A stretch of DNA of 64,000 nt, taken from Nitratireductor indicus C115. GTDB taxonomy: Bacteria > Pseudomonadota > Alphaproteobacteria > Rhizobiales > Rhizobiaceae. Shown here in pieces: positions 1 through 64,000 of the stretch. Under the pieces are notes generated by a model. The model saw nothing but the letters and a program-made list of their open reading frames with translations. It ran no database searches and had not been told where the DNA came from. Within the stretch, counting starts at the first letter, position 1. The number at the start of each line of letters is the position of its first letter. The translations under genes and the position numbers were made by a program. Location: contig NZ_AMSI01000003.1 in NCBI RefSeq assembly GCF_000300515.1, positions 310,001-374,000 of the forward strand, read 5' to 3'.

Positions 1-175
1 GCTGCGTCTCATCTTTTCCGTCATAGGCGGAAAGCCGTTCGAGCGCCTTCTCGACGCGCTTGCCCGCATGGCCAAGCGAAGAAGCCTGTTCGGCAGCGAT
101 TTCCTGCTGAAGTACGGTATCGCCGCTTACGGGATGCGGAACGAGCCCGGTTATGGAATTGGGTAGTCTGAGCAT
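1..175 (-). CDS. Conserved small hypothetical protein, 3' part cut off by window edge
   Basis: A minus-strand frame opens with ATG at 175 and runs off the left edge, giving 58 codons without a stop. The peptide begins MLRLPNSITG and then has an acidic, alanine-rich helical stretch (EIAAEQASSLGHAGKRVEKA). That stretch reminds me of short rhizobial proteins of the DUF6665 type, but this is from memory. It is divergent from the LysE gene that begins at 293. No function is claimed. The true length is unknown because the 3' end lies outside the window. Confidence 0.5.
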   Translation of the reverse strand, partial: MLRLPNSITGLVPHPVSGDTVLQQEIAAEQASSLGHAGKRVEKALERLSAYDGKDETQ

Positions 176-292
176 GCGTCCTCAAACATTTGCGGTCCAA
201 ATGCAGCTGGCCGTTTGCGCCTCGACACGCAAAGGCATCAGCGCCTATCCTGCCGTGAGAAACTGGCGCCTTCAACCTTCGGGAAAATCGGC

Positions 293-925
293 ATGACATT
301 GGTCGAGCTTGGAACATTTACGCTCGTTGCAACCCTTCTCGTGATGTCGCCGGGTCCAAATGGCGTCCTGATCGCCAAGACTGTGCCAACCTCCGGCAAG
401 GCAGCCGGCTTTGCCAACATCGCAGGTTTCTTCGCTGCCTTCTACGTGCATGGCGCCCTGTCGATCCTCGGCATCTCCATTCTCCTGGTGCAATCCGCCA
501 ACGCGTTCTTCGCAGTGAAGATGCTGGGGGCGGCATATCTCTGCTACATCGGCGTCAAGGCGCTTTGGCAGGCGTGGAAGGGAGTGCCCGCCACCCTCGC
601 CGTGGCTCCGGCCAAACGTCGTCGCACGCTGCTGCGCGCAGGTCTGGAAGGCTTCCTTACAAACGCCCTCAATCCCAAGGTGTCGATGTTCTATCTGGCG
701 GCGTTTCCGCAGTTCATCCCGGCAAATGCCGACGCCACCCTCTGGGCTTTCGCCCTGGTCGTCATCCATTCGACCCTGAACGTTCTGTGGTTCTCTGCGC
801 TTATTCTGCTCTTCTCGTCATTCAAGACGCTTGGCGCGCGCGCAGAGGTTCAGCGCTGGTTGAAAGCATTGACCGGGACGGTCTTCATAGGGTTCGGCCT
901 GAAGCTTGCAGCCCTGCGCCCCTGA
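293..925 (+). CDS. LysE/RhtB family amino-acid exporter
   Basis: A 210-residue, very hydrophobic protein with the family's N-terminal signature SPGPNG at about residues 19-24, followed by five to six predicted membrane helices. This is the usual size for LysE/RhtB proteins, which export amino acids or related metabolites across the inner membrane; the substrate cannot be read from sequence. I start at the ATG at 293 because the protein then begins directly with the first helix. An upstream TTG at 215 would add 26 charged residues with no family counterpart. It converges on the EamA gene with 23 bp between stop codons. Confidence 0.85.
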   Translation: MTLVELGTFTLVATLLVMSPGPNGVLIAKTVPTSGKAAGFANIAGFFAAFYVHGALSILGISILLVQSANAFFAVKMLGAAYLCYIGVKALWQAWKGVPATLAVAPAKRRRTLLRAGLEGFLTNALNPKVSMFYLAAFPQFIPANADATLWAFALVVIHSTLNVLWFSALILLFSSFKTLGARAEVQRWLKALTGTVFIGFGLKLAALRP

Positions 926-948
926 ACCGACGAGCGGCGTTCTAACCA

Positions 949-1827
949 TCATGATGCGGGCGCTGCAAGTGGGCCCCGTTTCCTGACAAGGGTAAGCACG
1001 AGCCCCGTTATGACAAGCAACGCCGCCGCGATACGCAACGGCCCGAAGGCTTCGCCCAGAAACAAGGCGGAGGAGCTCATTCCGAAAATAGGCACAAGCA
1101 GCGAGAACGGGGCAATACGCCCTGCCCCATAGGTGCGGATCAGCATGCCCCATGCCGCAAAACCGAAAATCGTCGCCGCAAATGCGATGTAGAGCACAGC
1201 CCCGATGCCTTCGGGTGAGAGATTCTGAAAAGCGCTCAAATCCGCATCCCATCCCTCGAACATCAGCGAAAGAAGGAAAAGCGGTATCGGCGGCACAAGG
1301 CTCGCATGCACCATGAGATGCAGCATATCCACCTGCCCCGCCCGCTTCATCATCAGGTTGGAGACCGCCCAGGCGGCCGCTGCCGCGACAACCAGCGCCA
1401 GCCCGGTCAGGGTCACTTCACCATCCACCGTAAGCGCGATCAACCCGATCCCCGCGAACGCCACGGCAATGCCCGCCAGTTGCATTCCGCCGGGCTTTTC
1501 GCCGAGCGTCGCCCAGGCAAAGAGCACCGTGAAAAAGGCCTGCATCTGCAACACGAGAGAGGCAAGCCCCGCCGAGACGCCGATATCCATGCCTAAGAAT
1601 AGCAGCGAGAATTTCACCACACCAAGCACCAGGCCGATACCGGCCACCAAGCGCCAGGATACCTTCGGCCACGGTATGAAGAAGGCAAGCGGCAGCGCGG
1701 CAACCGCAAAACGCAATGCTGAAAAGAGAAGCGGCGGAAAATTTCCGATTCCCACCTTGATCACGACGAAGTTGAAGCCCCAGACCGCAGCCACGAGAAC
1801 CGCGAGAAGAATGTGAGGTAATTTCAT
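949..1827 (-). CDS. EamA/DMT family transporter
   Basis: A 292-residue protein made of two repeats of about five membrane helices, as in the drug/metabolite transporter superfamily (EamA domains at roughly residues 8-135 and 148-280). It starts MKLPHILLAVLVAAVWGFNF, with the typical WG(F/L)NF of the first helix. An upstream in-frame ATG at 1914 would add 29 polar residues and is less likely. The inner-membrane location is clear, the substrate is not. A perfect inverted repeat (1862-1878) lies 35-51 bases before the start and could be an operator. Confidence 0.85.
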   Translation of the reverse strand: MKLPHILLAVLVAAVWGFNFVVIKVGIGNFPPLLFSALRFAVAALPLAFFIPWPKVSWRLVAGIGLVLGVVKFSLLFLGMDIGVSAGLASLVLQMQAFFTVLFAWATLGEKPGGMQLAGIAVAFAGIGLIALTVDGEVTLTGLALVVAAAAAWAVSNLMMKRAGQVDMLHLMVHASLVPPIPLFLLSLMFEGWDADLSAFQNLSPEGIGAVLYIAFAATIFGFAAWGMLIRTYGAGRIAPFSLLVPIFGMSSSALFLGEAFGPLRIAAALLVITGLVLTLVRKRGPLAAPAS

Positions 1828-1861
1828 CGGGATGTGCTTTCCGCCGCGAAATCCTGGCCGA

Positions 1862-1878
1862 ACCGCATGGGATGCGGT
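1862..1878. promoter_or_regulatory. Perfect inverted repeat upstream of the EamA gene
   Basis: ACCGCAT - GGG - ATGCGGT: 7-base arms around 3 bases, in the leader of the minus-strand EamA gene. It could be a dimeric repressor site or a small RNA hairpin. No regulator is encoded next to it, so this is only a suggestion. Confidence 0.3.
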
Positions 1879-1909
1879 CTGGCGCGACAGGTCAAATGAA
1901 AATGCGGGC

Positions 1910-1938
1910 CCCACCCATCAATCGGAATGATGGGCGGG
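1910..1938 (-). terminator. Strong hairpin after hemF
   Basis: Read on the minus strand, an 11-base arm (CCCGCCCATCA) pairs with TGATGGGTGGG with one G-U pair around a 7-base loop, 10 bases past the hemF stop codon. There is no immediate U-run, only CATTTTC about 10 bases on. It may stop transcription imperfectly or protect the hemF 3' end. Confidence 0.5.
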
Positions 1939-1947
1939 CACGCGGCA

Positions 1948-2862
1948 TCAGGGCCACTTAACTTCCGGCGGAAGGCTCGACAGGATGGAATCGACATTGC
2001 CGCCCGTCTTCAATCCGAAGATCGTCCCTCTGTCGTAAAGCAGGTTGAACTCCACATAGCGCCCACGCCTTGTGAGCTGCTCCTCGCGGTCGGCTTCTGT
2101 CCAGTTGGTGTTGAAGTTCTTGCGCACGAGATGCGGATAAACAATGGCGAAGGCGCGCCCCACATCGCGCGTGAACTCGAAATCCGCCTCCCAGCCGCCT
2201 TTTTCCTCGGGGCTTTTCAGCCAGTCGTAGAATATGCCGCCAATCCCGCGCGCCTCGTTACGATGGGGCAGGAAGAAATATTCGTCGCACCAGGTCTTGT
2301 ATTTCTCATAATCGGCGATGGCCGAATGCCGGTCGCAGACGAACTTCATTGCCTGGTGGAACGCCTGCGTATCGGCGTCTTCCTGTGTGCGTCGACGCTC
2401 AAGAACCGGCGTCAGGTCCGCTCCGCCGCCAAACCATTGGCGGGTGGTCACCACCATACGCGTGTTCATGTGCACGGCCGGAACGTTGGGGTTCTGCGGA
2501 TGAGCGATCAATGAAATGCCGGAGGCCCAAAAGCGTGGGTCTTCGTCCGCACCTGGTATCTGCTTGCGAAATTCAGGTGAGAACTCACCATGAACCGTAG
2601 ACACGTGAACCCCGACCTTCTCGAACACACGTCCATGCATGATCGACATGACACCGCCACCGCCGGCGCCGCCATCGCGCTCCCACGGGGTTCGCTCGAA
2701 ACGACCGGGCGTGCGGCTGGAAAGCGGGCCCGTGAGTTCGTCCTCAAGCGTCTCGAACACCGAGCAAATCCTGTCCCGCAGCTCTTCGAACCATGCGCGG
2801 GCGGCCGCCTTCTTGTCTTCAATACCGTCCGGCAGGCCAGCCGGAATCTCGGGTCGTTCCAT
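1948..2862 (-). CDS. hemF: Oxygen-dependent coproporphyrinogen III oxidase
   Basis: A 304-residue protein matching HemF over its whole length. It converts coproporphyrinogen III to protoporphyrinogen IX in the cytoplasm using molecular oxygen, in haem biosynthesis. Visible family blocks include the glycine-rich [46 protein letters not shown] and [15 protein letters not shown]. The start at 2862 (MERPEIPAG) is chosen because AGAGGACC lies just upstream; a longer frame from 2955 lacks a ribosome site. It is divergent from a small gene at 3007, and the shared 144-bp region holds a promoter-like element with an inverted repeat. Confidence 0.97.
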
Positions 2863-2944
2863 TTCAGGTCCTCTCTGCAAGGCGGCTGCATCTGCAATCC
2901 GGCCTGCCGATTGAGGGGCGCAACCGAAAGCGCATCCCTCACAT

Positions 2945-2977
2945 TTGACTCGCAATTTACAAGCGAGTTGCTAATCT
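2945..2977 (+). promoter_or_regulatory. Promoter-like element with embedded inverted repeat between hemF and the gene at 3007
   Basis: TTGACT at 2945-2950 is followed after 17 bases by TTGCTA (2968-2973), a plausible -35/-10 pair pointing to the small gene at 3007. Inside it lies ACTCGC (2948-2953) - 9 bases - GCGAGT (2963-2968). A repressor bound there would cover the promoter and perhaps the divergent hemF promoter as well. The hexamers fit the consensus only moderately. Confidence 0.4.
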
Positions 2978-3006
2978 TCTTCTCCGACGGGTCAAGGAGT
3001 TCTTTC

Positions 3007-3264
3007 GTGCGAGTACCCGCAAAACCACCCCTCGACGGGCTCAAACGCAGTATCGACAAGCACCGCGCCAAGGCAACCCGCCTTCCCCGTGACGGCTTTC
3101 TGCGGGAGAGTTTCGCCCTGCCCCGCGCGCAGGCACGCGCCAAGGCAAGGGAATGGCTGGAACGCTGGCCGCGGCAAGCCTATTGGACAGAAATCGAGAG
3201 CTGGTGCGAACGCCCCGGCGACATGATCGAGTTCACCATGCGCCGCCTGCCAACCGCAGACTAA
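3007..3264 (+). CDS. Conserved small basic protein of unknown function
   Basis: 85 residues starting at a GTG (3007) that has a clear AAGGAG seven bases upstream. Without the GTG start the gene would be missed or over-extended. The protein is basic and Arg-rich (PLDGLKRSIDKHRA, ARAKAREWLERWP) and ends in an acidic/hydrophobic segment (PGDMIEFTMRRLP). Proteins of this shape occur widely in rhizobia without a known role. No membrane segment, signal peptide or metal motif is seen. It is divergent from hemF. Confidence 0.7.
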   Translation: MRVPAKPPLDGLKRSIDKHRAKATRLPRDGFLRESFALPRAQARAKAREWLERWPRQAYWTEIESWCERPGDMIEFTMRRLPTAD

Positions 3265-3411
3265 TTGCCCCTCTTCATACGGGTGTCTTGCCGCATTCCC
3301 ACCGCTTTGCCGCTTCTTTAAGCTGCATTCGACTTGTTGTCCGACCCCCTTCGGCCAAAATTGGAAGCTCCGGAAAACCGGAAATACTGAAAGCTGTTTC
3401 AGGAGCATCCA

Positions 3412-3915
3412 ATGGTCTTCAATCGTATTTCAAAAGCAGCATTGCTTCTTGCTCTTTTCCCTGCCCAGCCAGCTTATTCCGAGCCACTCCCCAAAACCTA
3501 TTATCTACCAACCACGATGGCTTTGGAGGCGGCGCGCGCGGCACTGGATGCATGCGCTGACGATGGATTTGCCGTGAGCGTAGCCATTGTCACCCGCCAA
3601 GGCACCACCACAGCCCTTGTGCGCGCAGACGCTGCCGGCCCGCATACAACGGCTTCTGCTACCGGCAAGGCCTTCACTGCCGCCTCGCTTGGGCGCGACT
3701 CCGGTACACTCGCTTCCGCCATCGTCGCAAATCCCGAAATAAGGGGCCTGCGCGATATGGATCCCCGCCTGGTCATACTGGGAGGGGGACTACCCATAAG
3801 AATTGACAATTCTCTTGTTGGTGGAATTGGTGTCGGCGGAGCGCCATCGGCGTCGCAGGACAGGCAATGCGCCATCGCCGGACTACAGGCAATCGGCGCG
3901 GCGATGCCCGATTAG
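3412..3915 (+). CDS. Secreted GlcG/HbpS-like haem-degrading family protein
   Basis: 167 residues with an N-terminal signal peptide (about 1-23, ending near AYS) and a GlcG/HbpS domain after it. Recognisable are 'MALEAARAALDACADDGFAVSVAIVTRQG' in pieces: ALEAARAAL, VSVAIV, and the later ILGGGLPIR...GGIGVGGAPSASQD block that is typical of the family's ligand-binding end. Members bind small ligands such as haem or cobalamin-related molecules, but few are characterised. AGGAG precedes the ATG at 3412 by six bases. It converges with trmL with 13 bp between stops. The periplasmic location follows from the signal peptide; the function is inferred from family only. Confidence 0.75.
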   Translation: MVFNRISKAALLLALFPAQPAYSEPLPKTYYLPTTMALEAARAALDACADDGFAVSVAIVTRQGTTTALVRADAAGPHTTASATGKAFTAASLGRDSGTLASAIVANPEIRGLRDMDPRLVILGGGLPIRIDNSLVGGIGVGGAPSASQDRQCAIAGLQAIGAAMPD

Positions 3916-3928
3916 TCCTATGCAGCAG

Positions 3929-4384
3929 TCAGCGCCGCCATCCGGTCTGCCGTACAGCCTCTCCGGCAGCCATGGCGGCGCTCATTGCGAGGTTCAGGCT
4001 GCGCGCACCCGCCTTCATGGGAATAAGAAGACGCGCGTCCGACCGCTCATGCACGTCGTCAGGCACACCCGCCGATTCCCGCCCGAAAAGAAGCACATCA
4101 TTTTCACCGTAGGAGAAATCCGTATAGGCAGCATCGGCACGGGTAGTGAAGAGAACGAGCCGGCGTGCTTCCGAGCGGCGCCATTCATCGAAGACTTCCC
4201 ATGAGGCATGCCGCTGCAGGGCGGCGCGCTCTATATAGTCCATTCCAGCCCGCTTCAGATTGCGGTCCGACAGGTCGAAACCCGCCGGCTCGATCAGATC
4301 AACCGTCAGACCGAGGCAGGCGGCAAGACGCAGGATGGCGCCCGTATTGCCTGGAATATCAGGCTGATAAAGGGCGATGCGCAT
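3929..4384 (-). CDS. trmL: tRNA (cytidine/uridine-2'-O-)-methyltransferase TrmL
   Basis: 151 residues, the length of the small SPOUT enzymes that 2'-O-methylate the wobble base 34 of tRNA-Leu using SAM. The three SPOUT motifs are present: NTGAILRLAACLG near residue 12-24, LFGRESAGVPD near 96-106, and RSLNLAMSAAMAAGEA near 125-140, which form the knotted SAM site. I start at 4384 (MRIALYQPDIPGNTG); an in-frame ATG at 4432 would add 16 residues not seen in the family. It is divergent from the long leader region of the ABC exporter pair. Confidence 0.92.
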   Translation of the reverse strand: MRIALYQPDIPGNTGAILRLAACLGLTVDLIEPAGFDLSDRNLKRAGMDYIERAALQRHASWEVFDEWRRSEARRLVLFTTRADAAYTDFSYGENDVLLFGRESAGVPDDVHERSDARLLIPMKAGARSLNLAMSAAMAAGEAVRQTGWRR

Positions 4385-4541
4385 CTGGCTTGGTCTTTTG
4401 ACTTGGCTGGAGCCGCAGGCCGGTGTGTCCACCGGGGCACAGTATGGACTGGCATAATCGGAACGGCATAACGGTACTGGAAAAAAACGGTAACAGCAGA
4501 TATAAGCCCCGCATCTTTAACGCGAACCGAGGGAGCACGAC

Positions 4542-4595
4542 ATGATGACACCAACCAACATGCTTCGGCTCCGCGCCAGCGCCCCAAGGGCCTGA
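4542..4595 (+). CDS. Candidate 17-residue leader peptide with Arg-Leu-Arg motif
   Basis: A short frame MMTPTNMLRLRASAPRA ends at TGA 4593-4595. GGGAG stands seven bases before the first ATG, a better ribosome site than many large genes here have. It lies 381 bases before the ABC exporter gene at 4976, on the same strand. The RLR core resembles the '+X+' motif at which ribosomes stall with macrolides in the ErmD-type leader peptides of Gram-positive bacteria; that link is inference. Several stem-loops follow (see 4596-4870). No protein evidence exists in the sequence beyond the ribosome site and position, so confidence is moderate. Confidence 0.5.
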   Translation: MMTPTNMLRLRASAPRA

Positions 4596-4870
4596 CGGCG
4601 AACCCGGTTCGAAAAGCTCACTTTCCAAGACAAGAAGCATCGATTCGCGTTCCGCCGGACTTTCGTTCCGTTTCAAAGGACTGTTTCGATGCATAACCAT
4701 TTCAACGCCCGGCCGAAAGGTCGAAACAACCGATTTCCTCATCTGGCATCCGCTTCCTGCCCATTATTCCGGGCAGGACCGCCAGCGATGTCGCGCCAGC
4801 TCCTTTGCCAGCCACCAGATGAACCATCACACCGTTCACGCGCGCCCATCAGCCCCTGCGGGGGCACGTG
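4596..4870 (+). promoter_or_regulatory. Structured leader RNA with mutually exclusive stems upstream of ABC exporter genes
   Basis: Four structures are visible after the leader peptide. CGAAC-CCG-GTTCG forms a small stem just past its stop. GCATCGA (4637-4643) can pair with TCGATGC (4686-4692). The overlapping segment TGTTTCGA (4682-4689) can instead pair with TCGAAACA (4721-4728), so the two pairings exclude each other. TCCTGCCC (4755-4762) pairs with GGGCAGGA (4771-4778) around 8 bases. This is the layout of an attenuator, although no hairpin is followed by a U-run. The rest of 4385-4975 shows no gene. Confidence 0.45.
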
Positions 4871-4975
4871 CGGCCATTCCGGCTAACGCTGGAAGATCGC
4901 TTAAAATCAAATAACTGGCCGCGAATGGTGAATCGATTTGTCACCTGCGTTGCCACGACAAGGAATGTTCGAAGA

Positions 4976-6823
4976 ATGTTTGAGTGGTTTGAAAAACGGC
5001 TCGACCCCTTCCCCTCGGAAGAGCCGCAGGAACCTCCCAGGACGCTGGTGGCCTTCTGCCTCCACTATACGAAAGGGGCATGGCCTTACCTGATCCCCGC
5101 AGCGGTTCTGATGGCCTGCATCGCCATTGCCGAAGTGTGGATGTTCTCCTTCCTCGGCAACATCGTCGACTGGCTTTCGCAAAAGGATCCCGCCACCTTT
5201 CTGGAGACCGAAGGCTGGAAGCTGATCGGCATGGCCGCCATCGTGCTCTTCGTGCTGCCCGCCATGGTGTGGTTTCATTCGCTTCTGTCGCAGCAGGCGC
5301 TCATGGGAAACTACCCGATGCGCATCCGCTGGCAGGTGCATCGCTATCTGCTGAAACAGTCCATGACTTTCTACCAGGACGAGTTTGCCGGACGCATCGC
5401 CACCAAGCTGATGCAGACCGCCCTCGCCGTGCGCGAATGCGTCATCAAGCTGTTCGATGTCCTCAATTACGTGATCGTCTATTTCACGGGCATGCTGTTC
5501 ATCATCGCGTCGTCGGACTGGCGGCTCGCGGTTCCGGTGGTTTGCTGGCTGATCGCCTACGTCTTCCTGATGCGCGCTTTTATTCCGCGCCTGGGCAAGG
5601 TCGCTGAACAGCAGGCAGACGCCCGCTCGATCATGACGGGCCGCGTGGTGGACAGCTACACCAACATCCAGACGGTGAAACTGTTCTCCCACGCCCGCCG
5701 CGAAGCCTCCTTCGCACGTGAAGGCATGGCAGGCTTCCTGCAGACAGTTTACCGGCAGATGCGCCTGGTCACAGCACTGTACGGCTTTCTCTATGTGCTC
5801 AACTCTCTGTGCCTGTCCGCAGTCGGCGGCCTCGGCATCTGGCTCTGGCTGCAGGGATCGCTCTCCATTGGCGCGGTGGCGGTTTCGCTCGGCCTCGTAC
5901 TGAGGTTGTGGGGCATGTCGCAGTGGATCATGTGGGAACTGTCCGGCCTGTTCGAAAACATCGGCACCGTGCAGGACGGCATCAGCTCGATTTCCATGCC
6001 CCGTCTGGTGGAAGACAAACCCGGCGCCGAAGCGCTCGAAGTTCCGGCAGGCCGGATCACCTTCGACCGGATCGGTTTCCATTACGGCAAGAAGGGCGGC
6101 GTGATCGAGGACCTGACGCTCGAGGTGAAGCCCGGCGAGAAGGTCGGCCTTGTGGGGCGTTCCGGCGCCGGCAAGTCCACTCTCGTCAACCTGCTTCTGC
6201 GTTTCTACGATCTGGAAAAGGGTGAGATCCTCATCGACGGGCAGGACATTGCCTCCGTCGCGCAGGACAGCCTGCGCGAACATATCGGCATGGTCACACA
6301 GGACACCTCCCTCCTGCATCGTTCGGTGCGCGACAACATCCTTTACGGTCGCCCCGATGCCACGGAAGACATGATGATCGAGGCGGCACGCCGCGCCGAG
6401 GCGCTTTCCTTCATCGGAGGCTTGTCCGATCCGAAGGGGCGCAGGGGTTTCGACGCCCATGTCGGCGAACGCGGCGTAAAATTGTCAGGAGGCCAGCGCC
6501 AGCGCATTGCGATTGCCCGCGTGATGCTGAAGGATGCCCCGATCCTCATTCTCGATGAAGCAACTTCGGCGCTCGATTCGGAGGTCGAGGCGGCGATCCA
6601 GGAAAACCTCTACCGGCTGATGGAGGGCAAGACCGTGATAGCGATCGCGCACCGGCTGTCCACCATCGCGGCGATGGACCGGTTGGTGGTTATGGACAAG
6701 GGCCGTATCGTCGAGGAAGGCAGCCATGACGATCTGGTGGCGCGGGGCGGTCTTTACGCCGGCCTCTGGCAGCGCCAGTCGGGCGGCTTTCTGGATCTGG
6801 AGACGAGCGAGGCAGCGCAATGA
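4976..6823 (+). CDS. ABC exporter half-transporter (membrane + ATPase), first of pair
   Basis: 615 residues: cytoplasmic N-terminus, six-helix ABC membrane domain (about 35-340) and nucleotide-binding domain (about 370-600). Walker A is GRSGAGKST (about 392), the signature LSGGQRQR (about 503), Walker B ILILDEATSALD (about 522) and the H-loop AHRLST, all intact. This is the MsbA/MDR-like export architecture; the substrate is unknown. The ATG at 4976 is preferred because MFEWFEKRLDPFP begins where its partner's homologous region begins, with AAGGA 11 bases upstream; start sites at 4868 and 4925 are possible. The stop overlaps the partner's start (ATGA), so a heterodimer is likely. Confidence 0.9.
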   Translation: MFEWFEKRLDPFPSEEPQEPPRTLVAFCLHYTKGAWPYLIPAAVLMACIAIAEVWMFSFLGNIVDWLSQKDPATFLETEGWKLIGMAAIVLFVLPAMVWFHSLLSQQALMGNYPMRIRWQVHRYLLKQSMTFYQDEFAGRIATKLMQTALAVRECVIKLFDVLNYVIVYFTGMLFIIASSDWRLAVPVVCWLIAYVFLMRAFIPRLGKVAEQQADARSIMTGRVVDSYTNIQTVKLFSHARREASFAREGMAGFLQTVYRQMRLVTALYGFLYVLNSLCLSAVGGLGIWLWLQGSLSIGAVAVSLGLVLRLWGMSQWIMWELSGLFENIGTVQDGISSISMPRLVEDKPGAEALEVPAGRITFDRIGFHYGKKGGVIEDLTLEVKPGEKVGLVGRSGAGKSTLVNLLLRFYDLEKGEILIDGQDIASVAQDSLREHIGMVTQDTSLLHRSVRDNILYGRPDATEDMMIEAARRAEALSFIGGLSDPKGRRGFDAHVGERGVKLSGGQRQRIAIARVMLKDAPILILDEATSALDSEVEAAIQENLYRLMEGKTVIAIAHRLSTIAAMDRLVVMDKGRIVEEGSHDDLVARGGLYAGLWQRQSGGFLDLETSEAAQ

Positions 6824-8706
6824 AGGACGATGACGCCAAACGCGAAACCAGACGCATGGAAGGCTTATGGCGCTCGGCCGAAGGGGTGATCGACCCCTTC
6901 GGCGACACGGAACGTCCGGTGCTTCCAGTCAAGGCGCACGAATTCATCCTGTTCTTCGCACGGCAGGCGAAAGGGCCTTTCCTCCTGCTTCTCGTCACCG
7001 GTGGCCTGATGGGCGCCGTCGACGCCGGGCTCTATTGGGGCCTCGGCTGGATCATCGATATTCTCGACGCAGCTTCCCCCGCAACGCTTCTCGCAGAGCA
7101 CGGGATGAAGCTCGCCGGCTTCCTTGTGCTTCTGCTCGTCATCCGCGCCATTGTCATCATCGGCAATTCGATCCTTGAGCAGCAGGTCATCGTGCCCGCC
7201 TTCTACCAGCGGGTCCGCTGGCAATCGTTCCGCCGGGTGATCGAACAGCCCTATGAATTCTATCAGAACGATTTCGCCGGGCGGATCGCCACGAAGATCC
7301 TGCAGGGCGGTGAAGCGGCGGGCGATTTCATCATCAACATTCTCCAGACGATGTGGAGCTTTCTTACCTTCGTCGTCCTGGCCGCCTCCATCCTGACCGT
7401 TCTGGACCCGATGATGGGCGTCGTGATGCTGGTGTGGCTCGCATTCTATGCGGCCATCGTCTGGTTCCTCTTGCCGCCTCTTCGCAATGCGGGCCGGCAG
7501 ACCGCCGACCAGCGCTCGATCCTCAATGGCCGCATGGTGGATGCCTTCACCAACATTCTTGCGGTGAAGCTGTTCGACAGCGGACGACGCGAACATGCCT
7601 ATGTGCGCGATGCCATGGCTGGTTTCCTCAGGGCCGTGACGATGCTCACCCGCGCCATCACGCGCGTGCGCGTGTCCGTCGCTCTCGTCAACGGTGTCAT
7701 GATGGCCGCGGTCTTCGCGCTCGCCATCTCGCGCTGGATGGAGAACGCCATCACGACCGGCGAGATTGCGGCGGCCATGGGGCTTGTCTTCCGGCTCAAC
7801 CAGATGTCCGGGTGGATGATGTTCAACATCAACGGCCTGATCCGCAGCTATGCCACCGTGCAGGATTCGACCACGGTCGTTTCCGTGCAGCCTTCCATCC
7901 GCGATGCTGCGGGCGCTGAGGACATGCCGCGCGCCAAAGGCGACATACGCTTCGAGAACGTCACCTTCAACTACGGCAAGAAGAGCGGCATTATCGAAGG
8001 CCTGAACCTGCACATCAAACCGGGCGAACGGGTAGCCCTCGTCGGCCCATCGGGCGCCGGCAAGACCACGATCATCAACCTGATGCTGCGCCTCTTCGAG
8101 GCCGAAAGCGGTCGCATCCTGCTCGACGGACATGACATCACCCAGGTGACGCAGGCTTCGCTGCGTGCTCAATTCGGCGTCGTTAGCCAGGAGCCCATGC
8201 TGATGCACCGCTCGATCCGCGACAACATCGCCTATGGCCGGGCTGGAGCCACCGAGGCCGACATCGTTGCTGCTGCAAAACGCGCCTCGGCCCACGAGTT
8301 CATCCAGAACGTGACCGATCCCAAGGGCAGAACCGGTTATGACGCCGTTGTCGGTGAGCGCGGCGTAAAACTTTCCGGCGGCCAGAGGCAACGCATCGCC
8401 ATTGCGCGCATGATGCTGAAAAACGCCCCGGTCCTGATCCTTGATGAGGCGACTTCCGCGCTCGATTCGGAAATCGAGGCAGCTATTCAGGACAATCTCG
8501 GTCTCCTGATGGAGGGTAAGACGGTGGTCGCCGTTGCCCACCGCCTCTCCACCATCGCCGCCCTCGACCGCATTATCGTGCTCGATCGGGGCCAGATCGT
8601 CGAGGAAGGGTCCCACGCGGCGCTGGTGGCCCGCAACGGGCTTTACGCAAGCCTCTGGAAACGCCAGTCGGGCGGCTTCCTGGGCGGTGAGCTCGCAGCG
8701 GAATAG
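6820..8706 (+). CDS. ABC exporter half-transporter, second of pair
   Basis: 628 residues with the same layout as its upstream neighbour: six-helix domain (about 55-355) and ATPase domain (about 380-615). Walker A is GPSGAGKTT (about 408), signature LSGGQRQRIAIAR (about 517), Walker B LILDEATSALDSE (about 538). Unlike many heterodimeric exporters, neither partner shows a degenerate catalytic site. The two genes overlap by four bases, which points to coupled translation. The final 134 bases are also covered by the tail of the opposite-strand DUF1127 frame. The conserved N-terminal segments of both partners share a 'DPF' motif before the first helix. Confidence 0.9.
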   Translation: MKDDDAKRETRRMEGLWRSAEGVIDPFGDTERPVLPVKAHEFILFFARQAKGPFLLLLVTGGLMGAVDAGLYWGLGWIIDILDAASPATLLAEHGMKLAGFLVLLLVIRAIVIIGNSILEQQVIVPAFYQRVRWQSFRRVIEQPYEFYQNDFAGRIATKILQGGEAAGDFIINILQTMWSFLTFVVLAASILTVLDPMMGVVMLVWLAFYAAIVWFLLPPLRNAGRQTADQRSILNGRMVDAFTNILAVKLFDSGRREHAYVRDAMAGFLRAVTMLTRAITRVRVSVALVNGVMMAAVFALAISRWMENAITTGEIAAAMGLVFRLNQMSGWMMFNINGLIRSYATVQDSTTVVSVQPSIRDAAGAEDMPRAKGDIRFENVTFNYGKKSGIIEGLNLHIKPGERVALVGPSGAGKTTIINLMLRLFEAESGRILLDGHDITQVTQASLRAQFGVVSQEPMLMHRSIRDNIAYGRAGATEADIVAAAKRASAHEFIQNVTDPKGRTGYDAVVGERGVKLSGGQRQRIAIARMMLKNAPVLILDEATSALDSEIEAAIQDNLGLLMEGKTVVAVAHRLSTIAALDRIIVLDRGQIVEEGSHAALVARNGLYASLWKRQSGGFLGGELAAE

Positions 8707-8941
8707 TCTTTGGGGAAGGCGCGGCCAGCGCGGAAACATCCGATATGGAAGCGCCTTCCTCCATCTCTGTTCCCTCTCTCAGATAGTGCATCGGCAAATC
8801 GGCCAGTTCGCGCATGCTCATGGTGGAAAGGGCAGGATGCGACAGCGGATCGTTCCGCCACGCCTCTTCCCTCTCCGCTTCCAAAGCTTGCCGATAGCTG
8901 TCACGAACGGAGCGGATCATATTCCAGAAAAACTGCATCAT
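8573..8941 (-). CDS. DUF1127 domain small protein with long overlapping tail
   Basis: The first 48 or so residues (QFFWNMIRSVRDSYRQALEA ... TMSMRELADLPM) match DUF1127, a short basic-helix domain common in alphaproteobacteria and linked in some species to phosphate, carbon or RNA-related phenotypes. The frame then runs on to 122 residues; the last 44 or so codons are antisense to the end of the ABC gene and look like a non-coding shadow (many R, P, G). A frameshift or loss of the original stop would explain this. GAGG lies five bases before the ATG. A second ATG at 8938 follows. It is divergent from a GcvA-like LysR gene, a pairing I know from rhizobia. Confidence 0.65.
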   Translation of the reverse strand: MMQFFWNMIRSVRDSYRQALEAEREEAWRNDPLSHPALSTMSMRELADLPMHYLREGTEMEEGASISDVSALAAPSPKTIPLRAHRPGSRPTGVSRGLRKARCGPPAPRGTLPRRSGPDRAR

Positions 8942-9028
8942 GATGCCTCGTCCTTTCAGTGCACAATCAGCTAAGGCGCAAATTTCTCAGGATTTCGCTC
9001 GAATTCAATGGAGATTGCCTGTGTAATT

Positions 9029-9045
9029 ATATAGAAAAACTATAT
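9029..9045. promoter_or_regulatory. Inverted repeat overlapping the LysR start codon
   Basis: ATATAG - AAAAA - CTATAT, a 17-base AT-rich dyad whose right arm runs into the ATG at 9044. Its place fits an autoregulatory LysR site that also controls the divergent DUF1127 gene. No binding data can be read from sequence. Confidence 0.4.
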
Positions 9046-9964
9046 GAAAAATCTGCACCGCACCCATTTGAACGGCTTGCGCGCCCTGGAGGCGGTGGGA
9101 AGGCTCGGCTCCTTGCGCGCAGCTGCCGCCGAACTCGGCGTTTCGGTGGGGGCGGTGAGCCAGCAGATCATCAAGACCGAAGCCCAGCTCGGCAGCGCCA
9201 TTTTTGAACGCAGCGGACGCGGGGTCGTCCCGACCCCGCTCGGCCGGCGGTTTCTCGACCGGCTCACCATCGGCTTTCAGACACTCGACACCGCTGTCGC
9301 CATGGCGCTTCACAATGACGATTCGGTACTGACCATTTCCGTCGCGCCGGTTTTTGCCTCGAAATGGCTCGTGCCACGCCTTGCCGCCTATGCGCGCGCA
9401 CACCCGGAAACGAAACTGCGCCTGGAAGCAGCCATCGACCTCGTCAATCCCGACAGTTCGGACATCGATCTGGCGATCCGTGTCGGCGAAGGCGGCTGGC
9501 GAAATGTCCGCAGCGAGATGCTCCTGCCCCAGGAGATCTTCCCTGTCTGTGCGCCAGCGCTGACCGACAGGTTGAAAGCCCCCCGGGATATTCTGAAAGC
9601 GCCCGTCATTCGCGACATCAATTCGAACATCGACTGGAATGTCTGGCTGAAGCCGCTTGGCCTCGACGAACAGGAGCTTGCCGAAGGCGACACCTTCACC
9701 GACGCCGCTCTATGCCTCGACGCTGCCATCGCCGGCCAGGGCGTCATGCTTGCCTGGCACACGCTTGCCCATGACGCGCTGAGGGCGGGCCGGCTGGTCG
9801 CACCCTTTCCGCAACGCGCCACCACTCGCTTCAGCTATTGGCTGGTGACCTCAGCCAACCGGCCGGAACCTGCCAAGGTTCGCGTTTTCAAGGCCTGGAT
9901 ACGTGCTGAGATCGACGCGATGCTGGCCGAAAGCTCACAGTTTCAGGGCCGTGAGAGCCCGTAG
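9044..9964 (+). CDS. LysR-family regulator, GcvA-like
   Basis: 306 residues: winged helix-turn-helix at about 8-65 (LNGLRALEAVGRLGSLRAAAAELGVSVGAVSQQI in pieces: RALEAVGRLGS, AAELGVSVGAVSQQ) and a LysR substrate-binding domain at about 90-295. The N-terminus resembles GcvA/AmpR-type regulators. It probably controls itself and the divergent DUF1127 gene through the dyad at 9029-9045. The effector is unknown. The ATG at 9044 has no strong ribosome site, but no better start exists in frame. Confidence 0.85.
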   Translation: MKNLHRTHLNGLRALEAVGRLGSLRAAAAELGVSVGAVSQQIIKTEAQLGSAIFERSGRGVVPTPLGRRFLDRLTIGFQTLDTAVAMALHNDDSVLTISVAPVFASKWLVPRLAAYARAHPETKLRLEAAIDLVNPDSSDIDLAIRVGEGGWRNVRSEMLLPQEIFPVCAPALTDRLKAPRDILKAPVIRDINSNIDWNVWLKPLGLDEQELAEGDTFTDAALCLDAAIAGQGVMLAWHTLAHDALRAGRLVAPFPQRATTRFSYWLVTSANRPEPAKVRVFKAWIRAEIDAMLAESSQFQGRESP

Positions 9965-10059
9965 AATTACGATCACATTTACCCGTTAAGGCAACCTATC
10001 GCCGCATTCCATGTTATAGTGCGGCTTCATTGCAACGAGAGAACAGGAGGACTGATCCC

Positions 10060-10245
10060 ATGAAGGAATTTCATTGCGGCTCGCTCGTTCCCGGCTGCGA
10101 CTGGCACACCCGCCACGATGAGGAAGCGGAAGTGATCCGCCGTGCGACCGAACATATGCGTGAGGCTCACGGCGAAACGGTGATCCGCGAAAGCATGGTC
10201 GAGGCCATCCGTTCGCGTATCGGCGAGGCGAAAAACGCCGCCTGA
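10060..10245 (+). CDS. DUF1059 small protein
   Basis: 61 residues beginning MKEFHCGSLVPGCDWHTR, followed by a helical part (EEAEVIRRATEHMREAHG). The Cys-His pattern (HCG...PGC.W...H...H) is the DUF1059 signature and looks like a small metal-binding fold, though no function is established. AGGAGG lies nine bases before the ATG at 10060; an in-frame ATG at 10030 has no such site. It converges with cca across a hairpin (10269-10291). Confidence 0.85.
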   Translation: MKEFHCGSLVPGCDWHTRHDEEAEVIRRATEHMREAHGETVIRESMVEAIRSRIGEAKNAA

Positions 10246-10268
10246 CAAACCAGTCCGGCAAACCGGTC

Positions 10269-10291
10269 GGGTGGAACATGAAGTTCCACCC
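10269..10291. terminator. Hairpin between convergent DUF1059 and cca genes
   Basis: GGGTGGAAC - ATGAA - GTTCCACCC: a perfect 9-base stem lying between two converging genes. It lacks a U-run on either strand, so it may be an inefficient or Rho-assisted terminator. Confidence 0.5.
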
Positions 10292-10300
10292 TCCCCTCGC

Positions 10301-11566
10301 TCAAACCTCTTTGACGGTCCCGGCTTTCTCAAGAAGTTCAGCACGGCTAAGCAGAAAATCGGATTGAACCCACCGTTCTTCCAAAGCGGCGAGTTTGTCT
10401 CCCATGGCTTTGCCGGGCTTGAACCCGGCTCCCAGCAAATCCTTGCCGCTGACCGGGAAGGATGGCTTACGCCAGCTTTCGAGCTCCTTCAGAAGGCGCG
10501 CAAATCCCGCCGCTTCCGATAGCGCAGCATCATCGCCGACAGCACGCGAGCGGGCACTGGCGAACGCCAGCTTCAAACGCCATGAAAGTCCCTTCGTGTC
10601 AGCGCGATAGGCGACTTTCCTGAATCTCTTTTCATCCATCCCCGCATCGATGGCCGGAGCCAGCGCCCAGCCCACAAGGGCTGCCGTTTCCACCCGTGAA
10701 AAGCGCAGGCGAGCGGCAAGCTTGCGCATGCGCACCGCGTCGGGCGGAAGCATCGCAGCCATTCGCAACAGCGGCTCGGCCTCCCAGCCAAGCGCGCCTT
10801 CGCTCTCCAGAAGTGCAGGAATGGCGTCGATCCCCCATTTCTCCGTCTCTGGAAGAATCTTGGTCAAAACGCCTGTCTGGCGCATCCACAAAAGCGCGCG
10901 AGAAGGATCGGGGGCACCGAGCAGCTTGCGCAATTCGCTCCACACGCGCTCGGCAGACAGCTTTTCCAGCCCGTCCTTCAGCCGCGCACTGGCCTTCAAC
11001 CCTTCCGCATCCGGCCTGCCCCGGCCATACCAGGCGAAAAAGCGGAAGAAGCGCAGGATGCGCAGATAATCCTCGCGAATGCGCGTTTCGGCCTCACCGA
11101 TGAAGCGCAGCGTCCGGCTTTCCAGATCGGCGACGCCGCCGACGAGATCGACGATCTCGCCACCCGCCTCGGCATAGAGCGCGTTAATGGTGAAGTCTCG
11201 CCGTTCAGCATCGCGTTGCCAGTCACGCCCGAAGGTCACGCTTGCCCGGCGGCCGTCGGTTGCCACATCCGAGCGCAGCGTCGTCACCTCATAGGCACGC
11301 CCCTTCGCGATCACCGTTATGGTTCCGTGGTCGATGCCGGTGGGCGCCGTGCGAAAGCCAGCCTTGCGCGCCCGCTTCACGGTCTCGCGCGGCAGGGTGG
11401 TGGTAGCGATGTCGATATCCGACACGGCCTCGCCAAGCAGCGTATTGCGCACGGCTCCGCCGACGATCCGGGCCTTCTCACCATCCTGCGACAGCACTGC
11501 GAGCAGCTTTTGCAGATCCTTGTCGGCGAGCCATTCCGATTCTGAAATCAGGCGCTTGTCCATCAA
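10301..11566 (-). CDS. cca: CCA tRNA nucleotidyltransferase / poly(A) polymerase family
   Basis: 421 residues. The N-terminal nucleotidyltransferase domain has VGGAVRNTLLGEAVSDIDIAT (in two parts: VGGAVRNTLLG and SDIDIAT, about 37-55), which carries the two metal-binding aspartates, and RRDFTINALY (about 121-130). RNA-binding and all-helical domains follow (EDYLRILRFFRFFAWYG). It adds or repairs the 3'-CCA of tRNAs. Its start overlaps the stop of the upstream NUDIX gene by four bases. In many rhizobia cca sits in this same order with a CoA pyrophosphatase and DUF1285, so the three probably form one transcript. Confidence 0.93.
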   Translation of the reverse strand: MMDKRLISESEWLADKDLQKLLAVLSQDGEKARIVGGAVRNTLLGEAVSDIDIATTTLPRETVKRARKAGFRTAPTGIDHGTITVIAKGRAYEVTTLRSDVATDGRRASVTFGRDWQRDAERRDFTINALYAEAGGEIVDLVGGVADLESRTLRFIGEAETRIREDYLRILRFFRFFAWYGRGRPDAEGLKASARLKDGLEKLSAERVWSELRKLLGAPDPSRALLWMRQTGVLTKILPETEKWGIDAIPALLESEGALGWEAEPLLRMAAMLPPDAVRMRKLAARLRFSRVETAALVGWALAPAIDAGMDEKRFRKVAYRADTKGLSWRLKLAFASARSRAVGDDAALSEAAGFARLLKELESWRKPSFPVSGKDLLGAGFKPGKAMGDKLAALEERWVQSDFLLSRAELLEKAGTVKEV

Positions 11567-12210
11567 GCATAAAGTCTTTCGTAAAGCGTGCGGATGATCC
11601 CCGCGGTAATGCCCCAGATGAAACGCTCGCCGAAGGGCATGGTGTAATAGAAGCGCTCGCGCTCCTTGAAAAGCCGGCTCTCCCGCCGGTGATTGGCGGG
11701 ATCCATGAGGAAGGCGAGCGGCACTTCGAAGGCAGCATCCACCTCGTCTGGATTGATGTGCAGCGCAAAGCCGGGGCGCACGATGCCGAGCACCGGCGCG
11801 ATCCGGTAACCGCTTCCTGTGGTGTAGTCGGGCATGCGTCCGATGACATCCACCCGCTGCGGATCGAGCCCGATCTCTTCCTGCGCCTCGCGCAGCGCCG
11901 CAGCCTCGGGCGACACATCCTCCGGGTCGATCCGTCCGCCGGGAAAGGCCACCTGACCGGAATGATCGCGAAGATGCACATTGCGTTGGGTGAGGATCAC
12001 GGAGGCGCCGAACTCATGATCCACGATAGGAATGAGCACCGCCGCCTCGCGCAATCCGGGCCGCAGGATGAGGTCGCGAAGATCCGGATTGAGCCGGTGA
12101 TCGCCATAATCCTCAGGCCCTGTCGGACCCGTCTGGACTGCGGCGCGGCGCCTGAAATCCTCGGCCGAAAAGGAGGCATATGTTTCCAGGCCATGCAACC
12201 GGTCCATCAT
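11563..12210 (-). CDS. CoA pyrophosphatase-like NUDIX hydrolase
   Basis: 215 residues. The NUDIX box is GGRIDPEDVSPEAAALREAQ followed by EEIGL (about 92-116), preceded by the CoA-pyrophosphatase block LTQRNVHLRDHSGQVAFPGG. Enzymes of this group split CoA and its derivatives to phosphopantetheine and 3',5'-ADP. It overlaps cca by four bases and DUF1285 by four bases, so translation of the three is coupled. A physiological substrate in this organism is inference. Confidence 0.9.
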   Translation of the reverse strand: MMDRLHGLETYASFSAEDFRRRAAVQTGPTGPEDYGDHRLNPDLRDLILRPGLREAAVLIPIVDHEFGASVILTQRNVHLRDHSGQVAFPGGRIDPEDVSPEAAALREAQEEIGLDPQRVDVIGRMPDYTTGSGYRIAPVLGIVRPGFALHINPDEVDAAFEVPLAFLMDPANHRRESRLFKERERFYYTMPFGERFIWGITAGIIRTLYERLYA

Positions 12211-12842
12211 GCGCCCTCCGAAAGCCTGTGCAATTCGTCCACCGGCATCACGGGGAAGACAATGCCCCGCGAGCGCACCGCAAACATGTTCGCGCCATTC
12301 ACGACGGCTTCCTCGCCCAGTTCCGCCAGATCATACATGACAGCGCGTGAAACCAGCGCCTCCAGCCGCCCCCGCACATGGAGATAAGGCTTCAGGCCAC
12401 CCGTTTCCTCTTCGATCACAAACCGCAGTTCATGATCGGGACCAGCCTCCACCACGTCCCCGACATTCGTGCGGAATGTGAGCGCCGGTTCCCCGTTCTC
12501 CTCAGTCAGCGCCATCTCGACGGCAACAAAGGCAGCATCTTCCACCCGGATGCCAACCTTTTCCACCGGAGTAACGAGATAGGTCCTGCCGTCCTCATCT
12601 TTGCGCAGCACCGATGAAAAGAGCTGCACCAGAGCCGGCCGGCCAATCGGCGTTCCGAGATAGAACCAGGTTCCGTCCGCCCGGATTTCCATGTCCAGAT
12701 CGCCGCAAAAAGGCGGGTTCCAGCGCTCGACCGGCGCAGCCCCCCTGCCGGCGCGCGGCGCGCGCGCAATCAGCGCCTCCAATCCGGCGGCATCCGCCGC
12801 CGTGGCAAGACCTGTGGCTTTGTCGGTTGTTTTCGGGTCCAT
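12207..12842 (-). CDS. DUF1285 domain protein
   Basis: 211 residues. The DUF1285 signature is seen in WNPPFCGDLDMEIRADGTWF (about 42-61) and the following TPIGRPALVQLFSSVLR and YLVTPVEKVGIRVEDAAFVA. The fold is a two-domain beta structure with no known catalytic function. I give the ATG at 12842; a GTG six bases upstream (12848) is equally possible since neither has a strong ribosome site. It is first in a coupled run with NUDIX and cca, and divergent from moxR. Its constant place beside the MoxR/DUF58 block in rhizobia is known to me only from general genome context. Confidence 0.85.
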   Translation of the reverse strand: MDPKTTDKATGLATAADAAGLEALIARAPRAGRGAAPVERWNPPFCGDLDMEIRADGTWFYLGTPIGRPALVQLFSSVLRKDEDGRTYLVTPVEKVGIRVEDAAFVAVEMALTEENGEPALTFRTNVGDVVEAGPDHELRFVIEEETGGLKPYLHVRGRLEALVSRAVMYDLAELGEEAVVNGANMFAVRSRGIVFPVMPVDELHRLSEGA

Positions 12843-13086
12843 GGTCACGAAATAGTCACTGTTGTTTCGCTTGTCAGCCTAGAACAGTGTTTTACATTGC
12901 TCAAAGGGACGTGCAGGTGCGACTCGTTTCATACACATGCCAGCAGGAGCCGTCCCGAAAACTCGGGTATCCCATGTCCGGATCGAACCATTCGGGCATG
13001 GAAAAGATACTCCGGATTCAAACAAGTAGAGCGTCCCCAAGCCATCCCGGCGGGACGCAGGGCGCTCTGGCGAGGATCGAGACGGC

Positions 13087-14109
13087 ATGAGCATAGTTTC
13101 CAGAAACGGCGTTTCCGGTGAAGCACCGGCGAACGAGGCGGGAATGGTCGCCGAGGCCGAACGCGCACTGGCCGATATCGCCAGGGTGCGCGAAGGTGTC
13201 GGCGAGGTGATCTTCGGCCAGGAAGCCGTGGTCGAGCGCACGCTGGTCGCTCTTCTGGCCGGTGGCCATGCGCTGCTGGTCGGCGTGCCCGGCCTTGCCA
13301 AGACCAAGCTCGTGGAAACGCTTGGCATCGTGCTCGGCCTCGATGCGCGCCGCATCCAGTTCACGCCCGACCTGATGCCCTCCGACATTCTGGGTTCGGA
13401 AGTCATGGAGCAGGACGAGAAGGGCAAGCGCGCCTTCCGTTTCCTGCCCGGCCCGATCTTCTCGCAGCTTCTGATGGCCGACGAGATCAACCGTGCGAGC
13501 CCGCGCACCCAGTCCGCGCTTCTGCAGGCCATGCAGGAATATCATGTAACCGTGGCCGGCCAGCGATATGACCTACCCTTGCCCTTTCACGTCCTGGCCA
13601 CCCAGAACCCGCTCGAGCAGGAAGGCACCTATCCCCTGCCCGAGGCGCAGCTCGACCGCTTCCTGATGCAGGTCGATATTCTCTATCCCGAGCTCGAAGC
13701 CGAACGGCGCATCCTCCTGGAAACGACGGGCGTCAACGAGGCGGAAGCGAAGAATGTACTGACGCCCGCGCGCCTCAAGGAAATACAGCTTCTTATTCGC
13801 CGCATGCCCGTGCCTGAAAGCGTGGTCGACGCCATCCTGCAGCTTGTCCGCACTGCGCGTCCCGGCGTCGGCAACCCGGATACGGACCGCCATGTCGCCT
13901 GGGGTCCCGGCCCACGCGCCAGCCAGGCGCTGACGCTGTGCGCCCGCGCCCGCGCGCTCTATGACGGACGGCTCGCGCCTTCTGTCGATGATGTGCGTGC
14001 ACTTGCCGAACCCGTGCTCCAGCACCGCATGGCGCTGACATTCGCCGCACGCGCGGAAGGCATGACGGTTCGCGACGTGATCCGCCGCCTGGCAAAGGCG
14101 ATCGACTGA
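13087..14109 (+). CDS. MoxR-family AAA+ ATPase
   Basis: 340 residues with the MoxR core. Walker A is GVPGLAKTK (about 66-74), Walker B LLMADEINRASPRTQSALLQ (about 130-149), sensor region HVLATQNPLEQEGTYPLPEA and the ALDRF-type AQLDRF motif. MoxR ATPases act as chaperone-like remodelers, often with VWA and DUF58 partners. The next three genes encode those partner types (DUF58, BatA/DUF4159, large membrane protein), closely spaced on the same strand, so an operon is likely. The 238-bp region before it shows no further gene. Confidence 0.93.
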   Translation: MSIVSRNGVSGEAPANEAGMVAEAERALADIARVREGVGEVIFGQEAVVERTLVALLAGGHALLVGVPGLAKTKLVETLGIVLGLDARRIQFTPDLMPSDILGSEVMEQDEKGKRAFRFLPGPIFSQLLMADEINRASPRTQSALLQAMQEYHVTVAGQRYDLPLPFHVLATQNPLEQEGTYPLPEAQLDRFLMQVDILYPELEAERRILLETTGVNEAEAKNVLTPARLKEIQLLIRRMPVPESVVDAILQLVRTARPGVGNPDTDRHVAWGPGPRASQALTLCARARALYDGRLAPSVDDVRALAEPVLQHRMALTFAARAEGMTVRDVIRRLAKAID

Positions 14110-14137
14110 TGGCCGGGCCGTCGCGGACGGAAGTCTG

Positions 14138-15055
14138 ATGGCCCGGGTCGGCGAGGTCTCCACTCCGGTCGCATCTGGCGATGCACTGGTCAGGGCTCGT
14201 GCGCGCGCCGCACTCATGCCTGACCTTCTGGCTGAGGCGCATCGCGTTGCAAACAACGTGATCGCCGGCTGGCATGGCCGCCGCAAGCGCGGCATAGGCG
14301 AGAATTTCTGGCAGTTTCGCCCCTATGTGGAAGGCGAGGCCATCGCCCGCATCGACTGGCGCCGGTCGGCCCGCGATGAGCATCTTTATGTGCGCGACCG
14401 TGAATGGGAGGCTGCTCACACGGTTTGGCTGTGGTCCGACCCGTCTGCCTCCATGCTCTATCAGTCATCGCTCACCTCCACGTCGAAGGAAGCGCGCGCG
14501 CTGGTGCTTGTCCTGGCTCTCGGCGAACTTCTGTCGCGCAGCGGCGAACGCATCGCCTGGCCCGGCGTGACCGACCCGTTTTCCGCGAGAAACGGTGCCG
14601 AACGTCTCGCCACGCAGCTCATGCATGTCCCGGCCCTTCCCGCACGCCCCGAGCTGACCCAGGTCAGGCGCTTTTCCGACATGGTTCTGGCAAGCGACTT
14701 TCTCGATCCCGTGGAGGAAACCCTCGCCTGGCTAGACACGCTCGCCGGACGCGGTGTCCGCGCCCATCTGATCGAGATCGCCGATCCCGCAGAAGAAAGC
14801 TTTCCCTATACGGGCCGTACCGAATTCTCCGACCCCGAAACGGGTGAGAAACTTACCGCCGGCCGTGCCGAAACGCTGGCCGATGATTACCGGCGTCTCT
14901 ATGTCGCGCGCCGCGAGGAACTTGCCGCATGGTGCAAGCGCCTCGGCTGGAGCTATACGGTTCATCATACGGACAGGCCGGCATCCGAGGCTCTGGTCTC
15001 TGTGCATCTGGCCATGAGCGAGCCGACCGACCACGCGATGGGGGGCGGGATTTGA
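14138..15055 (+). CDS. DUF58 domain protein, MoxR partner
   Basis: 305 residues. The DUF58 hallmark is FWQFRPYVEGEAIARIDWRR (about 56-75) followed by SARDEHLYVRDREWE and the VWA-like WLWSDPSASM (about 97-106), in which DxSxS is a MIDAS-type metal site. Many DUF58 proteins are thought to be handled by MoxR. No membrane helix is evident, unlike some DUF58 proteins. GGAAG precedes the ATG. The gene overlaps the next one, whose probable TTG start lies inside its last codons. Confidence 0.9.
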   Translation: MARVGEVSTPVASGDALVRARARAALMPDLLAEAHRVANNVIAGWHGRRKRGIGENFWQFRPYVEGEAIARIDWRRSARDEHLYVRDREWEAAHTVWLWSDPSASMLYQSSLTSTSKEARALVLVLALGELLSRSGERIAWPGVTDPFSARNGAERLATQLMHVPALPARPELTQVRRFSDMVLASDFLDPVEETLAWLDTLAGRGVRAHLIEIADPAEESFPYTGRTEFSDPETGEKLTAGRAETLADDYRRLYVARREELAAWCKRLGWSYTVHHTDRPASEALVSVHLAMSEPTDHAMGGGI

Positions 15056-17913
15056 ATTTCCTTTCGCTCTCTTTCATGCAACCCTTCCTCCTCTGGGGGC
15101 TGATCGCGCTACCGGTGATCTGGTGGCTGCTGCGCCTGACGCCTCCGCGCCCGCAGGCCGAAACCTTTCCACCCTTGAAGATTCTTGCCCGCGTCATGAA
15201 GCGGGAGGAAACGCCGCACAAGAGCCCATGGTGGTTGACGCTGCTGCGCCTGCTTCTGGCTGGACTGGTGATCCTCGCCCTTGCCGATCCCGTGCTCAAT
15301 CCACGCGAGAAGGCGGCAAGCGGCAATGCCGCGCTCGCCATCGTGATGGATAATGGCTGGGCGTCCGCCCCCGACTGGGATGAACGCGTGGCGACCGCAG
15401 CGCGCCTCATCGCCGATGCCCGCGCCGACAACCAGCCGGTGGTCCTCGCACTGACGGCAGAGGAGCAGAATCAGGAAATCGGCCCCTATGATGCGGACAC
15501 CGCGCTCGAACGCCTGAACGCCGCGCAACCGCGTCCCGTGCCGGTCAACCGCCCGGCCATCTATGGCCGCGTTGCCGGCGCCCTTGAAAATCTGCCCGGA
15601 GCAGCTGTCGCGATCCTTTCGGACGGGCTGTCGTCCCCAGGCGACGAGGCCGCTTTCAACACGCTGTTTTCCACGGGAGCCGGCGAAGTTCTCTGGGCTT
15701 CGCCCGAACGTCTCTCGCTGATTGCAGCAACCGATGCGAAGAACAATGCCAACGCTTTCGAGATTACCGCCACAAGGGCGTCCGGCGACAACGCTCCCCG
15801 TCAGGTGGTTGCCTTTGCCAGCGACGACCGGGGCCGGCGCGTGGCCGAAACACCCATAACCTTCGGTCCCGGCGAGACCCGCGCCACCGGCGAAATGCGC
15901 GTTCCCTTCGAATTGCGCAACGACTTCGTCTCCGTGGGCATCGAAGGCGAAAGTCAGGCTGCGGCGGTGCGGGTGCTTGACGAGAATGCACGCCGCCGGC
16001 GCATCGGGCTCCTGTCGCAAAGCGAGGCCGATCAGGCGCTGCCGCTTCTCTCGCCGCTCTATTACATCAAGCGCGCACTCTCTCCCTTCGCCGATCTCAT
16101 CGAACCTTCAAGCCTGGAACTGACCGAAGCGGTTCCTGAACTTCTGGAGCAGAAGCCCGCCGTCATCGTCATGGCCGATGTCGGCACTCTGCCGGATACC
16201 GCACGTCGCGCGGTTGTCGATTGGGTGAATGGCGGTGGCACGCTCGTGCGTTTCGCCGGCCCGAGGCTCGCGGCCGCCGAGAATGACGAAGACCTTCTGC
16301 CGGTAAGGCTCCGCCTGGGCGAACGTTCGCTCGGCGGATCGCTCTCCTGGACGGAACCTCAGCCTGTTGCCGAGTTTCCGGCCAATGGTCCCTTCTCGGA
16401 TATAGCCCCGCCCCGCGACGTGGTAGTGAACCGGCAGGTTCTGGCAGAACCCTCGCCCGACACCGTCGAGCGAAGCTGGGCCAATCTTGCCGACGGCACC
16501 CCACTCGTGACCGGCGTCCGGCGCGGTGAAGGTCAGATCGTCCTCTTCCATGTCACGCCGGAGGCGACATGGTCGACGCTGCCGATTTCAGGAAGTTTCG
16601 TCGAGATGCTCCGCCGGATCGTGCAGCTTTCCCGCAATCAGAGCACCGCGGCGAGTGAGGCTAATGCTGAAGGCGGGCGCACCCTCGCCCCTTACCGGAT
16701 GATCTCGGCAAGCGGCCTGCTCGTGCCGCCGTCTTCCGAGGCAGAACCTCTTGCTGCGGGCAGCGCCGCCGTCACGCTCAAGAACCCTCCCGGCCTCTAT
16801 GGCAGCGAGGAGGGGGTGGTGGCGCACAATCTCCTGCCGCCGGATGCCGAGCTCGCTCCCCTCGCCCGCCCGCAGGCCCAGGCCCCGATGACCACGCTGT
16901 CCTACGGTTTCGACGAGCAGACGCCGCTCAAGGGCCCGCTCTTTGCTGCCGCGCTCCTGCTTCTGGCGCTTGATACACTGGCCGTGCTGTGGCTCGGCGG
17001 CGGTCTGCGCCGCAAGCCGCGGCGTACCACAGCAACCGTCTCGCTTCTCCTGGTGGCACTGGCGCTCGCATTCACCGCACCGGACCGCGCCAATGCTCAA
17101 CAACCGGGGGCCCAACAACCGGGGGCCCAACAATCAAGGGGTCAACAGCCCGAACGTTCCGGCGAGATGGAGGCCATCGAGGCCATTTCCAAAACCCGCA
17201 TCGCCTATGTCGTGACCGGGCTTTCCTCGCTCGACGCCACCACGCGCGCCGGCATCGATGGTCTGTCGCGCTTCCTCGCCGCCAAGACCGCCCTTGAACC
17301 GGGCGATCCGGCGGGTGTCGACATCGCGACCGACGAGCTTTCCTTCTACCCGCTGATCTATTGGCCGATCGATCCGGAAGCCCCCATACCGTCAGAAGAA
17401 GCCGTCGCCCGCATTGATGCCTATATGCAGGCCGGCGGAACGGTGCTTTTCGATACCCGCGACCAGTACGATACGGGCTTCGGCTCCGGTTCCACGAGCC
17501 CGTCCAACCAGCGCCTGCGCGAAATCCTCGCTGGCCTCAACGTGCCGGCACTGGAGCCGGTGCCGGAAGACCACGTTCTGACGAAATCCTTTTTCATCAT
17601 GCCGGAGTTTCCCGGCCGCTATCGCGGTAGCCCGCTTTGGGTCGAGGCCTCGCTCAATGCCCCCGCCCAGACCGACCGGCCGGTGCGCGTTGGCGACGGG
17701 GTCACTCCGATCATGATCACGGGCAATGATTTTGCCGGGGCCTGGGCCATAGGAGCCGACGGTCAACCGCTTCTGCCGACGGTTCCCAACGATCCGCTGC
17801 AACGGCTTTATGCGCTGCGCGCGGGCGTCAACATCATGATGTACATGCTGACCGGCAATTATAAATCCGATCAGGTCCATGTGCCTGTACTGCTTGAGCG
17901 GCTGGGGCAATAG
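15052..17913 (+). CDS. BatA-like / DUF4159 membrane protein
   Basis: 953 residues. The N-terminus is a BatA-type segment (two helices around FLLWGLIALPVIWWLLRLTP and a second near LLRLLLAGLVILALADPVLN). A VWA-like domain follows without a full MIDAS (IVMDNGWAS). Helices near 630-700 lead into the C-terminal DUF4159 domain (IAYVVTG ... GGTVLFDTRDQYDTGFG). Start: TTG at 15052 overlaps the DUF58 stop; the next ATG is at 15076. Between the last helix and DUF4159 there is a QQPGA repeat (DNA 17098-17142). It is probably an inner-membrane partner of the MoxR ATPase. Confidence 0.85.
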   Translation: MNFLSLSFMQPFLLWGLIALPVIWWLLRLTPPRPQAETFPPLKILARVMKREETPHKSPWWLTLLRLLLAGLVILALADPVLNPREKAASGNAALAIVMDNGWASAPDWDERVATAARLIADARADNQPVVLALTAEEQNQEIGPYDADTALERLNAAQPRPVPVNRPAIYGRVAGALENLPGAAVAILSDGLSSPGDEAAFNTLFSTGAGEVLWASPERLSLIAATDAKNNANAFEITATRASGDNAPRQVVAFASDDRGRRVAETPITFGPGETRATGEMRVPFELRNDFVSVGIEGESQAAAVRVLDENARRRRIGLLSQSEADQALPLLSPLYYIKRALSPFADLIEPSSLELTEAVPELLEQKPAVIVMADVGTLPDTARRAVVDWVNGGGTLVRFAGPRLAAAENDEDLLPVRLRLGERSLGGSLSWTEPQPVAEFPANGPFSDIAPPRDVVVNRQVLAEPSPDTVERSWANLADGTPLVTGVRRGEGQIVLFHVTPEATWSTLPISGSFVEMLRRIVQLSRNQSTAASEANAEGGRTLAPYRMISASGLLVPPSSEAEPLAAGSAAVTLKNPPGLYGSEEGVVAHNLLPPDAELAPLARPQAQAPMTTLSYGFDEQTPLKGPLFAAALLLLALDTLAVLWLGGGLRRKPRRTTATVSLLLVALALAFTAPDRANAQQPGAQQPGAQQSRGQQPERSGEMEAIEAISKTRIAYVVTGLSSLDATTRAGIDGLSRFLAAKTALEPGDPAGVDIATDELSFYPLIYWPIDPEAPIPSEEAVARIDAYMQAGGTVLFDTRDQYDTGFGSGSTSPSNQRLREILAGLNVPALEPVPEDHVLTKSFFIMPEFPGRYRGSPLWVEASLNAPAQTDRPVRVGDGVTPIMITGNDFAGAWAIGADGQPLLPTVPNDPLQRLYALRAGVNIMMYMLTGNYKSDQVHVPVLLERLGQ
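17098..17142 (+). repeat. 15-bp tandem repeat coding for QQPGA units
   Basis: CAACAACCGGGGGCC occurs twice perfectly and once in a decayed form, in frame inside the DUF4159 gene, giving a flexible Gln-Pro-Gly linker. Being a multiple of three, changes in copy number would keep the frame. Confidence 0.85.
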
Positions 17914-17974
17914 CGATGATGGCAGGAATGATGTTCCCCGACACCTCCCGCAATGCCGCAGCGAGGCCTGACGC

Positions 17975-20032
17975 ATGAACTGGTCTCTGAGCTTCGAGCC
18001 GTTCTTCTCCTGGCCCGTCCTGATCGCTCTGTTGATTCCGGTTGCGCTATTGGCTCTGGCGGGCCTGTGGACGCGGCAACGCGGCGCATGGCTGCGCCTT
18101 GCCGCGCTTGCCGCCATTGGGGCTGCGCTGGCAAATCCGGTGCTGCTCGACGAGGAACGCGAGCCGCTGAAAAGCGTCGTCGCCGTCGTCGTGGACGAAA
18201 GCCAGAGCCAAACCACCATCGGCGACCGCGCCGACACCGCGCAAAAGGCGAGTACCGAACTGGAAGCGCGTCTTGCCCGCTTCAAGGATTTTGAAACGCG
18301 CGTGGTGAAAACCGGCCGCGCCTCCTCCGCCGCCGAGAACGCCCAGACCCGACTTTTCGATGCGCTCGACGGCGCATTGCGCGATGTACCGCCCTCACGC
18401 GTTGCCGGCGCCGTGCTGATCACCGACGGTCAAGTTCACGATATTCCCGAAACCCCCGCCGCGCTCGGTGCCCCCATCCACAGCCTCGTCACCGGCCAGC
18501 CGGACGAGCAGGACCGGCGCATCCGTTTCGAACGCGCGCCCCGCTTCGGCATCGTCGGCAAGCCGCTCGAAATGACCTATCGCGTCCTGTCGACCGGCAA
18601 TGAAACAGGAACGGTGGACGTCCGCGTCATCATCAATGGCGAGGAGAAATTCATCGAGGAAGCGCGCATCGGCCGCGAGACCGCCCTTGAGATCGACATT
18701 CCGGGCGCCGGGCGCAATATCGTCGAACTGGCCATCGATCCCGTGCCCGGCGAGCTCACCGACGTCAACAACCGCACCATCGCGCTGGTGGACGGTATCC
18801 GGGAAAACCTGCGTGTTCTGCTCGTTTCAGGCGAGCCGCATTCGGGCGAGCGCACCTGGCGCAATCTGCTCAAATCCGACGCTTCGGTCGATCTCGTGCA
18901 TTTCACGATCCTGCGTCCACCCGAAAAGCAGGATGGAACGCCGATCAACGAATTGTCGCTCATCGCCTTCCCCACGCGAGAACTGTTCGTGGAGAAGATC
19001 GACGATTTCGACCTTATCATTTTCGACCGCTACCAGCACCGCGACGTGCTACCGATCCTCTATTACGATTACATCGCCGAATATGTGGAGAATGGCGGCG
19101 CCCTGCTGATCGCCGCCGGCCCCGAGTTCGCCGGAAACCAGTCGATTGCCAGAACCCCGCTGATCTCGGCATTGCCCGCCCTTCCCAACGGACAGGTGAT
19201 CGAACAGGGCTTCTATCCCCGCCTGACCGAAACCGGCGAGCGCCATCCGGTGACCCGCGGTCTGGAAGGGTCCGCGTCCGAACCTCCCCACTGGAGCCGG
19301 TGGTTCCGCCTGATCGGCATCGACCGCCCGGATGGCGAGGTCGTGATGCAAGGTGCCAACGACCAGCCGCTCCTCATCCTGAACCGCAAGGGCGAAGGGC
19401 GTGTCGGCATGTTTCTTTCCGATCAAGGTTGGCTTTGGGCGCGGGGCTTCGAAGGGGGCGGCCCGCATGTGGCGCTCTATCGCCGCATCGCCCATTGGCT
19501 GATGAAGGAGCCTGAACTGGAGGAGGAACGCCTGTCGGCAACCGGACGCGGCATGCGGCTGGAAATCACCCGCCAGACCATGGCCGATGAAGCTCCGCCT
19601 GCCGAGATAACCACACCTTCGGGCAAGACCTTCGCGGCGCAACTGGGCGCGGCAGGCCCCGGCCGCTTCTCGGCAGGTATGGAAACGGATGAAATCGGGA
19701 TTTACCGCATCGCCAATGGTGATCTTTCCACACTTGCTCACGTCGGCCCAGTCAACGCACCCGAATTCGGCGACATGGTTTCAACCGAGGAAAAGCTGGC
19801 CCCCGTGGCCAGTGCGACGGGCGGGTCCGTACGCCGCCTTGCCGGCGGCCTGCCCAATATCGTGCCGGTGCGCCGCACCGGCGCCGCTTCCGGCAATGAC
19901 TGGATAGGCCTGCGCACCACCAATGACAGCGTGTTGAAATCCGTCCGCCGTGTCCCCGTCTTCACGGGCCTCTTGGCCCTCGGCCTGATGCTCTTCGCCT
20001 TCGGGGCGATGTGGTATCGCGAGGGACGTTAA
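17975..20032 (+). CDS. Large membrane-anchored protein of the MoxR/DUF58 block
   Basis: 685 residues. Two helices at the N-terminus (about 12-32 and 40-55), a long extracytoplasmic part, and a last helix near 660-680 (FTGLLALGLMLFAFGAMWY). The first folded part resembles a VWA domain (VVAVVVDESQSQTTIGDRAD), and the middle resembles glutamine-amidotransferase-like folds (LRVLLVSGEPHSGERTWRNL, ENGGALLIAAGPEFAG) without a catalytic Cys. Such proteins regularly close this gene block in rhizobia; no molecular function is established. A perfect intrinsic terminator at 20163-20192 ends the operon after a palindromic repeat. Confidence 0.85.
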   Translation: MNWSLSFEPFFSWPVLIALLIPVALLALAGLWTRQRGAWLRLAALAAIGAALANPVLLDEEREPLKSVVAVVVDESQSQTTIGDRADTAQKASTELEARLARFKDFETRVVKTGRASSAAENAQTRLFDALDGALRDVPPSRVAGAVLITDGQVHDIPETPAALGAPIHSLVTGQPDEQDRRIRFERAPRFGIVGKPLEMTYRVLSTGNETGTVDVRVIINGEEKFIEEARIGRETALEIDIPGAGRNIVELAIDPVPGELTDVNNRTIALVDGIRENLRVLLVSGEPHSGERTWRNLLKSDASVDLVHFTILRPPEKQDGTPINELSLIAFPTRELFVEKIDDFDLIIFDRYQHRDVLPILYYDYIAEYVENGGALLIAAGPEFAGNQSIARTPLISALPALPNGQVIEQGFYPRLTETGERHPVTRGLEGSASEPPHWSRWFRLIGIDRPDGEVVMQGANDQPLLILNRKGEGRVGMFLSDQGWLWARGFEGGGPHVALYRRIAHWLMKEPELEEERLSATGRGMRLEITRQTMADEAPPAEITTPSGKTFAAQLGAAGPGRFSAGMETDEIGIYRIANGDLSTLAHVGPVNAPEFGDMVSTEEKLAPVASATGGSVRRLAGGLPNIVPVRRTGAASGNDWIGLRTTNDSVLKSVRRVPVFTGLLALGLMLFAFGAMWYREGR

Positions 20033-20053
20033 AGCATCCGGACAGACCGGCGG

Positions 20054-20144
20054 CTTAGAGCATTCTTCAGTCAGATGGAATCATCTGACGTCCGCACAAA
20101 TGCGGAAACAGGGATATTGAGCGGAGAAGCGTTTCCATGAAACG
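20054..20144. repeat. Mosaic palindromic intergenic repeat
   Basis: Three perfect palindromes stand in a row: GTCAGATG-GAAT-CATCTGAC (20070-20089), TCCGCA-CAAA-TGCGGA (20091-20106) and CGTTTC-CAT-GAAACG (20130-20144), with TAGAGC at the left edge and again just after the right edge. This mosaic of short palindromes resembles the ABC-type elements described in rhizobial genomes. It lies between an operon end and its terminator. Confidence 0.65.
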
Positions 20145-20162
20145 ATGAACCGATCTAGAGCG

Positions 20163-20192
20163 CTGAGCGTCCTTTTGGACGCTCAGTTTTTT
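20163..20192 (+). terminator. Intrinsic terminator of the MoxR/DUF58 operon
   Basis: CTGAGCGTCC - TTTT - GGACGCTCAG followed by six T: a perfect 10-base stem with a U-run, 130 bases after the last gene of the block. Confidence 0.92.
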
Positions 20193-20246
20193 GCTTTTCC
20201 GCATCATGCGGGCGCCAGACGATCCCACATGACTGCTGAAATGCTT

Positions 20247-20756
20247 TTAGCCTGCCAGCGCGGCGTGAACGACGTCGCCGCGAAGCTCCGCCACAGCGCC
20301 GTCCTGCAATTCCGCGGCCAGAAGCCTCTCAGGATCGACGGGCCGCGGCATGACGATCTGCCCATAGGGGATTTTCTGAAAACCGAGCGGCCCGTAATAG
20401 GGCGCATCGCCCACGAGCACGACGGCGCCAGCCCCGGCCTCGCGCGCCGCATCCATGGCGATGTGAACGAGTTTGCGCCCGATGCCGATATTCTTGAAGG
20501 CCGGGCGCACCGCCAGCGGTCCCAGAAGGAGGGCCCTGCCCTTGCCCGCCGCGATCCAGGTCATGCGCACCGAGCCGATAACTTCGTCCTTGTGAAGAGC
20601 GACGAAGGAAAGCAAGCGCTCATGCGGCCCACCCTCGCGAATCTTGTAGGCCGCGCGCGTGAAACGCCCCGGCCCGAAAGCTTCTTCATTGATGAGGTCG
20701 ATTTCGGCATCGTGTGCCGGTTGTTCCGGCAGGTAGAGAATGTCGGCAGAGGACAT
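20247..20756 (-). CDS. GNAT-family N-acetyltransferase
   Basis: 169 residues. The acetyl-CoA binding motif A is visible as LLLGPLAVRPAFKNIGIGRK (about 82-101; R/Q-x-x-G-x-G/A form NIGIGRKL), with the C-terminal VLVGDAPYYGPLGFQKIPYG typical of the YhbS-like subgroup. It transfers acetyl from acetyl-CoA to an unknown amine. The start at 20756 (MSSADILYLPEQP) is preferred over the in-frame ATG at 20906 because the family begins there. It is divergent from the glutathione-dependent reductase at 21031. Confidence 0.88.
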   Translation of the reverse strand: MSSADILYLPEQPAHDAEIDLINEEAFGPGRFTRAAYKIREGGPHERLLSFVALHKDEVIGSVRMTWIAAGKGRALLLGPLAVRPAFKNIGIGRKLVHIAMDAAREAGAGAVVLVGDAPYYGPLGFQKIPYGQIVMPRPVDPERLLAAELQDGAVAELRGDVVHAALAG

Positions 20757-21030
20757 GATCGGCAAATTCCGGTGGTGTCGAAAGGTGAACGGCAAGCAAA
20801 AGCCCGCCTGCCCCAAGCCAGGGGCCTTCAGTCCTTTCGTCGTCGCTCCACCAGGAACCGGATCATCAGGCGCATCTCCAATTTGCGACGTCTCCGCTAC
20901 CAGCAAAAATTCGGCTCGTCCACCTCGTATTTACGCTGGAGGAAAATTGTTGACGATGCGTTCACGGTCCGAATGGTTGGGTTTTCGCCTTCCTTGCCCT
21001 ACATCCGATCCGAACGAAGGAGATATTGCT

Positions 21031-22020
21031 ATGGGTTTGCTGGTCGACGGCGTTTGGCGCGATCAATGGTATGACACCGCAAAGAGCGGTGGACGTTTCG
21101 AGCGCTCCGCCTCGCAGTTCCGCGATTTCGTGACGGTAGACGGAAAACCCGCTGCGGGACGCGAGCGCGGTTTCAAGGCCGAACCCGGCCGCTATCATCT
21201 CTATGTCTCGCTTGCCTGCCCCTGGGCGCACCGCACGCTGATCTTCCGCACGCTCAAAAAGCTCGAGGACGTCATTTCCGTTTCCGTCGTGCACCACCAT
21301 ATGGGCGCGGATGGCTGGACGTTCCTCAAGGAAGACGGCGCCACGGGCGACGACCTCTACGGTTTCGATTTCCTGCACCAGATCTACACCAAAGCCGACC
21401 CGCACTATTCGGGTCGGGTGACCGTGCCGGTCCTGTGGGACAGGAAGACCCAAACCATCGTCTCGAACGAATCCGCCGAAATCATTCGGATGCTGAACGA
21501 AGCCTTCGACGAATGGGGCGACGCATCGGTCGATTTCCACCCGCAGGCCCTGCGCGAAGAGATCGATGCCGTCAATGCCCGCATCTATAACGACATCAAC
21601 AATGGTGTCTACAAGACCGGTTTCGCAACCACCCAGTCAGCCTATGAAGAAGCATTTCAGACGCTGTTTGCCGCACTCGACGATGTCGAAGAGCGTCTTT
21701 CACGCCAGCGCTATCTTGTCGGCAACCGTCTGACGGAGGCCGATTGGCGCCTCTTCACCACACTGGTCCGCTTCGACGCGGTCTATGTCGGTCATTTCAA
21801 GTGCAACCTGCGGCGGATCGACGACTATCCCAACCTGTCGAACTATCTGCGCGAGCTTTATCAGGTGTCCGGTATAGCCGGCACCGTCGACATGCTCCAC
21901 ATCAAGGCGCACTACTACGGCAGCCACAAGACCACCAACCCCACGGGCATCGTGCCACTCGGCCCCGAACTCGATTTCACCGAACCGCACAACCGTGAGA
22001 GGCTGGCAAGGGCCGCCTAA
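21031..22020 (+). CDS. Glutathionyl-hydroquinone reductase (Xi-class GST)
   Basis: 329 residues, the length of YqjG/PcpF-type enzymes rather than ordinary GSTs. The catalytic cysteine is in SLACPWAHRT (Cys63), and downstream are LWDRKTQTIVSNESAEIIRM and the C-terminal helical domain with KTGFATTQSAYEEA and RLTEADWRLFTTLVRFD, all characteristic. These cytoplasmic enzymes use glutathione to reduce glutathionyl-hydroquinones in quinone detoxification. AAGGAG lies nine bases before the ATG. Longer frames upstream are not supported. It is divergent from the GNAT gene with 274 bp between. Confidence 0.92.
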   Translation: MGLLVDGVWRDQWYDTAKSGGRFERSASQFRDFVTVDGKPAAGRERGFKAEPGRYHLYVSLACPWAHRTLIFRTLKKLEDVISVSVVHHHMGADGWTFLKEDGATGDDLYGFDFLHQIYTKADPHYSGRVTVPVLWDRKTQTIVSNESAEIIRMLNEAFDEWGDASVDFHPQALREEIDAVNARIYNDINNGVYKTGFATTQSAYEEAFQTLFAALDDVEERLSRQRYLVGNRLTEADWRLFTTLVRFDAVYVGHFKCNLRRIDDYPNLSNYLRELYQVSGIAGTVDMLHIKAHYYGSHKTTNPTGIVPLGPELDFTEPHNRERLARAA

Positions 22021-22119
22021 CGCATGTCTCCCGGACGTGGGAACCGGTTCCGGGATAAAGGCCTGCGTAAGATCAAGAACTTAAAGCGTAGGGAGCGGAT
22101 CTGAAAAATCGCGACATGC
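22021..22119. repeat. Palindromic intergenic repeat, second type
   Basis: Begins immediately after the reductase stop codon. GCATGTC (22022-22028) and GACATGC (22113-22119) form its outer inverted ends, and GGAACCGGTTCC (22040-22051) is a perfect central palindrome flanked by CCCGGA/TCCGGG. I recognise the sequence style (ending in CGCGACATGCTTTA) as a dispersed rhizobial/Brucella intergenic element; copy number cannot be judged from one window. Confidence 0.6.
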
Positions 22120-22207
22120 TTTAGAGATCTAGGCGGGGAAACGGGGAGCTGCTTCCGACCAACGTATCGCGTTTGTCTCCCATCCCCGCCCGTATCAAGG
22201 CCGTGTC

Positions 22208-22708
22208 TCACCACTCGTCGGAAACCCGCGCCCCGTGGAAGATTTCGTCGATGCGCCGCTTCGTTCCCTCGCTTATGCCATCCGGCAGCGCGTCCAGCGG
22301 GAAGAAGCGGGCCTCCGCTATTTCGCGATCCGGCACATGCGGATGGGTCTGCCTGAAATCGGTGATGAAATAGACGGCCACATGATCGCGATTGCTGGCC
22401 ATCCGGTTGAAATGAAAGGATTTCAGCGCCGCGCGACCGGTCAGCTCGATATTCCCTTCCTCAAGCAGTTCGCGCGCAAGGGCAGCTTCCGTGCTTTCGC
22501 CGGGTTCCACCCCGCCGCCCGGGAAATGCCAGCCCTTCACATAGGTATGCCGCACCAGGAAAACCGAACGCGCTGCCGCATCGAAAACAACACCCCGCAT
22601 GCCTAGTGTCATGGGTCGGCTGAAGCGCAGCCACATGTGGAAGAGCCGGGCCTGCAGAGCAGGTTTCCTGGGCGGATATGGCTGCGAGGAACTGGAAGAA
22701 GGGCTCAT
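22208..22708 (-). CDS. NUDIX hydrolase
   Basis: 166 residues. The NUDIX box reads GGGVEPGESTEAALARELLE followed by EGNIEL (about 64-89). The last conserved Gly is replaced by Asn, which may tune rather than abolish metal binding since all the acidic residues are present. The N-terminus is Ser/Pro-rich (about 1-15) and then carries WLRFSRPMTLGMRGVVFD, a form seen in a rhizobial NUDIX subgroup. The substrate is unknown. It diverges from the phosphoesterase gene with only 53 bp between the two starts. Confidence 0.85.
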   Translation of the reverse strand: MSPSSSSSQPYPPRKPALQARLFHMWLRFSRPMTLGMRGVVFDAAARSVFLVRHTYVKGWHFPGGGVEPGESTEAALARELLEEGNIELTGRAALKSFHFNRMASNRDHVAVYFITDFRQTHPHVPDREIAEARFFPLDALPDGISEGTKRRIDEIFHGARVSDEW

Positions 22709-22761
22709 TTACCGGGCTCCACGGGCTGGAAAGCGCCCTCGGCCTGTTCTACACACGGCAT

Positions 22762-23673
22762 ATGTTCCGGCTCGCACATTTCTCCGACATCCATCTTGGC
22801 CCTCTCCCTGCAATAAGCTATCGGGAGCTCGCCTCCAAGCGCATAACGGGCTACATCAACTGGCAACGCAACCGCAGGCTAAACCTCGATCACGGCATTA
22901 TTGACCGGATCACGGATGACATGCTCGCTGCCGCCCCGCATCACATCGCCCTGACGGGCGATCTGGTGAATCTGGCCTTGCGCGAAGAGATCGAACGCGC
23001 GCGCCTCTGGCTTGAGAGCCTGGGCCCCGGTGAAAAGGTTTCGGTCGTTCCGGGCAATCACGACGCCTATGTACCCGGCGCGCTTGCCCGCTGTCGCCGC
23101 GCCTGGGCAGATTACATGACCGGCGACGATGGCCGTGCGCCAACCGGCAGGACAGCCTTTCCCTATCTGCGGGTGCGTGATCGGGTTGCACTCATTGGCG
23201 TCTCCTCGGCCCGCGCCACCGCTCCCTTCATGGCAAGCGGGCATTTTTCCAAGGCCCAGGCCAAACGCCTCGGCGCATTGTTGGACAGGACAGCCGCCGG
23301 CGGCCTGTTTCGGGTGGTGATGATACACCACCCGCCGGTGCGCGGAGCCACCCACGCAGCCAAACGGCTCTACGGTATCGGCCGTTTCCAGAAGATCATC
23401 CGCAAACATGGCGCTGAGCTCATCCTGCACGGCCACACGCACAAGCCCACTGTCCACAGGATCGAAGGACAAAACGGCATGAGCGTTCCCGTTGTGGGCG
23501 TTGCCGCCGCCGGTCAGGCGCTGGGCAGCGCCAAACCGCCTGCCCACTACAATCTCTTCGAGATAGAAGGGGAACCGGGAGCCTGGCAGATAAGGTTTTC
23601 GCGCCGCGGCATAACCGATCCGCATGGCGAGATCGGCGAGGTTTCAGGGGCGCTTCTTTCCCCCGGCAAATAG
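22762..23673 (+). CDS. Calcineurin-like metallophosphoesterase
   Basis: 303 residues with all five metal-binding motifs: FSDIHLG (about 7-13), GDLVN (about 64-68), GNHD (about 96-99), IHHPP (about 191-195) and HGHTHK (about 230-235). This is the bimetal site of calcineurin-like esterases; the substrate could be a cyclic nucleotide, a nucleotide or UDP-diacylglucosamine-type lipid precursor, and cannot be chosen from sequence. The start at 22762 puts the first motif in its normal place; an ATG at 22678 would add 28 residues and overlap the divergent NUDIX gene. Confidence 0.88.
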   Translation: MFRLAHFSDIHLGPLPAISYRELASKRITGYINWQRNRRLNLDHGIIDRITDDMLAAAPHHIALTGDLVNLALREEIERARLWLESLGPGEKVSVVPGNHDAYVPGALARCRRAWADYMTGDDGRAPTGRTAFPYLRVRDRVALIGVSSARATAPFMASGHFSKAQAKRLGALLDRTAAGGLFRVVMIHHPPVRGATHAAKRLYGIGRFQKIIRKHGAELILHGHTHKPTVHRIEGQNGMSVPVVGVAAAGQALGSAKPPAHYNLFEIEGEPGAWQIRFSRRGITDPHGEIGEVSGALLSPGK

Positions 23674-23702
23674 CAGGCACGCCAGCACAACTGGCAGTGG
23701 CC

Positions 23703-24347
23703 TCAGGATCCGGAGAATATCGCTCCGAGCCCCGGCAACCGATCCAGAAACGCCAGAACGACGCCGACCGCGCCGACCAGACCGCCCAGGAGCACCAGAA
23801 AAAGCCCGCTCCAGAAGGCCTTGGCCCCGCCGGTTCTGCCCTTTTTCTCCTCCAGGGAGGCAAGCGAAGACTGCGCGGTGTCCTCGACCGGGGCCTCCTC
23901 CACCGCCGAACGTGGAACAGCCTCCACCTCGCCTTCAACCGCACGCTGCCTTTCAACGATGCGCTCGGCGATATAGCGCGTGACCTGATCGGCCACCGGT
24001 TTGATCTCCGTGCTTTCAGCCAGAACGACACGCCCGAGGCGGGTATCGCGCAGGAAACGGTAGGTCCGCCGGTCGCGCCCCATGGTCACATGGGCGACGA
24101 CATCGATCCAAAGGCGTGGCTGCTCGCCGGAAGAAATAGCCAGATCGAAGAACGGGTCGTCCTTCGGCACTTCGGCAAAGACAGGCTCCAGCTCCTGAAC
24201 GAGCAGGTCGAGGCGCGCCCGGCTCGCCTCGCGCATATCGACCACCACGTCGGAGCGGTCTGCGGCGGCGTTCTTCATTTCTCGCACAGCGTCGGCAAGG
24301 CTACGAACATTTGTCGCGTTTCCGAGCGTCTTTCCTGCCTCGCTCAT
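23703..24347 (-). CDS. Conserved membrane-anchored protein under a CtrA box
   Basis: 214 residues: a soluble N-terminal domain (about 1-130, e.g. DDPFFDLAISSGEQPRLWID and VTMGRDRRTYRFLRDTRLGR), an acidic linker (about 140-165) and one C-terminal helix (about 178-203: FWSGLFLVLLGGLVGAVGVV). It is therefore likely tail-anchored in the inner membrane with the domain in the cytoplasm. I do not recognise the family. A perfect TTAA-N7-TTAA motif 29 bases upstream makes it a candidate CtrA target. It converges with the phosphoesterase gene. Confidence 0.8.
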   Translation of the reverse strand: MSEAGKTLGNATNVRSLADAVREMKNAAADRSDVVVDMREASRARLDLLVQELEPVFAEVPKDDPFFDLAISSGEQPRLWIDVVAHVTMGRDRRTYRFLRDTRLGRVVLAESTEIKPVADQVTRYIAERIVERQRAVEGEVEAVPRSAVEEAPVEDTAQSSLASLEEKKGRTGGAKAFWSGLFLVLLGGLVGAVGVVLAFLDRLPGLGAIFSGS

Positions 24348-24375
24348 GAGCGAAACTCCTAAACCAAAAATAGTA

Positions 24376-24390
24376 TTAACCTACCGTTAA
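24376..24390 (-). promoter_or_regulatory. Perfect CtrA box
   Basis: TTAA - CCTACCG - TTAA matches the full CtrA consensus TTAA-N7-TTAA without mismatch. It lies 29-43 bases before the membrane-anchored protein gene at 24347 and, on the other side, after the end of the hydrolase gene, so the former is the only candidate target. Confidence 0.65.
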
Positions 24391-24483
24391 CACGGATAAA
24401 ACGCGAAATCATCACGTTTTGTTCCGCGTCTTACAGCGTAGTAAACAAGGCAAGTTTATGTAGAAAAATAATATACAGCCGAA

Positions 24484-25251
24484 TTATGATGATGTGTCGA
24501 CGGCTTCGCTGAGAAGATCGGCCATGGCCTGGGGCGCCTCCTCGGGCAGCATATGCCCTAGCCCTTCAAAACGATGCACGGCAAAGGATGAAGGCAGACC
24601 GTCCGATTGTCTGACCGGGAGGATGGCATCCGCAGTCCCCCACGCCACACGGACCGGCATCCCAAGCGCCTCCAACATCGCCTTCGGAAAGGCTCCCTGC
24701 CGTCCGCCATGGCTGATCAGATCGCTGATTTCAATAAGCTTTTCTCTCTGACCCGCACGCTCCGCGAGCTGCATCGCATGGTCGAGCATAGCCTGAGAAA
24801 CGGCCTTGCCCTGTCCCATCATGGCTTCCAGCGCAGCCTGCATCGCCTTCGCATCGGAGGCTCGCGCGCGCTGCGCCAGAATATCTCCGTCGATCTCCGG
24901 GCCAAATCCGCCGGGGGCCAGAAGCGTGAGTGTCTTGACCCGCTCGGGCACCTGCAATGCCATCAGGACCGCTACAGCGCCGCCAAAGGAATGCCCGGCA
25001 AGATGGAAGTGGTTTACGCCACGCTCGTCGAGCGCGTTTATGACAGCAGCCGCACAGGCCTTGGCCTTGCCGGCGCCGGCCAGGTCAAGCGAACGCCCAT
25101 GGCCGGGCAGGTCCGGCGCCAGCACTCTCAACTCGGCAGAAAGGAACGGCAGGACCCTGTCCCAGATCCGGTGCGATCCGGCAAAACCATGGACAAGGAC
25201 GAGGGTCTCACGCCCCTCGCCCGTATCGTGCAGGTAAAGCCCGCTGCTCAT
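24484..25251 (-). CDS. Alpha/beta hydrolase
   Basis: 255 residues. The nucleophile elbow is GHSFG (Ser88), the oxyanion segment LVHGFAGSH (about 19-27), the acid GTADAIL and the histidine GLGHMLPEEAP complete the triad in the usual order. The fold and length fit esterase/acyl-transfer members such as AcoC- or MhpC-like proteins, without a safe substrate. It starts inside the stop of leuA (ATGA overlap), so the two are translationally coupled, although a link to leucine synthesis is not obvious. Confidence 0.85.
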   Translation of the reverse strand: MSSGLYLHDTGEGRETLVLVHGFAGSHRIWDRVLPFLSAELRVLAPDLPGHGRSLDLAGAGKAKACAAAVINALDERGVNHFHLAGHSFGGAVAVLMALQVPERVKTLTLLAPGGFGPEIDGDILAQRARASDAKAMQAALEAMMGQGKAVSQAMLDHAMQLAERAGQREKLIEISDLISHGGRQGAFPKAMLEALGMPVRVAWGTADAILPVRQSDGLPSSFAVHRFEGLGHMLPEEAPQAMADLLSEAVDTSS

Positions 25252-26987
25252 CCGGCGATCCGGTTGGCGGCCGAAACAACCGCCTCGAGCGAGGCCGTGA
25301 CGATGTTGGTGTTCACGCCCACACCGAACAGCCTGCCGCCAGGATGCTCCACTTCCATGTAACAGATGGCGGCTGCATTCGATCCGCGCTGGAGCGAATG
25401 TTCGGAATAATCCACCACCGACATGTCGATACCGGCATGCTTGGAGAGCGCATCGATGAAGCCGTCGACCGGCCCCGTTCCAACACCCTTGATAACCATC
25501 TCCTTGCCGCCATCGATGATCGTGGCCTCAACGATCCGTCGGCCCTTCGCGCCCGAATCCGGGAAGGTCTGGTGATCGACGAATTTGAGGCGCGCGCCGG
25601 GCTGGTCGACATACAGCTCCATGAAACGTTCATAAATGCTCCTGGAAGGCAGCTCCTTACCTTCACGGTCGGTAATGTCCTGAATGACCTCTCGGAACTC
25701 CACCTGCAGATTGCGCGGCAGGTTGAGGCCGTAATCGGCTTGCAGAACATAGGCGATGCCGCCTTTGCCCGACTGCGAATTGATACGGATGATAGCCTCA
25801 TAGGAGCGCCCGACATCCTGCGGATCGATCGGCAGGTAAGGCACTTCCCACAGAGGCTTGTTCGCCGTCTTGATCGCCTTCATGCCCTTGTTGATGGCGT
25901 CCTGATGCGAGCCGGAGAAAGCCGTGTAGACCAGTTCGCCCACATACGGATGCCGTTCGGGGATGACGAGCTGATTGGAATACTCGTAGACATCCTTCAT
26001 ACGGTTGATGTCCGAACAATCCAGCATTGGGTCGACGCCCTGCGTGTACATGTTGAGCGCCAGCGTCACCACATCCACATTGCCCGTGCGCTCGCCATTG
26101 CCGAACAGCGTGCCCTCCACGCGATCCGCCCCGGCCATCAGGCCGAGTTCGGTGGCGGCAATGCCCGTTCCCCGGTCATTATGGGGATGCAGCGAAATGA
26201 TCAGGCTATCTCGGCGGTCGAGTTTGCGGCACATCCATTCGATCTGATCGGCATAGATATTGGGCGTTGCCATCTCGACGGTCGATGGCAAATTGATGAT
26301 GAACTTGTTGTCCGGCGTCGGATCGATGATCTCGATCACCGCATTGCAGATATCCAGCGCCACTTCCAGTTCGGTACCGGTGAAGCTTTCCGGGGAATAC
26401 TGGAAGCGATATCCTCCGCCTGCCTTTGCGGCCATGTCGGTGATCATCTTGGCCGCGTCCGTGGCGATCTGCTTGATCCCCGCCACGTCCTTGGCAAACA
26501 CGACACGGCGCTGCAGCTCGCTGGTGGAATTGTAGAAGTGGATGATCGGCCGGTTCGCGCCTTCCAGCGCCTCGAAGGTACGGGTGATCAGCTCGGGGCG
26601 GCACTGGACGAGAACCTGCAGCGAAACGTCCTCGGGCACGCCGGCTTCCTCGATGCACCAGCGCGCGAAATCGAAATCCGTCTGGGAGGCGGACGGGAAA
26701 CCGATCTCGATCTCCTTGAAGCCCATGTCGAGCAGCAGCCTGAACATGCGCGCCTTGCGCTCGTGTCCCATCGGATCGACCAGTGCCTGGTTTCCGTCGC
26801 GCAGATCCACCGAGCACCAGATCGGCGCCTTCTCGATGCGCTTCGAAGGCCAGGTCCGGTCGTTGAGGTCGATCAGGGGATAGGGCTGATATTTGCGGGG
26901 AGCATCCGGCATGCCCTTATACCCCGACGATGCTCCACCCTTTTGTTCGCTTTCTGCCATGTCAGTCATCGTATTCTGCGCGTCCAT
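25248..26987 (-). CDS. leuA: 2-isopropylmalate synthase
   Basis: 579 residues, the long LeuA type with a C-terminal regulatory domain. The HMGL-like catalytic barrel shows IWCSVDLRDGNQAL (about 56-69), IISLHPHNDRGTGIAATELG (metal-binding His pair) and LFGNGERTGNVDVV. The last 130 residues form the LeuA dimer domain that binds leucine for feedback inhibition (GTGPVDGFIDAL). It condenses acetyl-CoA with 2-ketoisovalerate, the first step of leucine synthesis. GGGAGAAA precedes the ATG. A Leu-rich leader peptide upstream (27106-27225) suggests attenuation. Confidence 0.96.
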   Translation of the reverse strand: MDAQNTMTDMAESEQKGGASSGYKGMPDAPRKYQPYPLIDLNDRTWPSKRIEKAPIWCSVDLRDGNQALVDPMGHERKARMFRLLLDMGFKEIEIGFPSASQTDFDFARWCIEEAGVPEDVSLQVLVQCRPELITRTFEALEGANRPIIHFYNSTSELQRRVVFAKDVAGIKQIATDAAKMITDMAAKAGGGYRFQYSPESFTGTELEVALDICNAVIEIIDPTPDNKFIINLPSTVEMATPNIYADQIEWMCRKLDRRDSLIISLHPHNDRGTGIAATELGLMAGADRVEGTLFGNGERTGNVDVVTLALNMYTQGVDPMLDCSDINRMKDVYEYSNQLVIPERHPYVGELVYTAFSGSHQDAINKGMKAIKTANKPLWEVPYLPIDPQDVGRSYEAIIRINSQSGKGGIAYVLQADYGLNLPRNLQVEFREVIQDITDREGKELPSRSIYERFMELYVDQPGARLKFVDHQTFPDSGAKGRRIVEATIIDGGKEMVIKGVGTGPVDGFIDALSKHAGIDMSVVDYSEHSLQRGSNAAAICYMEVEHPGGRLFGVGVNTNIVTASLEAVVSAANRIAG

Positions 26988-27105
26988 TCGGTTTTCTCCC
27001 GGCCATGGTTGCGTGCTCTCCGCACGACCGGCCTGTCAACAGTAAAATTCAGTTCTTGGAGAAAGAGCTGCAGCCCATCGGCGTCATCGACCGCCGGGCG
27101 CTCCT

Positions 27106-27225
27106 TCAACGGACCCGGCGATCGCCGATAAGACCGAGAAGAAGAAGGTTTGCAGAAAGCGCGCGCGCCGATGCGCCGGAAAATTCGGCGTGGGCAAAGA
27201 CGTTTGCTGTCGGGCGCGTGATCAT
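27106..27225 (-). CDS. Candidate leucine leader peptide upstream of leuA
   Basis: A 39-residue frame from ATG 27225 ends 118 bases before leuA and carries ANLLLLGLIGD near its end, with four consecutive Leu codons (CTT CTT CTT CTC), a fifth after Gly, and Ile after that. The real start may be further downstream, because no ribosome site precedes this ATG. After the stop, GCCC-GGCG...CGCC-GAT-GGGC can fold, and another stem stands just before leuA (CGTGC-GGAGA-GCACG). Leucine leader peptides before leuA are predicted in several alphaproteobacteria. I see no clear U-run terminator. Confidence 0.45.
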   Translation of the reverse strand: MITRPTANVFAHAEFSGASARALSANLLLLGLIGDRRVR

Positions 27226-27380
27226 GTTGCGTTCAATAGCCGAGCCCGGCGCAGCATGCAAGCCTTCACGGAACCCGACCGGTACGGGCAGGCTTGCGAC
27301 AGTCTCTCGAATGCCCTCCCGAACGCCGAAGCAGATGTGAATCGTTTTGTGAACGGCATCAAGCAAGCATCTGTTTCGAT

Positions 27381-27923
27381 TCAGGCTTCTTCCGTCTCAC
27401 TTCCCGCAGAAGCGGACCAAGCTTCGTCACGCGCCATCACCTCTTCAAAGGCTTTCTGAAGCCTCACCCGCACACCCGGCCTGTCCGGCGGTTGCGACGG
27501 TTCCGTCCCAAGATGTTCGACCCGCAAATCGTCCATGAATTCATCCCAAAGTGCCGGCCCGCCTTCCGCAAGCAGTCTGGCGCGTATCGACAGGGCATCC
27601 GAGACAGGAAGCCATTTGCTGCCCCAGGCGCCGATCATGGCAAAAACCGGCACGAGTTCGATACCCATTTCCGTCAGACTGTAGATTGCCTTCTGCTTGT
27701 GGCTGGGGTCATCGGCCTTCGAGATAACCCCCTCGGCCAGAAGACGCTTCAGACGATCGGCCAGAATGTTCGATGCAATCCCCTCCATTGAATGATTGAG
27801 AAGATCGCGAAAGTGCCGCCGATTGCCGAACATCATGTCGCGCAGGACGATCAGGCTCCATTTGTCGCCCACAATCTCGATCGTGAGGTTGATCGGGCAT
27901 CCCGAGCGATGCGCTTCCTTCAT
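27381..27923 (-). CDS. HxlR-family transcriptional regulator
   Basis: 180 residues. The HxlR signature occurs at the N-terminus: HRSGCPINLTIEIVGDKWSL (about 4-23) with the sensor cysteine Cys8, then MMFGNRRHFRDLL and a winged helix (EGIASNILADRLKRL, SLTEMGIEL). I start at 27923 because GGAGG stands five bases upstream and family members begin MK.HRSGCP. A longer frame to 27956 or 27992 is less likely. It diverges from the reductase gene at 28027, its probable target, and probably also controls itself. Confidence 0.88.
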   Translation of the reverse strand: MKEAHRSGCPINLTIEIVGDKWSLIVLRDMMFGNRRHFRDLLNHSMEGIASNILADRLKRLLAEGVISKADDPSHKQKAIYSLTEMGIELVPVFAMIGAWGSKWLPVSDALSIRARLLAEGGPALWDEFMDDLRVEHLGTEPSQPPDRPGVRVRLQKAFEEVMARDEAWSASAGSETEEA

Positions 27924-28026
27924 TCTCGCCTCCAAAAACCGATTGCACTTTGCCATCAGTCCGCCTAACGTACAACTGCTTTCAAAACGCAATCAGTTAT
28001 CCATGCCAATCGAGGAGGAAAGCAGC

Positions 28027-28590
28027 ATGAGCAAGGTCATTATCTGGAATCTGGTTTCGCTGGATGGATATTTCGAAGGCGAGAAGAAGTGGGATCTGGA
28101 CTTCCACAATCATGGCTGGGGCGAAGAGCTGGAAAAGCTGAGCAAGGGTTTCGGCGCCAGCGCCGCATGCCTGGTCTTCGGCCGCATCACCTATGAAGGG
28201 ATGAGGGACTACTGGACGACTGCCGAAGAGTCCGAGATCAAGACCTTCATGAACGCGCTTCCCAAGCTGGTCGCTTCGCGCACCCTTAACCAGGCAAACT
28301 GGAACAACACCCGCATCACCGACAGGATCGTCGAAGAAATTCGTATTGAAAAACAAAAAGCTGAGCCGGGAAAGGATATCTATATCTTTGGAAGCGCTGA
28401 TCTGAGCGATTCACTGCTTGAGGCCGAAATCGTGGATGAGGTCATGCTGGCGCTGGTTCCCGGGCAACTGGGAAAAGGCACCCCATTCTTCAAGAAGAGA
28501 GAGCACACGCGCATGTTCCGACTGCTCGAGGCAAATCCGTTGAAGAATGGCACGCTTGTCCTGCGGTATGAGCCGGCGCGGCAGGACTGA
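28027..28590 (+). CDS. Dihydrofolate-reductase-like (RibD C-terminal) protein
   Basis: 187 residues with the RibD_C/DHFR fold: N-terminal KVIIWNLVSLDGYFEG, central CLVFGRITYEGMRDYW and KLVASRTL, and the NADPH-binding DIYIFGSADLSDSL, then EVMLALVPGQLGKGTPFF. Proteins of this group are NADPH-dependent reductases of unknown substrates, not true folate enzymes. GGAGG lies 11 bases before the ATG. Divergence from an HxlR gene is a common arrangement for inducible redox enzymes. Confidence 0.85.
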   Translation: MSKVIIWNLVSLDGYFEGEKKWDLDFHNHGWGEELEKLSKGFGASAACLVFGRITYEGMRDYWTTAEESEIKTFMNALPKLVASRTLNQANWNNTRITDRIVEEIRIEKQKAEPGKDIYIFGSADLSDSLLEAEIVDEVMLALVPGQLGKGTPFFKKREHTRMFRLLEANPLKNGTLVLRYEPARQD

Positions 28591-28637
28591 CGATCAGAGA
28601 TGCGCCTCCATGCCTCGACTGACGGCTGGATGAGGCA

Positions 28638-29726
28638 TCAATCTTCCGCCCATTTCGCCACGAGCCGGCTGATGGGCGGGCCGGCCAGAAGCACGAACAG
28701 AAAGCGTCCCATCTGAACGGCCATGATGAAGGACAGATTCACATTCTGTGAGGCCGCCGCGATGATGGCGATGGAATCCATGCCGCCGGGACTTGTCGCC
28801 AGATATGCGGTCAGCGGGTCGATACCCCACTCCGCATGAAGCACCCATGCGAGCCCGCCGCAGAACAGCATCAGAGCGAGTATCGACAGAACGACCTGCG
28901 GCAGCGCCTTGACGGCACTCCGCAGCAGCGCCCGGTCAAACTTCAGGCCGATGGTCCAGCCAATGAACACATAGGCGCATCCCATTAGCCAGGGCGGCAG
29001 TTCCAGGGAAAGACCACCACCAAGATGCGCTCCTGCTGCGGCCAGCATTCCCCCAAGGAAAAAGGGAGCGGGCAGACGCAGAAGTTTGCCGCCGAGCCCT
29101 CCGCCAACCGCCAGAACAAGCGTCAGACCGAAAGCTTCCGGTTGCAAGGGCGGGAACCACTCCGTGGCGGGCAATTCGACGCCGCTCGTATCCACCCAGA
29201 AGCGCGCCAGCAAGGCAGCCGCCAGGGTTACGAAGATCACCCGCAGATACTGCATGAATGCCACAAGCCGCGGATCGGCACCGAAGGCGCCGGCCATGAG
29301 AACCATTGCCGTGGCCGCCCCCGGTGCCGACCCCCATACGGCGGTGGTGCCCGGCAGGATCTTCCAGCGGCTGACAAAGAAGCCCAGGAGACTGCTTGCC
29401 GCCACGGTCGTGAGAACCGCAAGCAGCAGGATCGGCCATATGTCCACAAAGGAAGCAAGCACTGCCGGTTCCAGGGAACCGCCGATCAGAAGACCGACAA
29501 AGGTCTGCGCCACCGCAAACACCAGACCGGGCACGCCAACCCGCCCGCCTTGCGCTCCAATCGCAACTGCTGCCAGCATCGGGCCTATCAGCAACGCAGC
29601 CGGCAAAGCGTAATGAAGCATGAAACCGGCGATCAGCGCCGTCAGAACCGCCAGAAGCAACCATTGAACAGGCCGGGGCAGCGTTGCAAGCGGACCGGGA
29701 AAGGATGTTTCTGATGACGAATCCAT
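28638..29726 (-). CDS. AbrB family (putative ammonia monooxygenase) membrane protein
   Basis: 362 residues with about ten membrane helices in two similar halves, as in AbrB/COG3180 proteins. Repeated elements are LLIGPMLAAVAIG and FLGGMLAAAGAHLGG. The old label 'ammonia monooxygenase' comes from a historical annotation; the family is better seen as transporter-like with unknown substrate. Start at 29726 (MDSSSETSFPG), with GGGAG upstream; a start at 29777 would add 17 basic residues. It diverges from the YciI gene. Confidence 0.82.
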   Translation of the reverse strand: MDSSSETSFPGPLATLPRPVQWLLLAVLTALIAGFMLHYALPAALLIGPMLAAVAIGAQGGRVGVPGLVFAVAQTFVGLLIGGSLEPAVLASFVDIWPILLLAVLTTVAASSLLGFFVSRWKILPGTTAVWGSAPGAATAMVLMAGAFGADPRLVAFMQYLRVIFVTLAAALLARFWVDTSGVELPATEWFPPLQPEAFGLTLVLAVGGGLGGKLLRLPAPFFLGGMLAAAGAHLGGGLSLELPPWLMGCAYVFIGWTIGLKFDRALLRSAVKALPQVVLSILALMLFCGGLAWVLHAEWGIDPLTAYLATSPGGMDSIAIIAAASQNVNLSFIMAVQMGRFLFVLLAGPPISRLVAKWAED

Positions 29727-29859
29727 TTCTGTCGGCTCCCGCTTTCGCAATGACCGATACAGGAACAATTCCCTCAAGGAAATGTTTTGCCTGGAGATTG
29801 TCGGGATAAGGTTTTTGCGAACGTCCTTTGGTCACGAAACCTCGAACCAGGAGAAGACA

Positions 29860-30282
29860 ATGCGTTACATGATGCTGATGATCCCCAAGGGCTATGAAAG
29901 CGCCGGACCCGAGCTCGATCTGCCTGTGGATGCGGTCGAAAAGATGATGAAATACAATGATGACCTGCGCGCCGCCGGAGTGCTGGTCGCGATGGAAGGA
30001 CTTCATCCCCCTTCAACAGGCGCCCGTGTTTCGTTTGCCACGGGAACGCCGGTCGTCACCGACGGCCCCTTCGCGGAGGTGAAGGAAGTGGTGGGCGGCT
30101 TCTGGATCATCGACGTCCCCTCGCTGCAGGACGCCATCGAATGGGCAAAGCGCTGCCCCGGCGCCCCCAACGAAACGATCGAGCTGCGCCGTATTCAGGA
30201 AATGGACGACTATTCGAACGAGGTGCAGGACATCGTAAAGGACTATCCGGAGCTTCTCGACAAGGGCATGAAACGCTCCTGA
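29860..30282 (+). CDS. YciI-like (DGPF domain) protein
   Basis: 140 residues: MRYMMLMIPKG, then TPVVTDGPFAEVKEVVGGFW with the DGPF motif (about 68-71) that marks this ferredoxin-like family, and a C-terminal helix. In YciI-type proteins His-Asp pairs are proposed catalytic residues, but reactions are mostly unknown. In many actinobacteria and rhizobia such genes lie beside sigma factors; that is not so here. AGGAG precedes the ATG at 29860. Confidence 0.85.
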   Translation: MRYMMLMIPKGYESAGPELDLPVDAVEKMMKYNDDLRAAGVLVAMEGLHPPSTGARVSFATGTPVVTDGPFAEVKEVVGGFWIIDVPSLQDAIEWAKRCPGAPNETIELRRIQEMDDYSNEVQDIVKDYPELLDKGMKRS

Positions 30283-30283
30283 A

Positions 30284-30318
30284 CCGGAAACGCTCCCCTT
30301 TCCGGATGGATGGGGAGC
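30284..30318. terminator. Overlapping hairpins between YciI and CDF genes
   Basis: CCGGAAA (30284-30290) pairs with TTTCCGG (30299-30305); alternatively GCTCCCC (30292-30298) pairs with GGGGAGC (30312-30318). They lie between converging genes. No U-run follows, so strength is doubtful. Confidence 0.4.
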
Positions 30319-30330
30319 ATGCCCGAGGGT

Positions 30331-31212
30331 TCAGACGAACTTCGCCTTGTGCGCGGGTTCCACGTGGATGGTCACATGAACCCCGTGCATCTTCTTTTCC
30401 AGCGCGGTCTCGATACGGTCGCAGATGCGGTGTGCCGCCTCTACGGTCATCTCCGAAGGCACCACGAGGTGGAACTCGATGAAGCGTGCCCTGCCGGCCT
30501 CTCGGGTCTTCAGATCGTGGAACTCGAGTGTGCCATCGCGGTTTTCTTCAACTATACGCTCGATTTCAGCAAGATCGTTTTGCTCCACGGCCACATCCAT
30601 CAGCCCCTGGACGGAATGGCCGACCATGAACCAGCCCTGCCACAGAATGTTGAGCGCAACGACGGCGGCCATGACCGGGTCGAGCCAGAGCCAGCCCGTA
30701 GCAAGCGCCAGGATCAACCCGAAAAGCACGCCACCCGACGTCACCACATCCGTCCACAAATGCTGCCCGTCCGCGACCATGGCCGGCGAGCGCGCCTTTC
30801 TGCCCGTTTTGATCAAGAACCATGCCCAGACGCCGTTGGCCACGCCTGCCAAGGCGTTGATGGCAAGGCCCAAGGCCGGCGCTTCGAGGGTGCGCGGCAC
30901 AAAAAAGGCGAACCACGCCTCGCGCAGGATAAGAAGGGCCGCAACGACGATCAGCACGCCTTCCATCACCGCGGAAAAATACTCCGCCTTGTGATGGCCG
31001 AACGGATGATTGTCATCGGCCGGCTTGTGCGCCAGCTTCAACGCGTACCAGGCCATCAGCGAGGCAGCGACATTGACGATGGATTCCATCGCGTCGGAGA
31101 AAAGGGCTACGGAGCCGGTCAGCCACCAGGCTGCGAGCTTCAGGGCAAAGATACCGATCGCAACGAGTATCGACCATGCCGCAATGCGCTGAAGCGTGCC
31201 GTTGGAAGGCAT
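30331..31212 (-). CDS. Cation diffusion facilitator (CDF) metal exporter
   Basis: 293 residues: six membrane helices (about 10-190) and a cytoplasmic ferredoxin-like domain (about 205-290). Metal-site motifs are VALFSDAMES and HHKAEYFS in the first part and DGQHLWTDVVTS in helix V (both carry the DxxxD/HxxxD pattern). CDF proteins export Zn, Fe, Mn, Co or Cd by proton antiport; the HxxxD pattern in helix V is usual for Zn-preferring members, but specificity is not certain. AAAGGAG precedes the ATG; an upstream frame to 31251 has a worse context. Confidence 0.88.
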   Translation of the reverse strand: MPSNGTLQRIAAWSILVAIGIFALKLAAWWLTGSVALFSDAMESIVNVAASLMAWYALKLAHKPADDNHPFGHHKAEYFSAVMEGVLIVVAALLILREAWFAFFVPRTLEAPALGLAINALAGVANGVWAWFLIKTGRKARSPAMVADGQHLWTDVVTSGGVLFGLILALATGWLWLDPVMAAVVALNILWQGWFMVGHSVQGLMDVAVEQNDLAEIERIVEENRDGTLEFHDLKTREAGRARFIEFHLVVPSEMTVEAAHRICDRIETALEKKMHGVHVTIHVEPAHKAKFV

Positions 31213-31305
31213 GCCGGCTCCTTTCCTCTTTCGTGCCCGACCCACGCCCACCTGGAGCTGGCGGGATAAGGTCCTGCCTCTCAGGCGGCCCTAAGGCACC
31301 CCCTT

Positions 31306-33495
31306 TCAGGCAGCCTTGACCCGGGCCTTCCTCGGCAAATGCGCAACCACGTTCTCGATCATGCGCATGCCTGCATTATGGCCAAGCGTCATGATTGATT
31401 CGGGATGGAACTGCACAGCCGCAACCGGCTCTTTTTCGTGTTCTATCCCCATTACAACGCCATCTTCCGTCTCTGCCGTGACAACCAGATCACGGGGCAT
31501 GCGAACCGGATCGGCGAAGATCGAATGGTAGCGCCCCACGGTGACCTCCGAGGGAAGGCCTGAAAAGACGAGGCTGTTGCCATTCACGCGAATACGCGAC
31601 GGCTTCCCATGCATCGGCTCGGCAAGCTGCCGCAACTCACCGCCATAGGCTTCCACCAGCGCCTGCAAACCAAGGCAAACGCCGAAAATCGGCAATTTGC
31701 GCTCGCGCGCCTGCGCGATCGTCGCGCCACAATTGAAATCCTCCGGCCGTCCGGGTCCCGGCGACAGAACAACGAGATCGGGATCGACCCGCTCGAACAC
31801 CTCCTGCGAAACCGGCGAACGTACGGTCACAACCTCTGCGCCTGTCTGGCGGAAATAATTGGCGAGCGTGTGCACGAAGGAATCCTCATGATCCACAAGA
31901 AGGATCTTCACCCCCTCGCCGACACGCGCGGCCGCCCGCGTCTCATTGTCCATATTCGCCTTCCCCGCATCGCGAATTGCAGAAAGCATGGCCGAAGCCT
32001 TGAGCTCCGTCTCGGCCTCCTCTTCCTGCGGATCGGAATCGAAAAGCAGCGTCGCGCCGGCCCGCACTTCGGCAATTCCATCCTTGATGCGGATGGTGCG
32101 CAGCGTCAGCCCCGTATTCATGTCGCCGTTGAAATGCACCATGCCGATGGCGCCGCCATACCACACGCGGGGGCTTTTCTCATTTTCCTCGATGAAACGC
32201 ATCGCCCATAGTTTCGGCGCGCCGGTCACCGTCACCGCCCAGGCGTGACTGAGGAAAGCGTCAAAAGCATCCATGCCCTCGCGCAAACGCCCCTCGATGT
32301 GGTCGACCGTGTGGATGAGGCGCGAATACATCTCGATCTGCCGCCGCCCGATGACCCTCACCGAACCGGGTTCGCAAACGCGGCTCTTGTCGTTGCGGTC
32401 GACATCGGAGCACATGGTCAGCTCCGACTCATCCTTCTTGGAATTCAGGAGCTTGATAATCTGCTCCGCATCGGCAATTGCATCGTCGCCGCGCTTGATC
32501 GTGCCTGAAATCGGGCAGGTTTCCACCCGGCGCCCGTTCACCCGCACGAACATTTCGGGCGACGCGCCGACCAGATATTCCTGTTCGCCAAGATTGATGA
32601 AGAAGGAATAGGGCGACGGATTGATACGCTTCAGCCGGCGCGAAATCTCCGAAGGGCGGCGTTCTGCGCGCTCCATGAACATCTGACCCGGAACCACCTC
32701 GAACAAATCGCCCCGGTGAAAGCTCTCCTTGGCCTTCTCGACGAGGCGGGCGTATTCGCCAGGCTCATGGTCGCCGCGCGGAGGTTTATGGGCCGCCGGA
32801 CGGAAGGCGTCGCGCGCGCCCTCTCTCGGCAAGCCTTCGGTCGTGAAACCGGTCCCCGAATAATCATAGCGGTCGTGCCAGGCTCTGGCCGCATGATGAT
32901 CGACCACCAGTATCTCATCGGGCAGATAAAGCACGAGGTCGCGCTGGCTTTGTGGCCGCTCGAGGCTCTGCTTGATCGGATCGAACTGGAAGGCGAGATC
33001 GTAGCCAAAGGCCCCGTAAAGCCCGAGATTGGCGTCCTGATCGGTATGAAACAGCGCCGTCACGGCCCGCAGGACCGAAAAGACAGTGGGAGCGCGCGAG
33101 CGTTCCTCTTCCGAGAAGATACGGTCAGGTTCAGCGACCGTCACCGCGAGATGGCGCGCATCGCGCTCATCCACTGTAACGACGTCGAGTGCGGCCACAG
33201 TGTCGGCTATGACCGGCAGAAGCGCTTGGCCCCGCCCATTCAGCGCCTCGATGCGCACGGCCCGCCCGCGCGCCGAAATGACCAGCGGGGGATCGATGAT
33301 CGCCGTATCCCAGCGCGTATAGCGGCCCGGATACTCATAATTGGAGGAAAAGACCGCGCCTCGCCGCTCGTCGAGCGCATCGATATAGGCATCGATGGCC
33401 CCTTCATAGGCCGTCTCGTTGCGCGTGCGGGTAATGGTGATGCCGCCCGCCGTCGCGAAGCGTTCACCGCCGTTTTCCAGAACTTCCAGGCTCAT
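31306..33495 (-). CDS. trpE(G): Fused anthranilate synthase TrpE(G)
   Basis: 729 residues joining component I (chorismate-binding, about 1-510) and the glutamine amidotransferase component II (about 530-725), the fusion typical of rhizobia. TrpE blocks include [22 protein letters not shown] and [16 protein letters not shown]. TrpG has [12 protein letters not shown], the nucleophile in GVCLGLQ (about Cys605) and AVQFHPES. It makes anthranilate from chorismate and glutamine. The gene stands alone, not in a trp operon. A complete attenuator with leader peptide trpL lies upstream (33536-33649). Confidence 0.97.
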
Positions 33496-33535
33496 TATAT
33501 GCTCCCTGTTTCAGGCATTGCCGGGAAGCTGCAAC

Positions 33536-33568
33536 AAAAATGGCCGCCCGGTTTTCACCTGCGGCCAT
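33536..33568 (-). terminator. trp attenuator terminator (with alternative stem)
   Basis: On the minus strand ATGGCCGC (33568-33561) pairs with GCGGCCAT (33547-33540) and runs into TTTTTGTT, an intrinsic terminator ahead of trpE(G). The same segment TGGCCGC can instead pair with GCGGCCA at 33602-33596, just before the terminator and overlapping the leader-peptide end, giving the antiterminator. This is the classic 1:2:3:4 arrangement. Confidence 0.88.
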
Positions 33569-33604
33569 GGTCTTTACGTCGCGCATACTGCACGGTGGCC
33601 GCTG

Positions 33605-33649
33605 TTAGCGGGCCCACCACCAGAGATTTGCGCAAGAAATCGTCGTCAT
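33605..33649 (-). CDS. trpL: trp leader peptide
   Basis: The 14-residue peptide MTTISCANLWWWAR with three consecutive Trp codons before the stop. It closely parallels the Sinorhizobium meliloti leader peptide, which ends IWWWAR. Stalling at the Trp codons under tryptophan shortage would allow the antiterminator and expression of trpE(G). There is no ribosome site before the ATG, and the -10-like hexamer ends six bases before it, so the mRNA probably begins at the AUG (leaderless), as reported for S. meliloti. In that species the released leader RNA and peptide also act in trans; whether they do here is not visible. The ATG overlaps the stop of the PAP2 gene. Confidence 0.93.
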   Translation of the reverse strand: MTTISCANLWWWAR

Positions 33650-34413
33650 GGCTTTTCCATACCGTCAGCCGCGTCCTTGCGCAACTGCTTTCCTGCATCC
33701 AGCCCGCCCCTCCCGTCGCGATAGAGCGAAACCAGTGTCACGGCAAGCCATATCAGGGAAGCCCAGGCTGCACCCAAAGCCCATCCCGCCGCCACATCGC
33801 TTGGCCAATGGACGCCGAGATAGATTCGGCTCAAGCCGACCATGAATGCCATGAAAATCGCCACTGCAAGCGTGTAGAGGCGCACCCTCCAATCCGCGAC
33901 GAAGCGGATGACTAGGGCCGCCAGCGTCAGATAGGCCACCGTTGTCGCCATCGCATGGCCGCTCGGGAAGCTCGCGGTATGAATGACATCCAGATGCTCG
34001 ACGATATCCGGCCTTGGCCGATCGTAATAATTCTTCAGCGTGTAGGAGACTGCCGCCCCCGAAGCGACGGAAAAGAAAGCATAAAATGCAGCGCCATATC
34101 GCCGTGTCACTACGAGAAGCCCCATGACCAGGGTCAGCGAAAGCACAATCAGCGGATAACCGCCGGCAGCCGTGATCTCCACCGCCGTTTCTTCGAGCCA
34201 GGCCGGCCCTATCGGGTCGGCGGAATTGGCGGGGTTACGCATGGACAAGAGGATATTTTCATCGAGCGCGCGGATTTCGCCCTCTGCCATCTCATCTGCA
34301 ATGGCAAGGAAGATAAAGGAACCGAGGGCCAGAACGAGAAAGAGAAGCACCGGCCCGAGAATGCGCCTGTTCGTTCTGAGCCTGTCGAGAAAACGCCGCG
34401 TATTGTCTTTCAT
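33646..34413 (-). CDS. PAP2-family membrane phosphatase
   Basis: 255 residues with about six helices and the three PAP2 motifs: KNYYDRPRP (about 126-134), the catalytic SFPSGHA (about 148-154) and SRIYLGVHWPSDV (about 193-205). Such enzymes dephosphorylate lipid phosphates such as phosphatidic acid, undecaprenyl pyrophosphate or PGP at the membrane. Its last codons contain the trpL promoter, and its stop codon shares bases with the trpL ATG, so the trp unit has been fitted into its end. It diverges from the Rnk-like genes. Confidence 0.9.
   Translation of the reverse strand: MKDNTRRFLDRLRTNRRILGPVLLFLVLALGSFIFLAIADEMAEGEIRALDENILLSMRNPANSADPIGPAWLEETAVEITAAGGYPLIVLSLTLVMGLLVVTRRYGAAFYAFFSVASGAAVSYTLKNYYDRPRPDIVEHLDVIHTASFPSGHAMATTVAYLTLAALVIRFVADWRVRLYTLAVAIFMAFMVGLSRIYLGVHWPSDVAAGWALGAAWASLIWLAVTLVSLYRDGRGGLDAGKQLRKDAADGMEKP
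33656..33684 (-). promoter_or_regulatory. trpL/trpE(G) promoter inside the PAP2 gene
   Basis: On the minus strand TTGCGC (33684-33679), 17 bases, TATGGA (33661-33656), then 6 bases to the trpL ATG. The spacing places the transcription start on the A of the AUG, which fits a leaderless leader peptide. Confidence 0.6.
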
Positions 34414-34577
34414 GCCAAACCTGTTTTGCAGATTTCATCTAATAGGCTTCATGCTTGTCCTGTCCATGCGGCAAAGTCGAAGGAAGCCTCAACCCTCAAT
34501 CTTGACATCGCCCCGGCGCTGCACCACCTTCAGCATATGAAACAGCATCGCAAACGCACATCCGATTTTTTCCGGGT

Positions 34578-34596
34578 TTGTCCCATCGCGGGACAA
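34578..34596. promoter_or_regulatory. Perfect 7-bp-arm inverted repeat in the PAP2/Rnk intergenic region
   Basis: TTGTCCC - ATCGC - GGGACAA. It lies in the 371-bp region 34414-34784 between divergent genes, which otherwise shows no convincing gene. Its symmetry and central GC block look like a dimeric regulator site. Nearest downstream gene is the Rnk-like gene about 190 bases on; the PAP2 gene starts 165 bases on the other side. Confidence 0.4.
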
Positions 34597-34784
34597 TGAC
34601 CCCCGGTTCGGTGCTGTGCGCCTCCGAACCGTGGGGCGCGAATCCGCTGCTCGGCCCAATTGGCCGGTAAAAATCGGCGGAGCAGGTTTCAGACGGCGCA
34701 CCCCTCAAGATTTAAGAACAGGAGCAGAGAGTTCTCCAAAGGCGCATGGCAGATGCGCCGGGACGGCCTCGCATGGAAAAGCCA

Positions 34785-35204
34785 ATGCAGAACAAGACCG
34801 TGCAGAACAAATCGGGCCGCAAGCCCGCGATCACGATTTCCGAAACCGATTATGAGCGCCTAACAGGCCTCGCCGAGGCCCTGGAAGAGCGCAACCCCGA
34901 AATGTCGGAAACGATGATGGCCGAGCTCGACCGCGCGCGTGTCGTGCGCGACAGCGCCCTTGCGCCCACTATCGTTCGCATGGGATCGACGCTGACCTAC
35001 ACCGCCGATGGCGAAGAAAAGACGGTAACGCTCGTCTACCCCGGCGACGCCGATATCGAAAAGGGCCGCATTGCCATCACCACGCCGGTGGGCACGGCCT
35101 TGATCGGCCTCAAGGAGGGGCAGTCTATCGATTGGACCGCGCGCAACGGCCGTACGCACAAGCTGACGGTGCTGGAAGTCCGGCAGCCGGCGGAGAACGC
35201 CTGA
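34785..35204 (+). CDS. rnk: Rnk-like nucleoside diphosphate kinase regulator
   Basis: 139 residues. The N-terminal helical part begins RKPAITISETDYERLTGLAE (about 12-31), the usual Rnk start, followed by a GreA/GreB C-terminal FKBP-like domain (VRMGSTLTYTADGEEKTVTL, VGTALIGLKEGQSIDW). Rnk proteins bind RNA polymerase near the secondary channel region like Gre factors and affect nucleotide kinases. Three in-frame ATGs (34746, 34773, 34785) compete; I use the last because family similarity starts soon after it. A second, more distant relative follows at 35341. Confidence 0.8.
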   Translation: MQNKTVQNKSGRKPAITISETDYERLTGLAEALEERNPEMSETMMAELDRARVVRDSALAPTIVRMGSTLTYTADGEEKTVTLVYPGDADIEKGRIAITTPVGTALIGLKEGQSIDWTARNGRTHKLTVLEVRQPAENA

Positions 35205-35268
35205 CGCCATGGCGCAGAACCATCCTCATCTCCAGTTTTTCACGGGGCATCTCCTGACGGGAGGGTAA

Positions 35269-35299
35269 CCCCTGTGCGGAAGCGATTTCCGCGCAGGGG
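35269..35299 (+). promoter_or_regulatory. Stable hairpin between the two Rnk-like genes
   Basis: CCCCTGTGCGGAA (35269-35281) pairs with TTCCGCGCAGGGG (35287-35299) through 13 pairs including one G-U, around a 5-base loop. It has no U-run and ends 42 bases before the second Rnk-like gene. It may stop part of the transcripts or act as an RNase-processing site. Confidence 0.45.
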
Positions 35300-35340
35300 G
35301 CGAAATTCCTTTCCCCAGGACCTGCCAGCGGAGATCAAAG

Positions 35341-35865
35341 ATGTGGACCGGCAAGGGATGCATCCTGACGTTCAGCGACTTCACCATCCTCGAACAGCTT
35401 CAAAGAAATATCACCGACCGGAGAACGGCATTCGCCCGGCTGCTTGAGCACAAGCTCGAAAATGCCGAGCTCATGACGCGGGAAGACATACCGCCCATCG
35501 TTGCCACCCTGAATAGCCGGGTGCGCTATCGCATCGGCGACGCGGATTCGCAGGTCAGGCTTCTGACTCCGGATCCCACCCAGGGTATGGTTGGATTGTC
35601 CCTGCCGCTGACAACCATGCGAGGCATGGGGCTTCTGGGTCTTGCAGAAGGGGAAGCCATAGCACTTCTGCGCGACGGCGAAACGACGCCCGAGCGCATC
35701 GCGCTTGAAGGCGTGCTCTACCAGCCCGAGGCCGCGCTGCGGAAAATGGCGGAGCGCGCCAATACCCGCCCGGCCCTGCGACTGGTGCATGATGCAGGCG
35801 CTCCGATGCCTTCCCTGAGACCGGATTTGGCCGGCGATGACGATCCGGGACCAAGTGCCGCCTGA
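35341..35865 (+). CDS. Second Rnk/GreA C-terminal domain protein
   Basis: 174 residues. It has an N-terminal helical part (FTILEQLQRNITDRRTAFAR, about 14-33), then a Gre C-terminal-like beta domain (RVRYRIGDADSQVRLLTPDP, TTMRGMGLLGLAEGEAIALL, about 60-112), and a poorly conserved tail of about 50 residues. It is similar in plan to its neighbour rather than in exact sequence, so this is an old duplication or two related factors. A ribosome site (GGAG, 35332) lies close upstream. A role in modulating RNA polymerase is inferred from the fold. Confidence 0.7.
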   Translation: MWTGKGCILTFSDFTILEQLQRNITDRRTAFARLLEHKLENAELMTREDIPPIVATLNSRVRYRIGDADSQVRLLTPDPTQGMVGLSLPLTTMRGMGLLGLAEGEAIALLRDGETTPERIALEGVLYQPEAALRKMAERANTRPALRLVHDAGAPMPSLRPDLAGDDDPGPSAA

Positions 35866-35939
35866 TCTCTGGTGCGGGCCTTGATGCTGCCGCATACTCC
35901 ATGCATTGGTCGTTACTGGAATTGTTGTTTAGAACGCCG

Positions 35940-36260
35940 ATGAAAACACCGCTGCAGTATCTTGCATTGCTGTTCCTACTTGTTCTGGCATTCGCCGGAA
36001 CGCCAGGTCACGCGACCGCAATGACGGTGATGGACAGGACGGCGGCCTGCGCTGTCCATGGCGGCATGTCCCACTGCCAGGACACGCATCAGAAGACTGA
36101 GCGCTGCGCCGCGCATTGCGCAGCAGCCTCGATTCCAAGCCGGATTTCTGCCCCGCTTCTCTGGCAACCCGAGGCTCCGCGGGTGCTGGCGATTGCCGAC
36201 CGTCCCCACGCCGGATGGCAGCAAGAACCACAAACTCCACCGCCCCGCTCCTTATCCTGA
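35940..36260 (+). CDS. Small secreted Cys/His-rich protein, probable copper partner
   Basis: 106 residues: signal peptide (about 1-25, LALLFLLVLAFAG), then a short Cys/His-rich segment (AACAVHGGMSHCQDTHQKTE followed by RCAAHCAA, about 36-62) with four Cys, four or five His and Met, and a Pro-rich tail. I do not recognise a named family. The ligand set and the neighbouring copper oxidase gene, 82 bases downstream on the same strand, suggest periplasmic copper binding or sensing. This is inference. Confidence 0.65.
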   Translation: MKTPLQYLALLFLLVLAFAGTPGHATAMTVMDRTAACAVHGGMSHCQDTHQKTERCAAHCAAASIPSRISAPLLWQPEAPRVLAIADRPHAGWQQEPQTPPPRSLS

Positions 36261-36341
36261 AAACCACCGCACATTGCCGGCAGGATTTTGCGCATCCCGC
36301 GCATGCCTGTGGCTACCAAGGACAGTCTTCAGGAGAAAATT

Positions 36342-37784
36342 ATGCACTCCACATTCACACGCCGCGGCTTTCTCGCCGCCGGCGCGGCATTCGCCGCAAC
36401 CGCAGCCCTTCCTGCAACGCTCCGCGCCGCGCCGCAGCGCACCCTTCAGGCAACCACCCGTACGATCGACATCGACGGCAAGCCGGCCACCGTCTTCGGC
36501 TTGTCTGGCGGGGATGGTCGGCAGGGATTGGTTCTCGAACCGGGAGAGCGATTCCGCCTTTCGCTTGAAAACACGCTTGCGGAGGAAACCCTGATCCACT
36601 GGCATGGCCAGATACCGCCCAATGATCAGGACGGCGTACCCGACATGCCAATGCCCAAACTCAAGCCCGGCGAAACAAGGGATTATGACTTCGCACCGCT
36701 CGCCGGCACGCATTGGATGCATGCACACATTCCCGCACAGGAGATGCAGCTCCTCGCCGCCCCTCTTATCGTGAGGACGAAGGAAGATGCCGAAGCCGAT
36801 CGGCAGGAAATCGTCCTTTTCCTACAGGACTTCACCTTCAAACCCCTGTCGGATTTGCTCGACGATCTGGGCGCAAGCGAAGCCGGCCATGGCTCGTCAT
36901 CCATGAGCGGCATGGGGGGCATGATGGGCATGGGCGGCATGAACCATGGCGGCATGAATCACGGTGCCATGGAGATGGACCTGAACGACATTGAGTTCGA
37001 CGCCTATCTGGCCAACAGCCGCACGCTCGACGATCCCGATGTTACCATGGTCGAGCCCGGCGGCGAGGTGCTCCTGCGCATTGTCAACGCCGCCTCCGCA
37101 ACGGTCTACTGGGTCGACAGTGGCGCGCTCGATGCCGAACTGGTTGCCGTCGATGGACACCCGGTCATCCCTCTTAAGGGAAGGCGTTTCGGGCTCACCA
37201 TGGCGCAACGCATGGATTTGCGCCTGCGCATTCCCGTACAAGGCGGCGCATTTCCGATCCTCGCTCTGCGGGAAGGGGCGCGCGAACGCACAGGTCTCGT
37301 GCTTGCGACACCGGGGGCGGATGTGAAACGCATCGCTTCGACGGGCGATGAAGAAGCCCCTGCCCTGGGGCTGGATCTGGAGACGCGGCTTTCCGCCACC
37401 ACTCCGCTTGCCCCGCGTTCTGCCAGCGATGGGCGAATGGTGATGCTGAGCGGCAGTATGGAGCCCTATTTATGGACCATTGACGGTGGCATCTGGGGCG
37501 ATCATGCCCCGATTACCGCACGCAGCGGCGAACGTTTCGAGATAACGCTTCACAACATGTCGATGATGGGGCACCCCATGCATCTGCACGGTCACACATT
37601 CCAGGTGGTCGGTATCAACGGTAGACGTTTCTCCGGCGCCATGCGCGACACCGTCTATGTCCCGCCAATGGCCATGGTCACCCTCGCGGTCGATGCTGGC
37701 GAAGCCGCGCGCTGGATGTTTCACTGCCACCACATGCCACATCTGGCCACCGGCATGATGACCGAATTCGCGGTCTCTGCCTGA
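36342..37784 (+). CDS. Periplasmic multicopper oxidase (CopA-like)
   Basis: 480 residues with a Tat signal (TRRGFLAAGAAFAATAALPA, about 6-25), so it is exported folded. Cupredoxin motifs for copper sites: HWHG (about 85), HWMHAHIP (about 124), HPMHLHGHTF (about 410) and HCHHMPHLATGMM (about 461), which includes the type-1 Cys. A Met/His-rich segment (about 187-210, repeats of GMGG and MNHGGMNHGAME) probably binds extra copper, as in CueO/CopA. Likely a cuprous oxidase for copper tolerance. AGGAG precedes the ATG at 36342. It converges with fhs over a GC palindrome at 37788-37801. Confidence 0.92.
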   Translation: MHSTFTRRGFLAAGAAFAATAALPATLRAAPQRTLQATTRTIDIDGKPATVFGLSGGDGRQGLVLEPGERFRLSLENTLAEETLIHWHGQIPPNDQDGVPDMPMPKLKPGETRDYDFAPLAGTHWMHAHIPAQEMQLLAAPLIVRTKEDAEADRQEIVLFLQDFTFKPLSDLLDDLGASEAGHGSSSMSGMGGMMGMGGMNHGGMNHGAMEMDLNDIEFDAYLANSRTLDDPDVTMVEPGGEVLLRIVNAASATVYWVDSGALDAELVAVDGHPVIPLKGRRFGLTMAQRMDLRLRIPVQGGAFPILALREGARERTGLVLATPGADVKRIASTGDEEAPALGLDLETRLSATTPLAPRSASDGRMVMLSGSMEPYLWTIDGGIWGDHAPITARSGERFEITLHNMSMMGHPMHLHGHTFQVVGINGRRFSGAMRDTVYVPPMAMVTLAVDAGEAARWMFHCHHMPHLATGMMTEFAVSA

Positions 37785-37830
37785 TTTGAGGCGCGCGCCT
37801 CAGGGCGCGCGTCACCTCCAGACTCAAGTT

Positions 37831-39510
37831 TTAAGACAATCCCTCGATCATACCGTCTTCATTGAGGAAAATGTGCTCGGCGGCCGGCGTCCTCGGGAGG
37901 CCCGGCATGGTCATGATGTCTCCGCAGATGGCGACAACGAAGCCTGCCCCTGCCGAGAGCCGCACCTCGCGCACCGGCACCACATGATCCACAGGCGCGC
38001 CGAGCAGCGCCGGGTCGGCTGAAAAGGAATATTGCGTCTTGGCCATGCACACGGGTAAATGGCCATATCCCTCCTCCTCCCATTGCCGAAGCTGGGCGCG
38101 CACGGACGTATCGGCCGAGATTCCAGCACCGCGATAAATACGCTTCACCACGGTTTCGATCTTTTCGACAAGCGGCATTTCGTCGGGATAAAGCGGCGCA
38201 AAGCGCGCCTTGCCCTCATCGGCAAGCGCCGCAACCTTGTGTGACAGCTCCTCGATACCGGCCGACCCTTCCGCCCAGTGCCTGCACAGCACGGCTTCTT
38301 CCCCAAGCTCGTCGACATAGGCTTTGACGGCATCGATCTCCGCCTGCGTATCGGAGTGGAAATGGTTGATCGCCACGATCACCGGAACGCCAAAAGAGCG
38401 CACATTTTCCACATGCCGCCCGAGATTGACGCAACCGGCTTTAACCGCAGCGATATTTTCCTGCCCCAGATCGTCCCTGGCGACACCGCCATTCATCTTG
38501 AGGGCGCGGATCGTGGCCACGATGACAGCCGCCGCCGGTTTAAGCCCCGCCTTGCGACACTTGATATCGAAGAATTTCTCCGCTCCGAGATCGGCGCCGA
38601 ACCCCGCTTCCGTCACCACATAATCGGCAAGTTTCAGCGCCGTACGCGTCGCCATCACCGAATTGCAGCCATGGGCGATGTTGGCGAAGGGCCCGCCATG
38701 AACGAAGGCGGGGTTGTTCTCCAGCGTCTGCACCAGATTGGGCTGCAACGCATCCTTGAGAAGCACGGCCATGGCCCCGTCTGCCTTCAGGTCCCGTGCG
38801 CGCACCGCGCTACGGTCGCGGCGATAGCCGACGACGATTTCGCCAAGCCTGCGCTCAAGATCGTTGAGATCGCTTGCAAGGCACAGGATCGCCATGACCT
38901 CGGAAGCAACCGTGATGTCGAAGCCGCTCTCGCGCGGAAAACCGTTCGCCACCCCGCCAAGGGACGAGACGACCTGCCGCAATGCGCGGTCGTTCATGTC
39001 CATCACCCGCCGCCAGGTGACCCGGCGCGTGTCGATGCCGAGCGCATTGCCCCAATAGATATGGTTGTCGATCATGGCGGCGAGCAGATTGTGTGCCGAG
39101 GTGATTGCATGGAAATCGCCGGTGAAATGGAGGTTCATGTCCTCCATCGGAACCACCTGCGCATAACCACCTCCGGCCGCGCCCCCCTTGATCCCGAAAC
39201 AGGGACCGAGCGACGCCTCACGAATGCACACGGCGGCGTTCTTTCCGATACGGTTCAGTCCGTCGACCAGTCCCACGGTCGTGGTGGTCTTCCCCTCGCC
39301 CGCCGGCGTTGGGTTGATCGCCGTCACAAGGATGAGCTTCCCGTCCTTGCGTCCAGCGATCCGTGCGATGAAATCCGCCGAAATCTTCGCCTTGTCATGC
39401 CCGTAAGGCACTAGGTCTTCGGGTGAAATGCCGAGCTTTTTGCCAATCTCCTGGATCGGTCTCTTCACGGCAGCGCGGGCGATCTCAATGTCTGACTTCA
39501 CTTCGGCCAT
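37831..39510 (-). CDS. fhs: Formate--tetrahydrofolate ligase
   Basis: 559 residues matching the homotetrameric ligase from end to end. The ATP P-loop is [14 protein letters not shown] (about 67-80). Other blocks are [40 protein letters not shown] and [19 protein letters not shown]. It makes 10-formyl-THF from formate, THF and ATP, feeding one-carbon metabolism. Start at 39510 ([14 protein letters not shown]), which is the common family start; the frame continues upstream to 39621 without support. It is followed upstream by the unrelated ATPase gene. Confidence 0.96.
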
Positions 39511-39577
39511 AATGGATCCTGCATCTCCCGACAGCTTCCGTTTCGAATGTACGATACGTTTTCGACAGCACTGAGCA

Positions 39578-40735
39578 TCAGCGCTCCGGCCATGCCCAGG
39601 CGGGCCGGACATGATCTTCAAGAACGATGGTTTCGCCGAGTTCCTTGGCCAGTGTGAAAGTCACGGCCTCCCCCGTTTCGGCAAGCGCCTCCGCTAGCGC
39701 CTGGGAATGGGTGACGACGATCACCTGCGACCTCGACGCAGAACGCAACAGAAGCCGGCCCAACGGCTCGATCAATGCCGGATGGAGGCTCGTCTCCGGT
39801 TCGTTCAGAACCAGCAAGGGAGGCGGCCTCGGTGAGAGCAACGCGGCAACAAGCATGAGGTAGCGCAGCGTCCCGTCGGATAGTTCAGCCACGGACAGGG
39901 GTCTCAGCAACCCCTGCTGCCGCACCATCGCCTCCAGATATCCGTCCCGTTCCCGCACTTCGAGGATGCTGCCAGGAAACGCATCGTCGATAGCCGCCGA
40001 CAGCCCCTCGGCATCGCCGATTTCGATGATCGTCTGCAGCGCGGCCGCAAGATCCCTCCCGTCCGACGACAGGATGGGGGTGCGGGTGCCGACCTGGGGA
40101 CGCCGGACCGGCGCATCGAGATCGGAGCGCAGGTGATCGTAGAACCGCCAGCTTCGCATCCGGTCGCGAAGAACGAGAAGCTCCAGCGCATTGCGGGGGT
40201 CCGCAGCGTGGGTCATCATGCTGTCGGAAGGAGAAAGAGACGTCAAAACGGTGGCGGATTTGCCGCTCTGGTCCAGAACGCCGACATGCGGTCCCCGGCG
40301 GCGCGCGAAGCCGTTGCGGCGGCTCAGCGCCTCACCCGCCCAGACCGCTTCTGCCTTGATCTCGGGGTCGCGCGCGAACATGCTTTTCGAGGGGCTGGGC
40401 AATCCAAGGTCGACCGCATAGCCATAATCCTCGTCGGCGAATCCCAACCGGAGGCTAACGGGACCGGTGCGTACCGTACCCTGAACCGGTTGCTCGCCGG
40501 ACTTCATGCCGGCGGAGAACTTTTCCGGCCCCGCCCAGAGCGTCGAGCCGAGCCCGCCCTCACGCGCCAGGGAGGCGATTGCCTCTCCTTGTGCGACTTC
40601 AGAAAGCAGGCGTATCGCCCGATAAAGGCTGGACTTGCCGGCGCCATTCGCGCCAGTGACGATATTCAGTCGTCCCAGAGGCAGGATGACATCGCGAAGT
40701 GACCGGTATCCCGAAACTGCAATGGTGAGGATCAT
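39578..40735 (-). CDS. RecF/SMC-like AAA family ATPase
   Basis: 385 residues. Walker A is [14 protein letters not shown] (about 26-39), the ABC-like signature is [10 protein letters not shown] (about 289) and Walker [14 protein letters not shown] (about 310-322), where the usual Asp is Asn, a known feature of the COG4637-type ATPases. There is no TOPRIM domain, so it is not an OLD nuclease by itself. Function unknown; such ATPases sense DNA or ends in several defence and repair contexts. Start at 40735 ([13 protein letters not shown]), alternative at 40747. It lies 70 bp after the DUF2333 gene on the same strand and may or may not belong to that unit. Confidence 0.8.
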
Positions 40736-40805
40736 CGGCTGGAACATTCCCCTCCAAGGACTCCATGCCGACTTGCCAGAGCGGGACTGCCCGCCAATGC
40801 TGCTC

Positions 40806-41930
40806 TCACCGGTCGAGAACCTGGCGCAGTTCGACGAGATTGGATCGCGCACGCAGGATGTAGAAGCCCATCGTGGCAAGGTGGGTCGGCATCACCCAGC
40901 CATCCTCCCGTCCATTGGAGATGATGAAGGGTGTAATGTTGAGCGCGGCGCGGAACTGCTGTTCGGTGGTGGCCCAGAGCGAACCCAGCGAGCGCTGCTT
41001 GATGACATCCTCGAAATCCGCGCCGGCAGCCCGCAGAAGGCCGTAATAGGCGTAGAGCTGCCCATAGGCGAACCAGAAGCGATCATCCGCACGCGTATCG
41101 AACCAGCCGCCATTGTAGTTTTCCGAGCGCTGGCGAAGGAGATCGGAGGTCGAGCCGAGATCGTTTGCAATACGGTCTAGATACTGGATGAGATTGTCGG
41201 CGCGCGCATCGAACACGGCCTCGCAGGAAACCAGCCGGTCATTGAATTTGCGCAGGTCGCGAATGGCCGAACGATAGAAGCTCGGTGTCGGCGTCTTTGG
41301 GCCGAAGGGACTGAGACCAAAATACCAGGTCTCCTCGTCGAAGGTCAGCGCGCCGCGTGCGTTCTGCAGGTCGCGGTCGATTTGCGACGTGCCGCGCACG
41401 CGCCCGAGTGCATCGACGAGTTCGATGGCGCTGCGCCGCACACCCTGATTGATGCCGCGCTGGAAGGACGCCTTGTTGTCGAGGAACGGCGTATCGTCCC
41501 AGTCGAGCACGAAGAAGAAGCCGAGCTTGTACAGAAGCATGGAGGAAATCCAGGCATTCTGGTTCACGTTGAAGTCCGTCAGATCGGCGGTCAGGTCGAC
41601 AATGGCCGAACGCCCGCAGGTGCGCGTTTCGCCGCCCTGGGTGCCGGCGGTCTGTTCGCCCGCCGAAACACCGCGCTCCTGAAGCTTGTATTTTTCGACA
41701 TAGTCGGGATCGAAATTGGTCCAGACCTGCGTCTGCCAGATGAAATATCCGTAGAAACCGACAATTGCCAGAACGGCGAGCCCCACCGACCCGCGGATAA
41801 TCCAGCCGCGCCGTGTGTACCAGCGTCCCGCGGCCACGAACGGCCACAGAATCCACGCGATCACCATGCCGATGCCACGACCGATCCAGTGGAAGACGCG
41901 GGTGAAGAATTCGACGATCGGATCGAGCAC
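40806..41930 (-). CDS. DUF2333 membrane protein
   Basis: 374 residues: N-terminal amphipathic/hydrophobic segment (about 5-36, rich in Trp and Phe), one strong helix (about 47-68, SVGLAVLAIVGFYGYFIW), and a large extracytoplasmic domain with NVNQNAWISSMLLYKLGFFF and GWFDTRADDRFWFAYGQLYA. This is the DUF2333 (COG5345) signature. It is the last of the five same-strand genes 47583-40806 and their only clear membrane component, so it could anchor the complex. No enzymatic motif is seen. Confidence 0.9.
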   Translation of the reverse strand: MLDPIVEFFTRVFHWIGRGIGMVIAWILWPFVAAGRWYTRRGWIIRGSVGLAVLAIVGFYGYFIWQTQVWTNFDPDYVEKYKLQERGVSAGEQTAGTQGGETRTCGRSAIVDLTADLTDFNVNQNAWISSMLLYKLGFFFVLDWDDTPFLDNKASFQRGINQGVRRSAIELVDALGRVRGTSQIDRDLQNARGALTFDEETWYFGLSPFGPKTPTPSFYRSAIRDLRKFNDRLVSCEAVFDARADNLIQYLDRIANDLGSTSDLLRQRSENYNGGWFDTRADDRFWFAYGQLYAYYGLLRAAGADFEDVIKQRSLGSLWATTEQQFRAALNITPFIISNGREDGWVMPTHLATMGFYILRARSNLVELRQVLDR

Positions 41931-41951
41931 GGGGCGCCTCCTCGGGCGGGT

Positions 41952-43235
41952 TCAGTCCAAGCCAAAAAGACGTCGTCTCAACGCCGCCTTGTCCCTGAGA
42001 TAAGTGGTTTTGAGCCGCGCCACAACATATTCGCGCCAGCTCTCCGAATAGTTCTCGTAGTCTTCGTAGAAACCTTGCTTGTTGAAGATGTAGCGAGCGA
42101 TGAAATCCGATGGAACAAGGTCGGAAACGAGCCTGTTCGTCAGCCAGGCATCCGGATGTTCCGGATTGGCTCGCGTCACCAGGAAACGCTGAGGGGCGGG
42201 AATTTCCTCAATCTTGAGCTGGCCGAACTGGCTGATTTCGCGCACCGCCGCGTTGAGGAAGGGAACGGACCCTTCGCGCGCCACCATATCGGCATGGCGA
42301 TGTGTCCAGGTTTGAAGCCAGACCGGATCGATGCGCGAGAAATCCTGATCGGGACTGGCCTTGCGCACCAGATCAAGCAGCACCATCTCGCCGCGATGCG
42401 CGAGATAGCCGGAGGTTTCCATCCAGGAAGCCCGCGGCAGCTGAATGCGCCCGGTCTCCGCCAGAAAACGGAAAATGCGCGCCGGGTCGTCCTTTGCAAG
42501 ATAGCTCACCTGCCAGGGTCGCGAACGCCGGAAACCCGGCGTCGCCGGGTCGGCGATAACCGTGGTCGTATCGCGGTCGGCGAAGATGTAGACGCCGCCG
42601 AAATGGCTCGTCCAATAGGCGCCGTGCCGAAACACCACCTGCTCCGGCACCAGACTGTTTTCGCGGATATCCCCGGTTTCCTTTGAAAGCGCTACCATGC
42701 GCTGCAAAAGCGTATCGTCGCGCCAGGCGTCGGGCTCGTGCTTCACCCGGTCGGCGAGCCTGCCGAGTTCTGCCGCCTTGCCAAGCAGGTCTTCCGCTGA
42801 AAGCACCTTGAATTCCACCTGCACGATGGACAGCAGGTCCTCGATATCGCGGACCTGGTTCACCTGCTCCTCGATCTCGCCATAGACCACATCCTTGATG
42901 GTGATGGCGTTGATGGCGCGCGCATTGGCGGTCATGAACTCGTAGACGAGCTGCGACGTGTTGGAGAAGGCGGTGTGAACGACGGGCAGCTCGATCTGCG
43001 CCGGCGTCAGGATGATGAAGCGCCGATTGACGCCATTGGGATCGAGATACTGGTCGTCCTTCAATTCCTTGGCGATTTCGGGTGAAAATCCTGTCCGGTC
43101 GATCTCAAAGGATTTGAGCTTGGTCTGCCTGACCCCGAACGCCTCCAGCGCCTTGTTGTAGCGCGCAATCAGGTGCGGCTCCTCGATTTTGAGCAACCGC
43201 CCGAAGATCAGGTCGTTGTCACGCAGGAGGTTCAT
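41952..43235 (-). CDS. DUF6638-like protein of the AAA/DUF2333 cluster
   Basis: 427 residues, soluble. It begins MNLLRDNDLIFGRLLKIEEP, then GFSPEIAKELKDDQYLDPNG and a middle part with YWTSHFGGVYIFADRD; I associate this with DUF6638, from memory only. Mixed alpha/beta, no membrane segment or catalytic motif. It lies 18 bases after the AAA ATPase stop and 21 bases before the DUF2333 gene, so the three are surely one transcript. Function unknown. Confidence 0.8.
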   Translation of the reverse strand: MNLLRDNDLIFGRLLKIEEPHLIARYNKALEAFGVRQTKLKSFEIDRTGFSPEIAKELKDDQYLDPNGVNRRFIILTPAQIELPVVHTAFSNTSQLVYEFMTANARAINAITIKDVVYGEIEEQVNQVRDIEDLLSIVQVEFKVLSAEDLLGKAAELGRLADRVKHEPDAWRDDTLLQRMVALSKETGDIRENSLVPEQVVFRHGAYWTSHFGGVYIFADRDTTTVIADPATPGFRRSRPWQVSYLAKDDPARIFRFLAETGRIQLPRASWMETSGYLAHRGEMVLLDLVRKASPDQDFSRIDPVWLQTWTHRHADMVAREGSVPFLNAAVREISQFGQLKIEEIPAPQRFLVTRANPEHPDAWLTNRLVSDLVPSDFIARYIFNKQGFYEDYENYSESWREYVVARLKTTYLRDKAALRRRLFGLD

Positions 43236-43253
43236 GCCCGCTCCTCTGCCAGC

Positions 43254-45167
43254 TCAACCCGCATTCCACACACCTCTCGCCTTCATATCCTCGATCTCGC
43301 GGATGGCGCGTTCGCGCAGGCGCTGGTCGCGCACGATGTTGGAGACCGCCACGTCGTCGGATCGGTCGGAATAGCGGAATTCCGAATCCGCGTAGCGGTT
43401 GATCTCCTGCATCACCATGCTCATCGTGAACGGTTTGCGCAGCTCGGCGATCATCGCCTTCTTCTCATCGTACCCCTTGCGCATGAAGGCATCCGGCGTT
43501 TCGAACCATGCGTCCGGCAGCTCGATATCCATGGCGCGCATCTTGATCGCATCGGTGATGTTCTTGATCGCGCGCCCTGTGAAGCGCGGTTCGGCAAGCT
43601 TGATCTCGTGCAGATAGGCGCCAATGTCGGTCAGAGTTCCGGGCTCGCCGCGCTCGTTCAGGAAACGCTCATAGACCTTTTGCAGCCCCTCTTCCTGCGG
43701 CCTGGAATGAGCTTCATAGGCCGTCTCCACCGCCCGCTTGATCTCCTGCGTCGCAAAAAGCGAGTGCTCGCCAAGCGGAATGTCGTGGTTCTTTCCGGCA
43801 AGCAGCACAAAGATGTCGACATAGTCTTCCAGCGTCTGCGGCCCGTCCACCAGCCAGCGCGCGCCCGCCCGCTGGCGCAAGGCATCATCCACATTCTCCG
43901 GATAGTTGGAGAACATGCCAAACGAGCAATTGCCGCGCACCACGGTGCCTGCGCCTGCGAAACTTTCCATCAGGACGCCGGTCACTTCTTGCTGACCGGC
44001 TGACGCCCGGTCGTCGGAACGCTTGGCCGCCACCTGATCGATGTCGTCGATTGTGCCGAAGCCGATGGCGCGCGGGCTCAAGACGTTTTCCACGAACTGC
44101 TTGCAGTTCTGGCCCGATTTGCCCTGGTAGGAGGAGATCTGGTCAACGCCGAAATTCTCGTAATGGAAGGGTACACCCGCCACCTGGCAATAATCGTTCA
44201 GGAGCCCGGCGGTCATCTGGATGAGGATGGTCTTGCCCGTGCCCGGCGCTCCATCGCCGATGAAGGTGAAGAGAAAACCACCCAGTTCGACGAACGGGTT
44301 CATTTGCCGGTCGAAATCATAGGCCATGAGCATCTTGGCAAGCTTCATGGCCTGGTATTTGGCGATGTGGTTGCCGATGATCTCGTTGGGCTTCTTGAAG
44401 CTCATGACCAGCGGCTTGCGCTTCTGACCAGGCGCAACGTCGAACCCGTCAAGCGTGAAATCATCGGCCTCAAGCCGCATATGTGCGTTCTCGAAGGCCC
44501 CGAGCCCGCTGAACCGGCCTCGCCTTTGCAACAGCCCCTCAATGGCGACCCGCGCCACCGCCCGCGCCCGAGCCGTCATCACGGTCTCGTCGGCAGCCCC
44601 TGCAATGGAACGGTCGAGCGCGGCGATCACGCTCTTCAGCGCGTCCTGTGGCGTGTCGAACTGGAAATCCGGTTCATCCGTGTCATTGACCGGCTCGCTG
44701 TCCGCATCGAGCATGCGCAACAGATAGGAGGACAGCGTAAAGGCGGCGACATAGGCCGACGCCTGAAGCAGCGCGTGATAGCTCTGCGCCACATCGCCTT
44801 CGAGCGGGCTGCGGGTATTGCGTTCCTGAAGGCTTTCAAGCTCGGTCGAGCGCGCGAACACATCAGCGACAGACAGCGCTACCGCTGCCCCGCGCCGGGC
44901 GCGGTAGAGCAGCGTGTGCTGAGCGATGGAAAACATCGGGTCGTCCTTGCGGATCGCCGCGATTGTCCTGACAAGTTCCACCTCGCGCGTCTTGCGCAGA
45001 GACCCCGTGGAAACGGTGGAGACGAAACGCCGCCCGGTGCCGGCAAGCTCGGTGCCTGAACGCCCCGCATCGCTCTCCAGCATCACGAAACGCGTCACAA
45101 GGCTCTGCGCCGTGGCACGGTGCTTCTCGATGTCCTTTTCGTCGATGGTCGTCAGGCCAGTATCCAT
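43254..45167 (-). CDS. Classical AAA ATPase with N-terminal helical domain
   Basis: 637 residues. About 1-255 is a mostly helical unique domain. The AAA core follows: Walker A GDGAPGTGKT (about 304-313), a pore-loop-like SSYQGKSGQNCKQFVENV that aligns with YVGESEKNIRELFE of classical AAA proteins, Walker B FGTIDDIDQVAAKR, sensor 1 in MFSNYPENVDDALRQRAGAR with candidate arginine fingers. The catalytic Glu of Walker B is Asp here. The C-terminal part (about 500-637) is helical. It resembles substrate-threading or complex-disassembling AAA proteins. It is the only obvious energy-using protein of its five-gene unit. Confidence 0.88.
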   Translation of the reverse strand: MDTGLTTIDEKDIEKHRATAQSLVTRFVMLESDAGRSGTELAGTGRRFVSTVSTGSLRKTREVELVRTIAAIRKDDPMFSIAQHTLLYRARRGAAVALSVADVFARSTELESLQERNTRSPLEGDVAQSYHALLQASAYVAAFTLSSYLLRMLDADSEPVNDTDEPDFQFDTPQDALKSVIAALDRSIAGAADETVMTARARAVARVAIEGLLQRRGRFSGLGAFENAHMRLEADDFTLDGFDVAPGQKRKPLVMSFKKPNEIIGNHIAKYQAMKLAKMLMAYDFDRQMNPFVELGGFLFTFIGDGAPGTGKTILIQMTAGLLNDYCQVAGVPFHYENFGVDQISSYQGKSGQNCKQFVENVLSPRAIGFGTIDDIDQVAAKRSDDRASAGQQEVTGVLMESFAGAGTVVRGNCSFGMFSNYPENVDDALRQRAGARWLVDGPQTLEDYVDIFVLLAGKNHDIPLGEHSLFATQEIKRAVETAYEAHSRPQEEGLQKVYERFLNERGEPGTLTDIGAYLHEIKLAEPRFTGRAIKNITDAIKMRAMDIELPDAWFETPDAFMRKGYDEKKAMIAELRKPFTMSMVMQEINRYADSEFRYSDRSDDVAVSNIVRDQRLRERAIREIEDMKARGVWNAG

Positions 45168-45257
45168 GGAAGCTCCTGATTTGCCGGGCGGTGAGGTTGC
45201 CCTTCATCTGCACCCATTGCCCATGTGAAGGAGAACACGGGCGCCAGGGTCACAACC

Positions 45258-46406
45258 CTAGACATCGGTGATCACCTTGCCGCCGGAGATGACATGCACA
45301 TCATAGCCCTCGAAGATCTTCTGGGCCTCGCCCGCCGCATAGAGCGCCTGATAGGCCTCATGGGGAACGAGCGCATGCTGTTCATAGGCGCTGACGCCCA
45401 TGCGGGCAGCGTCCAGATCATCAGTCTCGATGAAGAATTCCTCGCGCGCCGGCTCGCTCGACCACAGCCCCTTGCGGGCCGGTCGCTCGCTCTTGGAATA
45501 GACCTCCTGCACGGTCCAGGTGAGAAGCCAGGCATTTTCCTGGCGCCGCACCTTGGAAAGCACTTCCGAGACCGCTGAATTGTTCTCGGTGATCCCCGCC
45601 GTGTAGAAAGGACCTAGCACGACGCGGCGCAGCTGCTTGGGATGTAGATTGTCGAAATCCTTGTCGAGATTGCCGGCGATCGTGGCAGGCGACAGCGAGT
45701 AGGCCGAATTCTTCTCGGCGAATTCGTCGAACCTGTGCGCCAGCGCCGGATTGAGAAGACCGCCCACCGGCAAACCGATCTCCACGCCGTCGTTCAGCTT
45801 TCCTTCATCGGTCACGAGGACCTTGATCATGTCGGGCGAGGAATCCTCCACCGCCGCCATATAGACCATGGGCAAGCTGGAAGAACCGTCGAATGCCCCC
45901 CAGTGAACGAGATAGTAGGGTCGCTTCGTCTTCGGATTGACCGAAACACGTACGGTTTCGGGCAGAACGAAAGGCGAGAAAACCTTGCCGTCTCTGAGCT
46001 CCTCCAGATAGAGCCGCTCGGCCATGGAACGTTGCAGCGCTTCGGGAAACTCGCGATGGCGCAGGATGAAATCGACCATCTCGGCACGCAGCTCATCCGG
46101 ACCGGGAATGCCCGCCAGCCGCTTTTCCGCCTGCCGCCGGTCATTCTCGAGTTCGAGAACACTCTGGAACACCGGATAGCCGCTCTCCGCCCTCTGGATA
46201 CGGAACTTCTCCATGAAGCCGATCCGGTTGCGCCAGCAGTCGAAGGAGCGTTCCAGGCGGCCGATATAGGGCGCCACCACTTCCGCAACCAGCCCATGTG
46301 ACTGGAATGGCGAGGCCGTGCGGTCGGAGAAATAGACGCCTATTCCCTCAAGGGCTGACGAGATGGCAGAGAAATAGCGTTCGGCGGCCTCGTTCGTCGC
46401 GTTCAT
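45258..46406 (-). CDS. Unknown soluble protein of the AAA/DUF2333 cluster
   Basis: 382 residues, no membrane helix or signal peptide. Helical N-terminus (about 1-110) followed by a beta-rich part with KRPYYLVHWGAFDGSSSLPM and MIKVLVTDEGKLNDGVEIGL. I do not recognise a family. It lies between the coiled-coil gene (88 bp) and the AAA gene (90 bp) on the same strand. AGGAG-like sequence precedes neither alternative start better than 46406. Its job is presumably as an adaptor or substrate of the ATPase, by position only. Confidence 0.75.
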   Translation of the reverse strand: MNATNEAAERYFSAISSALEGIGVYFSDRTASPFQSHGLVAEVVAPYIGRLERSFDCWRNRIGFMEKFRIQRAESGYPVFQSVLELENDRRQAEKRLAGIPGPDELRAEMVDFILRHREFPEALQRSMAERLYLEELRDGKVFSPFVLPETVRVSVNPKTKRPYYLVHWGAFDGSSSLPMVYMAAVEDSSPDMIKVLVTDEGKLNDGVEIGLPVGGLLNPALAHRFDEFAEKNSAYSLSPATIAGNLDKDFDNLHPKQLRRVVLGPFYTAGITENNSAVSEVLSKVRRQENAWLLTWTVQEVYSKSERPARKGLWSSEPAREEFFIETDDLDAARMGVSAYEQHALVPHEAYQALYAAGEAQKIFEGYDVHVISGGKVITDV

Positions 46407-46494
46407 GATACGCGCCTCAGGGCTAGACGCTGCCGCGATGGCGCAGCGCCAACCGCCTCAAGACACACCGGCATATCCAACACAGGCCGCCCCA

Positions 46495-47583
46495 TCAGCT
46501 GCGGACGTAATTGGCCGCGTCGTGCTTCTTCATCACGTCTTCGAAGCGGCGGGCGAAAGCATCGTCCGCCAGTTTCTTGCGCCGCTGGATATCGGCCGTG
46601 GTGACCATGTTCTTCTCATGCAGCTCCAGGAGATCGCCGATATGGCGCTGTGCGGCAGCGCCGATACCCGCCATGGTCTCTTCCGCGGTGTTGTCGACCT
46701 TGGAGCCCAGCGTGTTGATGCGGTGGGCGACATCCTGCTGGGCCGCCGTCTTCAACGAATCCTCTAACGCCTTGTAGAGAACGATGCGCTGCTCGGTATC
46801 GATGGTGAGCTTGTTGATGAGTGTCGACTGGGCCGCGATCTGGTTGTTCAGCGAATCCACGAAGGTCTGGAACATCGACGTATAGCGTTCGAGCGTCTGG
46901 CTTTCGGCCAGAAGTGTCTGCTCGCGGGCCTGCGCCTCATTGTACTCGGTCGCAAGCTTGGAGCGATCGCCCTCCAGCTCCGTGCGATCCTTCTGGCTCG
47001 TCGATGCGGCAATGCGGTTCTCGACATCGAGAAGCATGGGATTGAGCTCCTCGATCCGCTTCTGTGTGGTCTCGAGATCGTGCATTGTCGACTTGCGCCG
47101 CTCGATCACGGTGGCAAGGCTCGTCTCCGAGGTCTTGTAGCGTTCCTCCAGAACCTGCTTCTGTTCCTTGAGGATGCCGGTGATGGTGTCGGATTTTCCA
47201 AGCAGTTCCTGAAGATTTCCGGCAAGCGACATGTTGCGCACGCGTTCGGTGCGCATGCGCTGTTTGCGCTGCTTGGAGAAAATGCCGATGAAATTCTCCC
47301 AGCCGGTGTAGCTTTTCATGCTCTCGAATTCGGAGCCGAACACGTTGGTCGCATCTTCGAGGCCGATGATCAGGTCCGCGATATTCGATTCCATGACCTT
47401 TTGCTGCTTGAGCACATCGGAGATGCGGGCGTTCTCGATGTCGAAATCGGCCTGGCCGATTTTCTCGTCCGTGCGCGCCAGCTTGTCGAGCACGGTGCCC
47501 GACTGCTCGATCCGCGTACGCATCTCATTGACGACATCACGGGTCTTGGCGATCTCCGTGTCGAAATTCTGCAACGTTGCCAT
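46495..47583 (-). CDS. Long coiled-coil protein, first gene of the AAA/DUF2333 cluster
   Basis: 362 residues, almost entirely helical with heptad-like patterns (about 1-60, 105-245 and 270-362), e.g. EKIGQADFDIENARISDVLK and RTELEGDRSKLATEYNEAQA. No membrane segment. A short non-coiled part near 80-100 (SYTGWENFIGIFSKQRKQRM) may be a hinge. The organisation recalls TelA-like or PspA-like coiled coils that work with AAA ATPases at membranes, but no sequence signature proves it. It starts 20 bp after the LysR gene on the same strand, so the promoter is within that gene or shared. Confidence 0.78.
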   Translation of the reverse strand: MATLQNFDTEIAKTRDVVNEMRTRIEQSGTVLDKLARTDEKIGQADFDIENARISDVLKQQKVMESNIADLIIGLEDATNVFGSEFESMKSYTGWENFIGIFSKQRKQRMRTERVRNMSLAGNLQELLGKSDTITGILKEQKQVLEERYKTSETSLATVIERRKSTMHDLETTQKRIEELNPMLLDVENRIAASTSQKDRTELEGDRSKLATEYNEAQAREQTLLAESQTLERYTSMFQTFVDSLNNQIAAQSTLINKLTIDTEQRIVLYKALEDSLKTAAQQDVAHRINTLGSKVDNTAEETMAGIGAAAQRHIGDLLELHEKNMVTTADIQRRKKLADDAFARRFEDVMKKHDAANYVRS

Positions 47584-47603
47584 GATGATGCGCTCCGCGA
47601 GTG

Positions 47604-48536
47604 TCAGGGTCGCGGAAATATATGTGGGCCGGCTGACGATTGAAAGACGTTACCGGCCTCAACACACATTTCCTCCAAAGCAATGGAAGCAGCGCTCTGC
47701 CGGCGCTCCCTGTGCCGCAGCAGGCTGAAGTCGCGTGCACCAAGCCTGATGCCGGCAATTTTCAAAAAACCCTGCTCCACCAGAGGCCCGGCTGCCGACA
47801 TGGAGATCGCGGCCGCACACGACCCCGCCCGAACCGCAGAGAGCACGGCCTCATTGGAAGGAAAAACCATTGCAATGGAAAGCTTTCGCGGGTCGCCCCC
47901 CATCTCGGCAAGCGCGCTTTCGAACACCGTCCTCGTGCCGGAACCTTCCTCGCGCATGACCCATGAAGTGCCCTCCAGAAGATCGGAAATGCCCAAAAGG
48001 TGCCCATCCGCCCAGAGATGGCCGGGCGCCACGACCACGGCAAGCGCATCACGCCCAACTCTCTGGACGGCAAGCGCCGGTTCGTTCACAGCGCCTTCCA
48101 CGAGGCCCACTTCGGCAATGCCCTCGATCATCGCCTCAGCCACCATGCGCGTGTTGCCAACGCTGAGATGGAGTGTGATTCCCGGATAGCGCTGGTGAAA
48201 CCGCATCAACACCGGTGGCAGCCAATAGCTGGCTATCGTCTGGCTCGCGTGGATGTTGAGCTCGCCGCGCCGCAATCCGCCAAGCTCCGAAAGCATGGTT
48301 TCGGCAGAACGGATGCGCGCAAGCGTCGCCCGTGCTTCTGTGAGAAACACGCGCCCGACGCTTGTAAGCTCGATGCCGCGCCCGACCCGATGAAAAAGCT
48401 GCACGCCATAATAGGCCTCGAGGGCCTTGATGGCCGAGCTCACCGCCGAGGGCGTGCGCCCCACCGCGGTCGCCGCCTGCGTAAGGTGCTCGCGCTCGGC
48501 AACCGCCACGAATATCTGTAACTGCTCGAAAGTCAT
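47604..48536 (-). CDS. LysR-family regulator (YeiE/CbbR-like)
   Basis: 310 residues. Helix-turn-helix at about 15-45 (LTQAATAVGRTPSAVSSAIK) and LysR effector domain at about 88-300 (GELNIHASQTIASYWLPPVL). It is divergent from a YeiH-type transporter, the usual target in the YeiE/YeiH pair, and a perfect inverted repeat lies between (48540-48562). In enterobacteria YeiE-type regulators respond to sulfite or iron-related cues; whether this one does is unknown. Its end is 20 bp from the five-gene cluster, which may be read through from it. Confidence 0.88.
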   Translation of the reverse strand: MTFEQLQIFVAVAEREHLTQAATAVGRTPSAVSSAIKALEAYYGVQLFHRVGRGIELTSVGRVFLTEARATLARIRSAETMLSELGGLRRGELNIHASQTIASYWLPPVLMRFHQRYPGITLHLSVGNTRMVAEAMIEGIAEVGLVEGAVNEPALAVQRVGRDALAVVVAPGHLWADGHLLGISDLLEGTSWVMREEGSGTRTVFESALAEMGGDPRKLSIAMVFPSNEAVLSAVRAGSCAAAISMSAAGPLVEQGFLKIAGIRLGARDFSLLRHRERRQSAASIALEEMCVEAGNVFQSSAGPHIFPRP

Positions 48537-48539
48537 GCC

Positions 48540-48562
48540 ATCATTCGATTTTTCAGAATGAT
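48540..48562. promoter_or_regulatory. LysR-type operator between regulator and YeiH gene
   Basis: ATCATTC - GATTTTTCA - GAATGAT, a perfect 7-base-arm dyad directly upstream of the LysR start (4 bases), 54 bases before the transporter ATG. LysR proteins bind such dyads with T-N11-A geometry and control both directions. Confidence 0.55.
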
Positions 48563-48615
48563 TTATGCCATATTATTCGATGGAAGTCGATGATTGGCCA
48601 TGACAGCTTCCGGCC

Positions 48616-49659
48616 ATGTCCGATATCAGCCTTTCTTCCGCTTCCCATCCGCTTCTTCAGAACCCGATCGCCTCGCGCATTCCCGGCATTCTGGCATCGA
48701 TCGCCGTCGCCGCCTTGGCAGTGGCGGCTGCCTGGGTGGAGGAAGCAGTGTTCGGGCACGCCTGGCTTGAGGGACTGGTGCTGGCGATCCTCATAGGCGC
48801 CGCCGCAAGCACGCTTGCCCGGCGCAATCCCGTGCTGCGGCCTGGCATTGATTTCTGCGCCAAGACGGTTCTTGAGGTGGCAATCGTCCTGCTCGGCGCC
48901 TCGATCAGTGTGGAAGCACTGGGAGAAGCGGGACTTGGCCTTGTCGCAGGTATTGTGGCGGTGGTCGCGCTCTCGCTGGCAGCGGGCTATGCGGTAAGCC
49001 GCGCACTGGGCCTGCCGCCCCGGCTGGCAACCCTCGTTGCCTGCGGCAATTCCATCTGCGGCAACTCGGCCATCGCCGCCGCCGCGCCGGTGATACGCGC
49101 AGAATCTTCCGAGATCGCGGCATCCCTGTCGTTCACCGCTTTCCTGAGCATCCTTGCAGTGCTCATCTTGCCCGTTCTTTATGTCGCCTTCGGCATGAGC
49201 GCCGTCCAGTCGGGTGTCTTCGCGGGCCTGACCGTCTATGCGGTGCCACAGGTCCTGGCGGCCGCCGCCCCTGCAGGCCCCGTCGCCATCCAGGTGGGCA
49301 CTCTGGTCAAGCTGGTGCGTGTGCTGATGCTTGGCCCGGTGATCTTCTTTCTGGGTCTGGCCTTCGGCAGGCAGGAGGGAAACCGGCTGCCGCTGACGAA
49401 GATGGTGCCCTGGTTCATCGTTGGTTTTCTCCTGATGATGGCGATGCGCTCGCTGGCGCTGATCCCGGCAACAGCCTTGCCCGCCATGCAGTCCGTTTCG
49501 GCTCTTCTGACCGTGGTAGCGATGGCGGCACTTGGCCTGACCGTGGACATGGGCAGCGTCATGAAGAGCGGCGGCCGCGTTGTGACAGCCGCGCTTCTCT
49601 CACTTGCCTGTCTTGCGGCTTTCGCTGTCGGCCTGATCCGCTTTCTGGGGATAGCCTGA
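48616..49659 (+). CDS. YeiH/UPF0324 family putative sulfate exporter
   Basis: 347 residues with about nine or ten membrane helices. Family blocks are LLGASISVEALGEAGLGLVA, VACGNSICGNSAIAAAAPVI and VPQVLAAAAPAGPVAIQVGT. Proteins of this family are thought to export sulfite/sulfate or related anions, with little direct evidence. Divergent LysR gene and shared operator support inducible expression. The ATG at 48616 has no strong ribosome site, but no alternative start fits better. Confidence 0.88.
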   Translation: MSDISLSSASHPLLQNPIASRIPGILASIAVAALAVAAAWVEEAVFGHAWLEGLVLAILIGAAASTLARRNPVLRPGIDFCAKTVLEVAIVLLGASISVEALGEAGLGLVAGIVAVVALSLAAGYAVSRALGLPPRLATLVACGNSICGNSAIAAAAPVIRAESSEIAASLSFTAFLSILAVLILPVLYVAFGMSAVQSGVFAGLTVYAVPQVLAAAAPAGPVAIQVGTLVKLVRVLMLGPVIFFLGLAFGRQEGNRLPLTKMVPWFIVGFLLMMAMRSLALIPATALPAMQSVSALLTVVAMAALGLTVDMGSVMKSGGRVVTAALLSLACLAAFAVGLIRFLGIA

Positions 49660-49669
49660 GGCAGGCAGC

Positions 49670-50296
49670 CTATTCGGCGCCCCGGGCGCTGCCGGCAAAT
49701 CCCATCAGGTCCTCGGCGGGCTGGCGTCCCATCTCTTCTTCCCAATGCTTACGGCAGAGCGAGACATAGACATCCTTTCCGATGGCAACCTGCTCGCCGG
49801 TGCGCGCCACCTTGCCATCGCCCCCAAGCCGCACGACCATCGTCGCCTTGCGGCCGCACCTGCAGATGGTGCGCACCTCGCGCAGCTCGTCGGCCAGCGC
49901 GAGAAGCGCCTGCGAACCGGAAAAGAGCCGCCCCTGAAAATCCGTCCGCAACCCGTAGCACATGACCGGGATGCCAAGCCGGTCGGCAACGCGCGCCAGC
50001 TGCCAGACCTGCTCCTCTTCCAGAAACTGCGCTTCGTCGACGAAAACGCAATGGACATTAGAATGTTCGTGATGATCGGCGATGCGGGCAAACAGATCGT
50101 CCCCGTCGCGGAACATCTCCGCCCCGCTCTCGAGCCCGATACGCGAGGAGATATAGCCTCCATCCTCCTTGCGGTAATGACCCGCGACGAAAAGCATGGT
50201 CGTCATACCCCGCTCGCGATAATTGTGGGATGCCTGCAGGAGCATCGTGGATTTTCCCGCATTCATCGTCGCGTAGTGGAAATAGAGTTTGGCCAT
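49670..50296 (-). CDS. tdk: Thymidine kinase (type II)
   Basis: 208 residues. P-loop ATMNAGKST (about 9-17), Walker B/catalytic FVDEAQFL (about 88-95), lasso region and Cys motif CRCGRKATMVVR that helps bind zinc. It phosphorylates thymidine to dTMP for nucleotide salvage. Alphaproteobacteria do not always carry it. It is divergent from the choline transporter operon. Confidence 0.93.
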   Translation of the reverse strand: MAKLYFHYATMNAGKSTMLLQASHNYRERGMTTMLFVAGHYRKEDGGYISSRIGLESGAEMFRDGDDLFARIADHHEHSNVHCVFVDEAQFLEEEQVWQLARVADRLGIPVMCYGLRTDFQGRLFSGSQALLALADELREVRTICRCGRKATMVVRLGGDGKVARTGEQVAIGKDVYVSLCRKHWEEEMGRQPAEDLMGFAGSARGAE

Positions 50297-50430
50297 CGCC
50301 CGTCATCCGTCCTTTGCGCCCATAAACAACACTCCACCGTCCAAGAAAACGCTTCATGCGGTTGATCCACCGGATTGCGACGGTCCCGGCCCGGCTTTGC
50401 GCTTGCGGGTTGCCGGATTTGGTGCTTGCC

Positions 50431-50446
50431 TTTGAACAATTTCAAA
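50431..50446. promoter_or_regulatory. Palindromic site upstream of choX
   Basis: TTTGAA - CAAT - TTCAAA, 62 bases before the choX start. It fits TTGA-N6-TCAA (Fnr/FixK-type half-sites) and also a generic TetR operator such as that of BetI. Neither regulator gene is nearby, so the choice is open. Confidence 0.4.
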
Positions 50447-50507
50447 AAGCCGGTTAAGAGCCTCTGCACAATTTGCAGCCGCGTCTCATGAATTCAGGAG
50501 TAGACCC

Positions 50508-51470
50508 ATGTTACCGAGCCGAACGACGGCAATCGCCCTTGGAGTAAGCCTTGGTATCGCCGCCGGTTACAGCGTGGGCCCGGCCATCGCCTCCGACACC
50601 GACGCCTGCAAGACCGTCACATTCTCCGATGTCGGCTGGACCGACATTACCGCCACGACCGCGACCGCGTCCGTCGTTCTGGAAGGACTTGGCTACGCCC
50701 CTTCCACCGAGATGCTGTCCGTGCCGGTCACCTATGCCTCGTTGAAGAACAAGGACATCGACGTTTTCCTCGGCAACTGGATGCCGACCATGGAAGCCGA
50801 TATCGCCCCCTATCGCGAGGACGGTTCCGTCGAGACCCTCGTGACCAATCTGGAAGGCGCCAAATACACACTCGCCGTGCCCCGTTACACCTATGATGCG
50901 GGCCTCAAGACCTTTGCCGACATCGCGGCCTTCGCCGACAAGCTCGACAAGAAGATTTATGGCATAGAACCCGGCAATGACGGCAACAGGCTGATCCTCG
51001 ACATGATCGACAAGGGGCAATTCGGCCTCAAGGACTTCGAGCTGGTGGAAAGCTCGGAGGCCGGCATGCTCTCGCAAGTGCGCCGCGCCGTCAGCTCCAA
51101 ACAGGACGTGGTCTTCCTCGGCTGGGAGCCTCATCCGATGAACGCCAACATCGAAATGGCCTATCTCGATGGCGGCGACGATGTCTTCGGCCCCAATTAC
51201 GGCGGCGCGACGGTGCTAACCAACACCCGCGCCGGCCTTTCCGCCGATTGTCCCAATCTCGGCAGGCTTTTGAAGAACATGGTGTTCTCGCTCGGCATGG
51301 AAAACCAGATCATGGGCAAAATTCTCGACGACAACGAGGACCCGAAAATGGCTGCAGGCGACTGGCTGAAGGCAAACCCGCAGGCGCTGGCACCCTGGCT
51401 GGAAGGGGTCGAAACCCTTGACGGAAAGCCGGGCCTTGAGGCGGTGAAAGCCCATATCGGTATCGAGTGA
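50508..51470 (+). CDS. choX: Choline ABC transporter substrate-binding protein
   Basis: 320 residues with an N-terminal signal peptide (about 1-29). Aromatic-box residues for quaternary ammonium binding are in VGWTDITATT, FLGNWMPTMEAD and FLGWEPHPMN (three Trp). Cys residues in DACKTV and SADCPN could form the disulfide known in ChoX. It delivers choline to the ChoWV permease in the periplasm. Following the gene a small stem (CGACG-CCTTT-CGTCG, 51473-51487) may protect its mRNA end and give it higher expression than choW. A candidate regulatory dyad lies upstream. Confidence 0.93.
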   Translation: MLPSRTTAIALGVSLGIAAGYSVGPAIASDTDACKTVTFSDVGWTDITATTATASVVLEGLGYAPSTEMLSVPVTYASLKNKDIDVFLGNWMPTMEADIAPYREDGSVETLVTNLEGAKYTLAVPRYTYDAGLKTFADIAAFADKLDKKIYGIEPGNDGNRLILDMIDKGQFGLKDFELVESSEAGMLSQVRRAVSSKQDVVFLGWEPHPMNANIEMAYLDGGDDVFGPNYGGATVLTNTRAGLSADCPNLGRLLKNMVFSLGMENQIMGKILDDNEDPKMAAGDWLKANPQALAPWLEGVETLDGKPGLEAVKAHIGIE

Positions 51471-51530
51471 CACGACGCCTTTCGTCGCGAGACGATTGCA
51501 GGAAATCAATAAAAGGAACCCTTGGCGCGC

Positions 51531-52385
51531 ATGGACCCCATATCCGAATGGATCGCTGAGTGGAAAATACCCGTCGGCCGATGGGGCCGCGATTTTTTCG
51601 ATTTCCTGACCGGCAATTTTTCGCTTCTGTTCGACAGGCTTTCCGACACGCTGGGAAGCCTGCTTGACGGGCTCTCCGACGCCCTCCTTTCCCTGCCCCC
51701 CATTCTCGTCGTGGCGCTGTTGGCGGCACTCGCCTTTGCGCTTCACCGCTCCTGGAAGCTTGCGCTCGGCGTTGCGCTCGGCATGCTCTTCATCATCAAT
51801 CAGGGTCTCTGGAAAGAAACCGTCGAAACATTGGTGCTCGTCGTGACCGCCGCCACCGCATCCATGGCGATCGGCGTGCCGGTCGGCATCTGGGCGGCGC
51901 ACAATGCGGGCGTCTACCGTTTCCTGCGCCCGGTGCTCGATCTGATGCAGACCTTGCCGACCTTCGTCTATCTGATACCGGTTCTGATCCTGTTCGGCCT
52001 GGGTGCGGCCCCCGGCATGATCGTCACTGTGATCTTCGCAGCCCCCGCCCCCATCCGGTTGACCTATCTTGGCATCACTTCCGTGCAACCGGCACTTCTG
52101 GAAGCGGGCCTCGCCTTCGGCGCCACCCGGCGCCAGCTTCTGTGGAAGGTGGAACTCCCCGCCGCCCTGCCCTCCATCATGGCCGGCCTCACCCAATGCA
52201 TCATGCTGTGCCTTTCCATGGTGGTCATCGCCGCCCTGATCGGCGCCGACGGTCTTGGCAAACCGGTCGTCAGGGCGCTGAACTCGGTCAACATTCCTCT
52301 CGGCCTCGAAGCCGGCCTTGCCATCGTGGTGCTTGCCATCGTTCTCGACCGCATCGCCCGCGTGGAACGAAAGGGCGACCGATGA
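51531..52385 (+). CDS. choW: Choline ABC transporter permease
   Basis: 284 residues with about six helices and a BPD_transp_1 domain (about 85-275), including the coupling EAA-like motif EAGLAFGATRRQLLWKVELP. It pairs with ChoV as the membrane channel of the choline importer. A TTG at 51522, nine bases upstream, has the better-spaced AAGGA and is an equal start candidate. The stop overlaps the ChoV start. Confidence 0.9.
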   Translation: MDPISEWIAEWKIPVGRWGRDFFDFLTGNFSLLFDRLSDTLGSLLDGLSDALLSLPPILVVALLAALAFALHRSWKLALGVALGMLFIINQGLWKETVETLVLVVTAATASMAIGVPVGIWAAHNAGVYRFLRPVLDLMQTLPTFVYLIPVLILFGLGAAPGMIVTVIFAAPAPIRLTYLGITSVQPALLEAGLAFGATRRQLLWKVELPAALPSIMAGLTQCIMLCLSMVVIAALIGADGLGKPVVRALNSVNIPLGLEAGLAIVVLAIVLDRIARVERKGDR

Positions 52386-53569
52386 GCCCCGCCCTTGAAT
52401 TTCACAATGTTTGCGTGCTGTTCGGCACGGACCGGCAGCAGGCTGCGGCTCAGCCCCTCGTCGAAAAGGGACTGAGCCGCACCGAAATCCTTGCTGAGAC
52501 GGGCGCGGTGCTGGGTTGTGCAGCCTGCGACCTGACCGTCGAGCATGGCGAGATATCCGTCCTGATGGGGCTTTCCGGATCCGGCAAGTCGACGCTGCTG
52601 CGCACCGTCAACCGGCTGAACGAAGCCTCCACCGGCTCGGTCGTCGTGCGCGACGGCGACTGGCAGGCCGATGTCGTGACCTGCTCGGAACGCGACCTGC
52701 GCCGTATCCGCCGCCAATGCGTGGCCATGGTGTTCCAGCAATTCGCCCTCCTGCCCTGGCGCACGGTGGCCGACAATGTCGGTTTCGGCCTCGAACTATC
52801 CGGCGTGCCCGCGAAGGAGCGGCGCGAGCGCGTCATGGCGCAGCTCGAACTCGTGCACCTGGCCGACTGGGCCGACAAATACGCCCATCAGCTTTCCGGC
52901 GGCATGCAGCAGCGCGTAGGTCTCGCCCGCGCCTTTGCGACTGAAGCTCCGATCCTGCTCATGGACGAACCCTTTTCCGCGCTCGATCCGCTCATTCGCA
53001 CCAAGCTGCAGGACGAGCTTCTGGAACTCCAGAAACGGCTGAAGAAGACGATCCTTTTCGTCAGCCACGATCTGGAGGAAGCGCTGAAGATCGGCAACCG
53101 CATCTCCATCATGGAAGGTGGCCGCATCGTTCAGACTGGCACATCGGAGGACATTATCCTGCGGCCTGGAAATGCCTATGTGCGCGACTTCATTTCGAAC
53201 GTGAACCCGCTTTCGGTCCTGACCGCCTGGAACGTGATGCGCGACGTGCGCGATCTCGAACCCGCCGGCGACGACTGGGTCTGGCTCGACCGGCGCAGAA
53301 CGACCCGTTTCAGGCTCGATGAGAACATGCTGGTGATCGGCGCCGAACGGAACGGGGAACCGGCCTTCTGGGTCTCCTGCGACGACGTGGAGCGGCTCCC
53401 CGAAGATCCCTCAAAGGTCTTTTGGGCGACCGCCGAAACATCGCTCAAAGTGGTCATGCGCGCCATGCAGCAATCCCAGACGGCTCCCGTCGCCCTGTTC
53501 GATGCTGCATCCCGTTTTGTCGGCGCTATCGGCATCCGCGACGTGCTCAGGGCAGTCGTCAGGCGCTGA
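52382..53569 (+). CDS. choV: Choline ABC transporter ATPase
   Basis: 395 residues of the quaternary-amine (ProV/ChoV) type. Walker A GLSGSGKST (about 63-71), signature LSGGMQQR (about 171), Walker B ILLMDEPFSALDP, and a C-terminal CBS-like part (about 280-395) that senses ionic strength or ligand in relatives. It starts in the choW stop (ATGA), so the operon is choX-choW-choV. Choline uptake feeds betaine synthesis and phosphatidylcholine; no bet genes are in this window. Confidence 0.93.
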   Translation: MSPALEFHNVCVLFGTDRQQAAAQPLVEKGLSRTEILAETGAVLGCAACDLTVEHGEISVLMGLSGSGKSTLLRTVNRLNEASTGSVVVRDGDWQADVVTCSERDLRRIRRQCVAMVFQQFALLPWRTVADNVGFGLELSGVPAKERRERVMAQLELVHLADWADKYAHQLSGGMQQRVGLARAFATEAPILLMDEPFSALDPLIRTKLQDELLELQKRLKKTILFVSHDLEEALKIGNRISIMEGGRIVQTGTSEDIILRPGNAYVRDFISNVNPLSVLTAWNVMRDVRDLEPAGDDWVWLDRRRTTRFRLDENMLVIGAERNGEPAFWVSCDDVERLPEDPSKVFWATAETSLKVVMRAMQQSQTAPVALFDAASRFVGAIGIRDVLRAVVRR

Positions 53570-53710
53570 TATGCGAAGGAAAATGCAGCGCTCATCCGCA
53601 ATCGTTTGTGCAATTTCGCAAACCGCCTAAGCGGAGACACGCCCAAAGACGGCCTTCCGCCCGTCTCCGCCGCTCGCTAGTCTTCCCGCGAACACAAGGG
53701 AGGATCGTTC

Positions 53711-54472
53711 ATGAACCCATCCGGAGCAATTGCAATCGTCACCGGTGGCGGCTCGGGCCTCGGCGAGGCCACGGCGCGCGCGCTTGCAGCAAAGGGAGCC
53801 AGGGTGGCCATCGCCGATGTCGGCATGGACAAGGCGCTGAAGGTTGCCGAAGATCTCGGCGGCATTGCGGTCAAATGCGACGTGTCGAGCGCCGAGGATG
53901 GCGATGCCCTGCTCGCCACAGTAACCGGGAAACTCGGTACACCACGTATCCTCGTCAATTGCGCCGGCATCGTTGCGGGCATGAAGACCGTCGGCAAGGA
54001 CGGCCCGCATTCGCTCGATCTTTACCGCAAGGTGATCGAGATCAACCTGATCGGCAGCTTCAACATGATCCGCCTGTTCGCCGCCGCGGCAAGTGCTGGC
54101 GATCCACTGGAAGGCGGCGAGCGCGGCGTCATCGTCAACACCGCATCCGTTGCCGCTTTCGATGGCCAGATGGGCCAGGCCGCCTATTCCGCATCCAAGG
54201 GCGGCATCGTCGGCATGACGCTCCCGATTGCCCGCGACCTCGCCCGCTCGGGCATCAGGGTCTGCACCATAGCGCCCGGCATCTTCAAAACCCCCATGAT
54301 GGCGGGCCTGCCGGAGGACGCCCAGGCATCGCTTGGCGCTCAGGTTCCCTTCCCGCCACGCCTCGGCGAGCCGGCCGAATATGCAGCCCTTGTCTGTCAT
54401 ATCGTGGAGAACCAGATGCTGAACGGCGAGACCATCCGCCTCGACGGTGCGATCCGCATGGCGCCGAAATAG
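53711..54472 (+). CDS. Short-chain dehydrogenase (type II 3-hydroxyacyl-CoA dehydrogenase-like)
   Basis: 253 residues. NAD-binding [15 protein letters not shown] (about 11-25), NNAG-type VNCAGI (about 84-89), catalytic Ser in [10 protein letters not shown] and YSASK (Tyr-x-x-x-Lys). The insert after the NAD motif and the end [15 protein letters not shown] resemble HSD17B10-type hydroxyacyl-CoA dehydrogenases. Acts in fatty-acid or steroid-like beta oxidation; exact substrate unknown. GGGAGG lies seven bases before the ATG. Confidence 0.88.
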
Positions 54473-54548
54473 CCCCTGAAATCTCCCCGTGGTCTTGCGG
54501 GGCATTGCACGATGGGCCATGGAGACGCTTCAAGACAAGGAAGCGGCC

Positions 54549-55319
54549 ATGAGCAAAGACAAGAAGAAAGACGTCCTTCTGGAAACGGATGACGAGGCGA
54601 TCCGGCTTGGCCGGACGCTTCTGCGCAGTGCCCGGTTCGGTGCGCTGGCGACCATCGACCCGGAGGACGGCGCACCACTCGCAACCCGTGTCGCCACGGC
54701 CTCGGACATGGATGGCGCGCCGCTGATCCTCGTTTCCGGCCTTTCCGCCCATACCCGCGCGCTGGAAGCCGAACCACGTTGTTCATTGCTTCTCGGAGAA
54801 CCCGGCAAGGGTGATCCGCTTGCCCATCCGCGCCTGTCGCTCAAGGCAACCGCCCGCCGCATCGAGCGCGAAAGCGAGGATCACGCCAGGGCCGAACGGC
54901 GCTATCTCGCCCGCAACCCGAAGGCCAGACTCTATATCGGCTTCGCCGATTTTACCCTGTACCGGCTGGAACCGGAGGCTGGTCTTCTGAACGGCGGTTT
55001 CGCGCGCGCCTATCGCCTTGGCCGCGACGACCTTCTCAGCGACGAAACGGCAAGCGCAACGCTCGCTGACGGGGAAGCTGGCGCAATCGCCCACATGAAC
55101 AGCGACCATGCCGACGCGGTGGAGAACTACGCCCGCCACTATGCCCGTGCCCCCGCTGGCAGATGGACGCTCACCGGCATCGACCCCGACGGCTTCGACC
55201 TGGCGCTGGGCGATGAAATCCGGCGTGTCTTCTTCGAGGAAACGGTGAACGACGCCACCGCCATGCGCATGGCGCTGGTGGACATGGCCAGGAAAGCGCG
55301 CACGGCGTTGTCCGAATGA
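54549..55319 (+). CDS. HugZ-like PPOX/DUF2470 protein
   Basis: 256 residues: an FMN-binding split-barrel (PPOX) domain (about 15-150, TLLRSARFGALATIDPEDGA) and a DUF2470 domain (about 170-250, AIAHMNSDHADAVENYARHY), the HugZ/HutZ plan. Such proteins often degrade or bind haem, sometimes bound to FMN. Start at 54549, with AAGGAAG upstream. It overlaps the SpoU methyltransferase gene by four bases, so the pair is co-translated. Confidence 0.88.
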   Translation: MSKDKKKDVLLETDDEAIRLGRTLLRSARFGALATIDPEDGAPLATRVATASDMDGAPLILVSGLSAHTRALEAEPRCSLLLGEPGKGDPLAHPRLSLKATARRIERESEDHARAERRYLARNPKARLYIGFADFTLYRLEPEAGLLNGGFARAYRLGRDDLLSDETASATLADGEAGAIAHMNSDHADAVENYARHYARAPAGRWTLTGIDPDGFDLALGDEIRRVFFEETVNDATAMRMALVDMARKARTALSE

Positions 55320-56116
55320 CCCGACCTCTGATCCGTATCGAGGATATCGACGATCCGCGCATCGCCGCCTATCGCAACATTCGCGAACGCGACCTCGTGG
55401 GCCGCGAGGGGCGTTTCATCGCTGAAGGCCGCGTGGTCCTCAACGTCCTGTTCTCCACCAGCCGCTTTTCGGCCGAAAGCGTTTTCCTGCGCGACAACCG
55501 CGTCGCCGGGCTTGGCGAACTGATTACCCACATCCCTGAAGATGTGCCCGTCTATGTAGCAGATGGCAGTGTTATGGATGGCATTGCCGGCTTCGAGATG
55601 CATCGGGGCATCGTCGCGATCGGGCGCAAACCCGCAACCGATGGCGCCGGCCTTCTCGACAGTCTTCCCCGCGAGGCGCTCGTCGTCGCGCTCTCAGGCA
55701 TCGCCAATCACGATAATATGGGGTCGATCTTCCGCAACGCAGCGTCCTTCGGCGCGGCGGCAGTCCTTCTCACCGAGGATTGCTGCGACCCGCTTTACCG
55801 CAAGGCGATCCGTGTATCGGTCGGCGCAGCGCTAAAGGTTCCCTTCGCCCGCTTTCCCGACGCCGACACTCTTGCGGCATCACTCATCGAACGCGACTTT
55901 TCGCTGCTTGCGCTAAGCCCGCGCGGCGCGCTCGACATTGCGGATGTATCGCGGGCCGACCGGCATGCGCTGCTACTGGGGAGCGAGGGCCATGGGCTTT
56001 CGGAAGAAGTAATGGAGCGTCTTCCAACCGCGCGCATCGACATGGCAGCGGATTTCGACAGTCTGAACGTGGCGGCAGCCTCTGCCATCGCGCTTCACAG
56101 ACTATGGCGCGGCTGA
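55316..56116 (+). CDS. SpoU/TrmH-family RNA 2'-O-methyltransferase
   Basis: 266 residues with an N-terminal substrate-binding part and the SPOUT core: motif 1 NHDNMGSIFRNAASFGAAAV (about 139-158), motif 2 LLLGSEGHGLSEEV (about 220-233), motif 3 DFDSLNVAAASAIAL (about 246-260). It methylates a ribose in rRNA or tRNA using SAM; the target base is not predictable. Starts inside the HugZ-like stop (ATGA). Confidence 0.9.
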   Translation: MTRPLIRIEDIDDPRIAAYRNIRERDLVGREGRFIAEGRVVLNVLFSTSRFSAESVFLRDNRVAGLGELITHIPEDVPVYVADGSVMDGIAGFEMHRGIVAIGRKPATDGAGLLDSLPREALVVALSGIANHDNMGSIFRNAASFGAAAVLLTEDCCDPLYRKAIRVSVGAALKVPFARFPDADTLAASLIERDFSLLALSPRGALDIADVSRADRHALLLGSEGHGLSEEVMERLPTARIDMAADFDSLNVAAASAIALHRLWRG

Positions 56117-56228
56117 AACAGCGCTTGGAGCGCCGTGCGTCCGCTCAAGCGCACCGCCCCGCATATTCACATTAATCCAGGCGTCAGGTTTTCAACCGAA
56201 CGCGAAATCTATTGGCAATCTGCGGCAA

Positions 56229-57461
56229 TCAACTCTTTGCGGCTGCCCGCAAAGCCCGTACGCGATCCGCAAGACTGATCGGACGGCTCTCGTCCTCGGC
56301 ATCGGTATCGGCTGAAAGCGCCTTGTCGATTACGGCACCGGGTCCTTCCAGAGCCGCGGCGAGACTGACGACCTCAGCGGCAAGCGTGCTGATCTGGTCG
56401 CGCAACCGGCTGTCGGAAACAGGCTGGCCCGCATCCTTCTGCACCACGTCAGATGCCGGGGCAGCCGTTGCAGCCGCCTTCAGTTCGGCCCGCAGCTTCT
56501 TGTTTTCCTTCAGCAGCTTGGAAAGTCGCGTCTGCAATTTCTCGCGCTCCACGGAAAAACCCTCATCATCCGCTGCGGCCACGGCAGCAGCACCCTTTCG
56601 GGCAACGGGCTTTGCATCGGCTTCATCGGAGGAGGCCACGCCCCCCGCTGCCTTCAGATCCTTGCGCAGACGCGCGATTTCGCTTTCGCGACGCTCCAGC
56701 AGTTCCTCGCGGTCTGAAAGAACCGTTATGCGGGCCTCCAGCTTTCGCTGCAATTCGGCTGCGCGTTTCTGTTCCGCCTTGAATGCCTCTTCAGCCTCAT
56801 GACGCGCGCCCGTCGCTTCCCGCAACCCGTTCACCGCCTCGCGGCGGCGTTTGCGCTCGGCCGACAGTTCGGCTTCCATGCGTCGTAGCTCACTGTCCCG
56901 ATTGGCCAGTTCGATCTGGCGAGTGCTTGCCGAGACGCGCTCCTCTTCATAGATTTCTTCGAGCTTGTCGATTGCGCCGGCACGAACCTGAAGTTCCTCC
57001 TCCGCGCCTTCCAGGCGCTCGGTCAGCCCGGCAATAGCCTTTGCGCTCTCTTCAAGATTGGCCTTCTGGCCCGCAGTTTCCTCACGCAACCGCTCCAGCG
57101 CCACATCCTGCTTGCCGCGCATGTCGGCAAGTCCCAATGCCTGTTCTTCAAGGCGGGCAAGCTCCGCCATCTGCTGTGCGGTCTTGCGGTTCAGCGCCTC
57201 GACATTCATCTCAAGACGGCGCGCCGACATCGCATGTTCGGCCCGCAGGCGATCCTTTTCCGCCTCGAGCTCATTCACGGACAGAGGCATCGAGGCCTCG
57301 ATCCGCCGCTTCGTGAGATAGACGGCCCGCCGCCACAGGATGGGCGCGGCCAGAAGCGCCAGAAAGCCTGCGGTGAAGAATCCGAGCAGAAAGAGGAGTA
57401 CCGACTGGATCAACGTTGAAAATCCGTTTGAATACAGGAGCTGCCCGCCAATGGCGGACAT
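56229..57461 (-). CDS. Membrane-anchored long coiled-coil protein
   Basis: 410 residues. One helix near the N-terminus (about 17-40, IQSVLLFLLGFFTAGFLALL), then a continuous charged coiled coil (about 60-280) and a second after a low-complexity linker (about 300-345), ending in a helical tail. Probable inner-membrane protein with a cytoplasmic coiled coil. Rhizobial genomes carry such genes beside the eipA-like gene. No enzymatic part is seen; a role in envelope or division structure is only a guess. Confidence 0.8.
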   Translation of the reverse strand: MSAIGGQLLYSNGFSTLIQSVLLFLLGFFTAGFLALLAAPILWRRAVYLTKRRIEASMPLSVNELEAEKDRLRAEHAMSARRLEMNVEALNRKTAQQMAELARLEEQALGLADMRGKQDVALERLREETAGQKANLEESAKAIAGLTERLEGAEEELQVRAGAIDKLEEIYEEERVSASTRQIELANRDSELRRMEAELSAERKRRREAVNGLREATGARHEAEEAFKAEQKRAAELQRKLEARITVLSDREELLERRESEIARLRKDLKAAGGVASSDEADAKPVARKGAAAVAAADDEGFSVEREKLQTRLSKLLKENKKLRAELKAAATAAPASDVVQKDAGQPVSDSRLRDQISTLAAEVVSLAAALEGPGAVIDKALSADTDAEDESRPISLADRVRALRAAAKS

Positions 57462-57526
57462 CCCCTTGCGTCACGCAAAAAGGCGCGCGCGTCAAGCATC
57501 CGGCGGTGGTAGCCGTCCGTTTGCGC

Positions 57527-58114
57527 TCAGAACGGGTTCCAAGTCGGGCTCTGCGTAAGCTTCAGATAACCGATATTCACGCCAAGACGGGCGCCGACGC
57601 CCGTACGGATCGGCACGAGCACCATATCGCCGTTCTTCAGCGCGTTGAAACCAAGCCCTGCCACCAGATAGGCAGAACCGGCGACCCCGGCAAAACGCTT
57701 GTAAAGCGCATCGACGGAATTCAGGTTGTAGACGAGGATCATCACGCGCGATCCCTGGCCGCCATAATCCCAGCCAAAGGATGGCCCCTGCCAGAAGACC
57801 TTGTGATCGCCGGCATTCTTTGTGTAGAGAGTACCCTCGCCATAGGTAAGGCCACCGATGAAGGCACCCGACCCCTCCTCGCCCAGAACATAGCCATTAG
57901 GCAGGCCATAGCTGGCGAAAACCTTCTCCACCACCGTCGCAAGGCCGCCCGTCGTCGCCCCGAAGAACCCGTGGCCGGCGTCAACAATTTCCTGCGCCGT
58001 ATAGCCTGTATCGGCCCTCGCCGCCGAAACCGCGCCCAACCCGCCAAGGGCGAGCGCCAACAGCACAATCGCGGCTCGCATGAACCGCGTGCAGTCGAAA
58101 AATCTGGCAGACAT
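57527..58114 (-). CDS. eipA: EipA-like DUF1134 envelope protein
   Basis: 195 residues with a signal peptide (cleavage after about residue 34, AARA-DTGY) and one DUF1134 domain (about 36-195): AQEIVDAGHGFFGATTGGLA, YVLGEEGSGAFIGGLTYGEG, GWDYGGQGSRVMILVYNL. The Brucella homologue EipA is a periplasmic beta-barrel protein needed for envelope integrity and reported as a CtrA target. GGAG stands eight bases before the ATG at 58114; the second ATG (58081) is at the start of the hydrophobic segment. A TTAAC half-site lies upstream at 58223-58227. Confidence 0.88.
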   Translation of the reverse strand: MSARFFDCTRFMRAAIVLLALALGGLGAVSAARADTGYTAQEIVDAGHGFFGATTGGLATVVEKVFASYGLPNGYVLGEEGSGAFIGGLTYGEGTLYTKNAGDHKVFWQGPSFGWDYGGQGSRVMILVYNLNSVDALYKRFAGVAGSAYLVAGLGFNALKNGDMVLVPIRTGVGARLGVNIGYLKLTQSPTWNPF

Positions 58115-58493
58115 TCACTCAACTCCGTCCGTGGATAGCTCTTCGGCACTCGCCCGAAACACACCCGCCGCCGCTTGGAACAGTGCTTTGTTTAAAGATA
58201 GGCGCCGAATCTTTTCCAAATATTAACCTCACCGGGAAAGATGGCTTGTCGAAGGCATTCGGAGCGTTCCGAACGGATTTCCATAGCCTCCCACGACCCG
58301 GCACATGGCGCCAGGTCAGCCTGTTGCCGCACCTCTCCGGCCTGTGTAACCAGAGACGGTGCGTTCCAGCGGCTGATTCGCAGGGAGGCGGAAGTTCGTC
58401 CGAGGGGCCGGATCGCCAGCACATTAACCCGCCCGGAACCACGGATCCGGTTGGAGCGAGACCCATTGGCAAACCATCTAAGGACGGATGATC
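58115..58493. promoter_or_regulatory. Divergent promoter region eipA-like / chpT
   Basis: 379 bp without a convincing gene. It contains two TTAAC half-sites (58223-58227 and 58434-58438) and two GANTC methylation sites (58207-58211 and 58375-58379), elements used by CtrA and CcrM. No full TTAA-N7-TTAA is present. Confidence 0.5.
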
Positions 58494-59126
58494 ATGTCGG
58501 ACCTTCTTTCCCTGAGCGCGCCGGATCTCGCCGCTCTTCTGTGCAGCCGCGTATGCCACGACATCATTTCGCCCGTCGGCGCGATCAATAACGGGCTTGA
58601 ACTGCTCGATGAGGGCGGCGCCGACGAGGATGCCATGAACCTGATCCGCGCAAGCGCGGTCAACGCCTCCGCCCGCCTGCAATTCGCCCGCATCGCCTTC
58701 GGTGCGGCCGGTTCAGCCGGAATGCAGATCGATACCGGTGACGCCCAGACGGTGGCTGCAGCTTTCATCAACAACGAGAAGCCCGAGCTTGAATGGGTCG
58801 GCGCCCGCGCCTTACTGCCCAAGAACCAGGTGAAATTGTTGCTCAACCTGCTTCTGGTCGCCAACGCAGCAATCCCGCGAGGCGGCAAGCTTCACGTATC
58901 GCTCGAAAATCTCGATACGGCTCCCTCGTTCACCATTACCGCGCAGGGTCCGATGCTGCGTGTTCCGCCGAAATTCCTCGAACTCCATTCCGGCAACAAG
59001 CCCGAGGAAGCGGTCGACGCACATACGGTGCAGTTCTACTACACGCTGCTCCTCTCCCGCGAGACAGGCATGAAGATCAACATTCGCGCCACCGCGGAAG
59101 AAATCATCCTGAGCGCCGGTCTCTAG
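58494..59126 (+). CDS. chpT: Histidine phosphotransferase ChpT
   Basis: 210 residues. The phosphorylated histidine is in SRVCHDIISPVGAINNGLEL (His22), the ChpT form of a DHp dimer helix, followed by a degenerate ATPase-like domain. ChpT passes phosphate from CckA to CtrA and CpdR. AAGGA is nine bases before the ATG at 58494; an ATG six bases earlier is too close to it. The gene sits 1.9 kb from ctrA, the same neighbourhood as in Brucella and Sinorhizobium. A 10-bp hairpin follows it (59142-59172). Confidence 0.92.
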   Translation: MSDLLSLSAPDLAALLCSRVCHDIISPVGAINNGLELLDEGGADEDAMNLIRASAVNASARLQFARIAFGAAGSAGMQIDTGDAQTVAAAFINNEKPELEWVGARALLPKNQVKLLLNLLLVANAAIPRGGKLHVSLENLDTAPSFTITAQGPMLRVPPKFLELHSGNKPEEAVDAHTVQFYYTLLLSRETGMKINIRATAEEIILSAGL

Positions 59127-59141
59127 CAAGCCACCGCAGCT

Positions 59142-59172
59142 CGAAACCTGCCGCCTGCTGCCGCAGGTTTCG
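59142..59172 (+). terminator. Hairpin after chpT
   Basis: CGAAACCTGC (59142-59151) pairs with GCAGGTTTCG (59163-59172), 15 bases after the chpT stop, and is followed by TTACATT. It is probably a terminator with a weak U-run. The following 300 bp (59173-59486) hold an AT-rich stretch with the dyad ATTTTT-GCGCG-AAAAAT (59262-59278) and no gene; promoters of the response-regulator gene are likely there. Confidence 0.65.
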
Positions 59173-59486
59173 TTACATTCGGCATCTGCCTGAATGCGGC
59201 GCGGATATCATAAGAGATTGAAATACAGCCGGCCTTAATGCCGCCGCTAGCGCGTATTTCTATTTTTGCGCGAAAAATGACGAATAAAACAACTTTTTAC
59301 CATAAATGTTTCCTGCCGGTTTACCAGCCAGCCCCCATACTCCACCTGCCTGCCGTTCGTCCGGCGGGCCCTGAGGCATTGCCCGACGGCCGCCGCCGCC
59401 ATGCGCCATGTCCAGGCCATCCAAGGCAAGAATGATCATGCGACGCAGGCGTCGTGTGGAGCACCGGTGCATGAAGGGAAATGGAG

Positions 59487-59855
59487 ATGGCTCGCTGCCT
59501 CATCGTCGATGATTCAAGCGTGATCCGAAAAGTCGCCAAGCGTATCCTTTCGAGCGCCGACATCATGGTCACCGAAGCCGCCACCGGCGAGGAAGCCATC
59601 GCACTTTCAGCCCATGAAATGGCCGACATCATCATCGTGGACAGTTCCCTGCCCGACATGGATTCAAGCGACGTGGTGCGCGGCCTGATGACACTGCCTT
59701 CCGAGGGAAAACCGCATATCCTTCTGTGCCTCAGCGCGCTCGATCTCGGCGCGATCATGCGTGCCAAGCGAGCTGGCGCGAAGGGCTATATGCTGAAGCC
59801 CTTCACCCGCGCACAGCTCCTGGAGCATTTCCGCGAATTCCGCTTCGCCGCCTGA
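59487..59855 (+). CDS. Single-domain response regulator in the CtrA neighbourhood
   Basis: 122 residues, receiver domain only. Acidic pocket Asp8-Asp9 (IVDDSSVIRK), phosphorylation site Asp52 (IIVDSSLPDMD), Ser83 (LLCLSAL) and Lys104 (YMLKPF): all conserved residues are present. It lacks the usual motifs of CpdR or DivK, so I do not give it either name. The start at 59487 has AAGGG eight bases upstream; a start six bases earlier is too close. Being between chpT and ctrA, it may be an additional receiver fed by ChpT or a phosphate sink. Confidence 0.85.
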   Translation: MARCLIVDDSSVIRKVAKRILSSADIMVTEAATGEEAIALSAHEMADIIIVDSSLPDMDSSDVVRGLMTLPSEGKPHILLCLSALDLGAIMRAKRAGAKGYMLKPFTRAQLLEHFREFRFAA

Positions 59856-59865
59856 GAAGCGAACG

Positions 59866-60756
59866 TCAGCCCTTCGCACGGGCCTCTTCCACCAGCCTGC
59901 GCATGGAAGGCGTCATGCGCTTGCGCGACCCTTCGACCGGCCCCGCCGGCAGCCAGATTCCGTAGGTCTGGCGAAAATACTCAATGGCTGCCAGATCCGC
60001 TTCCACGCGCCCACGCCCCTCCTCCACATGGTACAGAAGGGCTGAAATCCGGCCCGTTCCGGCATCTTTGGGCAGTTTGTTGCTGGCATTCAGCCAGATA
60101 GGAATCCCCGCCCTCTCCAGATGGCCGGAAATCCACGGATCATCGACCGTCCACAGAACGGTCGGAATGTCCCATGCTTCCGGACCAAGCCAGCCTGGAC
60201 GCACCATAACCCCGCCATAGCCGGATATCTGGTCCACATAGCCGCTGTTTTCGAAAGCACTCGGCTTGTAACGCCCGAACGTGAGAAGCCGGATCAGCCG
60301 ATAGCGCCAGTCCTTGGGCCGCCACCGCGCCCGTGGCAGCCGGTCTGCCGGGCGCATCGTGTCTGCAATATCGGGAAAGGTCTCGCCCACCTCGACGATG
60401 CAGGCATCCGGATGCTCTTCACGCGCCCGCTTGAAACGGCCATGCCAGCCAGGATGATAGAGCTTGTCATCGTCGCATACGAGAACATCGACTGCCTGTC
60501 CCTCCAGATCGCGCAACACGGGTAGCAGCTTGGTTGCAGGACCAAGATCGGCCGGGGTTCGGTGGATGGTCACCTCAGCCGGCACCTCCGGCAAGGTTCC
60601 GTTCCATTCGGGAAACCGGCGATACCGTTCGGGAATGTAAAGCCTGACCTCGTCCACCGGCAGATCCTGCGCAAGGAGAGAACGAAGTGTCGGTCTAAGC
60701 GAAGAAAAACGCGGAGGAATTGCGGACAGGGAAACGACTGTCGGGACGCGAGACAT
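59866..60756 (-). CDS. Glycosyltransferase-like (GT-A) protein
   Basis: 296 residues. The N-terminus VVSLSAIPPRFSSLRPTLRS and the DxD-like VLVCDDDKLYHPGWHGRF (about 99-116) are GT-A features; GYVDQISGYGGVMVRPGWLG and TVLWTVDDPWISGHLERAGI form the acceptor side. Likely adds a sugar to an envelope or exopolysaccharide precursor, but no partner genes are close by. Start at 60756; an upstream ATG at 60846 would add 30 residues with no family match. It lies between the regulator and ctrA on the same strand as ctrA, but after the ctrA terminator. Confidence 0.75.
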   Translation of the reverse strand: MSRVPTVVSLSAIPPRFSSLRPTLRSLLAQDLPVDEVRLYIPERYRRFPEWNGTLPEVPAEVTIHRTPADLGPATKLLPVLRDLEGQAVDVLVCDDDKLYHPGWHGRFKRAREEHPDACIVEVGETFPDIADTMRPADRLPRARWRPKDWRYRLIRLLTFGRYKPSAFENSGYVDQISGYGGVMVRPGWLGPEAWDIPTVLWTVDDPWISGHLERAGIPIWLNASNKLPKDAGTGRISALLYHVEEGRGRVEADLAAIEYFRQTYGIWLPAGPVEGSRKRMTPSMRRLVEEARAKG

Positions 60757-60952
60757 CGAATGGCTTTCGTCAAACCCTCCGGCAGGAGAAGCCCGAACCC
60801 AAGCCCGGCCGCACGGAGACACCAAGATTGTTACACTACATAACAAAATTTGCGTTCACGACAAGCCGGCTAATGCGGTCTCGAAAACTTGGCTCAAAAT
60901 GCTGGCTCGAATACCCGCCCGAAAAATCGGAGCACATTCCTGCAGCCAAAAC

Positions 60953-60976
60953 AAAAACCCGGCCGAAAGGCCGGGT
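60953..60976 (-). terminator. Intrinsic terminator of ctrA
   Basis: On the minus strand CCCGGCC - TTTC - GGCCGGG followed by TTTTTG, 32 bases after the ctrA stop. It separates ctrA from the glycosyltransferase gene. Confidence 0.93.
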
Positions 60977-61008
60977 CTTGCGGAAAGCGAAAAGGGAAAG
61001 CCTGCGCG

Positions 61009-61704
61009 TCAGGCGCTTTCGCGAATTTCCTCGGGCTCGCGCAGCACATAGCCGCGGCCCCAGACAGTCTCGATGAAATTCTGTCCGCCGGAAGCCGCAT
61101 CGAGTTTCTTGCGCAGCTTGCAGATGAAGACGTCGATGATCTTCAATTCCGGCTCGTCCATGCCGCCATAAAGGTGGTTCAGGAACATTTCCTTGGTAAG
61201 GGTAGTCCCCTTGCGGAGCGAGAGAAGCTCCAGCATCTGGTATTCCTTACCCGTAAGATGCACGCGCTGGCCCGCGACCTCGACCGTCTTGGCATCGAGA
61301 TTGACCACCAGTTCGCCGGTCGTGATGACCGACTGGGCATGGCCCTTCGAACGACGAACGATGGCGTGAATACGCGCGATCAGCTCATCCTTGTGGAAAG
61401 GCTTCGTCATATAGTCGTCGGCCCCGAAGCCCAGACCGCGCACCTTGTCCTCGATACCGGCCATGCCGGACAGGATAAGGATCGGCGTCTTGACCTTGGA
61501 AAGGCGCAACGTCCGCAGAACCTCGTAACCGGACATGTCCGGCAGATTGAGATCCAGAAGGATAATATCGTAATCGTAGAGCTTGCCCAGATCGACGCCC
61601 TCTTCTCCGAGGTCGGTCGTATAGACATTGAAGCTCTCCGACTTGAGCATCAACTCAATGCTCTGTGCGGTAGCACTGTCGTCTTCAATGAGCAGAACGC
61701 GCAT
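61009..61704 (-). CDS. ctrA: Cell-cycle master regulator CtrA
   Basis: 231 residues, OmpR-type. Receiver domain with Asp51 ([13 protein letters not shown]) as phosphorylation site and [19 protein letters not shown] at its end; winged-helix DNA-binding domain from about 130 ([40 protein letters not shown]). CtrA binds TTAA-N7-TTAA, and controls division, motility and envelope genes in alphaproteobacteria, inhibited by SciP. Start at 61704, with AAGGGGAAG upstream. The upstream 445 bp carry several GANTC and TTAAC sites. Confidence 0.98.
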
Positions 61705-62149
61705 ATTCTTCCCCTTTCCGCTGCCGAACCGGCCCTGGCAGGCATCCGGCACCGGAGCAGTGATTTGCCTGAATCGGAGGCTGCCAGTTAATGGTTAACA
61801 AAATCTAATTCCATCTGGCAAGCGCCACGAACATATTTCAGCTTTTAGGCCCACCCTCTTGAATCCAATTGCGAATCCTCTTCCCGCATAAATGTTCGTC
61901 AGCATGAGCAATCACCGCTAAGCGACTCTCGTACAAACTCAATTCGATGCTTTTTCGAGGCGCAATCTTTACCGTGCCTTAAGCGATCGCCCTTATGATT
62001 AACAATGCCCGTAAACGAATGGTTACCAAGGCGGCCGAATCTTAGGAATTTGTTTTCCACAATCGGCTGCCTGGACGCTTCGGGCTGAATTGAAAGGGTT
62101 GGGTAGCGCCGAAAGGCGGCTGTGTATTGCGTATCCGGGAGTATCGATG
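61705..62149 (-). promoter_or_regulatory. ctrA promoter region with methylation and CtrA sites
   Basis: 445 bp between ctrA and the fliJ-like gene. Five GANTC sites: 61771-61775, 61861-61865, 61873-61877, 61924-61928, 62037-62041. On the minus strand GTTAACCATTAAC (61788-61799 area) contains TTAACCAT, the second form of the CtrA motif. TAAA-CGAATGG-TTAC (62012-62026) is a degenerate TTAA-N7-TTAA. In relatives ctrA is controlled by CcrM methylation and by CtrA itself, so these are plausible sites; the fliJ-like gene's promoter must be here too. Confidence 0.65.
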
Positions 62150-62521
62150 ATGAAACCGCGTGAAAACCTCGTTCGACTTAAGCTGTTCCAGGTGAACGAG
62201 AAACGCCGCCGTCTGGCCCAGCTCGACGCTATGATTGCCGAGTTCGACCGCATGGCCGGGGAGCTCGATGCTCAAATCATATCCGAGGAAACCAAGGCGG
62301 GGATCACAGATCTCAATCATTTCGCCTATCCGACATTCGCAAAGGCTGCCCGTTTGCGCCGCGACAATCTGCGTACCTCGCAGGCAGAGCTCGTTCAGCA
62401 GCGCGAAAGCGCGCAGAGCGAGCTGACGGAGGCGGAGGCAGAGCTGGCCAAGGCGGAGGCCCTTGAAAGTCGTGACGGCAAAGGGCGTGAAAATGGTTCC
62501 AGCCGCGCCATGACGGGTTGA
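62150..62521 (+). CDS. FliJ-like coiled-coil protein
   Basis: 123 residues, nearly all helix (about 10-115): KPRENLVRLKLFQVNEKRRR, LDAMIAEFDRMAGELDAQII. The shape and size fit flagellar export chaperone FliJ and the gene occurs next to ctrA in rhizobia; it could also be a related coiled-coil protein with another role. No flagellar genes are in the window. GGGAG precedes the double ATG (62147 and 62150). An intrinsic terminator follows. Confidence 0.7.
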   Translation: MKPRENLVRLKLFQVNEKRRRLAQLDAMIAEFDRMAGELDAQIISEETKAGITDLNHFAYPTFAKAARLRRDNLRTSQAELVQQRESAQSELTEAEAELAKAEALESRDGKGRENGSSRAMTG

Positions 62522-62568
62522 GCCCTCCGTTCACGTCCCGATAATCATCCCATACCCTGACATTGATC

Positions 62569-62593
62569 AAGGCGCGGCTCTGTCCGCGCCTTT
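62569..62593 (+). terminator. Intrinsic terminator after the FliJ-like gene
   Basis: AAGGCGCGG - CTCTGT - CCGCGCCTT with a 9-base stem ending in TTTG, 47 bases after the stop. The rest of 62594-62882 contains no gene but a very long perfect inverted repeat (62797-62847). Confidence 0.8.
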
Positions 62594-62796
62594 GTCGTCA
62601 GGAAATTGAGAACGACCGGTTCGACCCGGTTTTGCAGGCGCAAAACTTTAATCCGCCGCGTGCCGGAATGATTTGTTGAATGCTGTGCCACTACTCGCGC
62701 AACGCAGCCGACATCCGAATGATGATATATAAAGAAAGACCCAGCGCTTCCGGTGCTTCCGAAGCGACGCACAATGCTGTCGTTTTCCGGACACGG

Positions 62797-62847
62797 CAAA
62801 GGCACAGCGGTTTTCTTTCACGACAAAAGAAAACCGCTGTGCCTTTG
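62797..62847. repeat. Perfect 22-bp inverted repeat
   Basis: Left arm 62797-62818 (starting CAAAGGCACAGCGG, ending TTTCTTT) and right arm 62826-62847 are exact reverse complements across a 7-base loop CACGACA. It lies between the fliJ-like and sciP genes, 36 bases past the sciP stop. It would form a very stable RNA hairpin on either strand, or DNA cruciform. It is not a standard terminator, as the U-rich part lies inside the stem. Confidence 0.92.
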
Positions 62848-62882
62848 GACTTTTCTGGAGAAGAACCGGCTGGCGCCGTTCC

Positions 62883-63158
62883 TTAATGGCGATATTGCTG
62901 GATACGCGTCGTGCGAAGCCCGGCAAGGCCATGATCTTCGATGGAAGCCTGCCAGGACAGGAATTCCTCCACTGTCAGCCTGTAGCGCTGACATGCCTCC
63001 TCAAGGCTCAGCAGCCCACCCCGGACCGCCGCCACCACTTCTGCCTTGCGGCGAATTACCCACCGTCGCGTGTTGGACGGAGGCAAATCCGCAATCGTCA
63101 GCGGGCTGCCATCCGGCCCGATAACGTATTTTACGCGCGGTCGAACCATTTCGGTCAT
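62883..63158 (-). CDS. sciP: CtrA inhibitor SciP (DUF1153)
   Basis: 91 residues matching the DUF1153/SciP family end to end: VKYVIGPDGSPLTIADLPPS (about 8-27), TRRWVIRRKAEVVAAVRGGL, then the helix-turn-helix EACQRYRLTVEEFLSWQASI (about 58-77). SciP binds CtrA-DNA complexes and blocks activation in G1 cells. I start at 63158 (MTEMVRPRVKY); a frame from 63194 is not supported. It diverges from mnmA; the 287-bp intergenic region has GANTC sites and a degenerate CtrA box (CTAA-N7-GTAA at 63221-63235). Confidence 0.95.
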   Translation of the reverse strand: MTEMVRPRVKYVIGPDGSPLTIADLPPSNTRRWVIRRKAEVVAAVRGGLLSLEEACQRYRLTVEEFLSWQASIEDHGLAGLRTTRIQQYRH

Positions 63159-63445
63159 CGTACTCTCTACCTGAAACCAAGACCCAGAGGACAAACTAAT
63201 GTGCCGGCTTTAAAATTTGCCTAAGCACATGGTAAGCATAAAGTAACGGACATGAATCCGGCGTTAGGAATTAGCTGCAGGTTTGTTTCAAATTGACTCT
63301 GTTCCCGCCAGAAACCCTTGCACAGCAAGGCATCGGGAAAAGTTAACGCCTATGAACGCGCAAGAGTGGCGACAAGCACCTGCTTGACCTATATTCGCCG
63401 CATTGACATGTAACCGGCCATTGCAGAACAAAGAAGATCAAGCTC

Positions 63446-64000
63446 ATGAACAGCCTAGACCTGCCCGGACGCCCGCAGGATTGCCGCATCGTCGTGGCAA
63501 TGTCGGGTGGTGTCGATTCCTCGGTGGTGGCCGGTATCCTGGCCAAGGAAGGCTACGATGTAGTCGGCGTCACGCTGCAACTCTACGATCATGGCGAGGC
63601 TGCGCACCGACCCGGTTCCTGCTGCGCCGGCCAGGATATCGACGATGCGCGCCGGGTTGCCGAGACCCTTGGAATTCCGCATTACGTGCTGAACTATGAG
63701 CAGCGCTTCCGCGAGGCCGTCATCGATCCCTTCGCACAGAGCTATGTGGCCGGCGAGACGCCAATCCCCTGTGTCTCGTGCAACCAGACCGTCAAATTCG
63801 CCGATCTTCTGGAAACCGCGCGCGAACTCGGCGCCGATGCGCTGGCCACAGGTCATTATATTCGCAGCCGCGCCAATGGCGCCCATCGCGCCCTGATGCG
63901 CCCGGTGGATGCGGATCGCGACCAGAGCTATTTCCTTTTTGCCACCACGCAGGAGCAGATCGACTATCTGCGCTTCCCGCTCGGCGGGCTCTCCAAGCCT
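63446..64000 (+). CDS. mnmA: tRNA-specific 2-thiouridylase, N-terminal part
   Basis: 185 codons are visible; the gene runs off the right edge. The PP-loop is [13 protein letters not shown] (about 17-29). The catalytic cysteine region is [14 protein letters not shown] (about 106-119), with ATGHYIRS downstream and [14 protein letters not shown] near the edge. MnmA makes 2-thiouridine at the wobble position of tRNA Lys, Glu and Gln, with ATP and a sulfur relay. Start at 63446 ([13 protein letters not shown]). It diverges from sciP. Confidence 0.95.

Follow-up and report, generated by a model that had tools for sequence, protein, structure and literature searches.

A conserved four-gene AAA ATPase unit with a variable gene position, from Nitratireductor indicus C115 and its relatives

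Four minus-strand genes of Nitratireductor indicus C115, encoding a coiled-coil protein (cc), a protein without known family (unk), a classical AAA ATPase (AAA) and a DUF6638 protein, form a real conserved unit for which we found no description anywhere. The order cc-unk-AAA-DUF6638 and the strand are identical in 69 of 69 complete loci, a count conditional on DUF6638 since most loci were found through that gene. With the order kept throughout, the set is not a product of chance. Three of the four core proteins are without known function, yet the set spans rhizobia to Vibrio.

The four-gene core and its distribution

The window, i.e. the whole 64,000-nucleotide stretch analysed, contains the unit at the positions given in Table 1. 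The initial annotation had described five minus-strand open reading frames with gaps of 88, 90, 18 and 21 bp, and these coordinates and gaps agree with the ORF list. It had also treated the five genes as one unit, which holds for cc, unk, AAA and DUF6638 and does not hold for the DUF2333 gene, a lineage-specific partner: the membrane protein gene at the 69 loci is of the DUF2333 type in 15, of the DUF1523 type in 52 (called by a local profile built from five proteins, with Pfam run on four) and of neither type in two. A gene of the AAA_21 family that the initial annotation did not mention lies downstream on the same strand (ATG at 40735, end at 39578) and starts 70 bp past DUF2333.

Table 1. 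Features of the unit in the window
Feature	Position	Strand	Remarks
cc (coiled-coil protein, first core gene)	46495..47583	-	362 aa
cc residues 276-290, SLKTAAQQDVAHRIN, candidate ATPase-module contact	46714..46758	-	SLKTAxQQxxAHxIN
unk (second core gene)	45258..46406	-	382 aa, without known family
AAA (classical AAA ATPase, third core gene)	43254..45167	-	637 aa, long N-terminal part
Walker A, GDGAPGTGKT, residues 304-313	44229..44258	-	pattern in 68/69 loci
Putative pore loop 1, YQGK, residues 347-350	44118..44129	-	assigned by position
Walker B, IDDID	44037..44051	-	[IVL]DDID in 67/69 loci
Slot between AAA and DUF6638	43236..43253	-	18 bp, empty in the window
DUF6638 protein (fourth core gene)	41952..43235	-	427 aa
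DUF2333 protein (lineage-specific membrane partner)	40806..41930	-	374 aa, GTG start

Separate searches for unk and for DUF6638 led to one and the same set of 26 genomes out of 398, 25 of them other than the window's own, and regions were retrieved for 20 of these 25. Together with the window, six Nitratireductor loci, three plasmid loci and 40 loci of family f17 (presumably Rhodobacteraceae), picked among the better-scoring matches of the family survey, these made up a sample of 70; one locus (L187) is cut by a contig end and was dropped, which leaves the 69 complete loci, and L134 (Sinorhizobium K101) served for synteny only. A comparison of gene order with distant genomes, as the initial annotation had proposed, was carried out, and the core order is kept in distant bacteria. 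Within one alphaproteobacterial family, 90 of the 198 genera sampled have the DUF6638 gene, and cc is present in all ten plasmid records whose AAA match covers at least 80% of the query. A Vibrio megaplasmid contains the unit, as does one of 61 genomes of a family belonging to another class (f51, kinship label 'same phylum'), there with DUF1523 (L043); these two copies suggest transfer as a block. The locus is flanked by tdk and fhs in most rhizobial relatives examined and is in this respect unlike a typical mobile defence island.

One further genome (G271) gave a weak cc match (E 0.0018). An Alkaliphilus AAA protein, for which the match covers only 26% of the query, was rejected as a relative and left out of the counts. 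No AAA relatives were found in phages by tblastn or in viral contigs by a pattern scan. The Sinorhizobium tag SMc02733, in which one paper lists a ChvI-bound fragment, was a guessed tag whose membership of the unit could not be demonstrated.

Properties of the encoded proteins

As the initial annotation had stated, the ATPase is the sole member of a recognisable catalytic family among the five genes (Pfam AAA, PF00004, 1.5e-9, 38.8 bits against a cut-off of 21.2). It resembles the classical AAA+ ATPases in having an AAA domain with a Walker A motif, conserved arginines after sensor 1 and a candidate aromatic pore loop. The residues assigned to this loop (Y347, Q348, G349 and K350) are invariant in 18 aligned proteins, and YQGKSG is present in 63 of the 69 loci. 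Its best sequence matches among solved structures are the ATPase domain of an i-AAA protease and proteasomal ATPases. It differs from these in its long N-terminal part, which belongs to no family, and in the Walker B motif: the usual acidic pair is Asp-Glu, whereas the motif here reads [IVL]DDID in 67 loci and IDDVD in the other two (L047 and L097), giving Asp-Asp in 69 of 69 at the pair that would have to support hydrolysis. A Pfam search found no protease domain in AAA.

The fourth protein, labelled "DUF6638-like" at the outset, proved to be a full member of DUF6638 (PF20343; 6.1e-74, 249.9 bits against a cut-off of 27, covering model positions 1-411 of 439). By the same means cc has no family above the Pfam cut-off and unk no Pfam match at all; a relationship between unk and DUF6638 was considered, and profile comparison found none. 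Profile searches of solved structures with cc, unk, DUF6638 and DUF2333 returned nothing useful. Structure models were computed from seven sequences per protein, the six relatives being at least 88% identical to the window's. The cc model is helical with a mean pLDDT of 58.9, only a central hairpin at about residues 140-250 being confident, and the unk model (mean pLDDT 41.3) was not used.

The DUF2333 protein (PF10095; 4.2e-24, 85.5 bits against 22, in two stretches) has a single hydrophobic helix at its N terminus, judged from the sequence without a predictor, and its C105 and C236 are invariant in nine aligned proteins. The presence of DUF2333 or DUF1523 makes a membrane association of the unit plausible; a remodelling role is an inference.

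A variable slot and a segment lost from the coiled-coil protein

At the junction between AAA and DUF6638, 49 of the 69 loci have sense ORFs of at least 85 aa, shorter ones being left out of the count; the other 20, including the window, have none, so the core needs no slot gene. The 62 slot ORFs, several of which (e.g. those of L049, L167 and L202) are probably not genes, are diverse. Most are without a Pfam match; the models reached were DUF559 (6), AbiJ_NTD4 (2), DUF4145, a HEPN family (2), putAbiC (1) and a weak HNH (1), which means that only 5 of 62 reach an Abi or HEPN model. The slot genes of L179 and L184 group by BLAST with that of L171, yet are themselves below the putAbiC threshold. 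PADLOC models for AbiP, DrmA and type IV restriction were found once each among the slot genes, R-x4-6-H motifs are present in the slot proteins of L037, L040, L041 and L166, and 31 of the 62 ORFs have the appearance of small membrane proteins. The slot of L007 has a HicB-like gene in antisense orientation and that of L097 an IS element.

The arrangement of the slot genes is tight. No more than 20 nt separates the slot ORFs from either neighbour in 26 of the 49 occupied loci. In 29 of these 49 the stop of the last slot ORF and the start of DUF6638 share 1 or 4 nt, the 4-nt overlap being partly automatic because any ORF in the right frame stops in the ATGA where DUF6638 begins. Mean G+C is 0.561 over all 62 slot ORFs against 0.616 for 68 AAA genes, and in a hand-chosen set 13 of 13 slot genes are AT-richer than their own loci. 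Close cores carry different slot genes, as in L179 and L183 with 89% core identity. A fixed slot that takes Abi-type, nuclease-type and small membrane genes offers a handle on the role of the unit and a route to new effectors.

The reduced loci jointly lack unk, AAA and DUF6638 and retain cc and DUF2333. The pattern SLKTAxQQxxAHxIN is present in cc of all 69 full loci and, according to our reading of the alignment, missing from cc in five of five aligned loci without AAA. In residues 274-310, 18 positions are invariant in 15 full loci, and the reduced-locus cc proteins retain 8 of 90 of these alignment cells. Retention is 28/55 in residues 61-120, 26/35 in residues 121-180 and 34/55 in residues 241-273; erosion is also seen elsewhere, with 2/15 cells retained in residues 1-60 and 13/35 in residues 181-240. 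The five reduced-locus proteins may all go back to a single shared deletion. That this cc segment is lost along with the ATPase module points to one testable candidate contact.

A possible AAA+ machine and its relation to known systems

The initial annotation had noted the lack of toxin and nuclease genes and regarded defence as not implied. The former is correct for the five window genes; the latter is called into question because some relatives hold AbiJ, putAbiC, HEPN-type or endonuclease-type genes at one constant position within the unit. Our working model, derived from sequence comparison, is a membrane-linked AAA+ machine that acts on cc and, in many relatives, works with an exchangeable effector, a reading that we consider quite possible, though short of probable. 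In this model cc, unk, AAA and DUF6638 would constitute one multi-protein AAA+ machine, with AAA forming a ring with a threading pore and unk and DUF6638 serving as its adaptors. The machine would grip cc via the SLKTAxQQxxAHxIN segment, and cc might be tethered at the inner membrane by DUF2333 in the window's lineage or by DUF1523 elsewhere. The slot gene of many relatives would provide the effector, a HEPN/Abi-type RNase, a nuclease or a small membrane protein, which the machine may keep inactive and free upon stress or infection. The window slot being empty, the core there would have its own function or use an effector encoded elsewhere. That the whole represents an undescribed modular immune system, in which an interchangeable effector is restrained by an AAA+ motor with two adaptors and a coiled-coil sensor tethered to the membrane, appears rather unlikely to us. 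If true, a co-translated Abi/HEPN, nuclease or membrane-pore effector would be freed by envelope damage or phage infection, and the empty-slot forms would act alone or in trans.

The core might also be an AAA machine for membrane or envelope maintenance without any role in defence, at a junction that harmlessly tolerates mobile and selfish insertions, and we regard this as a serious contender, short of probable. Empty slots are indeed common (20/69 loci), the 91 flanking genes taken as a control look like housekeeping types among the 25 of 111 families listed (Abi families may be present among the others), DUF559 matches number 9, 5, 3 and 1 in four of the same genomes, and an antisense HicB-like gene and an IS element are found in two of the slots. 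Tolerance of this kind accounts less readily for the close spacing to both neighbours in 26 of 49 loci, an arrangement that unrelated genes repeat, or for the finding that the retrieved loci (about 12-20 kb each) contain no homologue of any of the 62 slot ORFs at another position.

A dedicated AAA+ chaperone that assembles or repairs one membrane complex, with the lineage-specific DUF2333 and DUF1523 proteins as clients, would fit the fact that 52 of 69 loci have DUF1523 next to the core and that the reduced loci retain cc with DUF2333. It seems improbable given that, of the 98 genomes with DUF2333 among 398, only 11 carry DUF6638 as well, and that both membrane proteins are missing from two full loci. 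A further reading, very improbable in our view, places cc among the TelA or PspA/ESCRT-III proteins as a divergent member and takes the unit for a variant tellurite-resistance or phage-shock system. The helical hairpin of the cc model and the adjoining coiled coil, classical AAA and membrane protein genes, comparable to PspA/Snf7 operons (PMC11237479, as far as the accessible part of that paper goes), speak for such a relationship. Against it, cc has no Pfam match to TelA or PspA, and neither PspA nor Snf7 domains were detected up to E 0.1; cc compared with nine TelA sequences by hhalign gave E 0.05 and a probability of 1.1%, as against E 2e-8 and 95% in a within-TelA control; and no TelA match was found in the window's genome. 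The resemblance to TelA or PspA proposed by the initial annotation found no support in these comparisons.

Among known systems, TelA was considered as an identity for cc, being alike by eye, and an earlier profile comparison gave E 0.31. The likeness lies in size and helical prediction, and the difference in the absence from cc of a TelA domain (PF05816) match and of profile similarity. Modular-effector defence systems such as CBASS join an unvarying core to nuclease or membrane effectors that can be exchanged, and the unit is similar to them in this organisation; it differs in having neither a nucleotide cyclase nor any other CBASS model match, AAA being only weakly TRIP13-like. In a PADLOC 2.0.0 search to E 0.01, with a library that lacks newer systems, this TRIP13 match (0.0036) was the only one, cc, unk, DUF6638 and DUF2333 giving none. 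PspA/Snf7 operons of the PSP and ESCRT-like type encode a helical coiled-coil protein, an AAA+ ATPase and a membrane protein together (PMC11237479), and the window unit likewise pairs these three; unk and DUF6638 are not mentioned for these operons in the accessible part of that article. Abortive-infection HEPN families, including AbiJ and DUF4145, are described in the portion of PMC3710099 available to us. Some of the relatives' slot genes belong to these same families and, while absent from the window, are in the relatives placed within a conserved AAA operon.

Conservation and spread of the four-gene core

All five minus-strand genes that the initial annotation had grouped into one unit were confirmed in the ORF list, separated by gaps of 88, 90, 18 and 21 bp. 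Three of them, the AAA, DUF6638 and DUF2333 proteins, were assigned to Pfam families; the coiled-coil protein and the 382-aa protein gave no Pfam match above cut-off, and none of the five matched an NCBIfam model at its curated cut-off. When the five were scanned with PADLOC, the sole match was a weak one of the ATPase to TRIP13 (E 0.0036), and both PHROGs matches fell on the AAA domain part.

Features of the window and of a related locus (window positions unless stated)
Feature	Position	Strand	Remark
multicopper oxidase-like gene (by eye)	36288-37784	+	twin-arginine-like start, HWHG/HCHH stretches
fhs	37831-39510		one side of unit
AAA_21 gene	39578-40735	-	between DUF2333 and fhs
DUF2333 gene	40806-41930	-
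DUF6638 gene	41952-43235	-
AAA ATPase gene	43254-45167	-
382-aa protein gene	45258-46406	-	no known family
coiled-coil gene	46495-47583	-	362 aa
tdk	49670-50296		other side of unit
HicB-like antitoxin gene	L007:7345-7740	antisense	Nitratireductor pacificus, inside the AAA/DUF6638 junction

Of 398 genomes sampled across the phylum, 26 have DUF6638; in family f17, presumed Rhodobacteraceae and sampled at one genome per genus, 90 of 198 do. A separate search with the 382-aa protein returned the same 26 of 398 genomes, and the coiled coil was found in these and in five more, one of the five being a weak match. Among 70 loci compared, 69 were complete, and in all 69 the genes for the coiled coil, the 382-aa protein, the ATPase and DUF6638 follow each other in this order on a single strand, a count that is conditional on DUF6638 because most loci were found through it. 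The independent searches agree with this result, both that with the 382-aa protein in genomes and those with the coiled coil and the ATPase in plasmids, where all ten records with a near-full ATPase also carry the coiled coil. The proposed unit is thus real and conserved, while its border had been drawn one gene too wide: DUF2333 accompanies the core in 15 of the 69 loci, and these 15 are rhizobial, coming from the window's family, Nitratireductor and Sinorhizobium.

The most divergent members encountered, with an ATPase ~40% identical to that of the window, lie on Vibrio megaplasmids, of which one region was inspected. In family f51, which its kinship label places in another class, one of 61 genomes has the unit; its core is 74% identical to an f17 member and DUF1523 is present too, which is what joint transfer of the whole set would predict. 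Since tdk and fhs flank the unit in most rhizobial relatives examined, the locus is stable there.

The ATPase and its candidate contact with the coiled coil

The ATPase has a Walker A motif in 68 of 69 loci, a putative pore-loop motif YQGKSG in 63 and an LRQRxGAR motif in 67, the last at the position of the arginine fingers of classical AAA proteins; Walker B is Asp-Asp in all 69. These motifs fit a ring ATPase, possibly a slow one, that pulls on a substrate; a hexamer and threading would be expected from the family. With seven close sequences for each, the coiled-coil protein was modelled as helical with a confident hairpin mid-protein (mean pLDDT 58.9), and the model of the 382-aa protein was unusable (mean pLDDT 41.3). 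Membership of the coiled coil in the TelA family was unsupported by a profile comparison in which the positive controls worked.

Five loci, that of R. leguminosarum pSK03 (L096) and those of four genomes of the window's family (L100-L103), contain the coiled coil and DUF2333 as neighbours and lack the 382-aa protein, the ATPase and DUF6638; the pSK03 pair still lies between tdk and fhs. For the coiled-coil positions that do not vary among 15 sampled full loci, we scored retention in the five reduced proteins. The 18 invariant positions of residues 274-310 kept only 8 of 90 cells, compared with 2 of 15 in residues 1-60, 28 of 55 in 61-120, 26 of 35 in 121-180, 13 of 35 in 181-240, 34 of 55 in 241-273 and 21 of 45 in 311-362. 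The loss is therefore sharpest at 274-310, where a deletion is visible in the alignment, though there is erosion at the N-terminus as well. All 69 full loci contain the pattern SLKTAxQQxxAHxIN, and the simplest inference is contact between this segment and the ATPase module. All five reduced proteins may trace back to a single event.

Variable genes around a constant core

Of the two membrane partners, DUF2333 is replaced by DUF1523 in 52 of the 69 loci and two loci have neither, so the membrane partner is exchangeable. From their sequences, both appear to be membrane proteins with a part outside the cytoplasm; two cysteines are invariant in nine DUF2333 sequences. DUF2333 occurs in 98 of the 398 genomes, 11 of them shared with DUF6638, and no coiled coil of this family was found in 20 DUF2333 regions from genomes unmatched by the DUF6638 search. 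The AAA_21 gene on the same strand downstream of DUF2333, with HEC-01A as its best PADLOC model (1.2e-43), has ~70% identical homologues at this place in two compared loci (L003 and L007) and none was found in L002, L004, L005 and L006; this position is possibly a third variable site.

The AAA/DUF6638 junction ranges from a 4-nt overlap to more than 2 kb, the longest containing an IS element, and in 49 of 69 loci it holds at least one sense ORF of at least 85 aa (62 ORFs in total). Among DUF1523-type loci it is occupied in 41 of 52, versus 8 of 16 rhizobial loci. Pfam matched DUF559 in six of these ORFs, AbiJ_NTD4 and DUF4145 in two each, and putAbiC, DUF3825, a weak HNH, a weak HATPase, SecY and DUF465 in one each. 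The R-x4-6-H motif of HEPN RNases is present in the AbiJ- and DUF4145-type proteins. PADLOC assigned one ORF each to AbiP, DrmA and a type IV restriction model. Two further PADLOC models, with four ORFs each, and the endonuclease model MTES_1575, with six, matched DUF559 proteins in individual scans, in the latter case always. Some of the genomes hold several DUF559 genes, so these may form a case of their own. A small membrane protein family recognized by BLAST fills the junction in 12 loci, and a simple hydropathy count gave at least two hydrophobic segments in 31 of the 62 ORFs. The lack of toxin and nuclease genes noted in the initial annotation describes the five window genes, whose AAA/DUF6638 junction is empty; in relatives the junction holds some genes of abortive-infection and nuclease type, and many that encode small membrane proteins. 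Between the coiled coil and the 382-aa protein we observed a second variable site, with 24 sense ORFs of at least 85 aa in 21 loci (L036-L040, L165, L169, L173, L174, L176 and others), 19 of them with at least one hydrophobic segment.

It is possible that the genes at the AAA/DUF6638 junction belong to the unit and that the junction is a true effector slot. Unrelated genes share the same position; in 29 of 49 loci the last ORF shares 1 or 4 nt with the beginning of DUF6638, in 26 of 49 the ORFs lie at most 20 nt from both neighbours, and for none of the 62 was a homologue found elsewhere in the fetched loci. The DUF6638 start is, however, an ATGA, which gives this overlap to any ORF in that frame, and 20 of 69 loci, the window included, lack such an ORF. 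Only five of the 62 had a Pfam match of Abi or HEPN type; a control of 91 flanking genes had housekeeping families among the matches listed (25 of 111 families). It is likewise possible that the junction is a harmless landing site.

On the side of an effector slot, the junction genes are exchanged between loci with very similar cores: L179 and L183 carry different ones at 89% core identity, and L169, L171 and L175 hold three different ones at 84%. Thirteen chosen genes all have a lower G+C fraction than their own loci (0.43-0.50 versus 0.52-0.64), which suggests a recent import of those thirteen; the mean over all 62 is 0.561 versus 0.616 for the AAA genes.

Comparison with described systems

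In the literature searched we found no mention of DUF6638, the titles of works mentioning DUF1523 concern other subjects, and no description of the unit was found, although coverage of subscription journals was limited and it may be published. The accessible portions of a PSP survey (PMC11237479) and of a HEPN survey (PMC3710099), the latter describing the HEPN RNases, do not describe it. DUF2333 is mentioned, in the accessible part of its source, as an uncharacterised gene within a T6SS locus of Pseudomonas fluorescens. The core is likely an AAA+ machine that acts on its tethered coiled-coil protein, and the unit could possibly be a modular defence or stress system.
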